From NCBI GenBank assembly GCA_030674455.1, contig JAUSGQ010000028.1, positions 1 through 55,498 on the forward strand: a stretch of 55,498 nucleotides of DNA. Reading direction: 5' to 3'. Position 1 is the first letter of the stretch, and the number at the start of each line of letters is the position of its first letter. The notes under the pieces were generated by a model that made no database searches, was not told the DNA's origin, and saw only the letters and a list, made by a program, of their open reading frames with translations. Made by a program: the position numbers and the translations under genes. This document shows positions 1 through 55,498 of the stretch, piece after piece. The stretch comes from a bacterium. GTDB lineage: Bacteria > Patescibacteriota > Minisyncoccia > Phycocordibacterales > UBA2100.

Positions 1-44
1 AGAAAATGGGGTCAGCCACCATTCTTTCAGAAATTATGGCAGTC

Positions 45-67
45 ACTTGGGGGTGAAACCCCCAAGT
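45..67. repeat. Palindromic hairpin, 10-bp stem with GAA triloop
   Basis: ACTTGGGGGT pairs with ACCCCCAAGT around a GAA loop. An identical copy lies at 18675-18697, and a relative in the opposite orientation (loop TTC) lies at 458-482. A different stem with the same GAA triloop follows at 87-111. The shared architecture suggests one dispersed family. Confidence 0.75.
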
Positions 68-86
68 AGTCTCTAGCACCCAACAC

Positions 87-111
87 ATCGCGGTGGCGAA
101 GCCACCGCGAT
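87..111. terminator. 11-bp hairpin with GAA triloop downstream of the VapC remnant
   Basis: ATCGCGGTGGC pairs perfectly with GCCACCGCGAT around GAA. It sits about 10 bases beyond the stop codon of the minus-strand PIN-domain remnant. It could be that gene's former transcription terminator, although no clear T-tract follows, or another member of the GAA-loop palindrome group. Confidence 0.4.
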
Positions 112-121
112 GATGTTCGTC

Positions 122-199
122 TTAAATTTTCTCAATAGAAAGCCCATGAACGCGCCTGAAGTCGCGCGTATTGCGGGTGACAAGCGTTGTTCCAGTGAA
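122..199 (-). pseudogene. 3' remnant of a VapC-like PIN-domain toxin gene
   Basis: The minus strand encodes GTTLVTRNTRDFRRVHGLSI followed by EKI and a stop. This is the typical C-terminal pattern of VapC PIN-domain ribonucleases (LVTxNTRxF, then a short final strand). Only about 25 codons remain. The reading frame is cut at about position 199, where a GGGGTAACGG-type repeat and a transposase fragment begin. No antitoxin is visible. The family call rests on motif recognition only, and the fragment is too short to be functional. Confidence 0.5.
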
Positions 200-240
200 C
201 GGGGGGTAACGGGGTAACGGGGACAGGCACAGTTTTTGCA
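200..240 (+). repeat. REP-like repeat upstream of a RAYT remnant
   Basis: The tract contains tandem GGGGTAAC units and ends in ACGGGGACAGGCAC. G-rich sequences of this kind commonly precede REP-associated tyrosine (Y1) transposase genes, and a transposase N-terminus follows at 256. It marks the point where the VapC-like gene is interrupted. Confidence 0.45.
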
Positions 241-255
241 TGATATGATGTCTAT

Positions 256-354
256 ATGGCACGATCCGCCCGTACCGACATCGGAAACATTCCGTACCAT
301 GTTCTGAATAGGGCTGTAGGTAGATTTAAGATATTTTCAACACCGAGTGTTTGA
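256..354 (+). pseudogene. N-terminal fragment of a REP-associated Y1 transposase
   Basis: A 32-codon frame begins MARSARTDIGNIPYHVLNRA, continues VGRFKIFSTPSV and stops. The pattern (basic start, YHVLNRAVGR, then aromatic residues) is the usual N-terminus of RAYT proteins. The downstream HUH and catalytic Tyr regions are absent. With the upstream G-rich repeat it is probably a decayed REP/RAYT insertion that truncated the VapC-like gene. The intact RAYT at 23237 has a related N-terminus (YHIYNRGAGKQ). Confidence 0.6.
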
Positions 355-574
355 CGATATAGGATATCCACTAAATACTACGACCGTGGGAGTTTGCGGA
401 TATGGTGGTGGTCTCCAAAACACAATAAGGAAAAGTTGTCAGGAAACTTATTCACCCCACTTAGGGGTTTCACCCCTAAGTGAGTGTTATCTGCGAGACT
501 TAATCCCTAGTGAGCATTTGATTGCCGGATGTGTATGTTGTATGTCTCATGGGGTATACTATTATCTCCACCAT
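355..574. other. Gap before proS with one palindrome and a -10-like box
   Basis: No convincing gene is visible here; an open frame continuous with proS runs through it but lacks ProS similarity. It holds the TTC-loop palindrome (458-482) and a TATACT box at 555-560, 14 bases before the chosen proS start. No good -35 match is seen. Confidence 0.5.
458..482. repeat. Palindromic hairpin, 11-bp stem with TTC triloop
   Basis: CACTTAGGGGT pairs perfectly with ACCCCTAAGTG around TTC, the complement of the GAA loop of the copies at 45 and 18675. It is therefore the same family in the opposite orientation with a compensated stem change. Confidence 0.7.
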
Positions 575-1831
575 ATGCGGCAATCTCAACTCTTCACCAA
601 GACTCGAAAATCTGCTCCCAAAGACGAGGTCACAAAAAATGCCCAGCTTCTGATTCGTGCCGGATACATTCATAAAGAAATGGCGGGAGTCTATGACTAC
701 CTGCCGCTTGGGTTTCGGGTGATTGAAAATATACGAAAGATAATCCGCGAGGAGATGAATGCTATCGGCGGGCAGGAAGTTTCTCTTTCCGCCCTGCAGG
801 ATCCCGAGATTTGGAAAGCCACCGACCGCTGGGATGATTCGAATGTGGATGTGTGGTTCAAGACAAAATTAAAGAACGACACAGAGCTCGGCCTTGGCTG
901 CACGCACGAAGAGCCGATGGCGCGGATGATGCGCGAACATGTGAATTCCTACCGCGACCTGCCCCGCTATACGTATCAATTCCAGACCAAGTTTAGGAAC
1001 GAACTGCGCGCGAAATCGGGCATCATGCGCGGAAGGGAGTTCCTGATGAAAGACATGTATTCGTTCAGCCGAAATCAGGAAGAGCTGGACGCGTTTTATG
1101 ACAAAGCGATACAGGCCTACAAAAATGTATTCAAGCGTGCCGGTATCGGCGAGAAGACGTATCTCACGTTCGCTTCGGGCGGGATGTTCAGCAAATTCAG
1201 CCATGAATTCCAGACGCTGTGCGATGCGGGAGAGGATAAAATTTATCTTGATAAAGAAAAGAACATTGCCGTAAACGAAGGCATGATGCAGGACGAGATT
1301 TTGGCGAGCCTCGGCGTCAAGCGCGAATCGCTAGTTGAATCTAAGTCAATCGAAGTCGGGAATATATTCAAATTCGGAACTCGGTACACATCCGAACTCG
1401 GCGTTACGTTCAAAGACGAAAGCGGCAACGAAGTTCCGGTCGTTTTTGGCGCCTATGGCATAGGGCTTAGCCGGCTCATGGGTACTATCGTGGAGCTATT
1501 GTCCGACGAAAAGGGGATTGTCTGGCCGAATGAAGTCGCGCCCTATCAAGCGCACATCATTTCAATCTCGGGCGGAAACAAAGATGTGGTCGCGGAGGCG
1601 GACAATCTATACAATCTGCTTACGGAGCACGGAATCGAGACTCTCTATGATGACCGCGATTTGCGAGCCGGAGAGAAATTTGCGGATTCGGATTTGATCG
1701 GAATTCCAACGCGGCTCGTAGTATCGGAGAAGACTCTTTCTGCCGGTGGCGTGGAAGTAGTTTCCCGAAATGGCGGAGGAACGACACTTGTGCCGGAAAG
1801 CGCTATAATCGACAGTCTCGTAGAGAAATAA
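575..1831 (+). CDS. proS: Prolyl-tRNA synthetase, short form without the INS editing domain
   Basis: Class II synthetase that charges tRNA-Pro in the cytoplasm. From ATG 575 the product has 418 residues. Motif 1 is near residues 28-53, a CTHEE loop near 106-110, motif 2 (FRNELRAKSGIMRGREF) near 137-155, and motif 3 (GAYGIGLSRLMG) follows. The C-terminal HGTP anticodon-binding domain starts at ISGGNKD. The roughly 180-residue INS editing insertion of the long bacterial form is absent: motif 2 passes directly into KTYLTFASGGMFS. The frame is open back to 347, but the extra 76 residues look unlike ProS, so 575 is preferred. Two tRNA-Pro genes lie in the same window (7192, 8304). Confidence 0.93.
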   Translation: MRQSQLFTKTRKSAPKDEVTKNAQLLIRAGYIHKEMAGVYDYLPLGFRVIENIRKIIREEMNAIGGQEVSLSALQDPEIWKATDRWDDSNVDVWFKTKLKNDTELGLGCTHEEPMARMMREHVNSYRDLPRYTYQFQTKFRNELRAKSGIMRGREFLMKDMYSFSRNQEELDAFYDKAIQAYKNVFKRAGIGEKTYLTFASGGMFSKFSHEFQTLCDAGEDKIYLDKEKNIAVNEGMMQDEILASLGVKRESLVESKSIEVGNIFKFGTRYTSELGVTFKDESGNEVPVVFGAYGIGLSRLMGTIVELLSDEKGIVWPNEVAPYQAHIISISGGNKDVVAEADNLYNLLTEHGIETLYDDRDLRAGEKFADSDLIGIPTRLVVSEKTLSAGGVEVVSRNGGGTTLVPESAIIDSLVEK

Positions 1832-1857
1832 GGAGCGAAGCGACTATATTTCTCACG

Positions 1858-1963
1858 ACCCAGCATTAATTTTGAAACTTGCGATAAATATGCAAAACTA
1901 CATCTCCCAATCAATGACTGACGTTTTGGCAATGAATTCTGAAGCTCAAAATTGGTGCTGGGT
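1858..1963 (+). promoter_or_regulatory. Inverted-repeat leader before mreB
   Basis: ACCCAGCATTAATTTTGA (1858-1875) pairs with TCAAAATTGGTGCTGGGT (1946-1963). This 18-bp stem has two differences that are both U.G wobbles in RNA. Inside, TGCAAAAC and GTTTTGGCA can also pair. The outer arm ends directly before the AGGA ribosome-binding site (1964-1967) and the mreB ATG (1973). It could be a structured leader RNA or one more dispersed inverted repeat. Confidence 0.5.
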
Positions 1964-1972
1964 AGGAAAATA

Positions 1973-3064
1973 ATGAATATTATGGCAAGCCTATTTGAAA
2001 CTGTAAATAATTACAAGGAGCGCATCCTTCAGTATTTTTCCAATGACATCGGAATTGATTTGGGGACAGCGAACACTCTCGTGTACGTCAAAGGGCGCGG
2101 TATTGTCATCAATGAGCCGTCAATTGTCGCGGTAAACCAGAAGACGGGGAAAGTTGTCGCCGTAGGAATGCAGGCAAAAGAAATGCTCGGCCGGACTCCG
2201 CCGCACATCACGGCGGTGCAGCCGGTCATAGACGGTGTAATCTCCGATTTCGAGGTTACTTCTGAAATGCTCGCGTATCTAATAAACAAGGCGCAAGCGG
2301 GACATACCAAATTCCTCGGCCCGCGTGTCGTCATCGGAGTTCCATCCGGAATCACATCAGTCGAAGTGCGAGCTGTGCGCGACGCAGCGCGGGATGCAGG
2401 GGCGAGAGAGGTACACATCGTCGAAGAACCGATGGCCGCGGCCATAGGAATTGAACTACCGGTGCATGAGCCGACCGGAAGCATGGTCATAGACATCGGC
2501 GGCGGCACGACGGATATCGGCATAATCGCTTTGGGCGGTCTCGTGAACGCAAAGAATGTCCGCGTCGCGGGGGACAGATTTAATACGGATATCATCGGAC
2601 ATGCGCGCAACGAATTCAAAATCCTTATCGGCGTGAAAAGCGCGGAAGAGATAAAAATCTCGGTCGCCTCTGTGACTCCCGGAAGAGAACGGCTCGAGGC
2701 CATCGCCCGCGGGCGGGATTTAGTCACGGGTCTTCCGCGAGAAATGATAGTTACCGACCAGGATGTACGCAACGCGATAGGGCACTCCATTGAAGAGCTC
2801 GTGGAGGCGGTGAAAGAAGTTCTGGAAACAACACAGCCGGAAATCGTTGCCGATGTGATGCAGAGAGGAATTTATCTTGCGGGCGGCGGAGCTTTGATAC
2901 GCGGACTTCCTCAATTCCTGAACGCGACGCTCGGCGTGCCTGTAATGGTGGCCGCCGACCCGCTCACGGCAGTTGTCCGCGGTACGAGCATTATTCTTGA
3001 TGATTTAGAACTTTATCGCGAGGCGCTCTTGCGAAGCGACGATGAACTTGTTCCGACGGAATAA
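1973..3064 (+). CDS. mreB: Rod-shape actin homologue MreB
   Basis: Cytoskeletal ATPase that forms membrane-bound filaments guiding lateral wall synthesis. 363 residues, normal for the family. Visible are the phosphate-1 loop (GIDLGTANTLVYVKG), the phosphate-2 loop (VIDIGGGTTDIG) and the adenosine motif (GIYLAGGGALIRG). The start is ATG 1973, preceded by AGGAAAATA; the frame extends to a TTG at 1952 without support. The gene overlaps mreC by 23 bases, followed by a short MreD-like gene and PBP2, so it heads a conventional rod-elongation operon. Confidence 0.96.
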   Translation: MNIMASLFETVNNYKERILQYFSNDIGIDLGTANTLVYVKGRGIVINEPSIVAVNQKTGKVVAVGMQAKEMLGRTPPHITAVQPVIDGVISDFEVTSEMLAYLINKAQAGHTKFLGPRVVIGVPSGITSVEVRAVRDAARDAGAREVHIVEEPMAAAIGIELPVHEPTGSMVIDIGGGTTDIGIIALGGLVNAKNVRVAGDRFNTDIIGHARNEFKILIGVKSAEEIKISVASVTPGRERLEAIARGRDLVTGLPREMIVTDQDVRNAIGHSIEELVEAVKEVLETTQPEIVADVMQRGIYLAGGGALIRGLPQFLNATLGVPVMVAADPLTAVVRGTSIILDDLELYREALLRSDDELVPTE

Positions 3065-3860
3065 CACCCTGCAAGGCAGATGGCCTACCCGCACAGGGAG
3101 AAAAAGCATTTTTATAGCTACGCTCATAGTATGCGCTCTTATTGTCTTTGACGCGCTTTCTGGCGGCTCAGTGCGCTCGCTTGTTCGGCATGCGGGCGCA
3201 ACTATGTGGAGCGCGGGTGTTTCAGTCGGAAATTCGATTTTCGGAAGCGGGCTCTTCACGACGCGCCGCGCTCTCATTGCAGAAAATGCATCACTCTCCG
3301 AACAGATAGCGCAATTTCAGGAACAAGCCGCGGCATACAGAGTACTGCAGGCGGAAAACAACACTCTCCGAGACATGCTCAATGTGGCGGAAATACAGCG
3401 CGGCCAAAATAGGGATGCGGGGATTACCGCGCCGATAATTTCTTCGTTTCGCGCTTCTCCATACGGGACGTTTCAGATAGGAGCCGGTACAGCCGATTCC
3501 GTTGCTCCGGGAAATCTTGTTCTGAGCGCAGAGAATTTCGTCATCGGTAGGATTGAGACGGCAGACGCAAACTCATCGCTTGCGAGGGAAATTTTCGCGC
3601 CTAACATTTCCACCGATGCGGTCCTTCACGGAGTCGGAGTCGCAGTATTAGGACAGGGTGGAGGGAACGCCCGGACAGACGTCCCGCGGCAAACCGATGT
3701 CTCGCTCGGAGACCCTGTTGTTTCCGCTCCCCTTGGCTCGCGCGCCATTGGCGTTGTGGGCAAGGTGACAGAGGATTCCGGAGATGCCTATAAGCGTGTG
3801 CAGATATATCTTCCGGTAAACCTTTCCGTTCTGCAGTTTGTGTATGTCGTCAAAAAGTGA
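3042..3860 (+). CDS. mreC: Rod-shape-determining protein MreC
   Basis: Membrane-anchored scaffold of the elongasome that links MreB filaments to PBP2. The 272-residue product has a basic N-terminus, one membrane segment (about 22-42), a coiled coil (about 78-112, AENASLSEQIAQFQEQAAAYRVLQAEN) and the periplasmic beta domain with the usual ISSFRASPYGTFQIGAG and GDPVVSAPLGSRAIGVVGKV stretches. It starts inside the last codons of mreB, consistent with translational coupling. The length is near the family norm. Confidence 0.92.
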   Translation: MNLFRRNNTLQGRWPTRTGRKSIFIATLIVCALIVFDALSGGSVRSLVRHAGATMWSAGVSVGNSIFGSGLFTTRRALIAENASLSEQIAQFQEQAAAYRVLQAENNTLRDMLNVAEIQRGQNRDAGITAPIISSFRASPYGTFQIGAGTADSVAPGNLVLSAENFVIGRIETADANSSLAREIFAPNISTDAVLHGVGVAVLGQGGGNARTDVPRQTDVSLGDPVVSAPLGSRAIGVVGKVTEDSGDAYKRVQIYLPVNLSVLQFVYVVKK

Positions 3861-3864
3861 AGTA

Positions 3865-3960
3865 CCAATCTATAAATGGATTCCAATCTACAAATAACTA
3901 CGAATAGAATTCCAGAGGTGAGTCCTCGGCACTGCGAGGTCTCTCCTCGGGAATTTGCCC
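3865..3960. repeat. CCAATCTA repeat pair and GAGGT...CCTCGGGAAT palindrome
   Basis: CCAATCTATAAAT (3865-3877) and CCAATCTACAAAT (3883-3895) are tandem copies of a motif also seen at 14421 and 43029. A hairpin-rich stretch follows whose end, CTCTCCTCGGGAAT, resembles the element after tRNA-Met near 50540-50590 (GTCTCCTCGGGAAT). Both are dispersed intergenic repeats inside an otherwise tight operon. Confidence 0.55.
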
Positions 3961-3989
3961 CTATTGATAGCTAGTAAATTGAAAATTCT

Positions 3990-4247
3990 ATGTCTCGCAT
4001 ATTTCGTCCAACTTTGGCCATCGTCGGGACTCTCGCTGCGATATTTGCGCCGCCATGGGTGACCATTCTTTGCATGGGAGTGTTGGCATTTCGCTATCCG
4101 GCGTGGGAAGTTCTTTTCATCGGCCTACTTACGGATTTTCTTTGGATTCCGCCGGGTCTATTACATCCGCTTCCCATTTTTACCATCGCGGCATTTATTC
4201 TCGTGTGGGGGCTTGAGCCATTGCGAAAAGAATTCCTGTTTTCTTAA
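3990..4247 (+). CDS. mreD: Short MreD-like membrane protein
   Basis: An 85-residue protein with about three hydrophobic segments (LAIVGTLAAIFAPPWVTIL, GVLAFRYPAWEVLFIGLLTDFLW, LPIFTIAAFILVW). The position between mreC and PBP2 and the GLLTDFLW segment, reminiscent of the GLLxD region of MreD, point to MreD. At 85 residues it is about half the usual length. It may be a reduced MreD or an unrelated small membrane protein in the same slot. The symbol is by context. Confidence 0.55.
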   Translation: MSRIFRPTLAIVGTLAAIFAPPWVTILCMGVLAFRYPAWEVLFIGLLTDFLWIPPGLLHPLPIFTIAAFILVWGLEPLRKEFLFS

Positions 4248-4254
4248 CAAGTTT

Positions 4255-4292
4255 CTAGCAGTCAGACTGCTAAATGGCAGTCTGACTGCTAG
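4255..4292. terminator. 16-bp perfect hairpin between mreD-like and PBP2 genes
   Basis: CTAGCAGTCAGACTGC pairs with GCAGTCTGACTGCTAG around TAAATG. Each arm is itself palindromic (GCAGTC-A-GACTGC). Related GTC-A-GAC cores occur at the end of the SerC-like gene and at 50099-50125. It could attenuate read-through into the PBP2 gene, which has its own -10 box just downstream, but no T-tract follows. Confidence 0.5.
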
Positions 4293-4306
4293 TGTTTGCA
4301 AAATGA

Positions 4307-4312
4307 TATAGT
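4307..4312 (+). promoter_or_regulatory. Extended -10 box (TGATATAGT) for a near-leaderless mrdA transcript
   Basis: TATAGT preceded by TGA lies only 6 bases before the ATG at 4319, so transcription would start at or next to the start codon. No -35 match at the usual distance. The same layout recurs at seven other genes of this window. Confidence 0.5.
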
Positions 4313-4318
4313 AACAAA

Positions 4319-6106
4319 ATGACCTGGTTCAGAACGCGCAGAAAACGAACATACGAAATCGCTCCGGACGAGATATTTCTCGATTCTTCTAATCTTCCGA
4401 GCCATAACGAACGCCAGTTCGAAGGCCGCGTCGACCACCCGGTTTCGGGAAGAGCCATTTGGAGCGTTGGCATCGCTTTTTTTGTCCTGGCCTCCGTATT
4501 TACGGCGCGCGCATACAGTTTGCAGATATCACAGGGAGAAAATTTCACCAACATTTCGCGAAATAATCGCTTGGACAAGTCTCTCATATTCGCGATGCGC
4601 GGAATTATTTACGACAGGACGGGACGCGAACTGGCGTGGAACGAATCTGCCCCGTCGGTTCGCGCCGATGTCGCGATAGATTCCGCCACATCGTCGGTAT
4701 TCGCGCTTCGCAAATACAGCTCTCTTCCCGGACTCTCTCACCTCATAGGATTTGTCCGGTATCCCAAGGCGGACGCCAATGGAACATGGTGGCGTGAAGA
4801 CTATGCAGGCATTTCAGGCGTAGAGCTTTCTTTTGACGACGTTCTTAAAGGCACCAACGGCAGTACGATGCGAGAGACTGACGCGCGCGCGCACGTCGTG
4901 CGGGAAAATCTTGTCGCGCTGCCGCAAAATGGCGCCGACATAAAGCTCTCGATAGACGCGGGAGTACAAAGCGAGCTCTACAAAATGCTTTCAGCGCATG
5001 CGGCCGCCAACAGATTTAACGGCGGAGCATCGGTCATCATGGATGTGCAGACCGGAGAAATTCTCGCGCTCGCAAGTTTCCCCGAGTACGACCACACAGC
5101 GTTTACCGAAGGCAACGCGCGCGCTGTCCGCGATGCGATTAATAATCCGCGCACGCCGATGCTCAATCGTGCTGTTGCCGGCGCGTACACTCCCGGCTCC
5201 ATTGTGAAGCCGATTTTCGCAGCCGCCGCGCTCAAGGAAGGCATTATTAGTCCGGACAAACAAATTCTATCAACGGGAGCGATAAAAATCCCGAATCCGT
5301 ACGACCCGGAACATCCTTCTGTATTCAGGGACTGGGCAGTGCATGGATTGGTAGACATGCGCACCGCACTTGCTGTTTCGTCAGACGAATATTTTTATAC
5401 GATAGGCGGCGGCTATGCCGGACAGAAAGGGTTAGGCGTTAACCTCCTTGACCAGTATGCGCGCGCCTTTGGGCTTTCCGCTCCTACCGGAATCGCGCTT
5501 GTGGGTGAAGTTTCGGGAGTTATTCCGACGCCTGCGTGGAAAGAGTCTGTCTTCGGCACGGACGACCCGTGGCGAATTGGAGACACCTACCACACGGCAA
5601 TCGGGCAATACGGATTCCAGATAACGCCAATACAGGCGGTGAGATATGTTTCTGCCATTGCAAACGGCGGAAAGCTCCTTACGCCGCAATTGCTCGCTCG
5701 CCCCGTTAGAAGTCAGACGTCCGATAGTAACGCAAAAATCCCCGAAACTTCTAACGGGGCGGGTTCAACGCCGGAATATACCGAAGTGGGTATTCCTGAT
5801 GAATATTTGCAGGTGGTGCGCGAAGGGATGCGATTGGCTGTGACGTCGACGCGCAAAGATGCGACGGTAAAATTCTTTAATATCGGCGGAATTCATATAG
5901 CGGCAAAAACGGGAACGGCGCAGACAGGAGCCAAAAACGAATCCATGAACTCGTGGTCAATCGGTTTTTGGCCATCGGAGAACCCGCGTTTTGCGTACGC
6001 CACCGTTCTTGAAAAGGCTCCGGCAGGAACGCTCGCGGGCGCTGCCCCGGCGATGCTCCCATTTTTCCGGTGGCTTATGGTTCATAGACCGGAATACATA
6101 TATTAG
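4319..6106 (+). CDS. mrdA: Penicillin-binding protein 2 (elongasome transpeptidase)
   Basis: Class B transpeptidase that crosslinks lateral-wall peptidoglycan with MreC. 595 residues: one membrane segment (about 46-64), dimerisation domain (MRGIIYDRTGRELA near 93-106), then the transpeptidase domain with SIVK (Ser294, Lys297), SSD at 354-356 (SxD is usual for PBP2), and KTG at 530-532. Residues 461-483 are encoded by an inverted repeat (CCCCGTTAGAAG ... CTTCTAACGGGG, positions 5700-5760) that also occurs as a leader element at 17278 and 25421; it is an in-frame insertion near the domain end. Last gene of the Mre cluster. Confidence 0.92.
   Translation: MTWFRTRRKRTYEIAPDEIFLDSSNLPSHNERQFEGRVDHPVSGRAIWSVGIAFFVLASVFTARAYSLQISQGENFTNISRNNRLDKSLIFAMRGIIYDRTGRELAWNESAPSVRADVAIDSATSSVFALRKYSSLPGLSHLIGFVRYPKADANGTWWREDYAGISGVELSFDDVLKGTNGSTMRETDARAHVVRENLVALPQNGADIKLSIDAGVQSELYKMLSAHAAANRFNGGASVIMDVQTGEILALASFPEYDHTAFTEGNARAVRDAINNPRTPMLNRAVAGAYTPGSIVKPIFAAAALKEGIISPDKQILSTGAIKIPNPYDPEHPSVFRDWAVHGLVDMRTALAVSSDEYFYTIGGGYAGQKGLGVNLLDQYARAFGLSAPTGIALVGEVSGVIPTPAWKESVFGTDDPWRIGDTYHTAIGQYGFQITPIQAVRYVSAIANGGKLLTPQLLARPVRSQTSDSNAKIPETSNGAGSTPEYTEVGIPDEYLQVVREGMRLAVTSTRKDATVKFFNIGGIHIAAKTGTAQTGAKNESMNSWSIGFWPSENPRFAYATVLEKAPAGTLAGAAPAMLPFFRWLMVHRPEYIY
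5700..5760 (+). repeat. PVRS/SNG inverted repeat inserted in frame in mrdA
   Basis: Arms CCCCGTTAGAAG and CTTCTAACGGGG (12 bp, perfect) flank about 35 bases containing GCAAAAATC. Translated here it reads PVRS...SNG. The same arms, at 17278-17374 and 25423-25522, form leader elements in front of other genes. Confidence 0.75.
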
Positions 6107-6203
6107 GTGATAGGGAATAGGGTGTAGGTGATAGTAAATGCACATTACGTACGATTTTCTTTCCCTAAAACCTATAACCTAAAACCTAGAACCTGTTTGC
6201 GCC

Positions 6204-6231
6204 TTGCTCTTGCAATCGCAAACTGTATAAT
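6204..6231 (+). promoter_or_regulatory. greA promoter
   Basis: TTGCTC (6204-6209), 16-base spacer, TATAAT (6226-6231) preceded by TG. The ATG follows 12 bases after the -10 box. Upstream (6165-6196) lie degenerate heptad repeats of the ACCTATA/ACCTAAA type. Confidence 0.65.
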
Positions 6232-6243
6232 GCTGCGCACAAT

Positions 6244-6711
6244 ATGAATGATGAAACAAATTACTTGAGCAAAGAGAAGTTTGATGAATTTACAAAAGAG
6301 CTCGAGCATTTAAAAACGGTTCGCAGACGCGAAATTGCCGAGCAGTTGGAATACGCCCGTTCATTGGGCGATTTGTCTGAGAATGCGGAGTATGAGGAAG
6401 CGCGGAATCTTCAGGCCGCGACGGAAGACCGCATTCGCAATATAGAAGAAAGCCTCGCGCGTGCGCGAATCATAGAGCATCCGAAGGGAAACATAGTCTC
6501 TTTGGGCAATTTTGTGACTATCCAAAAACAGGGTGAAAAGGAGGAGCACACTTATGAGATTGTCGGCTCTGCGGAAGCCAACATGCAGGAACACAAAATC
6601 TCTCATCTCTCTCCACTTGGTTCGTCATTGATGGGGAAAAAGAAAAGCGAAGTTTTCTCATTTGAAACTCCAAAGGGTGCGCAGAAGTATAAAATCGTAA
6701 ATATTAAGTAG
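6244..6711 (+). CDS. greA: Transcript cleavage factor GreA
   Basis: Rescues backtracked RNA polymerase by stimulating transcript cleavage through the secondary channel. 155 residues, standard length. The N-terminal coiled coil carries the tip acidic pair in GDLSENAEYEEA (about 41-52). The C-terminal FKBP-like domain contains HKISHLSPLGSSLMGKKKSEVFSFETP, split here as ISHLSPLGSSLMGKK and SEVFSFETP. Own promoter upstream and a strong hairpin terminator 11 bases after the stop. Confidence 0.95.
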   Translation: MNDETNYLSKEKFDEFTKELEHLKTVRRREIAEQLEYARSLGDLSENAEYEEARNLQAATEDRIRNIEESLARARIIEHPKGNIVSLGNFVTIQKQGEKEEHTYEIVGSAEANMQEHKISHLSPLGSSLMGKKKSEVFSFETPKGAQKYKIVNIK

Positions 6712-6727
6712 TCCATTGGTTGCTTGC

Positions 6728-6763
6728 GCAAAATGGCCAGAAATAATTTCTGGCCATTTTGCG
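6728..6763. terminator. Bidirectional terminator hairpin after greA and the tRNA-Ala tail elements
   Basis: GCAAAATGGCCAGAAA pairs with TTTCTGGCCATTTTGC, a 16-bp stem with A-rich and T-rich flanks. It can stop greA transcription on the plus strand and, on the minus strand, transcription arriving through the two tail elements behind tRNA-Ala(CGC). Confidence 0.75.
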
Positions 6764-6766
6764 GTT

Positions 6767-6884
6767 GGTGGACCCAGGGAGAATCGGTCAGGCGTTCCGC
6801 GTGCGCCGTCGCGCACGCGGCCGCACGACCCTAGCTCGCGGCTGCGCCTTCTGGCTCGGCATCGCTCCGCTTTTCGATTCCCCA
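6767..6884 (-). ncRNA. tRNA-tail structured element, copy 2 (behind tRNA-Ala CGC)
   Basis: Read on the minus strand, an outer stem (GGGGAATCG ... CGATTCTCCC) ends in GGTCCACCA, a degenerate copy of the 3' end of the upstream tRNA-Ala(CGC). Inside is a hairpin GCGTGCG/CGCACGC whose loop (GCCGTCGC on the plus strand, 6805-6812) is identical in the other minus-strand copies while the stem differs. The motif CATCGCTCCG near the proximal end is shared with the tRNA-Val copy. Not a recognised RNA family. Confidence 0.6.
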
Positions 6885-6885
6885 C

Positions 6886-6907
6886 AGAAGCGCATAAATG
6901 CGCTTCT
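6886..6907. terminator. Hairpin between the two tRNA-tail elements
   Basis: AGAAGCGCA pairs with TGCGCTTCT around TAAA. It separates the two tandem tail elements, mirroring the hairpins that follow the other copies. Confidence 0.55.
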
Positions 6908-6911
6908 TCCT

Positions 6912-7041
6912 TGTGGACCTGGGGGGAATCGGTCAAGCGCTCGGAATTTTGCCGTCGCAAAAATTCCTCCGCCTGACCACGCTCGCGCATCCCCATCTGC
7001 TGATGGGGCGCCAGCGCTCGCTTTCGATTCCCCCCAACTCC
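6912..7041 (-). ncRNA. tRNA-tail structured element, copy 1 (behind tRNA-Ala CGC)
   Basis: The outer stem GGGGGGAATCG (plus 6921-6931) with CGATTCCCCCC (plus 7025-7035) is 11 bp, perfect, and extends through AAGCG/CGCTT. The distal end repeats 19 bases of the tRNA 3' end exactly (6913-6931 equals 7088-7106). Two internal hairpins: one with stem GAATTTTGC/GCAAAAATTC and invariant loop GCCGTCGC (6951-6958), one CCCCATC/GATGGGG. Order on the minus strand: tRNA, terminator, inverted T-arm, core, direct tRNA end, hairpin. Confidence 0.65.
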
Positions 7042-7049
7042 AAAAACCA

Positions 7050-7079
7050 CACACCGCCAGAGACATGCTCTGGCGGTGG
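7050..7079 (-). terminator. Terminator of tRNA-Ala(CGC)
   Basis: ACCGCCAGAG pairs with CTCTGGCGGT around ACATG. It lies just beyond the tRNA 3' end on the minus strand and is followed by a T-rich run in that direction. Confidence 0.65.
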
Positions 7080-7085
7080 CAGTTT

Positions 7086-7159
7086 TGGTGGACCTGGGGG
7101 GAATCGAACCCCCGCTTGCGCAATGCGAATGCGCCGTTATACCACTTAACTACAGGCCC
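7086..7159 (-). tRNA. tRNA-Ala (anticodon CGC)
   Basis: All arms fold: acceptor GGGCCTG/CAGGTCC, D-stem GTTA/TAAC, anticodon stem GCGCA/TGCGC with loop TTCGCAT, T-arm with a normal TTCGATT loop. CCA is encoded. Decodes GCG. Its 3' end is repeated in the two tail elements that follow on the same strand. Confidence 0.92.
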
Positions 7160-7191
7160 TCTCGAGAACTGAAAGAATATACCATATTTTG

Positions 7192-7263
7192 TCGGGATAC
7201 TGGGAGTCGGACCCAGCGTCTCATGCACCCCATGCATGCGTGTTGCCGCTACACTATACCCCG
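7192..7263 (-). tRNA. tRNA-Pro (anticodon GGG)
   Basis: Acceptor CGGGGTA/TATCCCG with C1 as usual for tRNA-Pro, D-stem GTGT/ACAC, anticodon stem CATGC/GCATG with loop ATGGGGT. The T-loop is TCCGACT, so the near-invariant T55 is C. No encoded CCA. Decodes CCC. Confidence 0.88.
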
Positions 7264-7338
7264 ATGCACGAAAAGGGGTCGCAAGTGTTGCGCGCAATCC
7301 TGTTCGCGTGTACCAATTATTACCATGAACATCAGCAT

Positions 7339-8211
7339 TCACAAAAGTGTCTTAAATTTGTCAGCGAGCTTTATAGCAGGATAAATATCTACGGGATAAA
7401 TTTCAATAAGTTGGATGTTATGTTTCTCGCAAAGTTTCCGTTTCTCCTGAATTGATCGGTCATACCGCGGGCTATCATTCGCCAAACCAAAGTACTCAAT
7501 AAAAACATTCTTTTTGATACTCCAGTCCGCCTTATGCCCGGTACCCGGATAGGGGGCATTACGGAGGTGTGAAATATTGTTTTTAGTTAGCCAGTCATCA
7601 ACAATTGCTTCAGAAACTGAATCGCATTTATGCCCATCTACAGCAACGGTACTAGTTCGCTTATACATGCGTTGGTTGTGAGAGCGATGCGGGACTAGCC
7701 CTGCTTTATTGATGGCTACGTTCCATGAGCCGAAAGCATATATACATGCCTCTGCAATTCGCCCAGCTTCACGCTTCGCGGGAGTGCGACCAAGTTGCGT
7801 AGCCAGAAGCTTAAGCTTGGCAACAAGTTCGGCGGGATCTGTCCTCCGCGCAATCTGACGACATTCGCTGGAGCAATACTTCAGCCACCCTGTGACGTGA
7901 TTCCTGCACTGCACACCCGCACAGATTCTGAACCCCGGTCCTCGTTTTGGGAATTTTTGATTATTGATATGCGCCGCACAGCTCTGCGAACAGAAACTTT
8001 GGATTACTTTTCGCGTTTCATGCGGCGAGCGATGAATTTGTTTATTGCAATCAGGATTTCCGCATTGCAATGCTTTGCTTCTCACCATGGAATTGACCAT
8101 GCACGCTTTGGAACAGTACTGTTTCCATCCGAATTTACGCGCCTCATTGACTCGTCCCTGCGGACGCAAGAATCTTTTCTTACACAAAGCACAGCGCACT
8201 TTGGTATACAT
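7339..8211 (-). CDS. Zinc-finger PD-(D/E)XK-type homing endonuclease-like protein
   Basis: 290 residues, three parts. Residues 1-130 hold repeated Cys pairs of small zinc-finger type (CALCKKRF, YCSKAC, CGNPDC, FCSQSC, YCSSEC). Residues about 130-175 (LKLLATQLGRTPAKREA ... FGSWNVAINKAGL) match the homing-endonuclease-associated repeat. The C-terminal part (EAIVDDWL, KADWSIKKNVFIEYFGL, then QLIEIYP) fits a small PD-(D/E)XK/Vsr-like nuclease core, with the Asp of ADW and Glu of EYF as candidate active residues. It is free-standing between two tRNA-Pro genes. Targets are unknown; a nearby tRNA is a guess. Confidence 0.6.
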   Translation of the reverse strand: MYTKVRCALCKKRFLRPQGRVNEARKFGWKQYCSKACMVNSMVRSKALQCGNPDCNKQIHRSPHETRKVIQSFCSQSCAAHINNQKFPKRGPGFRICAGVQCRNHVTGWLKYCSSECRQIARRTDPAELVAKLKLLATQLGRTPAKREAGRIAEACIYAFGSWNVAINKAGLVPHRSHNQRMYKRTSTVAVDGHKCDSVSEAIVDDWLTKNNISHLRNAPYPGTGHKADWSIKKNVFIEYFGLANDSPRYDRSIQEKRKLCEKHNIQLIEIYPVDIYPAIKLADKFKTLL

Positions 8212-8303
8212 AATGCGACAATGATATCACGGAATTCGGGTCGAGCTGATTCGAATCCATACGGGAACCACCATCATTGCCTGTCAGCGACCTCTGTTTC
8301 TTG

Positions 8304-8374
8304 TCGGGATGCCGAGAATTGCACTCGGGCTACATGCTCCCGAAGCATGCGTGCTACTTTTACACCACACCCCG
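8304..8374 (-). tRNA. tRNA-Pro (anticodon CGG)
   Basis: Acceptor CGGGGTG/CATCCCG, anticodon stem CATGC/GCATG with loop TTCGGGA, T-stem CCGAG/CTCGG. The T-loop is TGCAATT, so position 55 is G instead of T. No encoded CCA. Decodes CCG. Confidence 0.85.
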
Positions 8375-8384
8375 AAACCTTATC

Positions 8385-8400
8385 GGAATCCGATGATTCC
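8385..8400. terminator. Hairpin after the tRNA-Val tail element
   Basis: GGAATC pairs with GATTCC around CGAT. It follows the tail element on the minus strand, in the same place as the hairpins behind the tRNA-Ala and tRNA-Asp elements. Confidence 0.45.
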
Positions 8401-8515
8401 GTGTGCACCTTGTAGGGATCTCCCGCGACTCAAAGCTCGCCGTCGCTCGCTTTGGTCTGGGCACCGCCTCGCGATTTTGCCTGCTGGCAAAACATCGCTC
8501 CGGCGTTCTCACCCT
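8396..8515 (-). ncRNA. tRNA-tail structured element behind tRNA-Val(CAC)
   Basis: The distal end (8396-8420) is an exact 25-base copy of the tRNA-Val 3' region (8567-8591). The proximal end (GTTCTCACCCTA) is a degenerate inverted copy of its T-arm. The core shares GGTCTGGGCACC, a TTTTGCC/GGCAAAA hairpin, CATCGCTCCG and the hairpin loop GCCGTCGC (8439-8446) with the copies at 6767 and 10290, while the stem around that loop differs. Confidence 0.6.
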
Positions 8516-8574
8516 AACACACAGCGCGCAGGCGCTGTGCTCAAGTTGCAACGGAATTGTTTCGCAATTCCGTG

Positions 8575-8646
8575 TGCACCTTGTAGGGATCGAACCTACG
8601 GCCTTTCCGATGTGAACGGAACGCTCTACCACTGAGCTAAAGGTGC
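8575..8646 (-). tRNA. tRNA-Val (anticodon CAC)
   Basis: Acceptor GCACCTT/AAGGTGC, D-stem GCTC/GAGC, anticodon stem TTCCG/CGGAA with loop TTCACAT, T-loop TTCGATC. No encoded CCA. Decodes GTG. Upstream of it (plus 8655-8674) lies a GCTCCGATTTACATCGGAGC palindrome. Confidence 0.92.
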
Positions 8647-8831
8647 CCTCCTATGCTCCGATTTACATCGGAGCTTCGAAGGGCAAGCAGTGATCGGATT
8701 GACCACATCTCGCCCGCCGAAGCTCTTATGCAATTTGAGCGAAGGCGGGAGCTAAGGGTGCGTGAAAAGATTATACTTTCATGGTAATCTAAAAGCTATA
8801 CCCTAGTCGCTATACGCTAATCGCTACCTCT

Positions 8832-9788
8832 ATGGACTACCGCATTTTCAGCCTAGGAAGCAATGATGCGCTCTCAACGAAAATTGCCGAGCGCCTCGGC
8901 GTTTCTCTCGGCAAGATAAAATGCAAGACGTTTTCCGACGGTGAGCAGTACGTGCAATTCCAGGAAAACCTCCGCAATAAATATATCTTTCTTGTCCAAT
9001 CAACTAATCCGCCGTCCGACAACTGGACACGGCTGTTCCTCGCGATAGACGCCGCTCGCGGAGCATCGGCGCAAAGCATCACGGCAGTCATTCCGTATTT
9101 TGGGTACGCGCGCCAAGACCGCAAGGACAGGCCACGCGAGCCGATATCCGCGCGCGTCTTTGCAACAATCCTCGAGTCCGTCGGCACCAATCACGTACTT
9201 ACCATGGACCTGCACGACGACGCCATCGGCGGATTCTTCAGAACTGCAAATGTTGATTATCTCTACGCGAGACCCGTATTCATTTCTCACTTTAAAGACA
9301 TTTTCCGAGATGCCTTGGATAAAGATGAGTTCGTGGTCGTCTCACCCGATGCGGGTGGCGTAGTGCGGGCGCAGTCTTATGCGAAACGTCTTATGAAATC
9401 CGCCGACCTGGCCATAATCCACAAGGAGCGCGATGTGCCGAATCAAGTTGCGCGGATGAAATTGATAGGGGACGTGAAAGGAAAAGTTGCGCTCATTGTT
9501 GACGACATGGTAGACACCTGCGGCACGCTCGTTACCGCGACGAATCTTCTCGTCGAGAGCGGAGCAAAGGAAGTGTACGCGGCGGCGACCCACGGAGTTT
9601 TAAGCGGCCAGGCGCTCGCGACCATAGACCGCTCACCGATCAAGAAAGTTTTCATTACGGATACGATTTCGGTAGAACGCACACTATCGCCTAAAATCGA
9701 AGTTGTCTCGGTGGGAGGAATTTTCGGCGACGCAATACAAAGAATCACGAACGGTGAATCCCTAAGCGCCCTTTTTGAGGCTGAGTAA
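8832..9788 (+). CDS. prs: Ribose-phosphate pyrophosphokinase
   Basis: Makes PRPP from ribose 5-phosphate and ATP for nucleotide synthesis. 318 residues, normal length. Visible are the flexible-loop region YFGYARQDRKDRPREPISARV (written here as YFGYARQDRKDR and PREPISAR), MDLHDDAIGGFF, and the PRPP-binding loop VDDMVDTCGTLVTA. It supplies the purine route used by guaA downstream. The upstream stretch 8797-8828 consists of degenerate TCGCTA-type short repeats. Confidence 0.95.
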   Translation: MDYRIFSLGSNDALSTKIAERLGVSLGKIKCKTFSDGEQYVQFQENLRNKYIFLVQSTNPPSDNWTRLFLAIDAARGASAQSITAVIPYFGYARQDRKDRPREPISARVFATILESVGTNHVLTMDLHDDAIGGFFRTANVDYLYARPVFISHFKDIFRDALDKDEFVVVSPDAGGVVRAQSYAKRLMKSADLAIIHKERDVPNQVARMKLIGDVKGKVALIVDDMVDTCGTLVTATNLLVESGAKEVYAAATHGVLSGQALATIDRSPIKKVFITDTISVERTLSPKIEVVSVGGIFGDAIQRITNGESLSALFEAE

Positions 9789-9843
9789 TATTTGGCCATA
9801 AATAATGCAATCTTACTCTTTTTTAATTCTGCGACCGCGCCTC

Positions 9844-9879
9844 CTTATAGGTTAATTCGCGCGAATTAACCTATAAGGA
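9844..9879. promoter_or_regulatory. 36-bp perfect palindrome before an HTH gene
   Basis: The half-site CCTTATAGGTTAATTCGC is followed by its exact reverse complement. It lies 18 bases before the start of the HTH gene at 9898. A degenerate copy with the same TTCGCGCGAA core follows that gene at 10200-10221. Possible operator of an autoregulated repressor, or the end of a mobile cassette. Confidence 0.7.
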
Positions 9880-9897
9880 ACGAGTATAAGAAACCTT

Positions 9898-10158
9898 ATG
9901 AATGAAATGGAGAAACTTCTGAAAGCGATTGCAAACGGTCGAAGGTTGGCGATTCTCAAATATCTTGCGCGTGTTAAAAAAGCGTCGGTAGGGGACATTT
10001 CAGAAAATATCAAACTGTCCTTTCGCGCTACATCTCAACACCTAAACATCCTCAAACAAGCAGATATTCTTGAGAAGAAGCAAGAAGGGCTGATTGTTTG
10101 GCACACACTTAGCGTGCCGATGCACTCAATCATTTCGAAATTGCTCAAGTTTCTATAA
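9898..10158 (+). CDS. Small ArsR-like winged-helix DNA-binding protein
   Basis: 86 residues. The pattern LLKAIANGRRLAILKYLARV, then SVGDISENIKLSFRATSQHLNILKQ, then ILEKKQEGLIVWH is the ArsR-type winged helix (H3 recognition helix followed by a beta wing). No metal-binding Cys pair is seen, so the ligand is unknown. The gene is bracketed by palindromes with a common core (9844-9879 and 10200-10221), an arrangement repeated with other palindromes around two further small HTH genes in this window. Confidence 0.75.
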   Translation: MNEMEKLLKAIANGRRLAILKYLARVKKASVGDISENIKLSFRATSQHLNILKQADILEKKQEGLIVWHTLSVPMHSIISKLLKFL

Positions 10159-10199
10159 TCGAACCTGTTCAGCAGACGCCCAGTAGCTATCAAACTATA

Positions 10200-10221
10200 G
10201 GCTTATTCGCGCGAATTAACC
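10200..10221. repeat. Degenerate copy of the TTCGCGCGAA palindrome
   Basis: GGCTTATTCGCGCGAATTAA plus CC is the central part of the 9844-9879 palindrome with two mismatches. It closes the HTH gene on its 3' side, 42 bases after the stop codon. Confidence 0.65.
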
Positions 10222-10289
10222 GATGGTGGAAAAGCTGTGCATACCGAATAATACTTCCCAGTGTACTCTATTCATGATCGCGAGTACGC

Positions 10290-10396
10290 TTATCTCCCTC
10301 GACTCACTATCGCGCCGTCGCGCGACAGTGGTCTGGGCACCAGCTCGTCTGTTTTGCGTACTCGAAAAACATGACTCCGCTGTTCGATTCCTGCCG
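10290..10396 (-). ncRNA. tRNA-tail structured element behind tRNA-Arg(CCG)
   Basis: The proximal end GTTCGATTCCTGCC (10382-10395) is the exact reverse complement of the tRNA T-arm (10433-10446). The core has GGTCTGGGCACC (10330-10341), a GTTTTGCG-containing hairpin, CATGACTCCG and the invariant hairpin loop GCCGTCGC (10314-10321) inside a CGCG stem. The distal direct copy of the tRNA end is not evident here, so this copy may be truncated. Confidence 0.55.
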
Positions 10397-10425
10397 CAAT
10401 CCCATCGCTCGTTTCACTCGCTTTG

Positions 10426-10497
10426 TGCTCCCGGCAGGAATCGAACCTGCATCACCTCCTTCGGAGGGAGATATCCTATCCATTGAACGACGGAAGC
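10426..10497 (-). tRNA. tRNA-Arg (anticodon CCG)
   Basis: Acceptor GCTTCCG/CGGGAGC, anticodon stem TCTCC/GGAGG with loop CTCCGAA, T-loop TTCGATT. No encoded CCA. Decodes CGG. Confidence 0.9.
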
Positions 10498-10573
10498 TGG
10501 AATCGCTATACCTTACCACAACTGAGAGATATTTTTGGAGCCGTGATGGAAGTTTGCTAGTATGAGCCCCGAC

Positions 10574-10647
10574 GGGCCTATAGTTCAGCGGTAGAACGCG
10601 TCCATGGCATGGACGAGGTCGGGGTCCGACTCCCCGTAGGTCCACCA
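10574..10647 (+). tRNA. tRNA-Ala (anticodon GGC)
   Basis: Acceptor GGGCCTA/TAGGTCC, anticodon stem CGTCC/GGACG with loop ATGGCAT, encoded CCA. The T-arm is CGGGG-TCCGACT-CCCCG, so T55 is C, as in tRNA-Pro(GGG). Decodes GCC. Confidence 0.9.
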
Positions 10648-10671
10648 ATTCTCTTATTATTCCGTATCTAT

Positions 10672-11043
10672 ATGAAAGAATATTCCAGTCCGGAGCAAGA
10701 AAATCGTAGGTTTGTTAATGCGCTGAGAGAGGTATGCAGACTCGCAGGAGACCAAAGTTGGAAGCTGGCAGTAGTGGTTCGTGCGTCAAAAAAAGGTGAG
10801 GGCAATTTAGACATTAGGTCATATGATGTTGTCAACCAAAGATTGTCATCCACCGAGGAAACGGTTTCAACTGACGATGTGCCAAGGGTTCTGAAAGGAA
10901 AGACATCCGAAGGACAGCCAGTGCTTCAGGTAATAAAGAACAAAGACGGCACACATACTGTGCGGCATGTCGATGCGGAACTTACACGCAACCTTACAAG
11001 AATGCCAGATGGCGTCATGGAAGCATTGGAGGTTAATTATTAA
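10672..11043 (+). CDS. Hypothetical protein, 123 residues
   Basis: I do not recognise this family. The product is soluble and mixed in charge, with an N-terminal helix-like stretch (SPEQENRRFVNALREVCRLAG) and alternating beta-like segments (KLAVVVRAS, PVLQVIKNKDGTHTVRHV). The start is ATG 10672, 24 bases after tRNA-Ala. It converges on guaA with only 9 bases between the two stop codons. Confidence 0.6.
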   Translation: MKEYSSPEQENRRFVNALREVCRLAGDQSWKLAVVVRASKKGEGNLDIRSYDVVNQRLSSTEETVSTDDVPRVLKGKTSEGQPVLQVIKNKDGTHTVRHVDAELTRNLTRMPDGVMEALEVNY

Positions 11044-11052
11044 GTCCCTCAA

Positions 11053-12726
11053 TCAACCCCACTCAATCGTTGCCGGGGGTTTGTCGGATATTCGGTAAAC
11101 GACGGCGCCGACCTCTTTCACTTCGTTCGTTATGCGACGAGAAACTTTGTCTAGAAAGTCATATGGCAACTGCGCGAAGCGCGCGGTGAAGCCGTTGACG
11201 CTCCAGACCGCCCAGAGCGCGATTACATGACCGTTGGTCGCGTCATCGCCTTTTGAGCCGGTTTGCCTTGAAGCGGTTACGACGGCTCCCGCCTGCCAGA
11301 CCGTTTCGTACAATTTTGCCGCGCGAAGTTCTTCTATATAGATTCCATCAACGGCGCGGGCAATTCTCAAACTTTCATCAGTAACCTCGCCTTCAATGCG
11401 CACGACAAGTCCGGGGCCGGGGAAGGGATGGCGCACAAGCAAATCTTCCGGCACTCCAATATCGCGTCCGATTGAGCGCGCGGAATCTTTGACCTCGGTA
11501 TCAAGCGGAGTAAGTTCCGGAACCGAAAATCCAAGCGCAGTGTTGTGATGCAGTTTAATCTGTGCGCGCCTAGCGCCAGTAGCATGTCCGTGTCCGCTTT
11601 CCACGAGGTCTGTATAAAGCGTACCCTGCGCGATGAAATCCGCTCCGAATTCCTTGATTTTCTTTTCCAGAACATCTTTGTAGACATCTCGCATCGCGAC
11701 GCGCTTTTCCTGCATCGTCAGTTTACCTTTGAGTGCATGAAGAAACTCTTTCGTCGCATCCACTATTTCAACTGTAATCCAATCCTGCTTACTGAAATAT
11801 TTTTGCACGTACGCCTCGTCGTCAGGCCTATCGATTCCGCGGATATAAATTCCCCTTAAGGTGAGACCTTGTCTCTTGAGGTTAAACCTCAGTCCTTGAG
11901 GTTTAACCTCAAGATTCTCTGATGCCGACTTCAATAGATATGCCACGACGGAAGAATCGGAACCACCTGAAAGCGCAATGAGAACTTTTTTACCTTGCTC
12001 CGCCGAAGCCTTGTGCGAAGGCGAGCCTTCAATTTGCTTCCGCAATACATCAATCTTTTCTTTTGCGACATTATGAGCGGGGAAGCGGTCTGTAATTTCA
12101 CAAATCTTGCAGAAGTTGTCATATATCCTTTCGCCCTCCACGGTGTCTTGGACTTCAGGATGAAACTGCACGCCCCAGAGGTGGCCTTTGCGCCCGGCAG
12201 CGACTGGCGCATTTTCTGTACTGCCGAGATTCGTGAGTACTGAACTTTCTTCGATGGAATCCCCGTGAGTTTCCAGAACCTCGCTTTCTTTTGGGACGCC
12301 TGTAAAAAGCGGGTCATCGCCCTTGAGATTCAATGTGTGAACCCCAAACTCTCTTTTCTCATGCGGAGTAACTTTTGCGCCGACATGTTTCGCCCACATC
12401 TGAAATCCGAGGCAAATTCCAAGAACGGGAATTCCCAAGTCAAAAATACTTGCATCAAACGGCGGCGGCTCATCGTGAACTGATGCAGGCCCGCCCGAAA
12501 CGATGATTCCGGAGGGCTTGAGTTTCTTCACATCTTCGGCTTTAACTTCTGCGGGGTCAGCCACAAGCGCGTATACGCCGATTTGCGCGAGTTTCTGGAC
12601 GATTAGATGATCAAACTGCGAACCCATCGAGAAGAGAAGTATCAGATGGGATGTCTTTCGCACCCGCATTTCCTCGGCAATCTCCGCAAGAGCTTCAGGT
12701 GTAGCTTTCTTGAAGATGTTGAGCAT
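11053..12726 (-). CDS. guaA: GMP synthase (glutamine-hydrolysing)
   Basis: Converts XMP to GMP using glutamine ammonia. From ATG 12726 the product has 557 residues. Class I amidotransferase domain with nucleophile Cys105 (GICLGFQ) and the catalytic FHPEV near 188-192. ATP-pyrophosphatase P-loop SGGSDSS near 253-259 (SGGVDSS is usual). C-terminal GMPS dimerisation domain ends KPPATIEWG. Residues about 271-291 come from tandem palindromes (CTTGAGGTTTAACCTCAAG type, plus 11875-11913), an in-frame insertion just behind the P-loop helix. The frame is open upstream to 12846, but that part lacks similarity. Confidence 0.94.
   Translation of the reverse strand: MLNIFKKATPEALAEIAEEMRVRKTSHLILLFSMGSQFDHLIVQKLAQIGVYALVADPAEVKAEDVKKLKPSGIIVSGGPASVHDEPPPFDASIFDLGIPVLGICLGFQMWAKHVGAKVTPHEKREFGVHTLNLKGDDPLFTGVPKESEVLETHGDSIEESSVLTNLGSTENAPVAAGRKGHLWGVQFHPEVQDTVEGERIYDNFCKICEITDRFPAHNVAKEKIDVLRKQIEGSPSHKASAEQGKKVLIALSGGSDSSVVAYLLKSASENLEVKPQGLRFNLKRQGLTLRGIYIRGIDRPDDEAYVQKYFSKQDWITVEIVDATKEFLHALKGKLTMQEKRVAMRDVYKDVLEKKIKEFGADFIAQGTLYTDLVESGHGHATGARRAQIKLHHNTALGFSVPELTPLDTEVKDSARSIGRDIGVPEDLLVRHPFPGPGLVVRIEGEVTDESLRIARAVDGIYIEELRAAKLYETVWQAGAVVTASRQTGSKGDDATNGHVIALWAVWSVNGFTARFAQLPYDFLDKVSRRITNEVKEVGAVVYRISDKPPATIEWG
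11861..11913. repeat. Tandem GAGGTTTAACCTC palindromes inside guaA
   Basis: AAGGTGAGACCTT, CTTGAGGTTAAACCTCAG and CTTGAGGTTTAACCTCAAG follow one another. Single copies of the same family lie in nth (28206-28222) and in the intergenic cluster at 36045-36065. Confidence 0.7.
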
Positions 12727-12823
12727 TAGGGCGATATTACCACAAATTCCTTGCATGAACATTCCTTTTTCCTGGCCACCTAGAACCTGAAACCTAGCAC
12801 CTGCTTGAGTGTGGATAAATGGC

Positions 12824-12876
12824 TTGCAAGTGGAATAAAGTGTCATACAATATATAAACAGTGGGAGAAAGTGGGA
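12824..12876 (+). promoter_or_regulatory. mraZ promoter with two MraZ boxes
   Basis: TTGCAA (12824-12829), 16 bases, TACAAT (12846-12851). Between this and the mraZ start are two TGGGA repeats (12862-12866 and 12872-12876) spaced by five bases, the known direct-repeat layout of MraZ-binding sites. MraZ is therefore likely to repress its own division operon here. Confidence 0.7.
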
Positions 12877-12891
12877 ACCCGCAGATTTTAT

Positions 12892-13326
12892 ATGTTAATT
12901 GGCGAATACGAACATACGTTGGACGAAAAGAAACGGGTCTCTCTGCCGAAATCTTTTGCAAAAGAACTCGGCAAAAAGATGGTTATCACGCGCGGTCTCG
13001 ACACGTGCCTTTTTCTTTTTTCAGAAGAGGGTTGGAAGCATATCGCGGAAAAGTTGCAGGCGCTTTCTTTCGCTCAAGCCGACACGCGCGGATTCAATCG
13101 CTTCATTCTTTCGGGTGCAGTTGAAGTTGAGCCGGACGGAGCCGGAAGGATTTTGATACCGGACCATCAAAAGCAATTTGCCGGACTTAAGCGCGCAGTA
13201 GTTTTTGCAGGAGTTTCAGATCGGGTCGAAATCTGGGACGCAGGCGAATGGAAACGTTACAAGACACGAATTGAAAAACAGGCGGACGCCATGGCTGAAA
13301 AACTTGGAGAAATCGGGGCATTGTGA
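12892..13326 (+). CDS. mraZ: Transcriptional regulator MraZ
   Basis: Small DNA-binding protein of the AbrB-like swapped-hairpin fold that heads the dcw cluster and regulates it. 144 residues from ATG 12892, beginning MLIGEYEHTLDEKKRVSLP, with the paired DxKxR-type motifs: DEKKRVSLPKSF in the first half and DGAGRILIPDHQ in the second. The start is supported by homology; the upstream extension covers its own promoter and boxes. Followed by rsmH with 32 bases between. Confidence 0.93.
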   Translation: MLIGEYEHTLDEKKRVSLPKSFAKELGKKMVITRGLDTCLFLFSEEGWKHIAEKLQALSFAQADTRGFNRFILSGAVEVEPDGAGRILIPDHQKQFAGLKRAVVFAGVSDRVEIWDAGEWKRYKTRIEKQADAMAEKLGEIGAL

Positions 13327-13358
13327 ACTGACGACATGGAGCTGCTGGAGGAAAAATA

Positions 13359-14417
13359 ATGGTCATGCGCACGCGATTCGTTATATCCTCCGGCAACTCG
13401 ATGTCATCAAAACAAGATGGACATCGCCCCATGTTAAACAAGAAAGATTTAACGGGGCACAGAACGGTTCTTTTACACGAAGCAGTAGACAGTCTTTGCA
13501 TAGCGAGTAGCGATGTAGTCGTCGACGCCACCCTCGGCGGTGCTGGGCATGCCAGTGCTATAGCAGAAAAGCTTGGCAAGAATGGCGTGCTTATCGGTTT
13601 CGACCTCGATGAAAGCGCAATTGAGAGAGCAAGAAATGCTCTGAAGGGTAGGCCGATGAGATCGACATCGGCAGGCCAAGCCACGAAATCTCTTGATTCG
13701 CCTGTAGACGGCCCGACTGTTCACTTGGTCAATGCGAATTTCCGCAATCTTCGAGCGGAACTCGAAAAGCTTGAGGTCAAGCAAATTGACAAAGCTTTGT
13801 TCGACCTCGGGTGGAGCGGATACCAACTTGAAGCAGGGCGCGGATTTTCATTTCTCAAAGACGAACCGCTCTCGATGTCTTACGCAAGCGCTCAAGGTAA
13901 ATCTTTGCTCACAGCCGCGACCATCGTCAACGACTGGGCCGAGGAGAGCATCGCCGACATCATTTTTGGATGGGGCGAGGAGCATTACTCGAGGAGGATT
14001 GCAAAGAGGATTGTCGAAGAGCGGGAGAAATCTCCGATTCGCACATCGCTTCAGCTAGCGGAAATAATCCGCAGCGCGGTTCCGCCTGCATATCGCCATG
14101 GCCGGATCCATCCTGCGACGCGCACATTTCAAGCTTTGCGCATCGCGGTCAACGACGAACTTGGCGCTCTCCGGGAAGGACTTGCCGTTGCTTGGCAGAT
14201 GCTTGCGAAGGGAGGCCGCATCGCTGTCATTAGCTTCCACAGCATCGAGGACAGGGAAGTGAAGACTCTGTTTATGGCGTGGGAAAAATCGGGCGAAGGT
14301 AAACGAATTACCAAGTCTCCGATACGGGCCGGCAGGGAAGAGCTTTTAGCGAATCCTCGGGCGCGAAGCGCCAAATTGCGCGTCATCGAAAAACATAAAG
14401 TTCAAATCTACAAATGA
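13359..14417 (+). CDS. rsmH: 16S rRNA m4C1402 methyltransferase RsmH
   Basis: Methylates N4 of C1402 in the 16S decoding centre. 352 residues from ATG 13359, which has GGAGG nine bases upstream. SAM-binding motif VDATLGGAGHA (about 55-65), KALFDLGWSGYQL, then PATRTFQALRIAVNDEL and the C-terminal FHSIEDREVK. Residues about 97-119 are an extra loop encoded around a palindrome (GCCGATG ... CATCGGC, 13652-13672), which makes the protein some 40 residues longer than usual. Second gene of the division cluster. Confidence 0.93.
   Translation: MVMRTRFVISSGNSMSSKQDGHRPMLNKKDLTGHRTVLLHEAVDSLCIASSDVVVDATLGGAGHASAIAEKLGKNGVLIGFDLDESAIERARNALKGRPMRSTSAGQATKSLDSPVDGPTVHLVNANFRNLRAELEKLEVKQIDKALFDLGWSGYQLEAGRGFSFLKDEPLSMSYASAQGKSLLTAATIVNDWAEESIADIIFGWGEEHYSRRIAKRIVEEREKSPIRTSLQLAEIIRSAVPPAYRHGRIHPATRTFQALRIAVNDELGALREGLAVAWQMLAKGGRIAVISFHSIEDREVKTLFMAWEKSGEGKRITKSPIRAGREELLANPRARSAKLRVIEKHKVQIYK
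13652..13672. repeat. Palindrome inserted in rsmH
   Basis: GCCGATG pairs with CATCGGC around AGATCGA, flanked by a further AGGCC/AGGCC. It encodes part of a non-conserved loop of RsmH. Confidence 0.55.
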
Positions 14418-14420
14418 ATA

Positions 14421-14507
14421 CCAATCTACAAATGTCTGCAAATAAACAACACGGAGCATTCATAGGTATTCGTAGTATTCGAATGATTTGTAAATTGGGA
14501 CATATCT
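14421..14507. repeat. MITE-like CCAATCTACAAAT element between rsmH and the ftsL-like gene
   Basis: CCAATCTACAAAT (14421-14433) faces ATTTGTAAATTGG (14486-14498), followed by GACATAT. The same ends recur at 43029-43160 (with ATTCGTAGATTGGGACATAT), and single ends at 3865, 3883 and 34142. About 80-130 bases long with no coding capacity. Confidence 0.6.
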
Positions 14508-14510
14508 AAT

Positions 14511-14900
14511 ATGGGACGAACAAAAACACATAAGCCATCAATATTTCAAGGGCAACTGCAATTCCCCTCTTTTCGGGCGGACATTGCTCTGAATGCGGAA
14601 CATCCTTTTGAAAATGTGGCTTTCAAGACATTTCTGGCAGTTATATTGCTTCTTACTTTTGCATACATATATCTTGTGGGTTCGTCCGCGCTCAACATCA
14701 TCGCGCGCAAGGAAGCGCTCGCGAAGGCCGACCAGGCGGGAGCGGCGATTGGGCGTTTTGAGCGTGAATATTTTGCGGCGTCTCAAAAAGTAATTCCGGA
14801 GGCCGGATTGTCGCTCGGTCTCGTGCCAGTCGCAAAAACTGCATACGTTTATCGGCCGGGCACCGTCGGTCAGGCCAAAGTCACTCATAATGAAATCTAG
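14511..14900 (+). CDS. ftsL: FtsL-like small division protein
   Basis: 129 residues. One membrane segment (about 43-64, FKTFLAVILLLTFAYIYLVG), followed by a heptad-like helix (NIIARKEALAKADQAGAAIGRFEREY) as in FtsL/DivIC proteins of the FtsQLB complex. It stands exactly where ftsL stands, between rsmH and ftsI, and overlaps the ftsI start by 11 bases. Sequence similarity within this family is always weak, so the call leans on topology and position. Confidence 0.65.
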   Translation: MGRTKTHKPSIFQGQLQFPSFRADIALNAEHPFENVAFKTFLAVILLLTFAYIYLVGSSALNIIARKEALAKADQAGAAIGRFEREYFAASQKVIPEAGLSLGLVPVAKTAYVYRPGTVGQAKVTHNEI

Positions 14901-16602
14901 CTTCGTGCGCCGGGCGCGTTTGCTTTCATTTTTATTTATACTCGCGGCGCTGTTACTTGTTGTTCGCCTCTATTTCGTCCAAATTGTTAATGGCAAAGCA
15001 TACGAGCGAGAAGCACAAGGGCAGTACGTGGCACTTTCCTCCGAAAAAGAGGACCGCGGCGGGATTTTCTTGACTAAAAAGGACGGCTCTCTGGTAGTCG
15101 CGGCTGTCATGCAAGCCGGGTGGCGCGTGGCTATCCAGCCGAAACTGCTCGCAAACGCACCCGATGCGTACGAGAAACTGAATCAAATCGTGCCGGTGGA
15201 CAAAGTGAAATATTTCGCGAGTTCCGCAAAGACCACCGACCCTTACGAGGAGGTTGCTTTCAGACTTACGGATGAGCAAGCCGCAAAAATCCGAGAGTTG
15301 CGAATTGCCGGCGTGATACTTGTGCAGGACAAATGGCGGCTCTATCCGGGCGGTTCTCTCGCTTCGCAAACTATCGGCTTTGTCGGATTCCAGGGAGACA
15401 GGAAAGTCGGCGTGTATGGGCTCGAGCGCTATTGGAACGACACGCTGTCTAAGTCTTCAAATGGCCTGTATGTAAATCCTTTCGCGGAAATCTTTACGAA
15501 TTTGGAATCCCTGCTCGCAAGCAATCCGAAGTCGGAAGAGGGCGATGTCATTACATCGATTGAGCCGTTTGTAGAACAGCGATTGGAAGAGACGCTCGAA
15601 CAGGTGATGAAGACATATGAACCGAAAATCGCAGGCGGCATAGTGATGAACCCGCGCACGGGAGAAATTTTGGCAATTGCGGCGCGACCGGATTTCGACC
15701 CGAATACCTACAGCACGGTTTCAAACCCTGCCGTTTTTGGAAATCCTCTCGTAGATAATATTTATGAAATGGGTTCTATCATGAAGCCGCTCACGATGTC
15801 GGCTGCGCTTGATGCCGGCGCAGTTACTCCTGCCACGACATACAACGACAAAGGCTTTGTTATGAAAAGCGGAAAGAAAATATCCAACTATGATTTCAAA
15901 GGACGCGGTGTTGTAAGTATGCAAACTGTTTTGAGCGAGTCTCTAAATACCGGCGCATCATTCGCCGTCGACAAAATGGGACACGAGGTGTTCGCGAGTT
16001 ACGTGCGCGCCTACGGCCTGGGAGAAGCAACCGGCATCGACCTGCCCAACGAAGCTGTCGGACGATTAGGCGCGGTAGAGAATGGCACAGATGTAGATTT
16101 CGCATCCGCTTCATTCGGACAGGGAATCGCGGTATCTCCCATTGAGATGGCGAGCGCGCTTGCGGTACTCGCCAATGGCGGCCGTTTGCCCGAACCGCAT
16201 GTCGTAACCGGCGTTCGATATAAAACGGGAGTGGTCAAAAAAGTGACGTTGCCGGCGCAAAAACAAGTTCTCAAGCCGGAAACCGCGGAAACGATTTCGG
16301 CGATGCTCACTAAAGTGTACGACGACGCGCTTTTAGGGGGAATTCTCAAGCAGGAACATTATTCGATAGCGGCCAAAACCGGCACAGCCCAAATTGCCAT
16401 CCCCGGCGGCGGCGGTTATTACGGCGACAGATACCTGCATTCATTCTTCGGATACTTTCCTTCGCAGGACCCCAAATTCATCGTGTTCCTTTTTGCCCTC
16501 GAGCCGCAGAAGGAAATGTACGCTTCGCATACGCTCGCTAAGCCGTTTCTGGAGATCGCAAAATTCCTGATAAATTATTACAACATCCCGCCGGACAGAT
16601 AG
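14890..16602 (+). CDS. ftsI: Septal penicillin-binding protein FtsI (PBP3)
   Basis: Class B transpeptidase for septal peptidoglycan. 570 residues: membrane anchor (about 12-32), dimerisation region (EKEDRGGIFLTKKDGSLV), transpeptidase with active-site SIMK (Ser296, Lys299), SLN near 351-353 and KTGTAQ near 496-501. SLN rather than SxD separates it from PBP2 (mrdA) at 4319. It ends the mraZ-rsmH-ftsL-ftsI run; murE, mraY and later dcw genes do not follow here. Confidence 0.93.
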   Translation: MKSSFVRRARLLSFLFILAALLLVVRLYFVQIVNGKAYEREAQGQYVALSSEKEDRGGIFLTKKDGSLVVAAVMQAGWRVAIQPKLLANAPDAYEKLNQIVPVDKVKYFASSAKTTDPYEEVAFRLTDEQAAKIRELRIAGVILVQDKWRLYPGGSLASQTIGFVGFQGDRKVGVYGLERYWNDTLSKSSNGLYVNPFAEIFTNLESLLASNPKSEEGDVITSIEPFVEQRLEETLEQVMKTYEPKIAGGIVMNPRTGEILAIAARPDFDPNTYSTVSNPAVFGNPLVDNIYEMGSIMKPLTMSAALDAGAVTPATTYNDKGFVMKSGKKISNYDFKGRGVVSMQTVLSESLNTGASFAVDKMGHEVFASYVRAYGLGEATGIDLPNEAVGRLGAVENGTDVDFASASFGQGIAVSPIEMASALAVLANGGRLPEPHVVTGVRYKTGVVKKVTLPAQKQVLKPETAETISAMLTKVYDDALLGGILKQEHYSIAAKTGTAQIAIPGGGGYYGDRYLHSFFGYFPSQDPKFIVFLFALEPQKEMYASHTLAKPFLEIAKFLINYYNIPPDR

Positions 16603-16638
16603 GGTAGGCACTGGAGTCACTTATCCACATCATAAGAA

Positions 16639-16664
16639 CTCTCGTATTCTTAAGAATATGAGAG
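16639..16664. promoter_or_regulatory. 26-bp palindrome before an HTH gene
   Basis: CTCTCGTATTCTT followed by AAGAATATGAGAG; one central-arm pair is G/T. It ends 9 bases before the ATG of the HTH gene at 16674. A perfect copy lies after the gene at 17009-17034, and the core ATTCTTAAGAAT recurs at the gene's very end (about 16967-16978). Confidence 0.7.
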
Positions 16665-16673
16665 TATGTGGTC

Positions 16674-16973
16674 ATGAGTGGGGAAGGAGAGAAAAGGAAA
16701 AAGGGGCCAAAGAAACTTGAACGGCATTTCAAGGGCGTTTCCAATCATCGTCGCATACAAATACTGCTACTTGTCGCGGAGCATCCCGGAATAAAGCTCA
16801 ACGACATCGCCGATGCCGTTAAAGGAAATATGAAGACAATCTCCGAACACGCGCGGCGTCTTACGATCGCGGGATTGATTGAGAAAACATACGCCGGTTT
16901 ATCTGTTGAACATAAGCTTACGCCATACGGCAAGCAGTTCGTTACCTTTATAAATGCTTTTTCAAATTCTTAA
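16674..16973 (+). CDS. Small winged-helix DNA-binding protein
   Basis: 99 residues. A basic N-terminus (GEKRKKGPKKLERHFKG) precedes a MarR/ArsR-like winged helix: RRIQILLLVAEHPGIKLNDI, then GNMKTISEHARRLTIAGLI, and a wing VEHKLTPYGKQF. ATG 16674 is preferred over a GTG two codons upstream. The gene is bracketed by 26-bp palindromes of one sequence family (16639-16664, 17009-17034). Ligand and targets are unknown; autoregulation through these palindromes is an inference. Confidence 0.7.
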   Translation: MSGEGEKRKKGPKKLERHFKGVSNHRRIQILLLVAEHPGIKLNDIADAVKGNMKTISEHARRLTIAGLIEKTYAGLSVEHKLTPYGKQFVTFINAFSNS

Positions 16974-17008
16974 GAATGTAAGAATGGAGAAAAGTTAAGC
17001 TAGAAGAC

Positions 17009-17034
17009 CTCTCGTATTCTTAAGAATACGAGAG
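17009..17034. repeat. 26-bp perfect palindrome after the HTH gene
   Basis: CTCTCGTATTCTT followed by its exact reverse complement AAGAATACGAGAG. It matches the palindrome before the same gene (16639-16664). Confidence 0.75.
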
Positions 17035-17137
17035 TATATGAAGCAGGGACATCGGAGTGCGAACGTATCTCTAGAGTGGAATATCTCTGATTTTTGGGTA
17101 TCATCTCGAGTGTAGGCAGCGATAATACGTGTGGTTG

Positions 17138-17209
17138 GGCTCTATCGTCTAATGGTTAGGACGAAAGCTTCTCAAGCTTTAAATCCGGGTTCGATTCCCG
17201 GTAGAGTCA
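17138..17209 (+). tRNA. tRNA-Glu (anticodon CTC)
   Basis: Acceptor GGCTCTA/TAGAGTC, D-arm GTCTAATGGTTAGGAC, anticodon stem AAAGC/GCTTT with loop TTCTCAA, T-loop TTCGATT. No encoded CCA. Decodes GAG. Confidence 0.92.
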
Positions 17210-17259
17210 CAAAAAATGAAGGGATGGGGATATTCGAACGTTGCATTTTCCAGACGGTG

Positions 17260-17265
17260 TATAAT
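17260..17265 (+). promoter_or_regulatory. -10 box of the repeated leader
   Basis: TATAAT preceded by TG, 8 bases before the ATG of the small leader frame at 17274 and 13 bases before the leader's inverted repeat. Transcription would therefore begin at the 5' edge of the structured element. Confidence 0.5.
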
Positions 17266-17273
17266 GCGCACAT

Positions 17274-17374
17274 ATGAATCCCGTTAGAAGCCTTCTTTCG
17301 GAAGTTCATACAACAGGACAAGACGATCAGACAAAAATCAACATTACTTATTGTGGTAAAAGCTTCTAAACGGG
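17274..17374 (+). promoter_or_regulatory. Repeated structured leader (NPVRS element) copy 1, with a small reading frame
   Basis: Arms CCCGTTAGAAGC and GCTTCTAAACGGG close about 95 bases. Inside are a CTTTCGGAAG hairpin and the tract AGACAAAAATCAACATTACTT, whose first 20 bases match copy 2 at 25420 except for one C/T difference. The 3' arm ends directly at the ATG (17375) of the DUF5652-like gene. A 31-codon frame (MNPVRSLLSEVHTTGQDD...) spans the element and stops 6 bases before that ATG. Either a regulatory leader or a mobile palindromic element; the data do not decide. Confidence 0.6.
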
Positions 17375-17629
17375 ATGAACTTATTAAATTACATAAATGC
17401 CGGTAATGGTATGGGGTTTATTCCGGATATTCTTCCGGCGGTTGCCTTGCTTGCCTTGCGGTAGTTATTTTGGAAGGGAATCGCTCTTTGGCATTCCGCA
17501 AAACGCGGAGAGAAGTGGTGGTTTATTGCTTTGCTTGTTATCAACACATTAGGCATCCTTGAAATCATTTATATTTTCTTTATCGCAAAAGTTAAATTTT
17601 CTGAACTGTTTAACGAAACTTCTAAATAG
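17375..17629 (+). pseudogene. DUF5652-like small membrane protein with in-frame TAG
   Basis: The frame reads MNLLNYINAGNGMGF...ILPAVALLALR, then TAG (17462-17464), then LFWKGIALWHSAKRGEKWWF, IALLVINTLGILEIIYIFFI and a polar tail ending at TAG 17627. The two hydrophobic segments with the LWxxAKRGxKWWF and NTLGILEIIY pattern match the DUF5652-type membrane proteins common in CPR genomes. A single amber codon breaks it after 29 codons. It could be a real mutation, a sequencing error in the CTTGCCTTGC repeat, or a translated remnant. Confidence 0.6.
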
Positions 17630-17715
17630 GTACTAAAGGGGGATTTTGATTGCGAATAAGCCGGACTCCTGTTACATTCTTTGGAAGCAAGTCCAACTTG
17701 CTTTGTTTCCGCCCG

Positions 17716-17789
17716 TAGCCCCGACGCATTGGGTCGGGGTCCCGAAGCCGACGCTGGTGGTCGGCTCCCCGATAGAATCGTCGGGGCTG
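17716..17789. repeat. Branched palindrome cluster upstream of tRNA-Lys
   Basis: AGCCCCGAC (17717-17725) pairs with GTCGGGGCT (17780-17788). Inside are AGCCGAC/GTCGGCT (17746-17766), CGAT-AGA-ATCG (17770-17780) and a small TCGGGGTCCCGA. Just before it, TCCGCCCGTAGC duplicates the 5' end of tRNA-Lys (17859-17870). After it, CGGGACTCAGC also occurs downstream of tRNA-Met (about 50590). Confidence 0.5.
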
Positions 17790-17859
17790 AAAAGGTCGGG
17801 ACTCAGCGGGTCAGGAATGTAGGGGTCAGTTTTGTACGTTTGGAAAGGTTTATTCGTAT

Positions 17860-17933
17860 CCGCCCGTAGCTCAGCTGGTTAGAGCGATCGCCTCTTAAGC
17901 GAAAGGTCCCTGGTTCGAATCCAGGCGGGCGGA
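17860..17933 (+). tRNA. tRNA-Lys (anticodon CTT)
   Basis: Acceptor CCGCCCG/CGGGCGG, D-stem GCTC/GAGC, anticodon loop CTCTTAA on a stem with one outer A-A mismatch, T-loop TTCGAAT. No encoded CCA. Decodes AAG. Confidence 0.9.
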
Positions 17934-17939
17934 CTTGAT

Positions 17940-17967
17940 ACAAAAAGAGCACCTGCGTGCTCTTTTT
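17940..17967 (+). terminator. Terminator after tRNA-Lys
   Basis: AAAAAGAGCAC pairs with GTGCTCTTTTT around CTGC; U-rich 3' arm, 7 bases after the tRNA. Classical Rho-independent form. Confidence 0.8.
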
Positions 17968-18095
17968 GTTGCTAAGTCCGGGACGCAGCGCTGTGAGGTC
18001 AACAGTCCGAACCGCGAGTCGTGGTCAGAAAATCTTTGCTGCGACGGCAGCAAAGATATTTGTGACGACAAAAGTCTGGTACGATGTGCGTTGAT

Positions 18096-18179
18096 GGGTA
18101 GGTGGCGGAATTGGTATACGCGCACGGCTTAGGACCGTGTTCTCGAAAGAGATTGCGAGTTCAAGTCTCGCCCTACCCA
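18096..18179 (+). tRNA. tRNA-Leu (anticodon TAG)
   Basis: Acceptor GGGTAGG/CCTACCC, anticodon stem CACGG/CCGTG with loop CTTAGGA, long variable arm TCTC-GAAA-GAGA, T-loop TTCAAGT. No encoded CCA. Decodes CTA. Confidence 0.92.
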
Positions 18180-18225
18180 CAAGAAGGAATAAGTTGCAGC
18201 AATCGTGTGCTACACTATTTTTGTT

Positions 18226-18636
18226 ATGCGCAGATATGCTCAAACGCTGGCCGTTGTTGCTTTGACGATTCTTGTGATGGCACCAGCGGTTGCGAGTGCC
18301 GCGTGGACCGACCCTATCGTTCGATGTACCGGAGTCCTGGGTGACCATCCGTGCACAGTCTGCGACATAGCAAAAACAGCGCAGAATCTTTTGAACACTG
18401 CTATCTATGTTGCGATATTCCTATCTTCCGGGCTTTTTGCTTGGGCCGGAATCATATACGTTACCAACGTCGCCAATCATGGAGAAATAAATAAAGCCAA
18501 AACCATTTTTGCTAACGTTATTATTGGTCTCGTTATTATTATGGTCTCGTGGCTGGTCATAGACACGCTTATGAAGACTCTGGTAAGTGGCCAAGACGGA
18601 ACGAGCGAATTTGGACCGTGGAATCAAGTGTGCTAG
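18226..18636 (+). CDS. T4SS pilin-like (Mbov_0395/VirB2-type) membrane protein
   Basis: 136 residues from ATG 18226. Signal peptide with ASA-A cleavage pattern (about residues 1-26), then a short Cys-containing loop (CTGVLGDHPCTVCDIAKTAQ) and two membrane segments (AIYVAIFLSSGLFAWAGIIYV; TIFANVIIGLVIIMVSWLVI). This is the layout of the small pilin-like proteins called Mbov_0395 or T4SS_pilin, frequent in CPR genomes. No other secretion-system gene is nearby. Surface or envelope function is inferred from topology only. Extended -10 TGCTACACT lies 9 bases upstream. Confidence 0.65.
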   Translation: MRRYAQTLAVVALTILVMAPAVASAAWTDPIVRCTGVLGDHPCTVCDIAKTAQNLLNTAIYVAIFLSSGLFAWAGIIYVTNVANHGEINKAKTIFANVIIGLVIIMVSWLVIDTLMKTLVSGQDGTSEFGPWNQVC

Positions 18637-18674
18637 TTCAGTATTCAGTATTCTGTATACAGTATTTAGTATGA

Positions 18675-18697
18675 ACTTGGGGGTGAAACCCCCAAGT
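18675..18697. repeat. Palindromic hairpin with GAA triloop, second identical copy
   Basis: Identical in sequence to 45-67 (ACTTGGGGGT-GAA-ACCCCCAAGT). It lies between the pilin-like gene and glmS, after a run of degenerate CAGTATTC-type short repeats (18641-18672). Confidence 0.75.
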
Positions 18698-18775
18698 AGA
18701 ACCCCAAGTTAATTGATTCTGGAGCGGCTTCGAGCAAGTTCGTTATTTGGCTTAAATGTGATAAATTAGACGCTT

Positions 18776-20602
18776 ATGTGCGGTATTTTTGCCTACACGG
18801 GGAAGAAAGGAAAGAACGCGAGCGGAGTTCTCTTAAAGGGACTTCTCTCTTTGGAATACCGCGGATACGACTCGGCGGGCATATATCTCCCCGAAAGAGG
18901 AAGCGTTAAAACGCCCGGGGCGGTGGCGGAACTCCGAAAAAAGATACCGAAAGATTTCAAAGGCAAAAGCGGCATTGCGCATTTGCGGTGGGCAACGCAC
19001 GGCGAACCGACAGAGAAAAACGCGCACCCACATGCGGATTGCGAGGGCGAGGTATGGGTTGTCCACAACGGAATCATCGAGAACTTCAGGGAGCTGAAAG
19101 AAAAACTTGGACAGCGCGGACACAAATTTAAATCCGATTCCGACACGGAGGTGATAGCGCACCTTGTCGAAGAGCATTTGACGACAGGCATTGGATTTGA
19201 AAAAGCGGCCCTTGCGGCGCTCAATGATATCCGCGGCACCTACGGCATCGCTCTGCAATACAAAAAAGAGCCCGACAGAATAATTGCCGCGCGCATGGGC
19301 TCACCGATAGTCCTCGGCCTCGGCGCCGGCGAGCATTTCATCGCGTCAGACCCATCGCCAATCCTTCCGCATACGCGCAAAGTGGTCTTTTTGGAAGACG
19401 GCGAAGTTGCCGTTATCACGCCGGAGAAGCACAGAATATTTAAACTTGATGCGACCGACGTGAAGCGTAAGGCGACCAAAATTGACTGGAGCGCGGAAGA
19501 GGCGCAAAAAGGCGGATACGAGCATTTCATGCTGAAGGAGATAATGGAGGGTCCGGAGGTCATAGAAAACACCTTGCGAGGCCGGCTCATCCCCGCAAAG
19601 GGGCTCGCGAAGCTGGGCGGTCTTGAAGGTGTTACAAAACAGCTTGAAAAAATAGAGCGCATTATCATCGTCGCGTGCGGCACCGCGTATTACGCAGGAC
19701 TCGTCGGCGAATACATGCTCGAGGAACATGCAGGAATCCCCGTGGAGGTAGAGCTTGGAAGCGAATTTCGTTATCGAAAACCCGTCGTAAACGAGCGCAC
19801 TGCGGTTCTCGCTATTTCGCAATCGGGAGAGACCCTAGATACTCTCGAAGCCGTGCGGGAAGGGAAGCGGCGCGGCGCGCTTACGCTCGGCATCGTCAAC
19901 GCCGTCGGTTCTACCATCGCAAGAGAAACGGATGCCGGAGTTTACAACCACGCCGGTCCCGAAATAGGAGTTGCGTCCACCAAGGCATTCATTTCGCAAT
20001 TGACGGCGCTCGCGCTTCTTACGCTCTTTCTCGGCCGACAGCGCGGAATGACAGCGCAAGAAGGGAAGAAAATTGCCAAGGAATTGCAGGCGCTTCCCGC
20101 GAAGTTGGCGAAGCTTTTGGAACGAAAGGAAGGTATCGCGTCGCTCGCGAGAAAATATTCCGACAGTCGAGATTTTCTATTCCTCGGTCGGCGATACAAC
20201 CTGCCCGTGGCTTTCGAGGGCGCGCTGAAGCTGAAGGAGGTTTCTTACATTCATGCCGAAGGATGCGGGGCGGGCGAGATGAAGCATGGCCCCATTGCGA
20301 TGATAGACGAGAAATTCCCAACAATGGCCATTGCGACTAAAGACAGCATGTATGAAAAACTGATATCCAATATCCACGAGATAAAAGCGCGTAAAGGACA
20401 TGTTATTGCTGTTGCGACCGAGGGCGATAAGGAAATCGCAAAGCTTGTCGACGACGTAATGTATGTCCCAGAGACGCTAGAAATGCTCTCGCCGATTTTA
20501 AACGTCGTTCCGCTCCAGCTCTTCGCCTATTATTTCGCCAAAGGAAAAGGCCTCAATGTCGACCGTCCCAGAAATCTCGCAAAGTCGGTTACTGTTGAGT
20601 AA
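18776..20602 (+). CDS. glmS: Glutamine-fructose-6-phosphate aminotransferase
   Basis: First step of UDP-GlcNAc synthesis: fructose 6-phosphate plus glutamine to glucosamine 6-phosphate. 608 residues, normal length. N-terminal Ntn amidotransferase with Cys2 (MCGIFAYTG) and HLRWATHG; two SIS domains (IIIVACGTAYYAGLVGEYML, AISQSGETLDTLEAV; later FLFLGRRYNLPVAFEGALKLKE) and the conserved C-terminus NLAKSVTVE. No glmS ribozyme is evident in the 139 bases upstream. It supplies the wall pathway represented here by the MurF-like, ddl, PBP2 and ftsI genes. Confidence 0.96.
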   Translation: MCGIFAYTGKKGKNASGVLLKGLLSLEYRGYDSAGIYLPERGSVKTPGAVAELRKKIPKDFKGKSGIAHLRWATHGEPTEKNAHPHADCEGEVWVVHNGIIENFRELKEKLGQRGHKFKSDSDTEVIAHLVEEHLTTGIGFEKAALAALNDIRGTYGIALQYKKEPDRIIAARMGSPIVLGLGAGEHFIASDPSPILPHTRKVVFLEDGEVAVITPEKHRIFKLDATDVKRKATKIDWSAEEAQKGGYEHFMLKEIMEGPEVIENTLRGRLIPAKGLAKLGGLEGVTKQLEKIERIIIVACGTAYYAGLVGEYMLEEHAGIPVEVELGSEFRYRKPVVNERTAVLAISQSGETLDTLEAVREGKRRGALTLGIVNAVGSTIARETDAGVYNHAGPEIGVASTKAFISQLTALALLTLFLGRQRGMTAQEGKKIAKELQALPAKLAKLLERKEGIASLARKYSDSRDFLFLGRRYNLPVAFEGALKLKEVSYIHAEGCGAGEMKHGPIAMIDEKFPTMAIATKDSMYEKLISNIHEIKARKGHVIAVATEGDKEIAKLVDDVMYVPETLEMLSPILNVVPLQLFAYYFAKGKGLNVDRPRNLAKSVTVE

Positions 20603-20638
20603 GGTCACTCATCGCGTTTCTCAATTGTGACAGCTCAT

Positions 20639-20664
20639 CACTAGGGCGATATATCGCCCTAGTG
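20639..20664. repeat. 26-bp perfect palindrome with CGATATATCG core
   Basis: CACTAGGGCGATA followed by its exact complement. The core AGGGCGATATATCGCCCT also occurs at 36015-36036 and, with small changes, at both ends of the TrpR-like gene (45744-45769, 46188-46209). It sits between the convergent glmS and HAD genes. Confidence 0.8.
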
Positions 20665-20736
20665 GGATGTCCATTTATATTGTATAGAATAGATATGACG
20701 TTTAGAGATGCGGCCGCATATGCTACAGCAATACCA

Positions 20737-21390
20737 TTACCGAGTAGTTCTATCGATGAGAGCGATTACGTCGTCCATTGAAAAGGCATACGCGTCGGCT
20801 CCGTCTTGTTCATATCCCGGCAACAGATTTCCGCGGTAGCCAATGGTAAACGCTCCGGAAGCTTTTCCAGCTTGAATTCCGACGTTTGAGTCTTCAAGAA
20901 TAAAACTGCCCTGTGGGTTGGCATTTAAATTCTTAAATGCCTTGAGATATCCGTCGGGTGCCGGCTTGCCTTTCAATTTGGGATTGTCCGGAATAGACAC
21001 GATAGTCCTGATTGATTTACGGAACGAAAGTCTTGGCAGCATTTGGTCAATCCAAATGCGCGAAGATTGAGTCACAATACCAATCGCAATTCCCGCGGCA
21101 ATAAGTTTATCCGCCAGTTTTTCAACACCGAAAGTAATTTTTGAGCGCGCGTATACCGCAAGTGCCATTTCGTCGTATTTTTTTAATATTTCGTCGCGGC
21201 TGACGCGTGACCCATTTGACAGTGCGAGAGAAACGACAGCTTCAACCCCGGCCCCCACGAGGTTCGGCATTTTATCCGCGATTTCTTTTCCAAAGAGGGC
21301 GGGAAAATTCTCGCGCTCGATTTTGTGCCACATAGACTGGCTGTCTATGAGCACGCCGTCCAGGTCAAAAATGAATGCTTTGTTCTTCAC
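20737..21390 (-). CDS. HAD-family hydrolase (beta-phosphoglucomutase/phosphatase type)
   Basis: 217 residues from a GTG at 21390. HAD motif I FDLDGVLIDSQ (nucleophile Asp and acid Asp), motif II IGIVTQSS, motif III Lys in NPKLKGKPAPDGYLKA and motif IV LEDSNVGIQAGKAS. The helical cap between motifs I and II fits subclass I enzymes such as beta-phosphoglucomutase or phosphoglycolate phosphatase. Substrate cannot be assigned. It follows metK on the same strand with 9 bases between. Confidence 0.85.
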   Translation of the reverse strand: MKNKAFIFDLDGVLIDSQSMWHKIERENFPALFGKEIADKMPNLVGAGVEAVVSLALSNGSRVSRDEILKKYDEMALAVYARSKITFGVEKLADKLIAAGIAIGIVTQSSRIWIDQMLPRLSFRKSIRTIVSIPDNPKLKGKPAPDGYLKAFKNLNANPQGSFILEDSNVGIQAGKASGAFTIGYRGNLLPGYEQDGADAYAFSMDDVIALIDRTTR

Positions 21391-21399
21391 CCTTCTATT

Positions 21400-22455
21400 C
21401 TACTTGAGTTTGATGATTTTCTCCCATGAGCGGCCGGTTACACCGAAGTGACCGTACGCGGCTGTTTCTTGAAATATCGGCCGGCGCAGGTTGAGCCGCT
21501 CAATGATAGCCTGCGGGCGGAAGTCGAAATTCCTTGTGACGATTTTCGACAAGTCATTTCCTTTCTCATTGTGCGCTTCAATCATTACCGGTTCCGCGCG
21601 GCCTATTGCGTATGCAACCGTCACGAGTACTTTTTTGCCATGGCCGTTCGCCACGAGATTCTTGGCAACGAATCGGCACATGTACGCGGCAGAGCGGTCG
21701 ACTTTCATCGGCTCTTTGCCGGAGAAAGCTCCGCCGCCGTGGGGAGCTAAGCCGCCATAAGTATCCACCTGGATTTTTCTGCCGGTCAATCCCGCGTCTG
21801 CCATAAATCCGCCCTGGACGAATCTGCCCGTTGGATTAACGAGTATCTCAATATTCTTCGTAGAGCCAAGTATCGGCGTGAACAAATGCTTGATAAGCTC
21901 CTTTCGGATCTCTTCCTGTGAGACTTTTTTGTCGTGCTGCGTGGAGCAGAGCGCGGTAATCACTTTTCCTTTCGAAATCGTAACTTGCGTCTTTCCATCT
22001 GGCCTCAACCACGGCAGCGTCTTGTCGCGGCGCAATTTTTCGAGTCGTCTCGCGAGTGCATGAGCTAATACCACACCGATAGGAAGCATCTCCTTCGTTT
22101 CGTTTGTCGCATAGCCGTACATGATGCCCTGGTCTCCGGCTCCGCCATTGTCCACCCCGAGAGCGATATCTGGGGATTGCTGCGCGACGCGCACGAAGAC
22201 CTCCAAATTATCTTTGTATCCAATTTCCCTGTAAACGCGGCGTGCGATTTTCTCAAAATCAACCTTGGCTTTTGTTTTTACCTCGCCTCCTATCATCAAA
22301 GTGCCATGGCTGCCGAAGACCTCGACACCGGCCCGGCTAAATGGGTCCTGAGCAAGCAGAGCGTCTAAAATAGCGTCAGAAATCTGATCGCAAACCTTGT
22401 CAGGATGGCCGCACGTAACGCTTTCCACGGTGTATCTCTCTAATTGGTTGAACAT
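21400..22455 (-). CDS. metK: S-adenosylmethionine synthetase
   Basis: Makes SAM from methionine and ATP; SAM feeds RsmH and other methyltransferases. From ATG 22455 the product has 351 residues, somewhat shorter than the roughly 385 of E. coli. Motifs: SVTCGHPDKVCDQISDAILD, GAGDQGIMYGYA, GGLAPHGGGAFSGKEPMKVDRSAAY (given here as GGGAFSGKEPMKVDRS) and the C-terminal AYGHFGV. Five extra codons upstream are an alternative start. The gap to maf contains CAAAAATCAAAAGT-type repeats. Confidence 0.94.
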   Translation of the reverse strand: MFNQLERYTVESVTCGHPDKVCDQISDAILDALLAQDPFSRAGVEVFGSHGTLMIGGEVKTKAKVDFEKIARRVYREIGYKDNLEVFVRVAQQSPDIALGVDNGGAGDQGIMYGYATNETKEMLPIGVVLAHALARRLEKLRRDKTLPWLRPDGKTQVTISKGKVITALCSTQHDKKVSQEEIRKELIKHLFTPILGSTKNIEILVNPTGRFVQGGFMADAGLTGRKIQVDTYGGLAPHGGGAFSGKEPMKVDRSAAYMCRFVAKNLVANGHGKKVLVTVAYAIGRAEPVMIEAHNEKGNDLSKIVTRNFDFRPQAIIERLNLRRPIFQETAAYGHFGVTGRSWEKIIKLK

Positions 22456-22642
22456 GATGAATAAATCAAAAATCAAAAGTCAAAAATCAAAATGTTGGTT
22501 AACTATCGTCATTTTGCATTGCATTTTGAACTATTAATAAAAAGCAATTCCCTTTTCGGGAGAAATCTTTTTGGTGTCTTTGCGCATCGTAACAGGGGCT
22601 TTAAAAAATGCAATACTATATAATACGCGTAACAATAATCTT

Positions 22643-23230
22643 ATGAGGAAACTTATATTGGCATCGGCATCGCCGTGGCGGCGGAAAATTCTGAAGAGTG
22701 CCGGAATTTCTTTTGTCGTTGAAAAAAGCGGTTACAAAGAAAATCTGCGGATAAAGTTGCAGCCGGCCGCACTGGCAAAGAAACTGGCGCTCGGAAAGGC
22801 TATGGCAGTCGCGCGTCTGCAAAAGGATGCAATTGTAATTGGGGCGGATACTTTAATCATGCACCGAAAAAAGATTCTAGGTAAACCGAAAACGCCGGCA
22901 CTCGCAAAAGCGATGCTTCATTCTTTGAGCGGTGCGACACATACAATAATTACTGGTTTTGCGATTGTAGATTCCAGAACAAAAAAATATGTAATTAAAT
23001 CTGCGGCCACCAGAGTCACATTTAATAAACTTACCGAAGAGCAGGTAGATGAGTATGTGAAAACTGGCGAGCCGCTGCGAGCAGCCGGAGGTTACGCCAT
23101 CCAAGATGGAGGTTCAAAGTTAATCAAAGGCATTAAAGGGGACTACAACAACGTGGCAGGTCTGCCGCTCAGGGACCTTATAAGAGAGTTGGAGAAATTT
23201 ACCCGCGGCACCGAGGACGGTCCTCGGTGA
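22643..23230 (+). CDS. maf: Maf-family nucleoside triphosphate pyrophosphatase
   Basis: House-cleaning pyrophosphatase that hydrolyses non-canonical or methylated nucleotides. 195 residues from ATG 22643. Motifs LILASASPWRRKIL, then GADTLI (catalytic Asp), and a C-terminal GDYNNVAGLP. The final residues, TEDGPR, are encoded by a CCGAGGAC-G-GTCCTCGG palindrome (23209-23229), which also forms the left boundary of the adjacent RAYT gene. The natural C-terminus has apparently been replaced by the repeat. Confidence 0.88.
   Translation: MRKLILASASPWRRKILKSAGISFVVEKSGYKENLRIKLQPAALAKKLALGKAMAVARLQKDAIVIGADTLIMHRKKILGKPKTPALAKAMLHSLSGATHTIITGFAIVDSRTKKYVIKSAATRVTFNKLTEEQVDEYVKTGEPLRAAGGYAIQDGGSKLIKGIKGDYNNVAGLPLRDLIRELEKFTRGTEDGPR
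23209..23229. repeat. REP-type palindrome before the RAYT gene
   Basis: CACCGAGGAC-G-GTCCTCGGTG. Same family: 23412-23430 (inside the RAYT gene), 23925-23961 and 26724-26765 (head-to-head pairs), and 36101-36117. Confidence 0.85.
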
Positions 23231-23236
23231 TAGAAT

Positions 23237-23944
23237 GTGGATATGCTAAGACGGGTACCGTTGATTTCAGAAGAGACGTATCACATCTACAACAGAGGCG
23301 CTGGCAAACAGCGTATATATACGACACCGGCAGACTATGAGCGCTTCATGGGACTTCTGCGTCTGGCTAATAGCGAAGAGCCGATAACATACCGTAATCC
23401 GTGGGAGAAACCCCGAGGACGGTCCTCGGGAGGAATCACCCAAAAGTTGGTTGATGTGCTCGCCTACGCGCTCATGCCGAATCATTTTCATTTGGTATTG
23501 AAACAGATAGCCACCGAGGGCATCACAAAATTTATGCGCAAGCTTGCGACCGCATATTCCATGTATTTCAATATCAAGTACGAGCATAGCGGCGTGCTAT
23601 TCCAGGGCCGGTTCAAAAGTAGCCACGTTAACTCGGAATCCTATTTCCGATACATCTTCTCGTATGTGCACCTCAACCCATTGGAACTTGTTGAGCCAGA
23701 CTGGAAAGAGGGAACCATTCGCAGTGAGAAAAAAGCGCGTAAATTTCTTACCGACTACCGATACTCAAGTTATCCCGACTATTGCGTGGGCGAGCGGCCG
23801 GAGCGGGCGATTCTTGCTTACGACGATGCGCCGGATTTCTTGAAAGAGCAGAATGATTTTGAAGAAATGCTTAGCGACTTTTCAAAGGGACATATACTTT
23901 ATACTACCGATGATGGCGTTATTCCCGAGGACCGTCCTCGGTAA
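23237..23944 (+). CDS. REP-associated tyrosine transposase (Y1, RAYT)
   Basis: Single-strand endonuclease of the HUH Y1 family that handles REP palindromes. 235 residues from GTG 23237 (or ATG 23243). YHIYNRGAGKQRIY at the start, HUH motif in MPNHFHLVLKQ, candidate catalytic Tyr in KLATAYSMYFN, and FQGRFKS, YVHLNP typical of the family. Its own palindrome lies before (23209), inside (23412-23430, encoding PRGRSSG) and at the stop codon (23925-23961). The internal copy falls before the HUH motif and keeps the frame. A source of the dispersed CCGAGGAC palindromes is therefore present in the window. Confidence 0.9.
   Translation: MDMLRRVPLISEETYHIYNRGAGKQRIYTTPADYERFMGLLRLANSEEPITYRNPWEKPRGRSSGGITQKLVDVLAYALMPNHFHLVLKQIATEGITKFMRKLATAYSMYFNIKYEHSGVLFQGRFKSSHVNSESYFRYIFSYVHLNPLELVEPDWKEGTIRSEKKARKFLTDYRYSSYPDYCVGERPERAILAYDDAPDFLKEQNDFEEMLSDFSKGHILYTTDDGVIPEDRPR
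23412..23430. repeat. REP-type palindrome inside the RAYT gene
   Basis: CCCGAGGAC-G-GTCCTCGGG, in frame within the transposase that presumably recognises it. Confidence 0.85.
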
Positions 23945-23961
23945 CCGAGGACGGTCCTCGG
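23925..23961. repeat. BIME-like pair of REP palindromes at the RAYT stop codon
   Basis: CCGAGGAC-C-GTCCTCGG, then TAA, then CCGAGGAC-G-GTCCTCGG. The two copies have opposite central bases, so they are in inverted orientation, like bacterial interspersed mosaic elements. The stop codon is the spacer. Confidence 0.85.
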
Positions 23962-24144
23962 GCTTCATGAATTTGGCGTGAGTTATACACACCCCCCATC
24001 AAAAAGAGGGTTGCTTAAGGAAAGGCGATATACAATATATGGCAATCTCGCCTTGCGGCGGGCATTGGGTGAAATATAAATCATGTGGGTGAAAAATTAT
24101 TAGCATTTTTTTATTAGTTAGTTATTAATTAGATTATTAAGTGT
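23962..24144. other. AT-rich gap before a surface-protein gene
   Basis: No gene is seen. The last 60 bases are strongly AT-rich (TTATTAGTTAGTTATTAATT) and probably hold the promoter, but I cannot fix the boxes. Confidence 0.4.
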
Positions 24145-25386
24145 ATGAAAGTAAATTCAATGTTTAGGAAAGAAGGAATCATAGCGGTGACTGTAGCGAC
24201 GATAGTGTCGCTGTTTCTTGTTGTCTCTGTCGTACACGCGGTGACGACTATTAGTACAAGCATTACGACGGAGGGCGACCTGGCTGTTACGGGCAACTCT
24301 ACTCTTACCGGAACGCTTGGCGTGACTGGTAAGACGACGCTTGTAAACGCATCCACTACGCTGATAACGGCAAGCGGCCAATCGTGGCTGAATGGTAATG
24401 TAAATGTTAATGGATTCGCGACGACTACCGCGGCAAACGGCAATTTCGCAACAGCTGGTACGCTCGGCGTAACCGGCCTCTCAACCTTCGGAGCAGGCGG
24501 CTTCGTGTCGCAGGCTTCTTCAACTGTCGTTGGTAACTTTACGACCACTGGAGCCCTAACTCTTACGGGCACCGGCGCAACAACTCTTGGCGGCGCGCTC
24601 AACGTGACCGGTCTGTCCACCTTCGGAGCTAACGGTTTCGTCTCGCAGGCTTCTTCTACTGTTGTAGGCGACCTAACGGTGACGGGCACATTCAGCCCAG
24701 CCCAAACCTCAGCAGCAAGCTTCACGGTTAGCGGCCTCACCACCCTTGGTCAGGCATCATCAACAAGGTTCTCAGTGCATGACACCGCATACTTCGGTGG
24801 CACTGCGACGACGACAATCGACTCTGCCGGAAATCTCGTTGTGGCGGGCAACGCCACCTCGACTGCCTTCTTCGCCACCACCGCGAGCAGTACGAACCTA
24901 TTCGCGCAAGCATCTACCATCGGTACACTCACCCTGGGCAACGCACTCGCTGTAACCTCCGGAGGGACAGGTGTAACAACGTCAACTGGTACAGGCAACG
25001 CCGTCCTCTCGGCAAGCCCGACGCTTTCAGGAACAGCAGTACTCGCCGCCGCGAACTTTAGCGGTCTCGCCAGCACGACACAGCTCCGAGTCGGTGACGA
25101 TAACGTGAGTACAGTCTCTGGCATAATTAGCGGTGTTTGCAGTATCGCGGAGATTTCGGGTCTCGTCGCCTCAACAACGGTACAGCTCACATGCGCCGGC
25201 GCGACAGGAGTCACGACCTCTTATAAAGTGTTCGTGCAGGCAACGAGTTCAATTCCTTCGCAAATTGTCATACAGTCGGCGACCTCAAGCACGGACGCCA
25301 TCGAAGTTAGATTCCTAAACACCGGCATTAACGGTGGCACGCCTGGGTCTGCCGCCGCATCCCTCAACTTCTGGGCTGTTCGCTAG
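24145..25386 (+). CDS. Exported Ser/Thr/Gly-rich repetitive surface protein
   Basis: 413 residues. Signal peptide (about 1-33, hydrophobic IIAVTVATIVSLFLVVSVVHA). The rest is low in charge and built of short beta-type repeats (TGTLGVTGLSTFGAGGFVSQ and variants such as GALNVTGLSTFGANGFVSQ), with SGGTGVTTSTGTGNAVLSAS like phage-tail-fibre and adhesin repeats. The C-terminal 70 residues contain a Cys pair and end LNFWAVR. Probably a surface fibre or adhesin. No anchoring motif is seen; the partner may be the peptidoglycan-binding protein that follows. Confidence 0.65.
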   Translation: MKVNSMFRKEGIIAVTVATIVSLFLVVSVVHAVTTISTSITTEGDLAVTGNSTLTGTLGVTGKTTLVNASTTLITASGQSWLNGNVNVNGFATTTAANGNFATAGTLGVTGLSTFGAGGFVSQASSTVVGNFTTTGALTLTGTGATTLGGALNVTGLSTFGANGFVSQASSTVVGDLTVTGTFSPAQTSAASFTVSGLTTLGQASSTRFSVHDTAYFGGTATTTIDSAGNLVVAGNATSTAFFATTASSTNLFAQASTIGTLTLGNALAVTSGGTGVTTSTGTGNAVLSASPTLSGTAVLAAANFSGLASTTQLRVGDDNVSTVSGIISGVCSIAEISGLVASTTVQLTCAGATGVTTSYKVFVQATSSIPSQIVIQSATSSTDAIEVRFLNTGINGGTPGSAAASLNFWAVR

Positions 25387-25419
25387 TCGGTAGCTTTTAT
25401 TAGCTAACAGCGAATACTC

Positions 25420-25522
25420 ATGAACCCCGTTAGAAGCCCTCTTTCGGGAGTTCAAAAGGAGGCTCGTGGCACAAAGACAAAAATCAACACTACTTTATGA
25501 AAGACAAAGCTTCTAACGGGGT
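25420..25522 (+). promoter_or_regulatory. Repeated structured leader (NPVRS element) copy 2, with a small reading frame
   Basis: Arms CCCCGTTAGAAGC and GCTTCTAACGGGG (13 bp, perfect) with a CTTTCGGGAG hairpin inside. Compared with copy 1 the stem pairs U-A become U-G. A 26-codon frame (MNPVRSPLSGVQKEARGTKT...) starts at 25420 and its TGA overlaps the ATG at 25497 (ATGA), a translational-coupling arrangement. The 3' arm encodes KASNGVK at the start of the next protein. Confidence 0.6.
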
Positions 25523-26639
25523 GAAAATAAAACAATTCTTTCTTTCGAGTTCAATCGCGGCACTGCTTCTGCCCGCCCTTGCGCTTGCCGCGTACAACGA
25601 TACAAACATTGCTACAGATGTCGTTTTGAGCGTGGGCGGAGTTACAGTAACTGTTTCCGGTACGAACGCTGTTCTCGAATCAATGTCTGTCAGTGCATCT
25701 ACAATTACGGTTTCTCTCTTACCAAACTCGTTTATCGAGGTTCAGTCTTCTGCTGGCAAAGTTATTGCGACAAATGCGCCGGCGTCATATATAGTGACAG
25801 ACACTTGCACAGGAGGTGTGTCGACTCTCAAGCTCTCTTCATCAATCAGCACAGGCTCGATGACGATTACACCATCTTCAAGCGCTTGTGGTTCTAATGC
25901 GTCCGGTAAGTCTTCGACGGTAGTCTCGACTGGCAGCGGGTCCGGTTCATCCGGCGGCGGCGGAGGAGGAGGTGGAGGTGGCGGATACACGCCGACAACA
26001 CGAACTACCACTCCGGCGACTCCCGCAACCCCGGCTACTCCGGCGACTGCTACTTCAGCCGCAACTCCAGCCATTCCGGCTACTCCGGCATCAGCATCCG
26101 CCGCTCTTCTGACTGCAGAGTTCGGGCTCGGTGCTAAGGGAAATAATGTTGAATCTCTCCAGACATTCCTAGAAGCAAGGGGATTCCTCCAGATGCCAGT
26201 TGGTGTTTCCAAAGGCACCTACGGAGCGTTGACGCGAACTGCGGTTCGTGCCTACCAAAAGGACAAGGGAATTTCGCAGACGGGCTATATCGGTCCGCAA
26301 ACTCGCGCAGCTATCAACATCGAGCTAGGAGCAACCTCTGCTGCAACGCCTGCAACGCCAGCCGCTCCAGCGCTGGCAAATGCGAGCGCGAATGCCAGCT
26401 TCAATCGCGACTTACAGACCGGTTCAACGGGAGGTGATGTGAAAGCGCTCCAGGCGTATCTCAACAGTCACGGCTTCCAGATTTCGGCAAGCGGCGCTGG
26501 ATCTCCTGGAAATGAAACAGAGCGCTTCGGCGGACTCACGCGCGCGGCATTAGCCAAGTGGCAGAAATCCGTCGGCATTACGCCTGCTTCCGGTTACTTC
26601 GGACCTAAAACGCAGGCGTTCATCGCGGTGAATCCGTAG
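25497..26639 (+). CDS. Exported protein with two peptidoglycan-binding domains
   Basis: 380 residues. Signal peptide KQFFLSSSIAALLLPALALA; the true start is ATG 25497 (coupled to the leader frame) or GTG 25521. Then a beta-rich region, a GGGG hinge, a Thr/Pro/Ala linker made of TPATPATPA units, and two PG_binding_1 domains (about 200-275: LGAKGNNVESLQTFLEARGF ... GYIGPQTRAAI; about 300-378: GSTGGDVKALQAYLNSHGF ... GYFGPKTQAFI), separated by a second Ala-rich linker. Likely anchors to the cell wall; no catalytic domain is seen. Confidence 0.8.
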   Translation: MKDKASNGVKIKQFFLSSSIAALLLPALALAAYNDTNIATDVVLSVGGVTVTVSGTNAVLESMSVSASTITVSLLPNSFIEVQSSAGKVIATNAPASYIVTDTCTGGVSTLKLSSSISTGSMTITPSSSACGSNASGKSSTVVSTGSGSGSSGGGGGGGGGGGYTPTTRTTTPATPATPATPATATSAATPAIPATPASASAALLTAEFGLGAKGNNVESLQTFLEARGFLQMPVGVSKGTYGALTRTAVRAYQKDKGISQTGYIGPQTRAAINIELGATSAATPATPAAPALANASANASFNRDLQTGSTGGDVKALQAYLNSHGFQISASGAGSPGNETERFGGLTRAALAKWQKSVGITPASGYFGPKTQAFIAVNP

Positions 26640-26671
26640 AGAAAAGGAGTATCGCGTATCAGTGTATACAA

Positions 26672-26697
26672 CAGCCCCGACCTCAAGTCGGGGCTGT
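26672..26697 (+). terminator. Hairpin after the peptidoglycan-binding protein gene
   Basis: AGCCCCGAC pairs with GTCGGGGCT around CTCAA; strong stem 32 bases after the stop codon. The T-tract is weak. The arm sequence is the same as in the cluster upstream of tRNA-Lys (17717, 17780). Confidence 0.55.
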
Positions 26698-26723
26698 ACG
26701 CTTTCCGAACTTACTAACCGATA

Positions 26724-26765
26724 CACCGAGGACCGTCCTCCGGTAGAGGAGGACGGTCCTCGGTG
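26724..26765. repeat. BIME-like pair of REP palindromes before yvcK
   Basis: CACCGAGGAC-C-GTCCTC and GAGGAC-G-GTCCTCGGTG flank CGGTAGAG in inverted orientation. Same family as the RAYT-associated palindromes at 23209-23961. Confidence 0.85.
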
Positions 26766-26809
26766 CCAGCCGATTGTGAAATTGCCTCTTATAATGTTAG
26801 AGTTATCCG

Positions 26810-27757
26810 ATGAAAAAAGTAGTAACTATCGGCGGGGGCACGGGTAGCTACATGGTCCTTCGCGGACTAAAAAAGTTTCCTTTCAGCATTACTGCCGTAG
26901 TGACTATTTTTGATAACGGCGGCTCCACGGGTACTCTGCGTGATGAGTTTGGTATTTTGCCGCCGGGAGATTTACGCCGATGCCTTGTTGCCCTTTCTGA
27001 CGATGAGCGTGGCTCCGTCCTTCGCGACCTATTTAATTTCCGTTTCAATAAAAAGGGCAGTTCGCTTCATGGCCATAGCTTCGGTAATCTATTTCTACTG
27101 GCGCTCTCTGAAATATACGGTGGCGACACTGAAGCGATTAAAAAAGCGTCTGAATTGTTAAATCTAAAAGGGCGGGTTCTTCCGGTCTCTCTCGATAAAT
27201 CCCATGTTCACGCGACTCTGGAAGATGGCTCGGAAATAGTTGGGGAATCTAATATCGATATACCAAAACATAATGGCAATCTGCGAATCGTTAATTTGCA
27301 ACTGAAGCCGCCTGCGCGCATATTCCGGGAGACTGAAAAGGCGATACGAGAAGCGGATGTAGTCGTGATTTGTCCCGGGGATATATTTTCTTCGCTGGTG
27401 CCGAATTTGCTGGTTGGCGGAATGAAGGAAGCACTTCACGCATGCAAAGGCAAGAAAGTGGCAATATGCAACTCAATGACCAAGTGGGGCGAGACGCACG
27501 GTTATGCGGCTTCGGACATGATGAAGGAGCTTTTGAAATACAGCGGCCTCAGGAAGTTCGATTATGTCGTATGCAACACGAGAGAGATATCGGCCAAGGT
27601 GCAAGCACAGTACGCGAAAGAGAAGAAATATCCGGTGCGGGTAGATGCTGCGCTCGAGAAGTGCGCAAAGAAAATCATAAAGGCGGATCTATTGACTGAT
27701 GTGGATTTGGTGCGCTATGACCCTGAAACTGTCGGCAGGATTTTGTACAAGATTTAA
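26810..27757 (+). CDS. yvcK: YvcK/CofD-like protein (UDP-sugar-binding regulator)
   Basis: 315 residues. N-terminal nucleotide loop VVTIGGGTGSYMVLRGLK, then FDNGGSTGTLRDEFGILPPGDLRRCL, HGHSFGNLFL and VVICPGDIFSSLVPNLLV: the YvcK branch of the CofD superfamily. In Firmicutes YvcK is needed for gluconeogenic growth and for correct placement of PBP1; it binds UDP-GlcNAc. TATAAT lies at 26790-26795. The TAA stop overlaps the nth start (TAATGATG). Confidence 0.85.
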   Translation: MKKVVTIGGGTGSYMVLRGLKKFPFSITAVVTIFDNGGSTGTLRDEFGILPPGDLRRCLVALSDDERGSVLRDLFNFRFNKKGSSLHGHSFGNLFLLALSEIYGGDTEAIKKASELLNLKGRVLPVSLDKSHVHATLEDGSEIVGESNIDIPKHNGNLRIVNLQLKPPARIFRETEKAIREADVVVICPGDIFSSLVPNLLVGGMKEALHACKGKKVAICNSMTKWGETHGYAASDMMKELLKYSGLRKFDYVVCNTREISAKVQAQYAKEKKYPVRVDAALEKCAKKIIKADLLTDVDLVRYDPETVGRILYKI

Positions 27758-28413
27758 TGATGGACAACGCACGCAGAGAAAGAGCCGGAAACATAGTTTC
27801 ATACCTTAAGAAGGCCTATCCTAAGCCGAAAAGCGAACTCAAATGGAACACTCCATTTCAGTTCGTAGTTGCGGTTATCTTATCAGCACAGTGTACGGAC
27901 AAGGCGGTAAATCGCCTGACCGATAGGTTGTTCCTCAAGTATAAAACTGCGAAAGATTTTGCCCGTGCGAATCCGTCGCAATTCACGAAAGAAATATCAT
28001 CCGTTCCTTTTTTTCGCAATAAGGCCAAACATATCATTCTTTCGGCAAAGAAAGTTTTTGTGGATTTTAGCAGTCATATTCCGAAGAATCCTAAGGATTT
28101 GCAAACTCTGCCGGGTGTCGGTTACAAAACATCGCACGTAATTTTGGGAGAGTTATTTGATATCTGGGAAGGAATTCCCACCGATACGCATGTCCGCCGA
28201 TTTGCCTTGAGGTTTAACCTCACAGACAAAAAAGACCTGACTAAAATTTCCAAAGATTTGGAAAAGCTTATTCAAAAAAAAGATTGGAAATATGTAAACA
28301 ACGGCCTTATCCTCTACGGCCGTTACGTGTGTCCAGCGAGAAAGCATGATTGCGCTAAACATCCTCTAACAAAACTCTGGCCCCAAGCCGCAGCTCGCTG
28401 GCCTCGTCACTAA
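27757..28413 (+). CDS. nth: Endonuclease III-like DNA glycosylase with incomplete iron-sulfur motif
   Basis: Base-excision glycosylase/AP lyase for oxidised pyrimidines. 218 residues. Helix-hairpin-helix LPGVGYKTSHVIL includes the catalytic Lys, and DTHVRRF the catalytic Asp. The C-terminal cluster loop normally reads C-x6-C-x2-C-x5-C; here it is CPARKHDCAKHPLTKLW, with the last two Cys replaced by His and Trp, so a 4Fe-4S cluster is unlikely as such. A CTTGAGGTTTAACCTCA palindrome (28206-28222) is embedded after DTHVRRF. Starts in the stop codon of yvcK. Confidence 0.88.
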   Translation: MMDNARRERAGNIVSYLKKAYPKPKSELKWNTPFQFVVAVILSAQCTDKAVNRLTDRLFLKYKTAKDFARANPSQFTKEISSVPFFRNKAKHIILSAKKVFVDFSSHIPKNPKDLQTLPGVGYKTSHVILGELFDIWEGIPTDTHVRRFALRFNLTDKKDLTKISKDLEKLIQKKDWKYVNNGLILYGRYVCPARKHDCAKHPLTKLWPQAAARWPRH

Positions 28414-28507
28414 AACGTGTCTTCACAAATAGACCATGGTACAACAGAGGAGACAAATTCGCGCTCATCTTTTTTGCTGACAACTCGCTGAATTGGCTCA
28501 AAATAGG

Positions 28508-28513
28508 TATCAT
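28508..28513 (+). promoter_or_regulatory. -10-like box at near-leaderless distance
   Basis: TATCAT ends 6 bases before ATG 28520. No clear -35. Same geometry as several genes of this window. Confidence 0.4.
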
Positions 28514-28519
28514 GTCCAT

Positions 28520-29272
28520 ATGCGAATTATCATTAACGGGTTAGCAATTGAATACGACGACCGCGGAAGCGGCGAAACAATTGTAATGCTGCATGGCTGG
28601 AAAGATAATTTGCGCACGTTTGATGGCATCTTCACGGCTTTAGCGACGTCGTTTAGAGTTATCAGAATTGACTTACCCGGATTCGGAGGAAGCGATGCGC
28701 CTCCGAAAGATTGGACGCTTGAGGATTACGTATCGTTTGTAAAAGATTTCACGGATAAGCTAAATATCACGCCAAGCGCGTACGCGGGGCATTCATTCGG
28801 CGGCAGAATAGTCATACATGGCGTCGCCTCGAAGGTGTTGAACGCTAAGAAAATTATTCTCATTTCCTCGGCGGGAGTCGCACGCAGAAAAACTCTCAAG
28901 AACTCGGGACTTGCCGTGCTTGCTAAGTTCGGGCGCGCGGCCGCTTCCGTTCCACCGCTAAGTTTCTGGAAACAAAGCATACGGCGCAAACTATACGAAT
29001 CGATTGGAAGCGATTACTTTCGTGCGGGTGCCTTGAGCGGCACTTTCCTGAACATTATTAAGAAGGATCTTGCGGAAGACGCAAAGAAGATATCGTTGCC
29101 GACGCTTCTGATTTGGGGAAGCAACGATATGGCAACTCCGCTCGAGGAAGGGGAGCGCCTTCACTCTCTTATACGCAATTCGACGCTTCACGTTATCCCC
29201 GGTGCCGGACATTTTGTCCATCAAGAAAGACCTGCCGAGATATCAGGTATAATTCGCAAATTCTTATCATGA
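28520..29272 (+). CDS. Alpha/beta hydrolase
   Basis: 250 residues from ATG 28520. Core features: oxyanion strand VMLHGWKDN, nucleophile elbow GHSFGGRIV (Ser), acid Asp in LIWGSNDMATP, and His in GAGHFVHQERP. The substrate cannot be told from sequence; carboxylesterase, haloacetate dehalogenase-like and C-C hydrolase relatives share this pattern. Its TGA overlaps the ATG of the MurF-like gene (ATGA), so the two are translationally coupled. Confidence 0.85.
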   Translation: MRIIINGLAIEYDDRGSGETIVMLHGWKDNLRTFDGIFTALATSFRVIRIDLPGFGGSDAPPKDWTLEDYVSFVKDFTDKLNITPSAYAGHSFGGRIVIHGVASKVLNAKKIILISSAGVARRKTLKNSGLAVLAKFGRAAASVPPLSFWKQSIRRKLYESIGSDYFRAGALSGTFLNIIKKDLAEDAKKISLPTLLIWGSNDMATPLEEGERLHSLIRNSTLHVIPGAGHFVHQERPAEISGIIRKFLS

Positions 29273-30738
29273 CCCCGACAAATTTGCCGTCGCCTAATAT
29301 GATTACCCGAATACTTTCCCGATATAGACCGCGCTACGTTCGCTCGCTTATATACATGCTCCAGGCATGCGAATACAGCATGAGCGAATACTTGGCTTGG
29401 TACGACAGAACAAAAGATTTCAGCAGCGTAGAGCGGCGCAAAAAGCTCGTGAAAACTCCTAAAGTCTATCTTTTATATTTATTCGCGTTCGCAATTGTCA
29501 TAGCAGCCCTCGCATTTACGTATTATGCAATGCTGTTCGCTGATTTAGATTTCAGAATTATCGTCCTTGCGTGCGTTGTGTTTCTCCTCCCATATTTTCT
29601 TGCCTATGCAATTCTCATACCGCTTGCTTTGGTCAAACTGGCGCAAATTCCCGCGGAATTGTTTCTGACCGCACAGGCTCGTAAAAAACTTTCTAGTCAC
29701 AAGGCATTAAAAATCGCAATATCCGGAAGCTTCGGAAAAACGAGCATGCGGGAAATTCTAAAAACCGTTCTTTCGGAGGGAAAGAAGGTCGCATCGCCCC
29801 CATTTAGTTACAACACTCCGCTTGGCATTTGCCGTTTCATTAATCAGCTGAAAGGGGACGAGGAAGTGTTGATTTTCGAACTCGGAGAATATTACCCCGG
29901 CGATGTCGCTAAGTTATGCGAACTTATAGACCCTCACGTCGGCATCATTACTGGTGTTAATGAGGCGCATTTGGAGAGATTCGGAACATTGCAAAAAACA
30001 GCAAATACTATTTTTGAATTGGCCGATTACCTAAAAAAGAAACCCGTTTATATAAACGGCGAGAATGAGATTTCGCGAAAAAAGGCCAACACTACGCTTA
30101 GGAATCACATTGTCTACACGCGCGGTGGAGCGGGCGATATTCTGATACAGAACGCAAAGAGCAATCTCTCGGGGACAATCTTCCGGTTGCAGATAGGAAA
30201 CGACACATTTTCAGTGAAATCAGGACTTCTAGGCTTGCACAATGTGGGTCCGCTTGCTGTTTCTGCCCATATCGCGCATCGCCTTGGTTTTGACAAGAAG
30301 CAAATTGAAGAGGGAATCGGCAAAACGCGCGCATTTTCACACCGTATGGAACCGAAGGAGGACAAGAGCGGTATAACCACAATAGACGACAGCTACAACG
30401 GCAATCCCGACGGTGCGAGCGCGATAATCGAATTTCTATCCTCGCTCAAGGGCCGACGCCGGTGGTATGTAACCCCCGGCCTTGTAGAGATGGGTCCCCG
30501 CACGTTCGAGGTGCACAAGGAAATCGGAAAGAAGCTAGCCCAAGCCGGAATAGAAAAAGTCGTCCTTATCAGGAACTCGGTCACCCAATTTATTGAACAG
30601 GGGTTAAAGGAAGCGCAGTACAAAGGCGAAATACTGTGGTACGAGGATGCGCTTGTGGCATTCGCGGCATTGCCGCATTTGACCGTGAAAGGAGATGTTG
30701 TGCTTCTGCAGAATGACTGGCCGGATCAGTATGTATAG
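29269..30738 (+). CDS. murF: MurF-like Mur ligase with an N-terminal membrane region
   Basis: 489 residues from ATG 29269. The first 140 residues are unusual for MurF: two or three hydrophobic segments (LLYLFAFAIVIAALAFTYYAML; IIVLACVVFLLPYFLAYAIL). Then the Mur ligase core: P-loop IAISGSFGKTSMREIL, FELGEYYPGDV, GITGVNEAHLERFGT, and the C-terminal part with DDSYNGNPDGASAIIEFL and GLVEMGPRTFEVHKEIG as in MurF, which adds D-Ala-D-Ala to the UDP-MurNAc-tripeptide. Ddl, which makes D-Ala-D-Ala, follows 215 bases downstream. No separate MurF gene is seen in the window, so this may be the wall MurF, tethered to the membrane. Confidence 0.8.
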   Translation: MTPTNLPSPNMITRILSRYRPRYVRSLIYMLQACEYSMSEYLAWYDRTKDFSSVERRKKLVKTPKVYLLYLFAFAIVIAALAFTYYAMLFADLDFRIIVLACVVFLLPYFLAYAILIPLALVKLAQIPAELFLTAQARKKLSSHKALKIAISGSFGKTSMREILKTVLSEGKKVASPPFSYNTPLGICRFINQLKGDEEVLIFELGEYYPGDVAKLCELIDPHVGIITGVNEAHLERFGTLQKTANTIFELADYLKKKPVYINGENEISRKKANTTLRNHIVYTRGGAGDILIQNAKSNLSGTIFRLQIGNDTFSVKSGLLGLHNVGPLAVSAHIAHRLGFDKKQIEEGIGKTRAFSHRMEPKEDKSGITTIDDSYNGNPDGASAIIEFLSSLKGRRRWYVTPGLVEMGPRTFEVHKEIGKKLAQAGIEKVVLIRNSVTQFIEQGLKEAQYKGEILWYEDALVAFAALPHLTVKGDVVLLQNDWPDQYV

Positions 30739-30746
30739 TCGTTCAA

Positions 30747-30865
30747 AGACCTGCTCGTTTTAACGGCCTATCGGCTATGATAGGCACCTGTAGACGGGAC
30801 TAGTGGCTCATACCGTCTACAGGTGCACATCCCTACTTGATGTGCCCGTTGAAACGAGCAGGTCT
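30747..30865. repeat. Cloverleaf (four-way junction) element between murF-like and ddl
   Basis: Outer stem AGACCTGCTCGTTTTAACGG (30747-30766) with CCGTTGAAACGAGCAGGTCT (30846-30865): 20 bp, one G.U. Inside, three hairpins abut with almost no unpaired bases: CCTATC/GATAGG (30767-30784), CACCTGTAGACGG/CCGTCTACAGGTG (30785-30825, 13 bp), CACATC/GATGTG (30826-30844). The CCGTCTACAGGT arm recurs twice inside ddl. Function unknown; could be a structured RNA or a folded single-strand DNA substrate. Confidence 0.8.
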
Positions 30866-30941
30866 TCTCTCTTGGGCTGGAGTGACTATTTGCTTTTACG
30901 TAGGAATTTCCATTATATATAGCCGTTTTTGTTAAATTGGG

Positions 30942-30947
30942 TACAAT
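30942..30947 (+). promoter_or_regulatory. -10 box for a near-leaderless ddl transcript
   Basis: TACAAT ends 6 bases before the ddl ATG (30954). The region between it and the cloverleaf is AT-rich. Confidence 0.5.
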
Positions 30948-30953
30948 AGAAAT

Positions 30954-32168
30954 ATGAAAACAATCGCTGTTATCTTCGGGGGACGCAGCGTTGAGCATGA
31001 TGTCTCTATAATAACTGCGCACTTTCCAATTATTGAAGCTCTGATTGCGGCCGGAAACTTTGATGTTTGGCCTGTGTATATTGCCAAAGACGGCTCTTGG
31101 TATTCAAACAAGAGAATGAACGATTTGGCGTTTTTCAAACAGTCCGATTTTGAAGAACTGCTTGCCAAAGATAAGAAGGTACAGCTATCTTTCGACAATG
31201 GGCCGTCTACATGTCCCGCCACAACCGGCGGGCTTACTCTTGTGTGGCCGGGAATTGTTTCTAAGTCTGTCCGCATCGACATCGTCTTTCCTTCTATGCA
31301 CGGAACGTTTGGCGAGGACGGAAGCTTGATGGGTTTGTTGAGAATGGCAAATGTTCCCTATGTGGGCTGTGACATGACCTCGTCCGCGGTCGCGATGGAC
31401 AAGGTACTTTGCAAACAAGTTCTCGCGCAGGAAGGAATTCCGCTCGCCCCCTCAACGTGGTTCACGAAAAAGGAATGGGCGGATGACCAAAAGAGCGTAG
31501 AGAAGAGAATATCAAAATTAAAGTTTCCGCTGTTCGTGAAGCCGGCGCACCTTGGCTCGAGCATCGGCATAACAAAAGTAAAAAGCGAGTCGGGCCGTCT
31601 ACAGGTCCCGCCACAACCGGCGGGCCTCAAAAATGCACTCGAGGTGGCGCTCCACTATGACGATAAGATTCTTGTCGAGGAAGGCATAAAGAATCTGATA
31701 GAAGTGACGCTCCCGATAATAGGTAATGATTCGTTACAGACTGCGTTAGTCGAAAGGCCGCTCAATAAGGGTGATTTATTTGATTTTGACGGCAAATACA
31801 TGCACGGAGGCAAAAAAGGGGCGGGTGCTAATAGCGCATACAGCGAAATTCCCGCTAACATAGGAGAGGATTTAACCGCACAAGTTATCGAGCTCGGCAA
31901 GAAAGTATATAGAGTTTTAGGCTGTTCGGGAATTGCGCGCGTGGATTTTCTCATCGACAGCGTCGCTAAAAAGGTCTATGTTATAGAGGTGAACACTTTG
32001 CCCGGTAGCTTATACCATCACAACTGGAAGAAAGCAGGGGTTTCCAATATAGAGCTAGTTTCGCGGCTTGTGCGCATGGCGGAGGAGCGCTTTGACGCAC
32101 AAAAAGGCACTAATTACGCATTTCGTTCGGAAATACTGAATAAAGTCGGAGGCCCGAAGTTTCAATAA
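30954..32168 (+). CDS. ddl: D-alanine-D-alanine ligase with two repeat-encoded insertions
   Basis: ATP-grasp ligase making the D-Ala-D-Ala terminus of the wall peptide. 404 residues, some 30-50 longer than most. FGGRSVEHDVSI at the start, MHGTFGEDGSLMGLL, FVKPAHLGSSIGITKV, and the C-terminal ARVDFLID, YVIEVNTLPGSLYHHNWK. Two near-identical 35-base repeats (31200-31234 and 31592-31626) lie inside the gene and are read in different frames: GPSTCPATTGG and GRLQVPPQPAG. Their location in loops probably spares the enzyme. It shares the CCGTCTACAGGT motif with the cloverleaf upstream. Confidence 0.93.
   Translation: MKTIAVIFGGRSVEHDVSIITAHFPIIEALIAAGNFDVWPVYIAKDGSWYSNKRMNDLAFFKQSDFEELLAKDKKVQLSFDNGPSTCPATTGGLTLVWPGIVSKSVRIDIVFPSMHGTFGEDGSLMGLLRMANVPYVGCDMTSSAVAMDKVLCKQVLAQEGIPLAPSTWFTKKEWADDQKSVEKRISKLKFPLFVKPAHLGSSIGITKVKSESGRLQVPPQPAGLKNALEVALHYDDKILVEEGIKNLIEVTLPIIGNDSLQTALVERPLNKGDLFDFDGKYMHGGKKGAGANSAYSEIPANIGEDLTAQVIELGKKVYRVLGCSGIARVDFLIDSVAKKVYVIEVNTLPGSLYHHNWKKAGVSNIELVSRLVRMAEERFDAQKGTNYAFRSEILNKVGGPKFQ
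31200..31234. repeat. CCGTCTACATGT/CCCGCC...GGCGGG insertion in ddl, copy 1
   Basis: GGGCCGTCTACATG-type end followed by CCCGCCACAACCGGCGGG, a hairpin. Nearly identical to 31592-31626; the coding frame differs between the two. Confidence 0.75.
31592..31626. repeat. CCGTCTACAGGT/CCCGCC...GGCGGG insertion in ddl, copy 2
   Basis: Same as 31200-31234 with one or two base changes, in another reading frame. CCGTCTACAGGT equals the long arm of the cloverleaf (30813-30824). Confidence 0.75.
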
Positions 32169-32181
32169 TAACTCGCGGATT

Positions 32182-34086
32182 ATGACCTCACCCAGCAAGC
32201 AAAAAAGGACTTTCATTATTGATTTTGACAGCACGTTCGCGCGCGTTGAGACCCTTGAAGAACTGATAGCTATCTCCCTCAAGGGCAACAATAAGAAGGA
32301 AGAGATAATGAAAGGTATACGCGAGATAACAAATGCCGCGATGGAAGGCAAGCTCTCGTTCGCCGAATCTCTGGAAAGGAGAGTCGCTCTCATGACTTCC
32401 AATAAGAAAGATGTCGAAACTCTTATTAAATTTCTCAAGAAGAATGTCACTCCTTCATTCGCCAGAAATAAGAGATTTCTTAAGGAATACGGCAAAAATA
32501 TTTACATCTTTTCCGGCGCTTTTAAGGAATTTGTGGTTCCGATAGTTAAGCCGTATGGCATACCGGAAAAGAACGTATTCGCCAACACGTTTCTCTATGA
32601 CAAAAAGGGTAACATTATCGGATTCGATAAGAAGAACCCGTTGTCGAAAAAGGGCGGAAAAGTGACGCAATTACAGGACCTGAACCTTGAAGGAGAAATT
32701 TATGTTATAGGCGACGGGTGGTCCGATTATGAGTTGCGCGAATCCGGTCTGGCTCACAAATTCTTTGCTTTTACCGAGAATGTAACGCGAGCGCCAGTGG
32801 TAGAAAAGGCAGACCATGTGGTGCCGACGTTCGACGAATTTTTGTATATTAATTCATTGCCGATGGCGCATTCGTATCCCAAGAATCGGCTCAAAGCGCT
32901 TCTGCTCGAGAATATCCATCCCGATGCGGTAACCCGCTTCAAAGAAGAAGGGTACAACTTGGAACTGCTGACCAAGAGCTTGGGGGAGGATGAGCTCTGC
33001 GCGAGAATGAAGGATGTCGCTGTCCTTGGAATACGTTCCAAAACAGAAATCTCGAAGAAGGTGCTTGATAGCGCCCCAAAATTGATAGCGGTTGGTGCAT
33101 TTTGCATCGGCACGAACCAAATTGACCTTAATGAGTGTTCAAAACGCGGAGTCGCTGTTTTCAACGCTCCATACAGCAATACGAGAAGCGTCGTAGAACT
33201 TGTGGTAGGGGAAATCATAATGCTTACACGGAATGTTTTTGATAAAAGCGTCAAAATGCATTCGGGAGTTTGGGATAAATCCGCAAAGAATTGTTTTGAG
33301 ATACGCGGAAAGAAATTGGGAATAATTGGATATGGAAATATCGGCTCTCAGCTTTCCGTGGTCGCGGAATCGCTTGGCATGGATGTCTATTTTTACGACA
33401 TAGTGGAGAAACTCGCACTTGGCAATGCGCACAAATGTTCTTCGATGGATGAGGTATTGAAGAAGTGCGATGCAATTACGATTCACATTGACGGCAATCC
33501 GGGCAACAAGAATCTGATTTCCGAGCGGCAATTTGCGATAATGAAAAAGGGCGCCATTTTTCTGAATTTAAGCAGGGGATTTGTGGTGGATATTCCTGCC
33601 CTTGCGAGCAATATTAAAAGCGGGCATCTAGCCGGGGCCGCCGTCGATGTATATCCTCGGGAGCCGAGAAGCAACGATGAGGCATTCACGAGCGAACTTC
33701 AGAATCTCCCGAATGTGATACTTTCTCCGCATATCGGCGGAAGTACTGAAGAAGCGCAGAAGAATATCGGCGAATTTGTTTCGTCAAAAATAGTCGACTT
33801 CGTGAATGCGGGAAATACCTATTTGAGCGTAAACCTTCCGAATATACAGCTTCCGGAACTTAAGAATGCTCATCGATTCATCCATATTCACGGCAACAGT
33901 CCTGGAGTATTGGCGAATATCAACGGTCTGCTCGCAAAGCACAAAATCAACATTTTGGGTCAATATCTAAAAACGGACGAGGCTATCGGCTACGTGATTA
34001 CGGACGTCAGCAAGGAATACGACTCCGCTGTTATCAATGCGCTGAAAGCTGTGCCTCACACGCTTAAATTCAGGGTACTTTACTAG
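32182..34086 (+). CDS. Fused phosphoserine phosphatase-like HAD and 3-phosphoglycerate dehydrogenase (SerB-SerA)
   Basis: 634 residues, two enzymes in one chain. Residues about 8-220 are a HAD phosphatase of the SerB type: FIIDFDSTFARVETLEEL, YIFSGAFKEFV, Lys in SKKGGKV, GDGWSDYELRES. Residues about 235-630 are a D-3-phosphoglycerate dehydrogenase: Rossmann motif LGIIGYGNIGSQLSVVAESLG, SRGFVVDIPAL, the catalytic His in LSPHIGGSTEEAQ, and an ACT domain at the end (RFIHIHGNSPGVLANINGLL). First and last steps of serine synthesis; the middle step enzyme follows in the next gene. Confidence 0.85.
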   Translation: MTSPSKQKRTFIIDFDSTFARVETLEELIAISLKGNNKKEEIMKGIREITNAAMEGKLSFAESLERRVALMTSNKKDVETLIKFLKKNVTPSFARNKRFLKEYGKNIYIFSGAFKEFVVPIVKPYGIPEKNVFANTFLYDKKGNIIGFDKKNPLSKKGGKVTQLQDLNLEGEIYVIGDGWSDYELRESGLAHKFFAFTENVTRAPVVEKADHVVPTFDEFLYINSLPMAHSYPKNRLKALLLENIHPDAVTRFKEEGYNLELLTKSLGEDELCARMKDVAVLGIRSKTEISKKVLDSAPKLIAVGAFCIGTNQIDLNECSKRGVAVFNAPYSNTRSVVELVVGEIIMLTRNVFDKSVKMHSGVWDKSAKNCFEIRGKKLGIIGYGNIGSQLSVVAESLGMDVYFYDIVEKLALGNAHKCSSMDEVLKKCDAITIHIDGNPGNKNLISERQFAIMKKGAIFLNLSRGFVVDIPALASNIKSGHLAGAAVDVYPREPRSNDEAFTSELQNLPNVILSPHIGGSTEEAQKNIGEFVSSKIVDFVNAGNTYLSVNLPNIQLPELKNAHRFIHIHGNSPGVLANINGLLAKHKINILGQYLKTDEAIGYVITDVSKEYDSAVINALKAVPHTLKFRVLY

Positions 34087-34112
34087 AGATAATATGTTCA
34101 AATCGAGTGCCT

Positions 34113-34154
34113 CATTCGTAGTTATTCGTAGATTCGAATCAATTCGTAGATTGG
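34113..34154. repeat. ATTCGTAG(ATTGG) repeats
   Basis: ATTCGTAGTTATTCGTAGATTC and ATTCGTAGATTGG (34142-34154) are the right-end motif of the CCAATCTA elements (43141-43153, 14486-14498). No left partner is visible, so this is a partial copy directly before the next gene. Confidence 0.5.
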
Positions 34155-34158
34155 CATC

Positions 34159-35262
34159 ATGATCTATTTCACTGTCGGGCCGACGCAGACTGACCCTAAA
34201 TTGGGGAAATATTTGAATGACGGTTACAAAAAGGGGATTTACTCGATGTCGCATCGCGGCAAAGCTTTTGGCGAGATTTTTGAGGCGACGATAGCTTCGC
34301 TGAAGAAATTATTGAACGTGCCGGAGGATTTCCATGTGTTCTTTATCGGTTCGGCCACCGAAGCCATGGAGTTAGTGATAGAAAATTGCGTTGAATCGAA
34401 AAGTTTCCATTTTGTGAACGGCGCGTTCTCTAAAAGATTGTTTGATACTGCTCGTGATTTACGCAAGCAGCCTCTTACATATGAGGTGCCTGCCGGAGAG
34501 GGTTTTGATTTCCTGCGCGTTTCGATTCCTGCAGATGCGGAATTGGTTTGCTTCACACAGAATGAGACAAGTACCGGCGTCAGCATTGATATGGACGACA
34601 TCAGCGCGCTCAAGAAGTATCACCAGGATAAAATATTCGCGGTTGATACCGTTTCATCCGCTCCATACGCCCGGGTGGATTTCAAAGCGGTCGACTGCGC
34701 GTTTTTTTCGGTTCAGAAAGGTTTTGGGATGCCTTCGGGGCTTGGCATTCTTATCGTGAACGACAAGTGCATCCAAAAATCAGAAGCGCTGCAAAAAAAA
34801 GGAATGAATATCGGCAGTTTTCACAACTTTTCCTCGCTTCTTAAATACGCAGGCAGGCATCAGACACCGGAGACTCCCAATGTGATGGCCATATATTTGC
34901 TCGGAAAGATATGCGACTCATATATCAAGTATGGAATCGGAAAGATACGCAAAGAAACGGAGGCGAAAGCGCGCTTCCTGTATAAATTTCTTGATACTAA
35001 TCCGCGATATTCGGCTTTCGTGAAGAAACCGGGTTGGCGCTCAAACACGGTTATTGTCGCCGAGACTCCCGAAGGCTCTGCCGGGGTAATTAAGAAGTTG
35101 TCCGCAAAAGGATTAATAGTCGGCGCAGGATATGGCGAATTCAAGGATAAGCACATTCGCATCGGCAATTTCCCGATGCACAAGATAAGCGACATAAAAA
35201 GGATAACGGTTAGTCTGACTAACCTATTTACTGAAGCGATTTGCTTTTCGGGTTCTCACTAG
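34159..35262 (+). CDS. Class V aminotransferase, phosphoserine aminotransferase-like (SerC)
   Basis: 367 residues, PLP-dependent fold type I. FTVGPTQTDPKLGKYL at the start, FIGSATEAMELVIEN, HNETSTG-like QNETSTGVSIDMDD, the PLP Lys in FFSVQKGFGMPSGLGILIV, and a C-terminal small domain. The GPxxxxP start and placement directly behind the SerB-SerA fusion make phosphohydroxypyruvate:glutamate aminotransferase the best guess. Serine-glyoxylate or Ser-pyruvate aminotransferase are alternatives. Near the end a GGTTAGTC-T-GACTAACC palindrome (35208-35224) is read as part of the C-terminus. Confidence 0.78.
   Translation: MIYFTVGPTQTDPKLGKYLNDGYKKGIYSMSHRGKAFGEIFEATIASLKKLLNVPEDFHVFFIGSATEAMELVIENCVESKSFHFVNGAFSKRLFDTARDLRKQPLTYEVPAGEGFDFLRVSIPADAELVCFTQNETSTGVSIDMDDISALKKYHQDKIFAVDTVSSAPYARVDFKAVDCAFFSVQKGFGMPSGLGILIVNDKCIQKSEALQKKGMNIGSFHNFSSLLKYAGRHQTPETPNVMAIYLLGKICDSYIKYGIGKIRKETEAKARFLYKFLDTNPRYSAFVKKPGWRSNTVIVAETPEGSAGVIKKLSAKGLIVGAGYGEFKDKHIRIGNFPMHKISDIKRITVSLTNLFTEAICFSGSH
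35208..35224. repeat. GGTTAGTC-T-GACTAACC palindrome in the SerC-like gene
   Basis: 8-bp arms around one T; the same arms with an A centre lie at 50099-50125, and a related GTC-A-GAC pair at 4255-4292. It encodes VSLTN near the C-terminus. Confidence 0.7.
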
Positions 35263-35275
35263 TACGATTAGAGCC

Positions 35276-35992
35276 ATGAGTAAAGTGCCAAAAAAGGGTG
35301 TATCCGCAGGAAGAAAAATGGCTGTGTTTGATGTTGATGGAACCATATTTCGCTCAAGCCTTCTCATATCACTCGTCAATCATTTGGTTCAAACCGGCGC
35401 GTTTCCAAAAAATGCAGAGCGCGTATACGAACGAGCGCATACAAGATGGCTTGACCGGGAAGGGGATTATGAGGAATACATACAAGCGGTTATTGAGGCA
35501 TTTCAAAAGCACTTAAAGGGGATTCACTACAGCGTTTTAGCTGATGCGGCGGAAGAGGTCGTGGAGAAAGAATACAAGCATCTGTATCGATACACGCGCG
35601 ACTTGCTCACCGATCTGAAAAAACGCGGTTACTTTTTGCTCGCGGTTTCGCATTCCCCCAAAACGATACTCGACAAATTCTGCCCTCGGCTCGGGTTCGA
35701 CAAGGTCTACGGCATGATATATGAAATCGGTCCGCAGGAATGTTTTACCGGAGGAATCGTTGACGCACATCTCATACACAACAAAGCAAGCATCGTGAAG
35801 CGCGCCATGAATAAAGAAAATCTAATCCTCGAGAATTCAATCGGCGTGGGAGATACTGAATCTGACATTCCATTTCTTGAGATGGTCGCAGAGCCGATAT
35901 GCTTCAATCCGAACAAGAAACTATATCGTAACGCAAAGCGCATGGGCTGGAAGGTGGTAGTGGAAAGAAAGGACGTAGTCTACGAGTTATAG
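35276..35992 (+). CDS. HAD-IB family phosphatase (SerB-related)
   Basis: 238 residues. Motif I FDVDGTIFRSSLLISLVNHL, motif II LLAVSHSPKTILDKF, motif III Lys in HNKASIVKRAMN, motif IV GVGDTESDIPFLEMV. The subclass IB cap matches phosphoserine phosphatase and the PSPase-like SerB/NagD-like proteins of CPR. It stands 13 bases after the SerC-like gene, so it could serve the same pathway, duplicating the HAD half of the SerB-SerA fusion, or act on another phosphate ester. Confidence 0.8.
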   Translation: MSKVPKKGVSAGRKMAVFDVDGTIFRSSLLISLVNHLVQTGAFPKNAERVYERAHTRWLDREGDYEEYIQAVIEAFQKHLKGIHYSVLADAAEEVVEKEYKHLYRYTRDLLTDLKKRGYFLLAVSHSPKTILDKFCPRLGFDKVYGMIYEIGPQECFTGGIVDAHLIHNKASIVKRAMNKENLILENSIGVGDTESDIPFLEMVAEPICFNPNKKLYRNAKRMGWKVVVERKDVVYEL

Positions 35993-36014
35993 TAATTGAA
36001 TGGGCCAGGGGTAA

Positions 36015-36117
36015 ATAGGGCGATATATCGCCCTATAGCTGAATCATTGAGGTTTAACCTCAATGGCTAACATTCTGTTCGGTGGTTGGATTATTTCTTG
36101 CCGAGGACGGTCCTCGG
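36015..36117. repeat. Cluster of three palindrome families in one intergenic gap
   Basis: AGGGCGATATATCGCCCT (36015-36036 with flanks), CATTGAGGTTTAACCTCAAT (36045-36065) and CCGAGGAC-G-GTCCTCGG (36101-36117) stand side by side. Each family is also found elsewhere in the window (TrpR-like cassette, guaA/nth, RAYT). Confidence 0.8.
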
Positions 36118-36147
36118 TTGACCCGGTCCTCGAGAAAAGTGGTGTGA

Positions 36148-36153
36148 TATAAT
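36148..36153 (+). promoter_or_regulatory. Extended -10 (TGATATAAT), leaderless distance
   Basis: TATAAT preceded by TGA ends 7 bases before ATG 36161; transcription would start on the start codon. Confidence 0.6.
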
Positions 36154-36160
36154 CAGGAAC

Positions 36161-36574
36161 ATGAGACAGAAAAGTCTTGGAATGAAGCTAGCACTTATAG
36201 CAGGAATCGTTATGTTTGTTGGCGTCTCCGGTTATTTAATTGTAAAACAATTCGTGCCAACGAGAATGATAATAGTCGGCATAAAAATAGACCCGCCATT
36301 TCAAGTCGCAGGCAACCTGTCCTCTGAAAAAGAAAAAGCACAGGAGGCGGCTATTATTGCAGCTACTGACATAGTACTTGGTGACTTAAGAAAGAACTTG
36401 TACGGCTATGTCGGTCTCAAACGATATAAATATATTCCTTTTTTCGCAATTACAGTGAGCGAAAATGGTTATCAATACTTACTAAAACACCCGCTTGTTA
36501 CTAGTGTTGAGAAGGACCTCGTTGCTAGTGCCACTTCCCATGTTATCGTCCCAAGTACTACTCGGAAGCCCTAG
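36161..36574 (+). CDS. Membrane-anchored protein with a subtilisin-prodomain-like (I9) module
   Basis: 137 residues. N-terminal membrane segment (about 8-28, LALIAGIVMFVGVSGYLIV). The region KYKYIPFFAITVSENGYQYLLKHPLVTSVEKD (residues about 87-118, given here as IPFFAITVSENGYQYLLKHP) resembles the C-terminal half of peptidase inhibitor I9 / subtilisin propeptides (IPxxAVxVxxxxxxxLxxHPxVxxVExD). No subtilase gene is nearby. A free-standing I9 protein could inhibit or chaperone a protease encoded elsewhere. Its end overlaps the RNase J gene (opposite strand) by four bases. Confidence 0.55.
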   Translation: MRQKSLGMKLALIAGIVMFVGVSGYLIVKQFVPTRMIIVGIKIDPPFQVAGNLSSEKEKAQEAAIIAATDIVLGDLRKNLYGYVGLKRYKYIPFFAITVSENGYQYLLKHPLVTSVEKDLVASATSHVIVPSTTRKP

Positions 36575-38538
36575 ATGCTTACTATGACGGGGATGACGAT
36601 TGGTCTTTTCATTGTCCTCGATAAGAGAAATCGTGAGACGGATTCAGCCAAGTCTTCTCTTGCGTTGTCTAAGTCTGCCGCTCGGGGGTTCCTCATTGAG
36701 CCCTCGACGCTCTTTCTTATAATTAGGCGCGTCTGGTCCATAAGGTCTTTGTTGTCGCGCAGGTAAACGAATCCGCGGGAAATAATGTCGGGAGATTTGT
36801 GAAGCTTGCCCGTTCGGCGGTCAATCGTGGCTACAACGACGCAAAAACCTTCCTGGCCGAGCGCTTTTCTGTCGCGCATCAGTACATCTGAAAGTTCAGA
36901 GACAGTATGTCCTTCAACGACGCGTAATTCAGAAGGCGCCTTCATCGGCAATTTCACGATTTTCTCTCCGCCATTCTGTATCTCGATTATCGAGCCGTTG
37001 TCCGGAACAATTATATTTTTCTCCGGAACGCCAAGTTCTTCTGCAAGGTCGGCATGCACGCGCAGCATGTAGTGATAACCGTGAAGCGGAACAAAGAACT
37101 TCGGTTTGATCTGCCGGTGTATCCACGCAGCTTCCTCGCGGTTGCCGTGGCCGGATGCGTGTACATCGCTCGTGTGGTACGTGATTATATGCGCGCCCTG
37201 GCGCGAGAGATTATCCTTGAGCTTCTGCACAGCGCGTTCGTTGCCTGGAATAACTGAAGATGAAAGCACGACAGTGTCATTCGTATTAATGCGTATAAAT
37301 TTATGGCTCTTGTTGCCGATTCGCATGAGCGAAGCGAATTCGTCGCCCTGCGCGCCGGTTGCGAGGATGATAAGTTTTTCTTGCGGATATTGAGGCATGT
37401 TTTCAACGGCGACTACCGTTTCATCTTTGTGCTTCAGCATTCCGAGTTCGCGGACTATCTCGATATTCGTGCGCATTGAGCGCCCGTCTATGATAATTTT
37501 CTTTCCGTATTTCTCCGCGAGCCGCACTATGAGCATGAGCCGCTCAAGCTGGGAAGCGAATGTGCCGATGATAAGGCGGCCTTTTGCAGGTCGCGCAATA
37601 ATTTCCTCAAGCGTGCGATACACATTTCTTTCTGGTATGGAAAATCCCGGCTGCCACACGTTGGTGCTGTCCATGAGAAGCGCAAGAACTTTGCGCTTGT
37701 GGAACATAGAAAATTCTTTTTTCTCCGCATCGCTGGGCTCCTTTCCGTCGTGGTCCAGCTTGATGTCTCCGGTGAAGACAAGGTCGCCCCATGGAGTCTC
37801 AATAATTACGCCCATGGAATCGGGAACGGTATGAGTTACCGCGAAAAATCGAATTGTCGCTTTCCCCAGTCTTAACGTTTCGTCCTTTTCAACTTCGCGG
37901 ATGCTGATTTCTCTCATCTGGGAGAATTCTTCTTGGCGTTTCTTTATCATCATTCCCGTCAGCTTTCGCGTGTAGATAATCGGATTGCCGATGCGGTCGA
38001 CGATATAGGGAATGCCGCCGATGTGGTCTAAGTGGCCGTGCGTAATGATGAGTCCCCGGATTTTATCGCGATTTTCCTCAACGTAGCCCGTATTCGGAAG
38101 AATGTAATCAATTCCCGGAGTATCCTGCTCGCTGAATGCAAAGCCGCAATCCACGAGCAATATATCGCCTCCGAACTCGACTGCCGTCATGTTGCGTCCG
38201 ATTTCTTCAACTCCACCCAATGGAATAATGCGCACGGTGTCTTCCGCCGGCTTCGGCACTGGGGCTGATTGCGCCCGTCCGCGCGTGTCGGATGAGCGAT
38301 GATGTTCCACCTTAGTGCGCGTGCGGCGCGGCGGTCGTGCCTGATGAGAAGCGCCGAAACTTCGGCGGCCCGGCCTTGCTGGCCTGTGGGCGGGAATTCG
38401 GCCGGGATGCGCAGGAGGAGCGCCCGCAGCTCGTGTCGCGCGCGGCTTGTAGACGCTCGCGCGCGCCTGCAGAGGGGCAGGAGCGTCGCTTGCGGTATTT
38501 GTTTTTGTCTGATTGGTATTTGAACCGGTTGTGTCCAT
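36571..38538 (-). CDS. rnj: Ribonuclease J
   Basis: Metallo-beta-lactamase ribonuclease with 5'-3' exo and endo activity, central to mRNA decay in bacteria lacking RNase E. From ATG 38538 the product has 655 residues. The first 95 are a basic, Pro/Arg/Ala-rich disordered extension (GAPPAHPGRIPAHRPARPGR), then VRIIPLGGVEEIGRN, zinc motif THGHLDHIGG, TGDIKLDHD, the beta-CASP domain (LMDSTNVWQPG) and HASGHGNREE. The long basic tail is a common CPR/actinobacterial variation and may bind RNA. Thirty more codons upstream are open but unlikely. Confidence 0.92.
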   Translation of the reverse strand: MDTTGSNTNQTKTNTASDAPAPLQARASVYKPRATRAAGAPPAHPGRIPAHRPARPGRRSFGASHQARPPRRTRTKVEHHRSSDTRGRAQSAPVPKPAEDTVRIIPLGGVEEIGRNMTAVEFGGDILLVDCGFAFSEQDTPGIDYILPNTGYVEENRDKIRGLIITHGHLDHIGGIPYIVDRIGNPIIYTRKLTGMMIKKRQEEFSQMREISIREVEKDETLRLGKATIRFFAVTHTVPDSMGVIIETPWGDLVFTGDIKLDHDGKEPSDAEKKEFSMFHKRKVLALLMDSTNVWQPGFSIPERNVYRTLEEIIARPAKGRLIIGTFASQLERLMLIVRLAEKYGKKIIIDGRSMRTNIEIVRELGMLKHKDETVVAVENMPQYPQEKLIILATGAQGDEFASLMRIGNKSHKFIRINTNDTVVLSSSVIPGNERAVQKLKDNLSRQGAHIITYHTSDVHASGHGNREEAAWIHRQIKPKFFVPLHGYHYMLRVHADLAEELGVPEKNIIVPDNGSIIEIQNGGEKIVKLPMKAPSELRVVEGHTVSELSDVLMRDRKALGQEGFCVVVATIDRRTGKLHKSPDIISRGFVYLRDNKDLMDQTRLIIRKSVEGSMRNPRAADLDNAREDLAESVSRFLLSRTMKRPIVIPVIVSI

Positions 38539-38563
38539 ACTGTTTGTTAAAGTTAGGTTGTGA

Positions 38564-40363
38564 TTAAATTTGGTTAGTTTTGCTGGTAAAGAAGTTCCAT
38601 ACTCGTTCGGTGTCGCTGTACCATTCATTCACGTTCTGGAATCGTTCAGACGGCGTTGTTAAAGCACCCAGGCGGACACCGAGCAGAGATTTAGGCACGA
38701 CATAGATAAATTCCGGAGAGTAAATAAAGATAGACGGCTGTTCCTTAACGATTATCGACTCGAATGATTTATAAAGCGAATCTCGCTCGCTTCTCGAAAC
38801 GAGTGCCCGCGCGCTCGAGAGAAGGGAATCCGTTTTGGTGTTCGCATACATTGCCAAGTTAAGCCCCGGGTCGTTGCGCTGGCTCGAATGCCAAAAGGCA
38901 AACAAGTCGATGGTGCGGCCGACGACTTCTCCGAATAAAATCGCGTCGTATGCGCGCGGCCTGATGATGTTCGTGTTAAGTTCCGAAAGCGGATATATCT
39001 TCACGTTTACCTGAACTCCAGCCGCTCTCCAAAATTCTGCTATTTTGTTTGCCGTCGCAGAGAGTTCCGGAGAATCCGATGTCGCGAGAGAGATGGAAAG
39101 TGTCTGTTTCTTCTTTTTCCATACGCCGGCTTTCTGGTCGTATGCCCACCCTCCCTTAGAAAGGATGTCGCGCGCCTTTTGAGCCCTCTCCGATGCGCTA
39201 AGCGAGCCGCTGGATTTCGGCGATTGATGATTGCTAATGACGCCGGGCGGTATCGGACCCTCGAGCACGACGCCGTAGCCCTTAAGAACGGAATCAACGA
39301 TTGCCGTTTTATCTATTGCCGCATTGAGCGCGGAACGCACAGAAGCATCTGCAAGCACGGGAGCGTGACCCTGATTGAAGAAGACGCCGAACACGCGGGG
39401 GAGCGGAACATTCATCACAACGCTGTTATCCAAATTCAATAAAGGAAGTCCCGCCGGCGTGATACTCGCTATGCCGCCGACTTTCCCCGAATTGAACGCT
39501 TTGATGAGCGCATCTTCATTGGGATAAAATATGAAATTAATTTTATTGATATAAGGAACTCCAAGAGTAAATTTATCGAACGCCGAAAGGGAATAGCTTG
39601 TCGCCGCCCCCGTGCCGTCCGTCTGCAACGATGTGACTTTATAGGTGCCGCTTCCGATAGGATGCGTATTGAGCGGATGAAAAGGGAATTCTTCCGAACT
39701 CACAGAACTCCACAAATGCTTGGGCAAGATGCCGATAGACGTGTTCTCGAGAAACGGTGCGTATGCGTGTTGGAGTTTAAATACGACAGTTTGCCGGTCC
39801 GGGCTTGAGACAGAGACGCCTTCCCAGTCTGCGCGGCGCGGGCTTTTGATTTCGGGATTTTGTATCGTTTGTATCGTAAAAAGAACGTCATCAGCCGTGA
39901 GCGATGTCCCGTCGTGGAATTTTGCGTCTTCCCGAATGGTGAATGTGTAGGTGGTGCCATCCGGCGCAATTGTGTAACTCTCGGCAAGGTCGGGAATAAT
40001 GGATTCTCCGTTAGAGGAGGTATCGGGAAGGCCGGGAACCGTCCTCATTAATCCCGAAAAGACCAACTGCGTCAGGTCCTCGTCGGACTGCGAAAGTGCG
40101 AGAACCGGATTAATAAAGCGCGGCGGCTCAACAATTCCTTCGGTCAGGGTACCGCCCTCCGCGGGTACGCTCACAGAAACAGCGCTGTTAACTCCCGAAA
40201 GCAGCCCAAGCGCGCTTAGTGCAAGCGTTGCCGAGAAAATGTATAAAACAAGCCTTTCGCCCGGGCTAAATGCACGCAAGCGGTTCTCAAGTTTTGACAA
40301 ATGCACAACGCTTCGCGCGCGCGTAAGCTTTGCGGCTAATTCTTCACGTGTTCCGAATTCCAT
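38564..40363 (-). CDS. Peptide/oligosaccharide ABC-type solute-binding protein (family 5)
   Basis: 599 residues. A cytosolic N-terminus of about 38 residues, one membrane segment (about 39-60, LVLYIFSATLALSALGLLSGV), then the SBP_bac_5 fold: GGTLTEGIVEPPRFINPVLA, DLAESYTIAPDGTTYTFTIR, DAKFHDGTSLTADDVLFTIQ and PIGSGTYKV. Family members (OppA, DppA) bind peptides. It has an uncleaved-type anchor and no lipobox. No permease or ATPase gene is in the window. Confidence 0.88.
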   Translation of the reverse strand: MEFGTREELAAKLTRARSVVHLSKLENRLRAFSPGERLVLYIFSATLALSALGLLSGVNSAVSVSVPAEGGTLTEGIVEPPRFINPVLALSQSDEDLTQLVFSGLMRTVPGLPDTSSNGESIIPDLAESYTIAPDGTTYTFTIREDAKFHDGTSLTADDVLFTIQTIQNPEIKSPRRADWEGVSVSSPDRQTVVFKLQHAYAPFLENTSIGILPKHLWSSVSSEEFPFHPLNTHPIGSGTYKVTSLQTDGTGAATSYSLSAFDKFTLGVPYINKINFIFYPNEDALIKAFNSGKVGGIASITPAGLPLLNLDNSVVMNVPLPRVFGVFFNQGHAPVLADASVRSALNAAIDKTAIVDSVLKGYGVVLEGPIPPGVISNHQSPKSSGSLSASERAQKARDILSKGGWAYDQKAGVWKKKKQTLSISLATSDSPELSATANKIAEFWRAAGVQVNVKIYPLSELNTNIIRPRAYDAILFGEVVGRTIDLFAFWHSSQRNDPGLNLAMYANTKTDSLLSSARALVSRSERDSLYKSFESIIVKEQPSIFIYSPEFIYVVPKSLLGVRLGALTTPSERFQNVNEWYSDTERVWNFFTSKTNQI

Positions 40364-40506
40364 GACGATAACGATTATCTAATGTCTAGAAATGCTGGTA
40401 ATAATAAGTTCTGAAATTATGTGCGCTTACAACTCGCAATAAACCCCCACGCCTATCACACACAAAGGCGATGCTTCAGAGTGAAGCAAGAAAGCAATTC
40501 AATTGA

Positions 40507-40740
40507 TTAGCTTATGAGCAGATTAACGAGAGCCGATAGTGCAAAGAGAATGCCAAGAATGATGGTAGCAAAGAATAAAGTCTTCTCCAAGCCCCTGCGC
40601 GTGTGGAATCCGGAACTGAAGTTGTCGGCTCCGAATGCGCCGCCTAATGATGCGCCGGTGTGCTGCAATAGAATCGCTAATATAAGAAGCACCGAAAGCG
40701 CTATCTGCAAATACGGCAGTATGCCTTGGAGAGCTACCAT
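40507..40740 (-). CDS. secG: Preprotein translocase subunit SecG
   Basis: 77 residues from ATG 40740. Two membrane segments (ILPYLQIALSVLLILAILLQ; TLFFATIILGILFALSALVNLL) flank the typical cytosolic Gly-rich loop LLQHTGASLGGAFGADNFSS with a GLEK turn. It completes the SecYEG channel used by SecA, whose gene begins at the right edge of this window. An open extension of 12 codons upstream is less SecG-like. Confidence 0.85.
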   Translation of the reverse strand: MVALQGILPYLQIALSVLLILAILLQHTGASLGGAFGADNFSSGFHTRRGLEKTLFFATIILGILFALSALVNLLIS

Positions 40741-40846
40741 TAAAAAAAGTGTAGCACGTGTGAAGAAGCAAATCAAATTCCGCGCGCCCGATTCCCTAGA
40801 TTTGAATACTAATTACAATTATACACCATGAAACTAAGTTGTCAAG

Positions 40847-40874
40847 TTGCGACAAAACGGGGATGACATATAAT
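40847..40874 (+). promoter_or_regulatory. groES-groEL promoter
   Basis: TTGCGA (40847-40852), 16 bases, TATAAT (40869-40874). The leader to groES (about 110 bases) contains hairpin-forming repeats: GCGGT...ACCGC and CTGTCTGCGTG...CACGCACAGGCAG. No CIRCE operator (TTAGCACTC-N9-GAGTGCTAA) is seen. Confidence 0.6.
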
Positions 40875-40992
40875 CCCCAAGCTTTGCGGTGGAAAACCGC
40901 CTACCTGTCTGCGTGCCTGCCTGAGCGGGTACGCCTGCAGTCAGGTGAATCACGCACAGGCAGATTACAAGATTAAGAGTCATTAAGACCCT

Positions 40993-41319
40993 ATGAAGAA
41001 ACAATCCGATATTACTAAAAAGATAATCCAGCCTCTTGCCGACAGAGTTCTGGTTAAGCGCGTAGATTCCGACGACAAGAAATCTCCGGCCGGTATTATC
41101 ATCCCCGACACCGCGCAGAAAGAAAAATCGAAGATCGGACTCGTAGTCGCAGTCGGCCCCGGCAGATACGGCGACGAAGGAGATTTAATTCCCATGACGA
41201 TAAAGGTAGGTTCTAAAGTAGTCTTTAATTCCGGCTGGGATAATGAAGTTGATATGGGAGAAGATGACGAGGAATTTTTCCTCGTTAAAGAAAGCGATAT
41301 TTTAGCTGTCATCAAATAA
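40993..41319 (+). CDS. groS: Co-chaperonin GroES
   Basis: 108 residues; caps the GroEL chamber during folding. IQPLADRVLVKRVDSDDKKSPAGIII carries the mobile-loop start (given here as PLADRVLVKRV and SPAGIIIPDTA), then VVAVGPGR and a C-terminal EEFFLVKESDILAVI. A ten-residue basic N-terminal extension makes it slightly longer than usual. Co-transcribed with groEL 44 bases downstream; the spacer contains ACCTATAACC-type heptad repeats. Confidence 0.95.
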   Translation: MKKQSDITKKIIQPLADRVLVKRVDSDDKKSPAGIIIPDTAQKEKSKIGLVVAVGPGRYGDEGDLIPMTIKVGSKVVFNSGWDNEVDMGEDDEEFFLVKESDILAVIK

Positions 41320-41363
41320 GTATTTATTAATACCTGTAACCTATAACCTAAAACCTATAACCT

Positions 41364-43025
41364 ATGTCTGCCAAACAAGTAATTTTCGACGAAGAAGTGC
41401 GAAGCGCGCTTAAGAGAGGAGTTGATGTCGTCGCGGGCGCGGTGCGAGTAACGCTTGGGCCGCGAGGCCGCAATGTGGCACTGGACAAGTCTTGGGGCGG
41501 GCCGACCATCACGAATGACGGCGTAACAATCGCGAAAGAAATCACGCTTGCCGACAAATTCGAGAATATGGGCGCCTCTATCGTTAAAGAAGTCGCCACC
41601 AAAACGAACGACAAAGCGGGCGACGGCACGACAACCGCCGTGGTTCTTACCCAGGCAATAGTTCACGAAGGTTTGAAGCGCACAGCGATGGGTGCCAACG
41701 CGATGATAGTGCGCCGCGGAATCGAGCAAGCAGCCAAAGACGCGGTAGAGGCACTGAAAGATATGTCACGTCCTGTAAAGGGCAAGCTCGACATCCGCCA
41801 GGTTGCTTCTATTTCCGCCGAATCCGAAGAGTTGGGAAAGACCATCGCCGATACGGTAGAGAAGGTGGGCAAAGACGGCGTTGTTACAGTCGAGGAGTCG
41901 CAGACCTTCGGCATTGATTCCGATTTTGTTGAAGGAATGGAATTCGACAAGGGATACGTTTCTCCATACATGATAACTAACGCAGAGAGAATGGAAGCGG
42001 AAATGAAAGACCCGTCGATTCTTATTACCGACAAAAAGATCTCAACCGTTAAAGACATTCTGCCGCTTTTGGAGAAATTGGCACAATCGGGGAAGAAAGA
42101 ATTGCTCATTATTGCGGATGATGTGGACGGCGAGGCGCTCGCAACGTTTGTGGTAAACAAACTGCGCGGCATTTTCAGCGTACTCGCGGTTAAGGCTCCT
42201 GGATACGGCGACAGAAAGAAAGAAATGCTGGCTGACATTGCCATTACAGTTGGTGCGCAAGTCGTGTCGGAAGACCTCGGGATCAAAATTGAAAATGCCG
42301 ACTTATCCATGCTCGGCCGCGCCAATCGGGTAGTTGCAACGAAAGATTCGACGGTTCTCGTCGGCGGTAAGGGTAAGAAATCTGATATCGTGGCGCGCAT
42401 CGCCTCGCTGCGAAAGCAATCGGAGAATTCTGATTCGAAATTCGATAAGGAGAAACTCGATGAACGCGTGGCGAAACTTTCCGGCGGCGTTGCTGTCATT
42501 CGAGTCGGAGCGGCCACGGAAACAGAAATGAAGTACCTGAAAGACAAAATCGAAGATGCTGTAAACGCGACTAAAGCCGCCATTGCCGAGGGCATTGTTC
42601 CCGGCGGCGGAGCAGCTCTTGCGAAGGTAGGCGAGAAGCTTCTTAAGAAAATCGATGCAAAGGCGCACGACGAATACACGATCGGATATCGCATACTGCT
42701 TTCAGCGCTTGCCGCGCCTCTTCTTCAAATTGCGAAGAATTCAGGGCGAGAGGATGGCGCCGTCATATTGCGCGAGGTAATTAAAAAGGGCGGAGCGTTT
42801 GGATTTAACGCCAGCGCAGAAGCAGAATCGGAAGAGGGATATATCGTTGACATGTTCGAAGCGGGCATCATCGACCCGGTCAAGGTTACGAGAAGCTGTG
42901 TGGAAAACGCGGCTTCAGCCGCCGCTGTCCTTTTGACCACTGAAGCTGCGGTTGCCGACATCCCTGAGGAAAAGAAAGCTGCCCCTGGCGGCATGCCGGG
43001 AGGAATGGGAGGGGAGGACTACTAA
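41364..43025 (+). CDS. groL: Chaperonin GroEL
   Basis: 553 residues, complete. ATP-binding TLGPRGRNV and [12 protein letters not shown] (Asp essential for hydrolysis), the hinge region and C-terminal GGM-type tail GGMPGGMGG. Standard length and domain order; forms the double-ring folding chamber with GroES. Only one copy in the window. Confidence 0.97.
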
Positions 43026-43028
43026 GTT

Positions 43029-43160
43029 CCAATCTACAAATGGATTCCAATCTACAAATATCTACCAATAAATAAGGCTCACATTTGTAGCCCTTCGCCC
43101 GCCTGCGCCGAGGCTTCGGCGGGCAGGTAGCATTCGGATGATTCGTAGATTGGGACATAT
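43029..43160. repeat. MITE-like CCAATCTACAAAT element after groEL
   Basis: CCAATCTACAAAT twice (43029-43041, 43047-43059) and ATTCGTAGATTGGGACATAT at the right end (43141-43160). A GCCTGCGCCGAGGCTTCGGC palindrome lies in the middle. Ends match the element at 14421-14507. Confidence 0.65.
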
Positions 43161-43179
43161 GCCTATTTCGGCGAAATGC

Positions 43180-43185
43180 TATAAT
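43180..43185 (+). promoter_or_regulatory. Extended -10 (TGCTATAAT), leaderless distance
   Basis: TATAAT preceded by TGC ends 6 bases before ATG 43192. Confidence 0.6.
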
Positions 43186-43191
43186 TACCAC

Positions 43192-43353
43192 ATGGGTAAT
43201 TCAGTCAAAAAGAAGAACGTCGGCAAACGAGCAGGTTCCGGCAGCAAGGATGATTTGAAAGTCATTAAAAAGGAGCTGAAAGCAGAATCTGAACGATTAA
43301 AAGCGCTCGAAGTTCGAGTCGGAGCTATTGAGCAGAATTTATTAGGTAATTAA
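43192..43353 (+). CDS. Small coiled-coil protein, 53 residues
   Basis: Unrecognised small protein: Lys-rich start (MGNSVKKKNVGKRAGSGSKD) followed by a charged helix with hydrophobic heptads (LKVIKKELKAESERLKALEV, VGAIEQNLL). It has its own extended -10 box at leaderless distance and precedes lemA by 14 bases, so it is probably expressed with the lemA-htpX operon. Function unknown. Confidence 0.6.
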   Translation: MGNSVKKKNVGKRAGSGSKDDLKVIKKELKAESERLKALEVRVGAIEQNLLGN

Positions 43354-43367
43354 TAACTGATTAAAAT

Positions 43368-43928
43368 ATGGAGACATCATACATTCTACTTGGCATCGTA
43401 GTCGTTATCGGGCTTTGGGTAGTTTTTGCATATAACCGTTTTGTTACGTTTGTAAACCGCGTCAAAGAAGCCTGGGCTGACATCGACGTGCAGCTGAAGC
43501 GCCGCTACGACCTCATTCCGAATTTGGTGGAGGCCGTAAAGGGGTACGTTCAACATGAGCGCGGGACGTTGGAAAAAGTTACAGAGGCGCGGACTAAGGC
43601 AATGGGCGCTACGACGGTAGCGGAACACGCAGAGGCCGAAAACATGCTTACAGGGGCATTGAAATCTCTGTTCGCAGTTTCCGAGGCGTATCCGGACCTG
43701 AAAGCGAACACAAACTTTATAGAACTCCAGCGGGAGCTTTCTGATACGGAAAATAAGATCCAGGCCGCACGCAGGTTTTACAATGGCGTGGTGCAGGAAT
43801 TAAGCGTTGCTCTCGAATCGTTCCCGTCCAATATCATTGGAAAGGCATTTGGCTTTGCGGCGAGAGACTATTTCGAGCTCGGGGCCGAAGAGCAGGCAGC
43901 AAAACAGCCTGTTAAAGTCAGTTTCTAG
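43368..43928 (+). CDS. lemA: LemA family protein
   Basis: 186 residues. Short outside start, one membrane helix (about 5-25, LLGIVVVIGLWVVFAYNRFV), then the helical LemA bundle with AWADIDVQLKRRYDLIPNLVE, ANTNFIELQRELSDTENKI and RRFYNGVVQEL. LemA proteins commonly stand beside HtpX or TPM-domain genes and are thought to take part in envelope stress or quality control; the molecular role is not settled. Operon: lemA, DUF3137, htpX. Confidence 0.93.
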   Translation: METSYILLGIVVVIGLWVVFAYNRFVTFVNRVKEAWADIDVQLKRRYDLIPNLVEAVKGYVQHERGTLEKVTEARTKAMGATTVAEHAEAENMLTGALKSLFAVSEAYPDLKANTNFIELQRELSDTENKIQAARRFYNGVVQELSVALESFPSNIIGKAFGFAARDYFELGAEEQAAKQPVKVSF

Positions 43929-43957
43929 ATACTGCGGGATTTGAACCGCGTTTTCAG

Positions 43958-44785
43958 ATGACCTATAAGTTAGTAGAACCTGAGATTACAAATATCGCAA
44001 AAGCAACGTGGCTAGTCTATAAGGACGCATGGAATAAAGTAAGTACCAAATGGGAATTTTGGGCGATTTTCCTGCTCTTAGTTGTCTTTTTTTGGTATGT
44101 GATCCCTATCATTCTTATTATCTCGTCAATTGTAATACAGTTTTATTTAAGATCTACTTTTTGGAAACAGTTAGCGAAAGTAAATGGATGGCAATATAAG
44201 GATGTATTGCTAAGGTCATTTGTTCTAGAGCGCGGTCGTTCACCGGTTGAAGAATCGGGAATAATGTTTGAACAGGGACACGGAAGGGCCATTACGCATG
44301 AAATCGAAGGAGTTATCGAAGGTCGGCACTTTAGGATTTTTAATTACCAGTTTAACGTTGGCCATGGAAAAAGTAGAGATACTTATTATTACACCGTTTT
44401 CCACTTCAAGTTCAATGGTTTGTTCCCTCACCTTTATTTAAACAATAAAAATAACGCTTGGAGCATAAGCGCTGGCGAAAAGATTCCGCTTCCCGCAGAA
44501 TTCGAAAAGGAGTTTTCCTTATCCGCGCCTCGAAAATATGAAATTGAAGCATTAGAGATATTCACGCCTGATGTTCTGGCCAAGCTGCTTGACGACAATT
44601 TTCCTCACGATGTTGAATTTACCGGCCATGACGTGTATATTTTTACCGACGGTCAGATTAATAATTTCGAGCAATTTGAGAAAGAACTTAATTACGCTCT
44701 GGAACTCGAGGATTTATTCGATGAAAAATTGGACACACATAAATTTCAACAAATCGGTGATATGCCTTATAGTTTAACGCTATGA
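43958..44785 (+). CDS. DUF3137-family membrane protein
   Basis: 275 residues. A paired hydrophobic region (about 33-66, FWAIFLLLVVFFWYVIPIIL, then ISSIVIQFYL) followed by a soluble domain with GRAITHEIEGVIEGRHFRIF, YYYTVFHFKF and FTGHDVYIFTDG. This arrangement fits DUF3137 (galanin-like region absent), which regularly accompanies LemA. The TGA overlaps the htpX ATG (ATGA), which suggests coupled translation. Confidence 0.75.
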   Translation: MTYKLVEPEITNIAKATWLVYKDAWNKVSTKWEFWAIFLLLVVFFWYVIPIILIISSIVIQFYLRSTFWKQLAKVNGWQYKDVLLRSFVLERGRSPVEESGIMFEQGHGRAITHEIEGVIEGRHFRIFNYQFNVGHGKSRDTYYYTVFHFKFNGLFPHLYLNNKNNAWSISAGEKIPLPAEFEKEFSLSAPRKYEIEALEIFTPDVLAKLLDDNFPHDVEFTGHDVYIFTDGQINNFEQFEKELNYALELEDLFDEKLDTHKFQQIGDMPYSLTL

Positions 44786-45675
44786 CAACGCTTTACACTC
44801 AACAAAGCAGGAACGTATTCCGAACATGGGTCTTAATGACTGTGTTCTTACTGCTTGTTATTGCCGTTGGGTGGGCTCTTTCGGTTTATTATGGAGACGC
44901 GAACATTCTATACATCGCTGTTGCTTTCTCTCTCATAATGAATGTCGGCGCATACTGGTTTTCCGACAAAGTGGCCATTGCTTCCGTCGGAGCGCATCCT
45001 GCAGACGAAATTGAATATAAAGAATTGCACCGAATCGTGGAAAATCTCGCAATTACTGCCGGATTACCTAAGCCGCGCGTCTATATTATCGAGGATTCGG
45101 CTCCAAATGCGTTTGCGACAGGAAGGGATGCCAAGCACGCCGTCATCGCTGTTACAACGGGCTTGATGCAGCGACTGGAGCGCTCGGAACTAGAGGGCGT
45201 CATCGCGCATGAACTTTCGCACGTAGGAAATCGGGATATTTTAGTCATGACGGTCGCAGTTGTTCTTGTAGGCATTATTTCGGTCGTAGCAAATATCGCG
45301 ATTCGTACAAGTATGTTGGGCGGGCACCGAAATAATAGGAATACCGGCCCGCTCATCGCGGTTGCCGCGATTCTCGCGATGATATTGGCGCCACTTGCTG
45401 CGCAACTCATTCAAATGGCGGTGTCGCGCAAACGAGAATTCTTGGCTGATGCGTCTGGAGCGTTGCTGACGCGCTATCCTGAAGGCCTCGCCTCGGCGTT
45501 GCAAAAAATTGCTTCTTATCAATCTCCAATGCAGCGAGCGTCTACTACGACCGCTCACTTGTTTATTTCAAATCCGTTCGGCCCGCGCGAGGCTGGACAA
45601 TTTATTACGAAACTATTCAGCACGCACCCGCCCGTCGAAGAACGCATCGCCGCCCTGCAGGGGATGAAGGTATAG
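44782..45675 (+). CDS. htpX: HtpX-type M48 membrane metalloprotease
   Basis: 297 residues. Two N-terminal membrane helices (about 14-34, 42-60), zinc motif HELSH (143-147) in VIAHELSHVGNRD, a further pair of helices (VAVVLVGIISVVANIAI; LIAVAAILAMILAPLAAQLI), third-ligand Glu in KREFLADASGALL, and the closing STHPPVEERIAAL. Degrades misfolded membrane proteins in stress. Last gene of the lemA operon. Confidence 0.95.
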   Translation: MTTLYTQQSRNVFRTWVLMTVFLLLVIAVGWALSVYYGDANILYIAVAFSLIMNVGAYWFSDKVAIASVGAHPADEIEYKELHRIVENLAITAGLPKPRVYIIEDSAPNAFATGRDAKHAVIAVTTGLMQRLERSELEGVIAHELSHVGNRDILVMTVAVVLVGIISVVANIAIRTSMLGGHRNNRNTGPLIAVAAILAMILAPLAAQLIQMAVSRKREFLADASGALLTRYPEGLASALQKIASYQSPMQRASTTTAHLFISNPFGPREAGQFITKLFSTHPPVEERIAALQGMKV

Positions 45676-45743
45676 ATGTATTAAAACATTAGAAATTTTG
45701 TGCCGGTAGGACAATATTAATCAAACAATCTGATATTTTTAGT

Positions 45744-45769
45744 AAATAGGTCGATATATCGCCCTATTT
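45744..45769. repeat. CGATATATCG palindrome overlapping the stop codon of the TrpR-like gene
   Basis: AAATAGGTCGATATATCGCC plus CTATTT, 26 bases with one mismatch. The TAG stop of the minus-strand gene (45764-45766) lies inside the palindrome. Confidence 0.8.
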
Positions 45770-46189
45770 GTTTTTATTAGGGTTTACTCCAGAACGTAAT
45801 TTGTCGAGCCTTCTTTGTCCACGCGGACCAGCTATGGATGGCATTCCGGCAGATAAAAATATTTCCAGGTAGTCGATAAAAGACAAGTTTCGGTTGAATA
45901 TCCGGCAAAGCGGGTCAAAGTCACCCGCGATAAGCCGCTTGTGTAATCTCTTTACCGTGGAGCCGCTGACGTGGAGCGTGGTCTCTATCTGATAGTAGGA
46001 TTGGTCGCGCTCTAGCATAGTGATTATAGCCAATCGCTTCGCGAGCATGATACGTTCAGTTGGGGTAAGGATGGAACGCACTCGCGCTTTTCCTCGCGTG
46101 AGATTTGTTGAAAATAAGGCGTCCATAAACGCATCGACGATTTGTATCTCAACTTGCCTCTTTATCTTTCTCTTGGAAACATGAGTCAT
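45764..46189 (-). CDS. TrpR/YerC-like helix-turn-helix protein
   Basis: 141 residues. The central part (ILTPTERIMLAKRLAIITML ... SYYQIETTLHVSGSTVKRLHKRL) matches the Trp-repressor-like fold (TxxERxxLxxRxxI followed by a helix-turn-helix). The remainder is basic, with an N-terminal KRKIKRQVEIQIVDAFMDAL and a C-terminal RGQRRLDKLR. The start codon lies in a perfect palindrome (46188-46209) and the stop codon in a second copy (45744-45769). Two solo copies of that palindrome lie at 20639 and 36015. The protein probably binds this palindrome; ligand unknown. Confidence 0.78.
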   Translation of the reverse strand: MTHVSKRKIKRQVEIQIVDAFMDALFSTNLTRGKARVRSILTPTERIMLAKRLAIITMLERDQSYYQIETTLHVSGSTVKRLHKRLIAGDFDPLCRIFNRNLSFIDYLEIFLSAGMPSIAGPRGQRRLDKLRSGVNPNKNK

Positions 46190-46209
46190 AGGTCGATATA
46201 TCGACCTAT
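46188..46209. promoter_or_regulatory. 22-bp perfect palindrome over the start codon of the TrpR-like gene
   Basis: ATAGGTCGATA followed by its exact complement TATCGACCTAT. The CAT at 46187-46189 is the gene's start codon on the minus strand, so a bound repressor or an RNA hairpin here would block expression. Confidence 0.8.
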
Positions 46210-46284
46210 ATTAGCATGTTTCTAATTACACGGTTCTCATAACATGGTTGAGTGGTATTGGATATCGGATATACTGCAAACCAC

Positions 46285-46369
46285 GGAGGGTTCGCATAGC
46301 GGTCTAGTGCGTACGCTTGGAAAGCGTATGTGGGGAAACCCACCGAGGGTTCGAATCCCTCACCCTCCG
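46285..46369 (+). tRNA. tRNA-Ser (anticodon GGA)
   Basis: Acceptor GGAGGGT/ACCCTCC with G discriminator, anticodon stem TACGC/GCGTA with loop TTGGAAA, long variable arm GTGGG-GAAA-CCCAC, T-loop TTCGAAT. No encoded CCA. Decodes TCC. Confidence 0.92.
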
Positions 46370-46562
46370 CTCTGTAAAGTGGAAAGCGAGCGCCTCTTGC
46401 AGGCAAAATAAGAATGCTGAATACTTCATGATGATTTTATAGTTTCTGTATCAAGCTACGACAATGAGCATTAAGGTCAATACCAATAATCTTAGACCTC
46501 GTCAACAGTACCCACACGAAGCAGGCAAATATGGCGGGAGCCTGTATAATCAATCAATATCT

Positions 46563-47600
46563 ATGAATGGCTCTAAAACTGAACTTCGTTTCTTGCTGGT
46601 ATTGCTTGTCGGGATAGGAGTGCTGATATATTTGATATTTAAGCCGTTTTTGGTCGCCATTGTGATCGCTGTCGTTTTTTCGACCGTCTTTCGTCCTGTT
46701 TATGAGAGACTAAGCGTAGGCCTCGGTGGGCGAAATTCGCTCGCTGCCTTTTTCTCGACTATTTTGGTTCTGCTCGCGGTAATCGTTCCGCTCGCATTTT
46801 TAGGCGCGCAAATAGTGAAGGAAGCCTCAAGTTTCTATTCCTTAGTCACGAGCGGCGGCGCGACGGGCTTAACAAACAGTTTGCAGAATGCCGTACAAGG
46901 GCTTGTCCAGTATTATCCCCTTCCCATTGAGGCGTTTGATGTTAACAAGTACGTAGAGCTGGCTCTCGGCTGGCTCATACAGCACCTTGGCTCGATTTTT
47001 GCGAATGTCGCGCGGGCGATTGCGGGCATGTTCATATTTCTCATCGCTCTGTATTATTTGTTTAAAGACGGGGGAAAATTGAAAGCCGCCCTAATAGGAT
47101 TGAGCCCCCTCGACAATGTTCATGACGAGAGAATTTTCGAGAAGCTTGATGTGGCCATTAATTCGGTCGTCAGGGGAAGCCTTGGCGTCGCGCTTATTCA
47201 GGGCATGCTGACGGCAATCGGCTTCGCGATTTTCGGGGTTCCGAATTTTGTGCTGTGGGGAAGTCTTGCTTCGATCGCCTCGCTGATTCCGGGTGTAGGA
47301 ACCGCACTCGTAATATTGCCTGCAGTTATATTTTTGTTTGTTACCGGCGAAACATTTTCGGCAGTGGGATTATTGGTATGGGGCGCAACAGCCGTCGGAC
47401 TCGTGGATAACTTCCTCGGCCCTAAGCTTGTGGAGCGCGGAATGCAGCTGCACCCATTTCTTATCCTGCTCTCTATTCTCGGTGGGTTAAGTTTCTTCGG
47501 ACCGGTGGGATTCTTGATAGGTCCGCTCGTTTTGAGTTTGTTCTTTGCCGTTCTTGAGATTTACTCAATCGTCAATAAGGAACACTACATACGCGAGTAG
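46563..47600 (+). CDS. AI-2E family transporter (PerM/YdiK type)
   Basis: 345 residues from ATG 46563, with TATAAT at 46545-46550. About seven hydrophobic segments: two close to the N-terminus (FLLVLLVGIGVLIYLIFKPF, LVAIVIAVVF), AAFFSTILVLLAVIVPLAFL, then an amphipathic central region and the closing block IPGVGTALVILPAVIFLFVT ... GVWGATAVGLVDNFLGPKLV-like (LVWGATAVGLVDNFLGPKLV) with PFLILLSILGGLSFFGPVG. This is the AI-2E/TqsA superfamily. Substrates in CPR are unknown; some members are Na+/H+ antiporters. Confidence 0.88.
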   Translation: MNGSKTELRFLLVLLVGIGVLIYLIFKPFLVAIVIAVVFSTVFRPVYERLSVGLGGRNSLAAFFSTILVLLAVIVPLAFLGAQIVKEASSFYSLVTSGGATGLTNSLQNAVQGLVQYYPLPIEAFDVNKYVELALGWLIQHLGSIFANVARAIAGMFIFLIALYYLFKDGGKLKAALIGLSPLDNVHDERIFEKLDVAINSVVRGSLGVALIQGMLTAIGFAIFGVPNFVLWGSLASIASLIPGVGTALVILPAVIFLFVTGETFSAVGLLVWGATAVGLVDNFLGPKLVERGMQLHPFLILLSILGGLSFFGPVGFLIGPLVLSLFFAVLEIYSIVNKEHYIRE

Positions 47601-47623
47601 AAATAGGCGTAAACGTCTTTGGT

Positions 47624-50098
47624 ATGCATAGGAAACTAAAAAAAGCTTTGCTCTATAGCGCTGCTAAGCACGGGTTGGAACGGGAGACCGTGAGGACTGA
47701 TTCGCGCGGTCGCCTTGCAGAGACGCCACATCCGCGCTCGCTTGGCTCGCCGCTTACTCATCCATCAATTATGCTGGATTTTTCCGAAGCTCAACTTGAA
47801 TTTGTCTCTCCACCATTCGTTGGAGAGACAGGGGAATTGGGCTATCTCAAGAAATTGATGTCTTGGAGCTACCGCGCCATTGGCACCGAGCACATGTGGC
47901 CATTCAGCATGCCTCCGAAACTGCCGCCCCACAGCCAGATACCCTTGGCAAATTTCGGAACTTCCGATGAGGGTATGAAAAAAAGATTATACAGAGAGGG
48001 GCTCAAGCGGCGCTATGGTGGCGCAGTTCAAACCATATCGGGAATTCACTACAACTTTTCGTTGTCTGATGATTTTTGGGCAGCCTTTGCGAGTGAACTG
48101 GGTTCTGCATTGCCGCTCTGGGCATTTAAGGATGCTGGATATTTCGGGCTCATGAGAAACATCATTCGGTACTCGCCCTTGGTTACGTATCTTTTTGGAG
48201 CATCTCCGGCAGCCGACAAAAGCTTTTTTCAAAAAGTACCGCCCGGACTTAAAAAATTGGATTCATCAACCTATTTTGGACCGTATGCAACATCTCTTCG
48301 CTTAAGCGATTACGGTTATCACAATGCGCGCAGAGTTCCCGTGAGTGTTTCGTATAATTCATTGGAAGAATATGCAAATGACCTCTACCGCGCAGTATCC
48401 ACGCCGTCGCGCATGTGGAGTTCAATGGGCGTGTTCATACGAGAAAAGCAAATACAGCTGAACCCCAACATTTTACAGATGGAGAGTGAGTTCTACACCT
48501 CTGTGCGTCCAAAGCAGAGGCAGCAGGCGTATCCAAGACAAAGCCTCATTTCCTCGCTGGCGAGCGCGGGCGTGGGGTACATAGAGTTTCGCGACATCGA
48601 CATCGACCCCTATGAGCCGCTTGGTATCGGTAAAGACGAACTGTGTTTCCTCTATGTATTTATGATGTATTGCCTCTTTTCACAGAGTCCAAAGTTCAAG
48701 AACGGCGAACAAAACAAATACGAAGCTAATCAGCCTCTTGTGGCGCTCCACGGAAGGAAGCCGGGACTCCGGATATATTCCGAAGGTGAAAAGGAGGATT
48801 TCACCCGCTGGTCGATAGCGATTTTGAATGGCATGGAGAAAGTTGCGCTTTCCCTTGATGAGGCGCTTGCAACGACGCAACATAGTCGAGTTATTCGTCT
48901 TCAGATGGAGAAAGTTCTCGACTCGGAGAAAATCCCCTCGGCGCGAATTTTGAGAGACATCAAAGAAAGCAGACAGTCATTCGCAGAGTTCGGTTTATCT
49001 CTGGCCAAGAAATACAGGGCTGAATTCTTTTCGGCTCCGGTCAATCGACATTACGACCGGCGTATGCAAGCGCTCGGGGAAGCATCGCTTGAAGAAACTG
49101 CACGCCGCGAATCGCTTGATGCGTGGATTTTAAGCGGTTATGAACATCTTGAGCTATCGACCCAAGTGCTTATCCGTGCGGCGCAAAAGCGGAATATCGC
49201 CGTGAATGTCATTGATGCCTCGAACAATGTTATAGAACTTCGCCGCGGCGAAAGAAAGGAGCTTGTTAAGCAGGCAACGATAACGCGCCGCGATACGTAC
49301 CTAAGTTACGAATTGATGAGTGATAAAGCGCTGACCAAGGTGTTTCTTGAGCGCGCTGGTATTTCTGTACCTCGCGCTAAAAGTTTCAGTTCGGCGCAGC
49401 ATGCGATTGATTATTGCATTTTGCACAGCGGGGCGGCACTCGTCGTTAAACCGGTGAGCACGAATTATGGCATCGGTGTTTCCATACTAAAACCAAAGGC
49501 CGATAGACTTTACCCGAAAGCCGTCAGGCGTGCGTTCAAATATGGCGAGAATATATTGGTGGAGGAATTCGTTCCGGGCAAGGAATATCGGTTCCTGGTT
49601 ATCAACGGAAAAGTGGTTGCGGTGCTAAATCGCGAACCTGCGAATGTAGTGGGGGACGGCGCTCACAGCATAAAGGAATTGGTTGCTCAAAAAAATACCG
49701 ACCCCGAAAGCCGTAAACTTCCGAAGCATTACATCCGACTTGGGACTGTGGAGCGGGAAATCTTGGCGGAAGCGGGTCTGAATCCCGATTCAGTTCCCGC
49801 ACGCAATCAGAAGGTGTATCTGCGCAGGAACTCAAACGCGAGTAATGGCGGCGACCCATTGGATATTCCGGACATGCCGACAGCTTACAAAAAAATAGCG
49901 TTAAAAGCCGCCGCCAGCGTCGGAGCGAACATTTGCGGAGTAGACATGATCATACGAAACATTCGAGAAGAACCCCGCAAAAATGCATATGCCATTATTG
50001 AGCTGAACTGGAATCCGGCGATCTACCTTCATGCCTATCCATTCAAGGGAAAAGCCCGCGACGTGGGAGGTGCCGTTTTAGATTTCCTCGGCTTTTGA
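47624..50098 (+). CDS. gshAB: Bifunctional glutamate-cysteine ligase/glutathione synthetase (GshAB)
   Basis: 824 residues. Residues 1-480 are a GshA-type glutamate-cysteine ligase: HGLERETVRTDSRGRLAETP, GSPLTHPSIMLDFSEAQLEF, WPFSMPP, GIHYNFSL, YIEFRDIDIDP. Residues about 545-824 are an ATP-grasp domain: DKALTKVFLERAGISVPRA, ALVVKPVSTNYGIGVSI, VEEFVPGKEYRFLVINGKVV, RRNSNASNGGDPLDIPD, IIELNWNPA. This is the GshF/GshAB layout making glutathione in one protein. A TGTCTCTCCA/TGGAGAGACA hairpin (47802-47831) lies inside the coding part after EFVSPP. Confidence 0.88.
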   Translation: MHRKLKKALLYSAAKHGLERETVRTDSRGRLAETPHPRSLGSPLTHPSIMLDFSEAQLEFVSPPFVGETGELGYLKKLMSWSYRAIGTEHMWPFSMPPKLPPHSQIPLANFGTSDEGMKKRLYREGLKRRYGGAVQTISGIHYNFSLSDDFWAAFASELGSALPLWAFKDAGYFGLMRNIIRYSPLVTYLFGASPAADKSFFQKVPPGLKKLDSSTYFGPYATSLRLSDYGYHNARRVPVSVSYNSLEEYANDLYRAVSTPSRMWSSMGVFIREKQIQLNPNILQMESEFYTSVRPKQRQQAYPRQSLISSLASAGVGYIEFRDIDIDPYEPLGIGKDELCFLYVFMMYCLFSQSPKFKNGEQNKYEANQPLVALHGRKPGLRIYSEGEKEDFTRWSIAILNGMEKVALSLDEALATTQHSRVIRLQMEKVLDSEKIPSARILRDIKESRQSFAEFGLSLAKKYRAEFFSAPVNRHYDRRMQALGEASLEETARRESLDAWILSGYEHLELSTQVLIRAAQKRNIAVNVIDASNNVIELRRGERKELVKQATITRRDTYLSYELMSDKALTKVFLERAGISVPRAKSFSSAQHAIDYCILHSGAALVVKPVSTNYGIGVSILKPKADRLYPKAVRRAFKYGENILVEEFVPGKEYRFLVINGKVVAVLNREPANVVGDGAHSIKELVAQKNTDPESRKLPKHYIRLGTVEREILAEAGLNPDSVPARNQKVYLRRNSNASNGGDPLDIPDMPTAYKKIALKAAASVGANICGVDMIIRNIREEPRKNAYAIIELNWNPAIYLHAYPFKGKARDVGGAVLDFLGF

Positions 50099-50125
50099 GA
50101 ATCCGGTTAGTCAGACTAACCGGAT
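50099..50125. terminator. Convergent terminator, GGTTAGTC-A-GACTAACC hairpin
   Basis: AATCCGGTTAGTC and GACTAACCGGATT around one A (13 bp). It stands between gshAB and a minus-strand gene, followed by a T-rich tract on the plus strand. The inner palindrome is shared with 35208-35224. Confidence 0.6.
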
Positions 50126-50135
50126 TGGGTGTCTT

Positions 50136-50315
50136 TTAGTATTTTTTAAGGCCTCCTAAAATTATTTCAATAGTGAGTGAAAGCAGGAATAAACCGAGAC
50201 CGATAAAAAATTGCTGAGCGTCGGCCCTAAGGATTGCGTAACCGATGGAGTAGATAAAATATATTGCTGTACAAGCCCAGAGGATGCTATTTATGAGCAA
50301 TAGATTATCCCACAT
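50136..50315 (-). CDS. Small two-helix membrane protein
   Basis: 59 residues from ATG 50315 (a longer frame starts at 50396). Two hydrophobic segments (LLLINSILWACTAIYFIYSI; FFIGLGLFLLSLTIEIIL) joined by a short polar loop (YAILRADAQQ). Not recognised; small membrane proteins of this kind are frequent in CPR. Confidence 0.45.
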   Translation of the reverse strand: MWDNLLLINSILWACTAIYFIYSIGYAILRADAQQFFIGLGLFLLSLTIEIILGGLKKY

Positions 50316-50424
50316 GCATTTAGATATAACACGGAAGCAGGGCATTGTAGAGTGTTTTTCTGTGAAATAGGTTAATATGTGGATGCCCGGATTCAAGAAA
50401 GTCGAATCCTGGCTGAAGACATAA

Positions 50425-50496
50425 GCCGGAGTAGTTCAACGGCTAGAACGAGGGACTCATAAACCCTAAACGGTGGTTCGACTCCACCCTTCGGCA
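50425..50496 (+). tRNA. tRNA-Met (anticodon CAT)
   Basis: Acceptor GCCGGAG/CTTCGGC, anticodon loop CTCATAA on a stem with one mismatch, T-loop TTCGACT. The first pair G1-C72 argues for an elongator or an Ile (lysidine) tRNA rather than the initiator. No encoded CCA. Confidence 0.85.
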
Positions 50497-50504
50497 CAAC
50501 TTCG

Positions 50505-50605
50505 CTTCACTGGCTCGTGAAGCTACGAAGTGCACGGCACTGTTCCCGAGGTGACTCCTCACCCTTGGTGGAGGTGTCTCCTCGGGAATCGGGACTCAGC
50601 TCAGG
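50505..50605. repeat. Hairpin-rich repeats after tRNA-Met
   Basis: GCTTCACTGGCTCGTGAAGC, then CCCGAGGTGACTCCTC ... GAGGTGTCTCCTCGGG. The latter resembles 3914-3955 (GAGGTGAGTCCTCGG ... TCTCCTCGGGAAT). CGGGACTCAGC at the end is shared with 17803-17813 before tRNA-Lys. Confidence 0.5.
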
Positions 50606-50654
50606 AACATCTTATATTTTCCACATATATGGTTAAAGTGATGCAGTGTCACGA

Positions 50655-50660
50655 TATAAT
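50655..50660 (+). promoter_or_regulatory. -10 box at leaderless distance before the LAGLIDADG gene
   Basis: TATAAT ends 7 bases before ATG 50668. Confidence 0.5.
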
Positions 50661-50667
50661 ATAGCCT

Positions 50668-51354
50668 ATGGCACCGATGTTTCGTGGAGTGAACCAGGAT
50701 TTTTTCAAACGCTGGTCATCCGAGATGGCCTACGTTCTAGGATTCTTTGCCGCCGATGGAAACATGATTCGCAATAAACGCGGCGCACACTTCATTGCTT
50801 TTTATAGCAATGATAGAGGATTGCTTGAGAAGGTGAGAGCCACTCTGGTATCGGACCACAAAATCGGGAAACGTGTGTACAAATCTAGTAAGAAATCCAC
50901 TACGTATCAACTACAACTCTGAAGCAAGGTTATGTTCTCGGATTTAAGCAAGCTCGGTTTCACTCCAAGAAAGAGTTGGCGCATGAAATTACCAACAATT
51001 CCAGAAGAACTATTTAGACATTTCGTGCGAGGATACTTCGATGGGGACGGATGCGTGTACTTTAAGAAGCATCATGTCAAAGATAGAAAGAAGATGAGAT
51101 GGGTATTTTCTTCGAGATTCACCGCTGGCTCCCGAACGTTTCTTGATTCATTTCACGAGAGGTTGCATTCTCATGGATTGAAAAAGGGATTTGTAACCTG
51201 CAAAAGGCAAGGCAGAGGTTTCGACCTAGTGTTCAGTCATAGCGATAGTGTTGCGTTATTCCATCTGATGTACGATACTATGCCCGACAGCGGTTTGTAT
51301 CTTGTCCGAAAGTTTAAGAAGTTTGTCAAGGCACTACAGACTCTGTATGGGTAA
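50668..51354 (+). pseudogene. LAGLIDADG homing endonuclease interrupted by one TGA codon
   Basis: One continuous frame of 228 codons: WSSEMAYVLGFFAADGNM is the first LAGLIDADG helix and FVRGYFDGDGCVYF the second, each ending in the catalytic acid (ADG, DGD). At 50920-50922 the frame has TGA between YQLQL and SKVMFSDLSKLGF; relatives usually have Gly at that place (IGSK), so a GGA to TGA change is likely. The gene would make only 84 residues unless read through; a restart at ATG 50932 yields the second half. Free-standing between tRNA-Met and tRNA-Asp. Confidence 0.75.
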
Positions 51355-51359
51355 AACAT

Positions 51360-51433
51360 GCGGCCGCAGCTCGACCTGGTGGAGCGCTTCCCTGTCACGG
51401 AAGAGGATGCGGGTTCAAATCCCGTCGGCCGCG
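51360..51433 (+). tRNA. tRNA-Asp (anticodon GTC)
   Basis: Acceptor GCGGCCG/CGGCCGC, anticodon stem CTTCC/GGAAG with loop CTGTCAC, T-loop TTCAAAT, G discriminator, no encoded CCA. Its last 19 bases (51416-51434) recur exactly at 51562-51580. Confidence 0.92.
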
Positions 51434-51443
51434 CAAGCGAGAC

Positions 51444-51471
51444 AAAAGGTCACCCGCGTGGTGGCCCTTTG
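51444..51471 (+). terminator. Hairpin after tRNA-Asp
   Basis: AAAGGTCACC and GGTGGCCCTTT can pair around CGCGT. It occupies the place of the terminator behind tRNA-Ala(CGC). Confidence 0.55.
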
Positions 51472-51489
51472 ACTTGCTCTAGGAGCACA

Positions 51490-51580
51490 GCCGGATTTGA
51501 ACCGCTGGCTGCCGGCCCCGAAGAGGGGCCATAAGTTTCGAGTTGCACCAGCGACTCGAGGCAAATCCCGTCGGCCGCGC
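51490..51580 (+). ncRNA. tRNA-tail structured element behind tRNA-Asp
   Basis: Inverted T-arm copy GCCGGATTTGAACC (51490-51503), a core with GGCCCCGAAGAGGGGCC hairpin, then a 19-base exact copy of the tRNA 3' end, CAAATCCCGTCGGCCGCGC (51562-51580). The order tRNA, terminator, inverted T-arm, core, direct 3' end, terminator is the same as behind tRNA-Ala, but the GCCGTCGC loop is missing, so this is a diverged relative. Confidence 0.55.
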
Positions 51581-51586
51581 TTAGGA

Positions 51587-51616
51587 AAAATAGACTGGCT
51601 TCGGCCAGTCTATTTT
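51587..51616. terminator. UUCG-loop terminator after the tRNA-Asp tail element
   Basis: AAAATAGACTGGC pairs with GCCAGTCTATTTT around TTCG. Works in both directions, so it may also serve the minus-strand membrane protein gene that ends at 51645. Confidence 0.8.
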
Positions 51617-51644
51617 GACGAGATGCTGGCCGGACTTGAATCGC

Positions 51645-52049
51645 CTACGGACACTTATTATTTTTCTCTACTATTTTCTTTATTTCATCCACTTCATCTT
51701 CCACTTTCTGTACCATCCCGCGCACCTCGTCCAACTCCTCTTTTTCCGTTTCTATTTCACCCTCTGTTTTTTCCGCGAGTTTTTTCTCGCGCTTAATTCC
51801 GGCAATTATGATGCTGTCTCCGATAAAGAAGGAAACGAACGCCCCGACTATTAGGAGAATAAGCACGCCAATTATTGTTGAAACTGGACCGGTCATAAAC
51901 GCGAACAAATCAGCCGTATGCCACACACCTCGCCAAAAGAGAATAATGCCGACGCCCGCAATAAATGCATAGATGATGGGGTAATGGCTCAAGTGGTTGC
52001 GCACATTGTCCTCTAGGCGGTCAAAAAATTTATCCAGGACTTTAAACAT
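51645..52049 (-). CDS. Small membrane protein with C-terminal coiled coil
   Basis: 134 residues. Two membrane segments (PIIYAFIAGVGIILFWRGVW; ISTIIGVLILLIVGAFVSFF-like, near 55-77), then a highly charged helix (KKLAEKTEGEIETEKEELDE, VQKVEDEVDEIKKIVEK) that should form a coiled coil. No known domain is recognised. Similar proteins are common in CPR genomes and their role is unknown. Confidence 0.65.
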   Translation of the reverse strand: MFKVLDKFFDRLEDNVRNHLSHYPIIYAFIAGVGIILFWRGVWHTADLFAFMTGPVSTIIGVLILLIVGAFVSFFIGDSIIIAGIKREKKLAEKTEGEIETEKEELDEVRGMVQKVEDEVDEIKKIVEKNNKCP

Positions 52050-52128
52050 AGCGTTAAATTATATCGCGTTTCTGTAATTGTACAGCATGGCATATAGTGC
52101 GGCGAACAGTAGAGCAGGCTATGTGTGG

Positions 52129-52134
52129 TATCAT
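52129..52134 (+). promoter_or_regulatory. Extended -10-like box (TGGTATCAT), leaderless distance
   Basis: TATCAT preceded by TGG ends 6 bases before ATG 52141. Confidence 0.4.
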
Positions 52135-52140
52135 GGTCTG

Positions 52141-52731
52141 ATGATAGACCAATCTATGCTAGTGGAACTGTATTTAAAGAAGCAACTATCATCCTCGGCA
52201 ATAGCTGATCGCTTGGGTTGCTCTGAGCATAAAGTGAATTACTGGCTTGCAAAACACCAGATAAAAAAACGGAGCATCTCTGACGCGATATATAGGATGT
52301 ACCATCCCAATGGAGATCCGTTTCTGTTTCAACCACCTCGCACGATGGGGGATGGTATGTTGTACGGGCTGGGGTTAGGATTATATTGGGGCGAGGGTTC
52401 AAAAAGAGGCAAGGGTGGCGTTAGACTTTGTAATACGGATGTTCGATTGATAAAGAAATTCATTGAGTTTTTGTACAAGTTTTTTGGGATTGAGAAAGAC
52501 AAGCTAAAATTTGGCTTACAAATCTTTAAAGATCTTTCTCGAGATGCGACCATGCAATACTGGATGCGCCAACTAAAGATCAAGAAGAATCAATTTTATA
52601 AGGTTATCGTGTCTAAAGTCAGGGGGGAGGGAACATATAAATATAAGTCCGAGTATGGGGTGCTGACTATACACCTTAATAATTCCAGACTAAAAGAATT
52701 AATATGTAAACACATTGATAATATTGATTAA
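52141..52731 (+). CDS. HTH plus LAGLIDADG-like homing endonuclease next to the intron-bearing tRNA
   Basis: 196 residues from ATG 52141. Residues about 1-45 form a helix-turn-helix (LVELYLKKQLSSSAIADRLG, CSEHKVNYWLAKHQIKKR). The rest has GDGMLYGLGLGLYWGEGSKR, a LAGLIDADG-like helix ending in the acid of GEG, and VRLCNTDVRLIKKFIEFLYK, which recalls intein and group I intron endonucleases. Only one such motif is clear. It ends 34 bases before the tRNA-Thr that carries a group I intron, so it is the obvious candidate for having mobilised that intron, though it lies outside it. Confidence 0.55.
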   Translation: MIDQSMLVELYLKKQLSSSAIADRLGCSEHKVNYWLAKHQIKKRSISDAIYRMYHPNGDPFLFQPPRTMGDGMLYGLGLGLYWGEGSKRGKGGVRLCNTDVRLIKKFIEFLYKFFGIEKDKLKFGLQIFKDLSRDATMQYWMRQLKIKKNQFYKVIVSKVRGEGTYKYKSEYGVLTIHLNNSRLKELICKHIDNID

Positions 52732-52765
52732 ATAGACTAATCTGAAGCGGGTTGAAGTTAGTTAT

Positions 52766-53022
52766 GCCGATGTAGCTCAGTTGGTAGAGCACGTTCTTGG
52801 TGGGCCGCAAGCCCTGCCCATGCTCGCGGCAACGCGAGCATGAATCCCGAATAACGGTCAATATCCTTTCTAAGGACAAGACCGTGGCGTCAAACGCCCG
52901 AACGACTGACAAGGGTTCGCCTCAGGCGAAAAGATACAGTCTAGCCCTCCGATAATAGAAAGTGGAAACGGAGGTATAAGCGAAGAACGAGGTCTCCGGT
53001 TCAATCCCGGACATCGGCTCCA
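52766..53022 (+). tRNA. tRNA-Thr (anticodon GGT), interrupted by a group I intron
   Basis: Exon 1 is 52766-52801, exon 2 is 52983-53022. Joined: acceptor GCCGATG/CATCGGC, D-stem GCTC/GAGC, anticodon stem CGTTC/GAACG with loop TTGGTAA, T-stem CTCCGG-type with TTCAATC loop, T discriminator and encoded CCA. The intron sits directly after the anticodon. Decodes ACC. Confidence 0.85.
52802..52982 (+). ncRNA. Group I intron in tRNA-Thr
   Basis: 181 bases. Exon 1 ends in U and the intron ends in G, as group I splicing demands. The P7 pair is visible (GACTG in GAACGACTGACAAG with CAGTC in AAGATACAGTC), the latter being the conserved S-type sequence. P1 can form from GGTGGGC and GCCC...GCC with a U.G at the splice site. 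Small and without an open reading frame, hence perhaps self-splicing but not self-mobile. Confidence 0.8.
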
Positions 53023-53036
53023 GAATCAAACTCAAC

Positions 53037-53170
53037 GGCTTTTCAGAGGCCGAAATGCGCGCGGCGCGAAGCGCCGCGTAGGGGGGAATGGGGTTTCCGC
53101 GCGCTTCGCGCGTCGAAGAGGTTCAGAAAATACAGATCCGAAAACTTTTTGGAGGGGGTTTTGGAGGGGA
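53037..53170. repeat. Left terminal inverted repeat of the serine-recombinase element
   Basis: About 134 bases from GGCTTTTCAGAGGCCGAAAT to CTTTTTGGAGGG...GGAGGGG. It matches 54662-54794 in inverse orientation over nearly its whole length, with small differences. It contains two palindromes, GCGCGGCGCGAAGCGCCGCG and CGCGCGCTTCGCGCG. It begins 15 bases after the 3' end of tRNA-Thr. Confidence 0.8.
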
Positions 53171-53322
53171 AATGCAAATGCAGGAATCCATAAATACATA
53201 GTGGAGTGCTTTGCCCCGCCCACCCATGCGCGCACAAGTAGTCCATCCCTCGCCGTTTTTGAGGAACATTGTAAAACGGCAGGGATGGCTCCCCGAACGA
53301 AATGCGGTATGATATTTGAGAT

Positions 53323-54972
53323 ATGAAGTATTTTCTCTACGCTAGAAAATCTACCGACGTTGAAGACAAACAAATTTTGTCTATCGAAGCGCAGTTGACG
53401 GAATTGCGCGCGCTCGCGAAACGCGATGGGCTAGAAATCGCCGAGGAGTTTGTCGAAAAGAAATCCGCAAAGATTCCGGGCCGAGCGATATTCAACGATA
53501 TGATGTCTCGGATTCAACGCGGTGAAGCGCAAGGAATTATTTGTTGGAAAATAGATCGGCTCGCGCGAAATCCGGTGGACGGCGGACAAGTGCAGTGGTT
53601 GTTGCAACAAGGCGTTATCAAACATATTCAAACGCACGACCGCTCGCACTACCCAAATGACAATGTGCTGATGATGTCAGTCGAGCTTGGCATGGCGAAT
53701 GAATATGTGCGCCAACTTTCCGCAAACACCGCTCGTGGTCTGCGACAGAAAGCGCGGCAAGGGCTATATCCCGGCCTAGCTCCCATTGGATATTTGAACG
53801 ACCCGCGCACCAAAACTATCCGCGTCCACAAGAAAAATGCCGTGCTCGTGCGCGAAATGTTTGAACGGTACGCGAGCGGCAGCGCGACGCTCGATACTCT
53901 CGCGGTGATGTTGGAGAACGCGGGTGTGATGTCCAAAGGAAATCGCCGCGTTCACATCTCGCGCATTTCGTTCGTTTTGCAAAATCCGTTTTACTACGGC
54001 CACTTCCGCTACGCGGGCGAAGTGTACGAGGGCAATCATTCGCCGCTCATTTCAAAATCGCTGTACGACAAAGCGAACGTGGTACTTCGCTCGCGCGGCC
54101 GAACGCTCGCGGTCAAAACCGATCCCGCGCCATACTGCGGACTCTTGCGGTGCGACTTCTGCGGCATGGGCATCACGGCCGAAGTGAAAGAGAAGCACCA
54201 GTTGAACGGCAACGTCCATCACTACACTTACTACCGTTGTACTCGCAAGAACAAGGCCGTGAAATGCAAAGAAGCGCCGATGCGAAGCGAGGTCTTGGAC
54301 TCGCAACTCTCGGCGCTCCTTGGCGAGTACGCCATGCCGCAAGAATGGATATCGCCTTTGTCAGCGATGCTCGATACAGAAGCGGCTAGCGCCTCTAAAA
54401 CCGCGACGGAGGCCGTTCAAGGACTGCGGGACAAAGTTTTTGATATTTCTAACAAATTTGAACGTCTTACGGACTTGTACGTTGCCGAAGATATCGAACG
54501 TGAGGATTATTTGTCCCGCCGTCGCGCTCTCATGAGCGAGCGCCGGACGATTGAGGAGCAAATCGTCCGTCTTGAACGATCCCCCGCCGCGTGGGTTGAA
54601 CCTGTCAGAAACTGGATACAAGACGCTTCGCGTCTTGATGAAATTAGAAAATCAGAAGACATCCCCTCCAAAAAATCCCCCCTCCAAAAAATTTTCGGAT
54701 TGAACCTCTCCCTCCACGCGCGCGAAGCGCGCGGAACGCCCATTTCTCCATACGCGGCGCTTTGCGCCGCGCGAATTTCGGCCTCTGAAAAGCCACTCTG
54801 TTTAACGTTGGTGGAGCCAAGGAGGATTGAACTCCCCAATCCGAGTGCTAACCACGGAGTGCCTCACCAGAGGTGGCCCCTTGGTCTCCACAAAGAATAT
54901 TATGACATACAAACAAAAATCCGAGGCAGTGCCTCGGATTTTTTGGGAGCACATTTCGCACTCCGTGGTTAG
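53323..54972 (+). CDS. Large serine recombinase
   Basis: 549 residues. Resolvase domain with Ser10 (YARKSTDVEDKQILSIEAQ) and the conserved KIDRLARNP; recombinase domain (about 165-265, ISRISFVLQNPFYYGHFRY); zinc-ribbon CGLLRCDFCGMGI ... YYRC and KCKE; long coiled coil (about 345-430). Residues about 440-490 are encoded by the right TIR, and the last 60 run across the tRNA-like sequence, so the native end may be earlier. A TATGAT box lies 9 bases before the ATG. The resolvase catalytic residues look intact. Confidence 0.88.
   Translation: MKYFLYARKSTDVEDKQILSIEAQLTELRALAKRDGLEIAEEFVEKKSAKIPGRAIFNDMMSRIQRGEAQGIICWKIDRLARNPVDGGQVQWLLQQGVIKHIQTHDRSHYPNDNVLMMSVELGMANEYVRQLSANTARGLRQKARQGLYPGLAPIGYLNDPRTKTIRVHKKNAVLVREMFERYASGSATLDTLAVMLENAGVMSKGNRRVHISRISFVLQNPFYYGHFRYAGEVYEGNHSPLISKSLYDKANVVLRSRGRTLAVKTDPAPYCGLLRCDFCGMGITAEVKEKHQLNGNVHHYTYYRCTRKNKAVKCKEAPMRSEVLDSQLSALLGEYAMPQEWISPLSAMLDTEAASASKTATEAVQGLRDKVFDISNKFERLTDLYVAEDIEREDYLSRRRALMSERRTIEEQIVRLERSPAAWVEPVRNWIQDASRLDEIRKSEDIPSKKSPLQKIFGLNLSLHAREARGTPISPYAALCAARISASEKPLCLTLVEPRRIELPNPSANHGVPHQRWPLGLHKEYYDIQTKIRGSASDFLGAHFALRG
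54662..54794. repeat. Right terminal inverted repeat of the serine-recombinase element
   Basis: Inverse match of 53037-53170, ending GGCCTCTGAAAAGCC. It is read as the C-terminal coding part of the recombinase (SKKSPLQKIFGLNL, a conserved ending in CPR recombinases), so the left copy is a non-coding inverse duplicate of the gene's end. Confidence 0.8.
54811..54891 (-). tRNA. tRNA-like sequence, degenerate or unusual
   Basis: The 3' half is clear on the minus strand: T-arm GGGAG-TTCAATC-CTCCT, TGGCTCC and encoded CCA. The 5' acceptor reads GGAG-A-CCA, with one extra A. The D-arm and anticodon arm do not fold normally (CCGTG/CTCGG with a mismatch would give anticodon TAG). Part of it, TGCTAACCACGGAGTGC (54846-54862), is inversely repeated at 54958-54974. 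Possibly a tRNA pseudogene damaged by the recombinase element. Confidence 0.35.
54915..54943. terminator. Bidirectional terminator hairpin
   Basis: AAAAATCCGAGGC pairs with GCCTCGGATTTTT around AGT; classic form with T-tracts on both strands. It lies inside the nominal C-terminal frame of the recombinase, supporting an earlier true end. Confidence 0.75.
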
Positions 54973-55063
54973 CAGTCGTAGTATATGCTACTTTCTTTCA
55001 AGAGTCAAGGATTTGTGGGGATAGTGTTTAAACCTAAAAGAGGAGAAACCTTAAGAAATATGC

Positions 55064-55069
55064 TAGTAT
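55064..55069 (+). promoter_or_regulatory. Extended -10-like box (TGCTAGTAT), leaderless distance
   Basis: TAGTAT preceded by TGC ends 6 bases before the secA ATG (55076). Confidence 0.45.
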
Positions 55070-55075
55070 TGCCCT

Positions 55076-55498
55076 ATGTTTGGTGCTATCAAAGGGTTTT
55101 TTGGCGATTCCGATGAGAAAAAGCTAAAGCCGTTTCGCGGTAACGTGGACGGGATAAATGCGCTGGAAGAGGAAATGAAGGCCCTTGCCGTGGAGGCATT
55201 TCCCCAAAAGACCGCAGAGTTTAGACAGCGATTGCACACCCCCCTCAATCCCCCCTCTGAAGAGGAGGGAAGGAAGCAAGCGGACGAGACACTTGATGAG
55301 TTGCTTCCTGAAGCGTTTGCGCTTGTGCGCGAAGCCGCGCGTCGCACGCTTGGCGAGCGGCATTTTGACGTACAGCTTTTGGGCGGACAAGTCCTGCACA
55401 ATCGCGGTATTGCAGAAATGCGCACCGGAGAAGGCAAGACACTCGTGGCAACACTTCCGGCGTATCTCAATGCTTTGGAAGGCAAAGGCGTGCATGTG
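55076..55498 (+). CDS. secA: Preprotein translocase ATPase SecA, 5' part (runs off the window)
   Basis: The first 141 codons are present. [20 protein letters not shown] starts the DEAD motor's N-terminal helix; then [40 protein letters not shown] and the Walker A region [20 protein letters not shown]. Between RQRL and [12 protein letters not shown] lies an extra stretch [16 protein letters not shown], encoded by a CCCCCTCAATCCCCCCTCT-type repeat; a usual SecA has only a few residues there. Works with SecYEG (secG at 40507). Confidence 0.92.

Follow-up and report, generated by a model that had tools for sequence, protein, structure and literature searches.

A probable reduced copy of a Patescibacteria integrative element family with a large serine recombinase, tRNA-end targets and a mostly doubled, inverted attP

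The stretch of DNA analysed here carries, with a probability of about 0.8 from sequence comparison, a reduced copy of an integrative element family of Patescibacteria that is driven by a large serine recombinase (LSR), targets the 3' ends of tRNA and tmRNA genes, and mostly carries its attP twice, in inverted orientation. This element family is little-noticed in Patescibacteria. The stretch, called the window throughout, is the whole 55,498 nt of JAUSGQ010000028.1 in assembly GCA_030674455.1, contig C1 of a 1.25-Mb Patescibacteria genome. A scan of genome contigs yielded 35 loci, with close relatives nearly all in Patescibacteria, and matches were found in 41 of the 68 scanned genomes of the window's bacterial family. 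In total we compared about 60 related loci, mostly on MAG contigs, and all of the evidence is comparative. The features of the window locus are as follows.

52766..53022, forward strand: tRNA-Thr(GGT), the T half-site, with G53 at 52999; its spliced form is a 76-nt tRNA-Thr(ggt) in ARAGORN
53018..53021, forward strand: recombination core CTCC (tRNA positions 72-75) at junction T.I; the same core is found at T.I and P.I of Thr-targeting relatives
53018..53170, forward strand: left I repeat, an interior attachment-site half plus GC hairpins, close to the I repeat of L055
53323 to about 54810, forward strand: LSR gene; Pfam PF00239 Resolvase, PF07508 Recombinase, PF13408 Zn_ribbon_recom
54662..54794, reverse strand: right I' repeat, overlapping the LSR gene 3' end; its outer ~18 nt and a Thr-type core are absent
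54809..54889, reverse strand: tRNA-like RNA gene T2 with a CCA end, recognised from sequence and from a homologue in G049; C72-A73-C74-C75 = 54813-54810

The recombinase gene is intact as judged from the open reading frame list and its Pfam domains. A preliminary description had called its product a serine recombinase, and its Resolvase catalytic serine, Recombinase domain and zinc beta-ribbon identify it, at the level of sequence, as a large one. The nucleophilic serine (S10) is invariant in our LSR alignment (A1), the SPbeta integrase YokA is among the closest solved structures, and the LSR of L055 shares 92% protein identity. The open frame continues across the antisense strand of the right-hand tRNA-like gene as far as 54972. 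That description had also placed the gene between inverted repeats and read its 3' end as duplicated inversely ahead of its 5' end, and both observations held. The repeats at 53037-53170 and 54662-54794 (133-134 bp) are 80% identical over a 143-column alignment (E=4.5e-33), and LSR residues 462-495 recur inversely at 53024-53125. Such similarity is far beyond chance and the repeats recur in most relatives. The functional start of the left repeat is the tRNA core at 53018, which corrects the earlier boundary at 53037.

Comparison across loci gave a usual integrated layout of D'.P'-[X arm]-P.I-[arm with LSR]-I'.T', in which T stands for a tRNA or tmRNA 3' end and P.I for an intact attP. The X arm is the cargo between the P repeats, and the gene arm is the LSR, with or without cargo, between the I repeats. 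Sequence P, outside the left I repeat, is conserved and is not host DNA; longer stretches revealed a second, inverted P up to several kilobases further left. Elements are ~3-13 kb long, with P repeats of 137-383 bp and I repeats of 85-174 bp, the latter 75-100% identical even in loci whose LSRs are only 33-40% identical to that of the window. P.I occurs twice, in opposite directions, in most elements for which the left side is available, and both repeat pairs are present in ten loci.

L055: P repeats 344 bp, 100% identical; I repeats 146 bp, 86%
L056: P repeats 383 bp, 93%; I repeats 169 bp, 89%
L057: P repeats 159 bp, 98%; I repeats 154 bp, 92%
L058 (contig C63 of the window's own genome): P repeats 196 bp, 83%; I repeats 163 bp, 93%
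L059: P repeats 242 bp, 100%; I repeats 131 bp, 100%
L038 and L040-L043 (Saccharibacteria): P repeats 137-186 bp, 89-100%; I repeats 157-174 bp, 92-100%

In these ten loci the P repeats join the I repeats no more than a few bases from the C72-N73-C74 core, and in most the two overlap by 3-10 nt, the exceptions being L038, where the P repeat reaches ~50 nt into I, and L058, where 6 nt lie between them. This meeting at the core is as expected if the integrating circle carried two P.I sites in inverted orientation. We infer that the circle carries its two attP copies inside repeats of ~300-550 bp, so that two arms would be separated by two long inverted repeats, each with a site inside, a layout derived from the same ten loci. 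The element in L034 is complete without a second attP or left repeat; the doubled site is thus common but dispensable for integration. The preliminary description had held that relatives with the recombinase at the same site but without the left repeat would speak against its reading; L034 lacks the left repeat, and most relatives do have it.

The preliminary description had proposed looking for the same unit at other loci and defining its ends, and the ~60 loci did define them, as T.I and P.D. The mobile unit of complete relatives runs from T.I, at the tRNA end, to P.D, several kilobases past the left repeat. These ends are fixed by a filled and empty pair: in L029 adjacent tRNA-Thr(ggt) and tRNA-Thr(cgt) genes lie a few nucleotides apart, and in L034 a 3.4-kb element separates them exactly at CTC(C), its two junctions reading T.CTCCGCAATC and P.CTCCAGCCGATATAG. 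A tRNA-targeting island is defined by filled and empty sites and by precise ends at the 3' end of a tRNA, and the relatives show both. Insertion by the LSR at tRNA and tmRNA 3' ends, with core C72-N73-C74, is well supported by these sequence comparisons. The new logic of ends that had been suspected is borne out in the form of P.D and T.I ends combined with an inverted second attP.

How one recombinase family might address so many tRNA genes is suggested by the spacing of a T-loop motif, which we measured in 24 elements with both sides readable. By tRNA geometry, G53 (of GTTC) lies 19 nt from the core, as it does in the window's tRNA-Thr. A GTTC-like motif is present in the attP of 24/24, at 23 nt (16 elements), 24 nt (4) or 25 nt (4) from the core, giving a shift between attP and tRNA of 4 bp in 16/24, 5 in 4 and 6 in 4, and so not exactly 5. 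A stricter version of the motif was found in 20/24 attP and in 1% of shuffled P sequences, the null being a simple base shuffle. In serine integrases the zinc domain sits 5 bp closer to the centre on attB than on attP (PMC3783163), and the closeness of the 4-6 bp shift to this value suggests that in attB the T-loop serves as the zinc-domain motif. Distinct attP and attB sites with this motif farther out in attP, as in serine integrases, were seen in all 24 of the elements. Most likely, then, it is the near-universal T-loop that the LSR would recognise as zinc-domain motif in attB, with GGTTCnA as its counterpart in attP, while N73 of the core, together with the remainder of the tRNA end, would limit which tRNAs are used. 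The N73 found in the core is that of the target class (T for Thr; A for Arg, Leu, Ala, Gly, Glu and Phe; G for Ser), and for Gln targets the core is AGC. Target class requires at least 19 changes on the LSR tree, yet is clustered, and switches occur between sister LSRs (Ala/tmRNA in L083/L084; Ala/Glu in L071/L072).

Both borders of the window element had been described as abutting tRNA ends. On the left this stands: the border is a tRNA-Thr(GGT) with an insert of ~180 nt in its anticodon loop, because of which ARAGORN misses it. The insert (52801-52983) has a group I-like AAGATACAGTC motif, seen by eye, and gave no Rfam report even at E=10. Insert-bearing tRNA-Thr genes similar to that of the window are the targets of L022/L057 and L036. 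Some way upstream, two adjoining short frames before a tRNA-Asp (50668-51354) resemble, by eye, pieces of one LAGLIDADG-like homing endonuclease; a Pfam scan gave no match for the second piece. The right border is less straightforward, being a CCA-ended tRNA-like RNA (T2, 54889-54809) with neither an ARAGORN nor an Rfam call. We ruled out that T2 is a tmRNA, as the proper tmRNA of the window genome is on contig C36. In the bacterial family T2 has one distant homologue, located elsewhere in its genome (G049).

T2 also appears to belong to a two-RNA module (window 54803-55008, reverse strand), which has a homologue in L066 of G049 at about 1320-1570. The tRNA-like RNA of this module has a CCA end and an 11-nt 'anticodon' loop. 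About 100-170 nt upstream of it is a promoter-like TTGACT-17-TATACT (55008-54980) for a short terminated RNA with a fold z of -5.9, with complementarity between its 5' end (54958-54978) and the anticodon arm of the tRNA-like RNA (54842-54862). G049 shows this arrangement too, and its loop sequence is different. The module had no Rfam match above threshold.

The window copy has a regular T1.I junction and is without P, the X arm and P.D. It thus has only one of the two element ends, and on the right side the element is joined to T2 minus the first ~18 nt of I'. This right junction is at odds with a clean attP x attB event, an origin that is ruled out by its core, which reads CACC (from the tRNA-like gene) and not CTCC, together with the mismatching first ~18 nt of I'. 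It is most simply read as a deletion after integration, in which the X arm and P would have been lost and the gene-end repeat joined, 18 nt short, to the flank of the second tRNA-like gene. We sought an empty site for the T2-secA side in the same bacterial family and found none.

The preliminary description had suggested that the segment between the repeats may invert. The gene arm does occur either way round with respect to the tRNA, about 52 versus 6, in different loci and not within one population, which supports inversion only indirectly. The gene 3' end faces a tRNA or tmRNA 3' end in about 52/58 LSR loci; in 48 loci an opposite-strand tRNA 3' end faces it within 450 nt (L044 and L086 not directly abutting), a tmRNA is faced in L037 and L084, and an intron-bearing tRNA-Thr in L036 and L057. 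The gene is turned round, with the tRNA on its 5' side, in six loci (the window, L007, L025, L033, L045 and L080), five of which end at a contig edge with the other side unread. By comparison of the loci, integration uses one attP, producing T.I and P.D at the ends and leaving the other attP intact inside. Use of either attP, or recombination between T.I and the inverted inner attP, could then place the gene arm either way round, usually antisense to the tRNA promoter (and perhaps silent) and rarely sense, as in the window. Elsewhere in the window's own genome (G000:C56), L061 holds at 1-350 a relic P.I followed by an antisense N-terminal LSR scrap, which is compatible with a flipped state, and at 11550 a separate P-like site with core CTCAAG.

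What the doubled attP does, if anything, can be read in several ways. It is quite plausible, at a little under even odds, that these are ordinary LSR islands whose second attP is an inverted, neutral duplication with no role, its copies staying similar through gene conversion. The complete L034 manages with a single attP and the orientation bias is strong. Known LSRs, as far as the account in PMC3783163 goes, recombine no site pairings other than attP x attB unaided, and under this rule alone an inversion by T.I x P.I would not be permitted. Against a neutral duplication stands the breadth of the doubled site, which spans LSRs only 35-45% identical in Saccharibacteria and Parcubacteria, often with 98-100% repeat identity; a neutral copy should have been lost. 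I repeats are 100% identical over 130 nt within L038, L040, L041, L043, L059, L082 and L083, and between related elements they are mostly 63-80% alike (exceptions: L038/L040 at 98%, L041/L042 at 95%). This contrast points to homogenisation of the repeats within elements.

We tentatively propose, as a possibility somewhat below that of a neutral duplication, that the T-loop-reading integrase inverts its own gene arm with respect to the tRNA promoter, or else flips the circle as the 2-micron plasmid does, and so couples orientation to recombinase expression, mobility or copy number. Unlike integration, such a use of the doubled attP is an inference.

The yeast 2-micron plasmid, with its FLP-FRT system, has two unique arms, long inverted repeats with a site in the middle, and a recombinase gene that runs into a repeat. 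The present family likewise has two unique arms, long near-identical inverted repeats, a site inside them and a recombinase 3' end that reaches into the repeat. A bacterial analogue, in which recombination of the two inverted attP sites in the circle flips an arm and aids amplification or spread, is nonetheless unlikely. Unlike 2-micron, the family has a serine instead of a tyrosine recombinase and integrates into the chromosome, its flipping is an extrapolation, and no replication or partition gene was recognised in the annotated cargo of the element sample or in the open reading frame lists. Nor did a protein-level search of viral contigs for a free circle or phage form return a relative, and the best phage and plasmid records held only LSRs of <30% identity. 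The sole P-motif match in viral contigs (L111) was a chance one, without core, repeats or LSR.

A transposon bounded by terminal inverted repeats, in which the recombinase and its two I repeats move alone with tRNA ends as their target, is improbable. It was suggested by the window, which holds just the I-repeat unit between two tRNA-type ends, and the preliminary description had named an autonomous element as one possibility. In complete relatives, however, the unit is always flanked by P on one side and a tRNA end on the other, the insertion stops at P.D, past the left I repeat, and that repeat forms one half of a second attP, which is intact and inverted. The surroundings of two relatives agree with an end at P.D: the element of L055 sits between a tRNA-Thr(cgt) and the start of a release-factor-like (prfB-like) gene, named by eye, and in L062 a tRNA-Thr(cgt) lies ~340 nt from the homologous prfB-like gene. 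That assemblers made the inverted duplication is scarcely credible. The repeats are found on MAG contigs that often end in or near them, but many loci have diverged copies (80-93%), dozens of independent assemblies contain such repeats between unique flanks, and the point at which they meet is always one biological core.

Cargo in this family of probable integrative elements is frequently anti-phage defence. It includes a complete type I restriction-modification system (L056), a DrmD-like helicase, a type IIG enzyme and Shedu and GajB-like proteins (L058, contig C63 of the window's own genome), AbiE (L057), a reverse transcriptase (L062), an Mrr-type nuclease (L043) and a MazG-like protein (L038). 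The X arm of L062 (about 2400-10600) has the reverse transcriptase, a large AAA protein and a transglutaminase-core protein side by side, possibly a new defence operon. In L055, a 1162-aa open frame (6113-9601, reverse strand) begins within the P repeat and takes up much of the X arm; it had no match in Pfam or PADLOC.

Hin is a serine recombinase whose gene lies inside a segment bounded by inverted sites. The present family resembles Hin in this placement and differs from the invertible segments of Hin/Gin type in that its recombinase is an LSR, its sites are an attR-like site and an attP, and its segment ends at a tRNA gene. With the serine integrases (A118/LI integrase, phiC31, Bxb1, SPbeta SprA/YokA) it shares the domain layout, non-identical attL and attR, and an attP/attB logic in which the zinc-domain motif is displaced by about 5 bp (PMC3783163). 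Unlike them, it targets the 3' ends of many tRNAs and of tmRNA, apparently via the T-loop, has a mostly doubled and inverted attP, and keeps its LSR frame open into the tRNA. The frame is without a stop before the tRNA in 41/44 loci, so the protein tail should differ between integrated and free forms. Islander/TIGER islands at tRNA ends share with the family the insertion at tRNA 3' ends, restoration of that end including CCA by the element, and cargo; the family differs in its serine integrase, a core of only 3-4 bp and an internal inverted attP. Tyrosine integrases are more abundant than serine integrases by about 8-fold (PMC12884075). In the open-licence literature that we searched, the layout with a doubled, inverted attP is described for no serine integrase.

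As serine integrases that appear to address many tRNA 3' ends through the T-loop, members of this family are possible tools for multi-target integration, and their doubled, inverted attP makes self-inverting integrative elements directly testable. For Patescibacteria, in which mobile elements are poorly known, the family would represent a carrier of defence genes.
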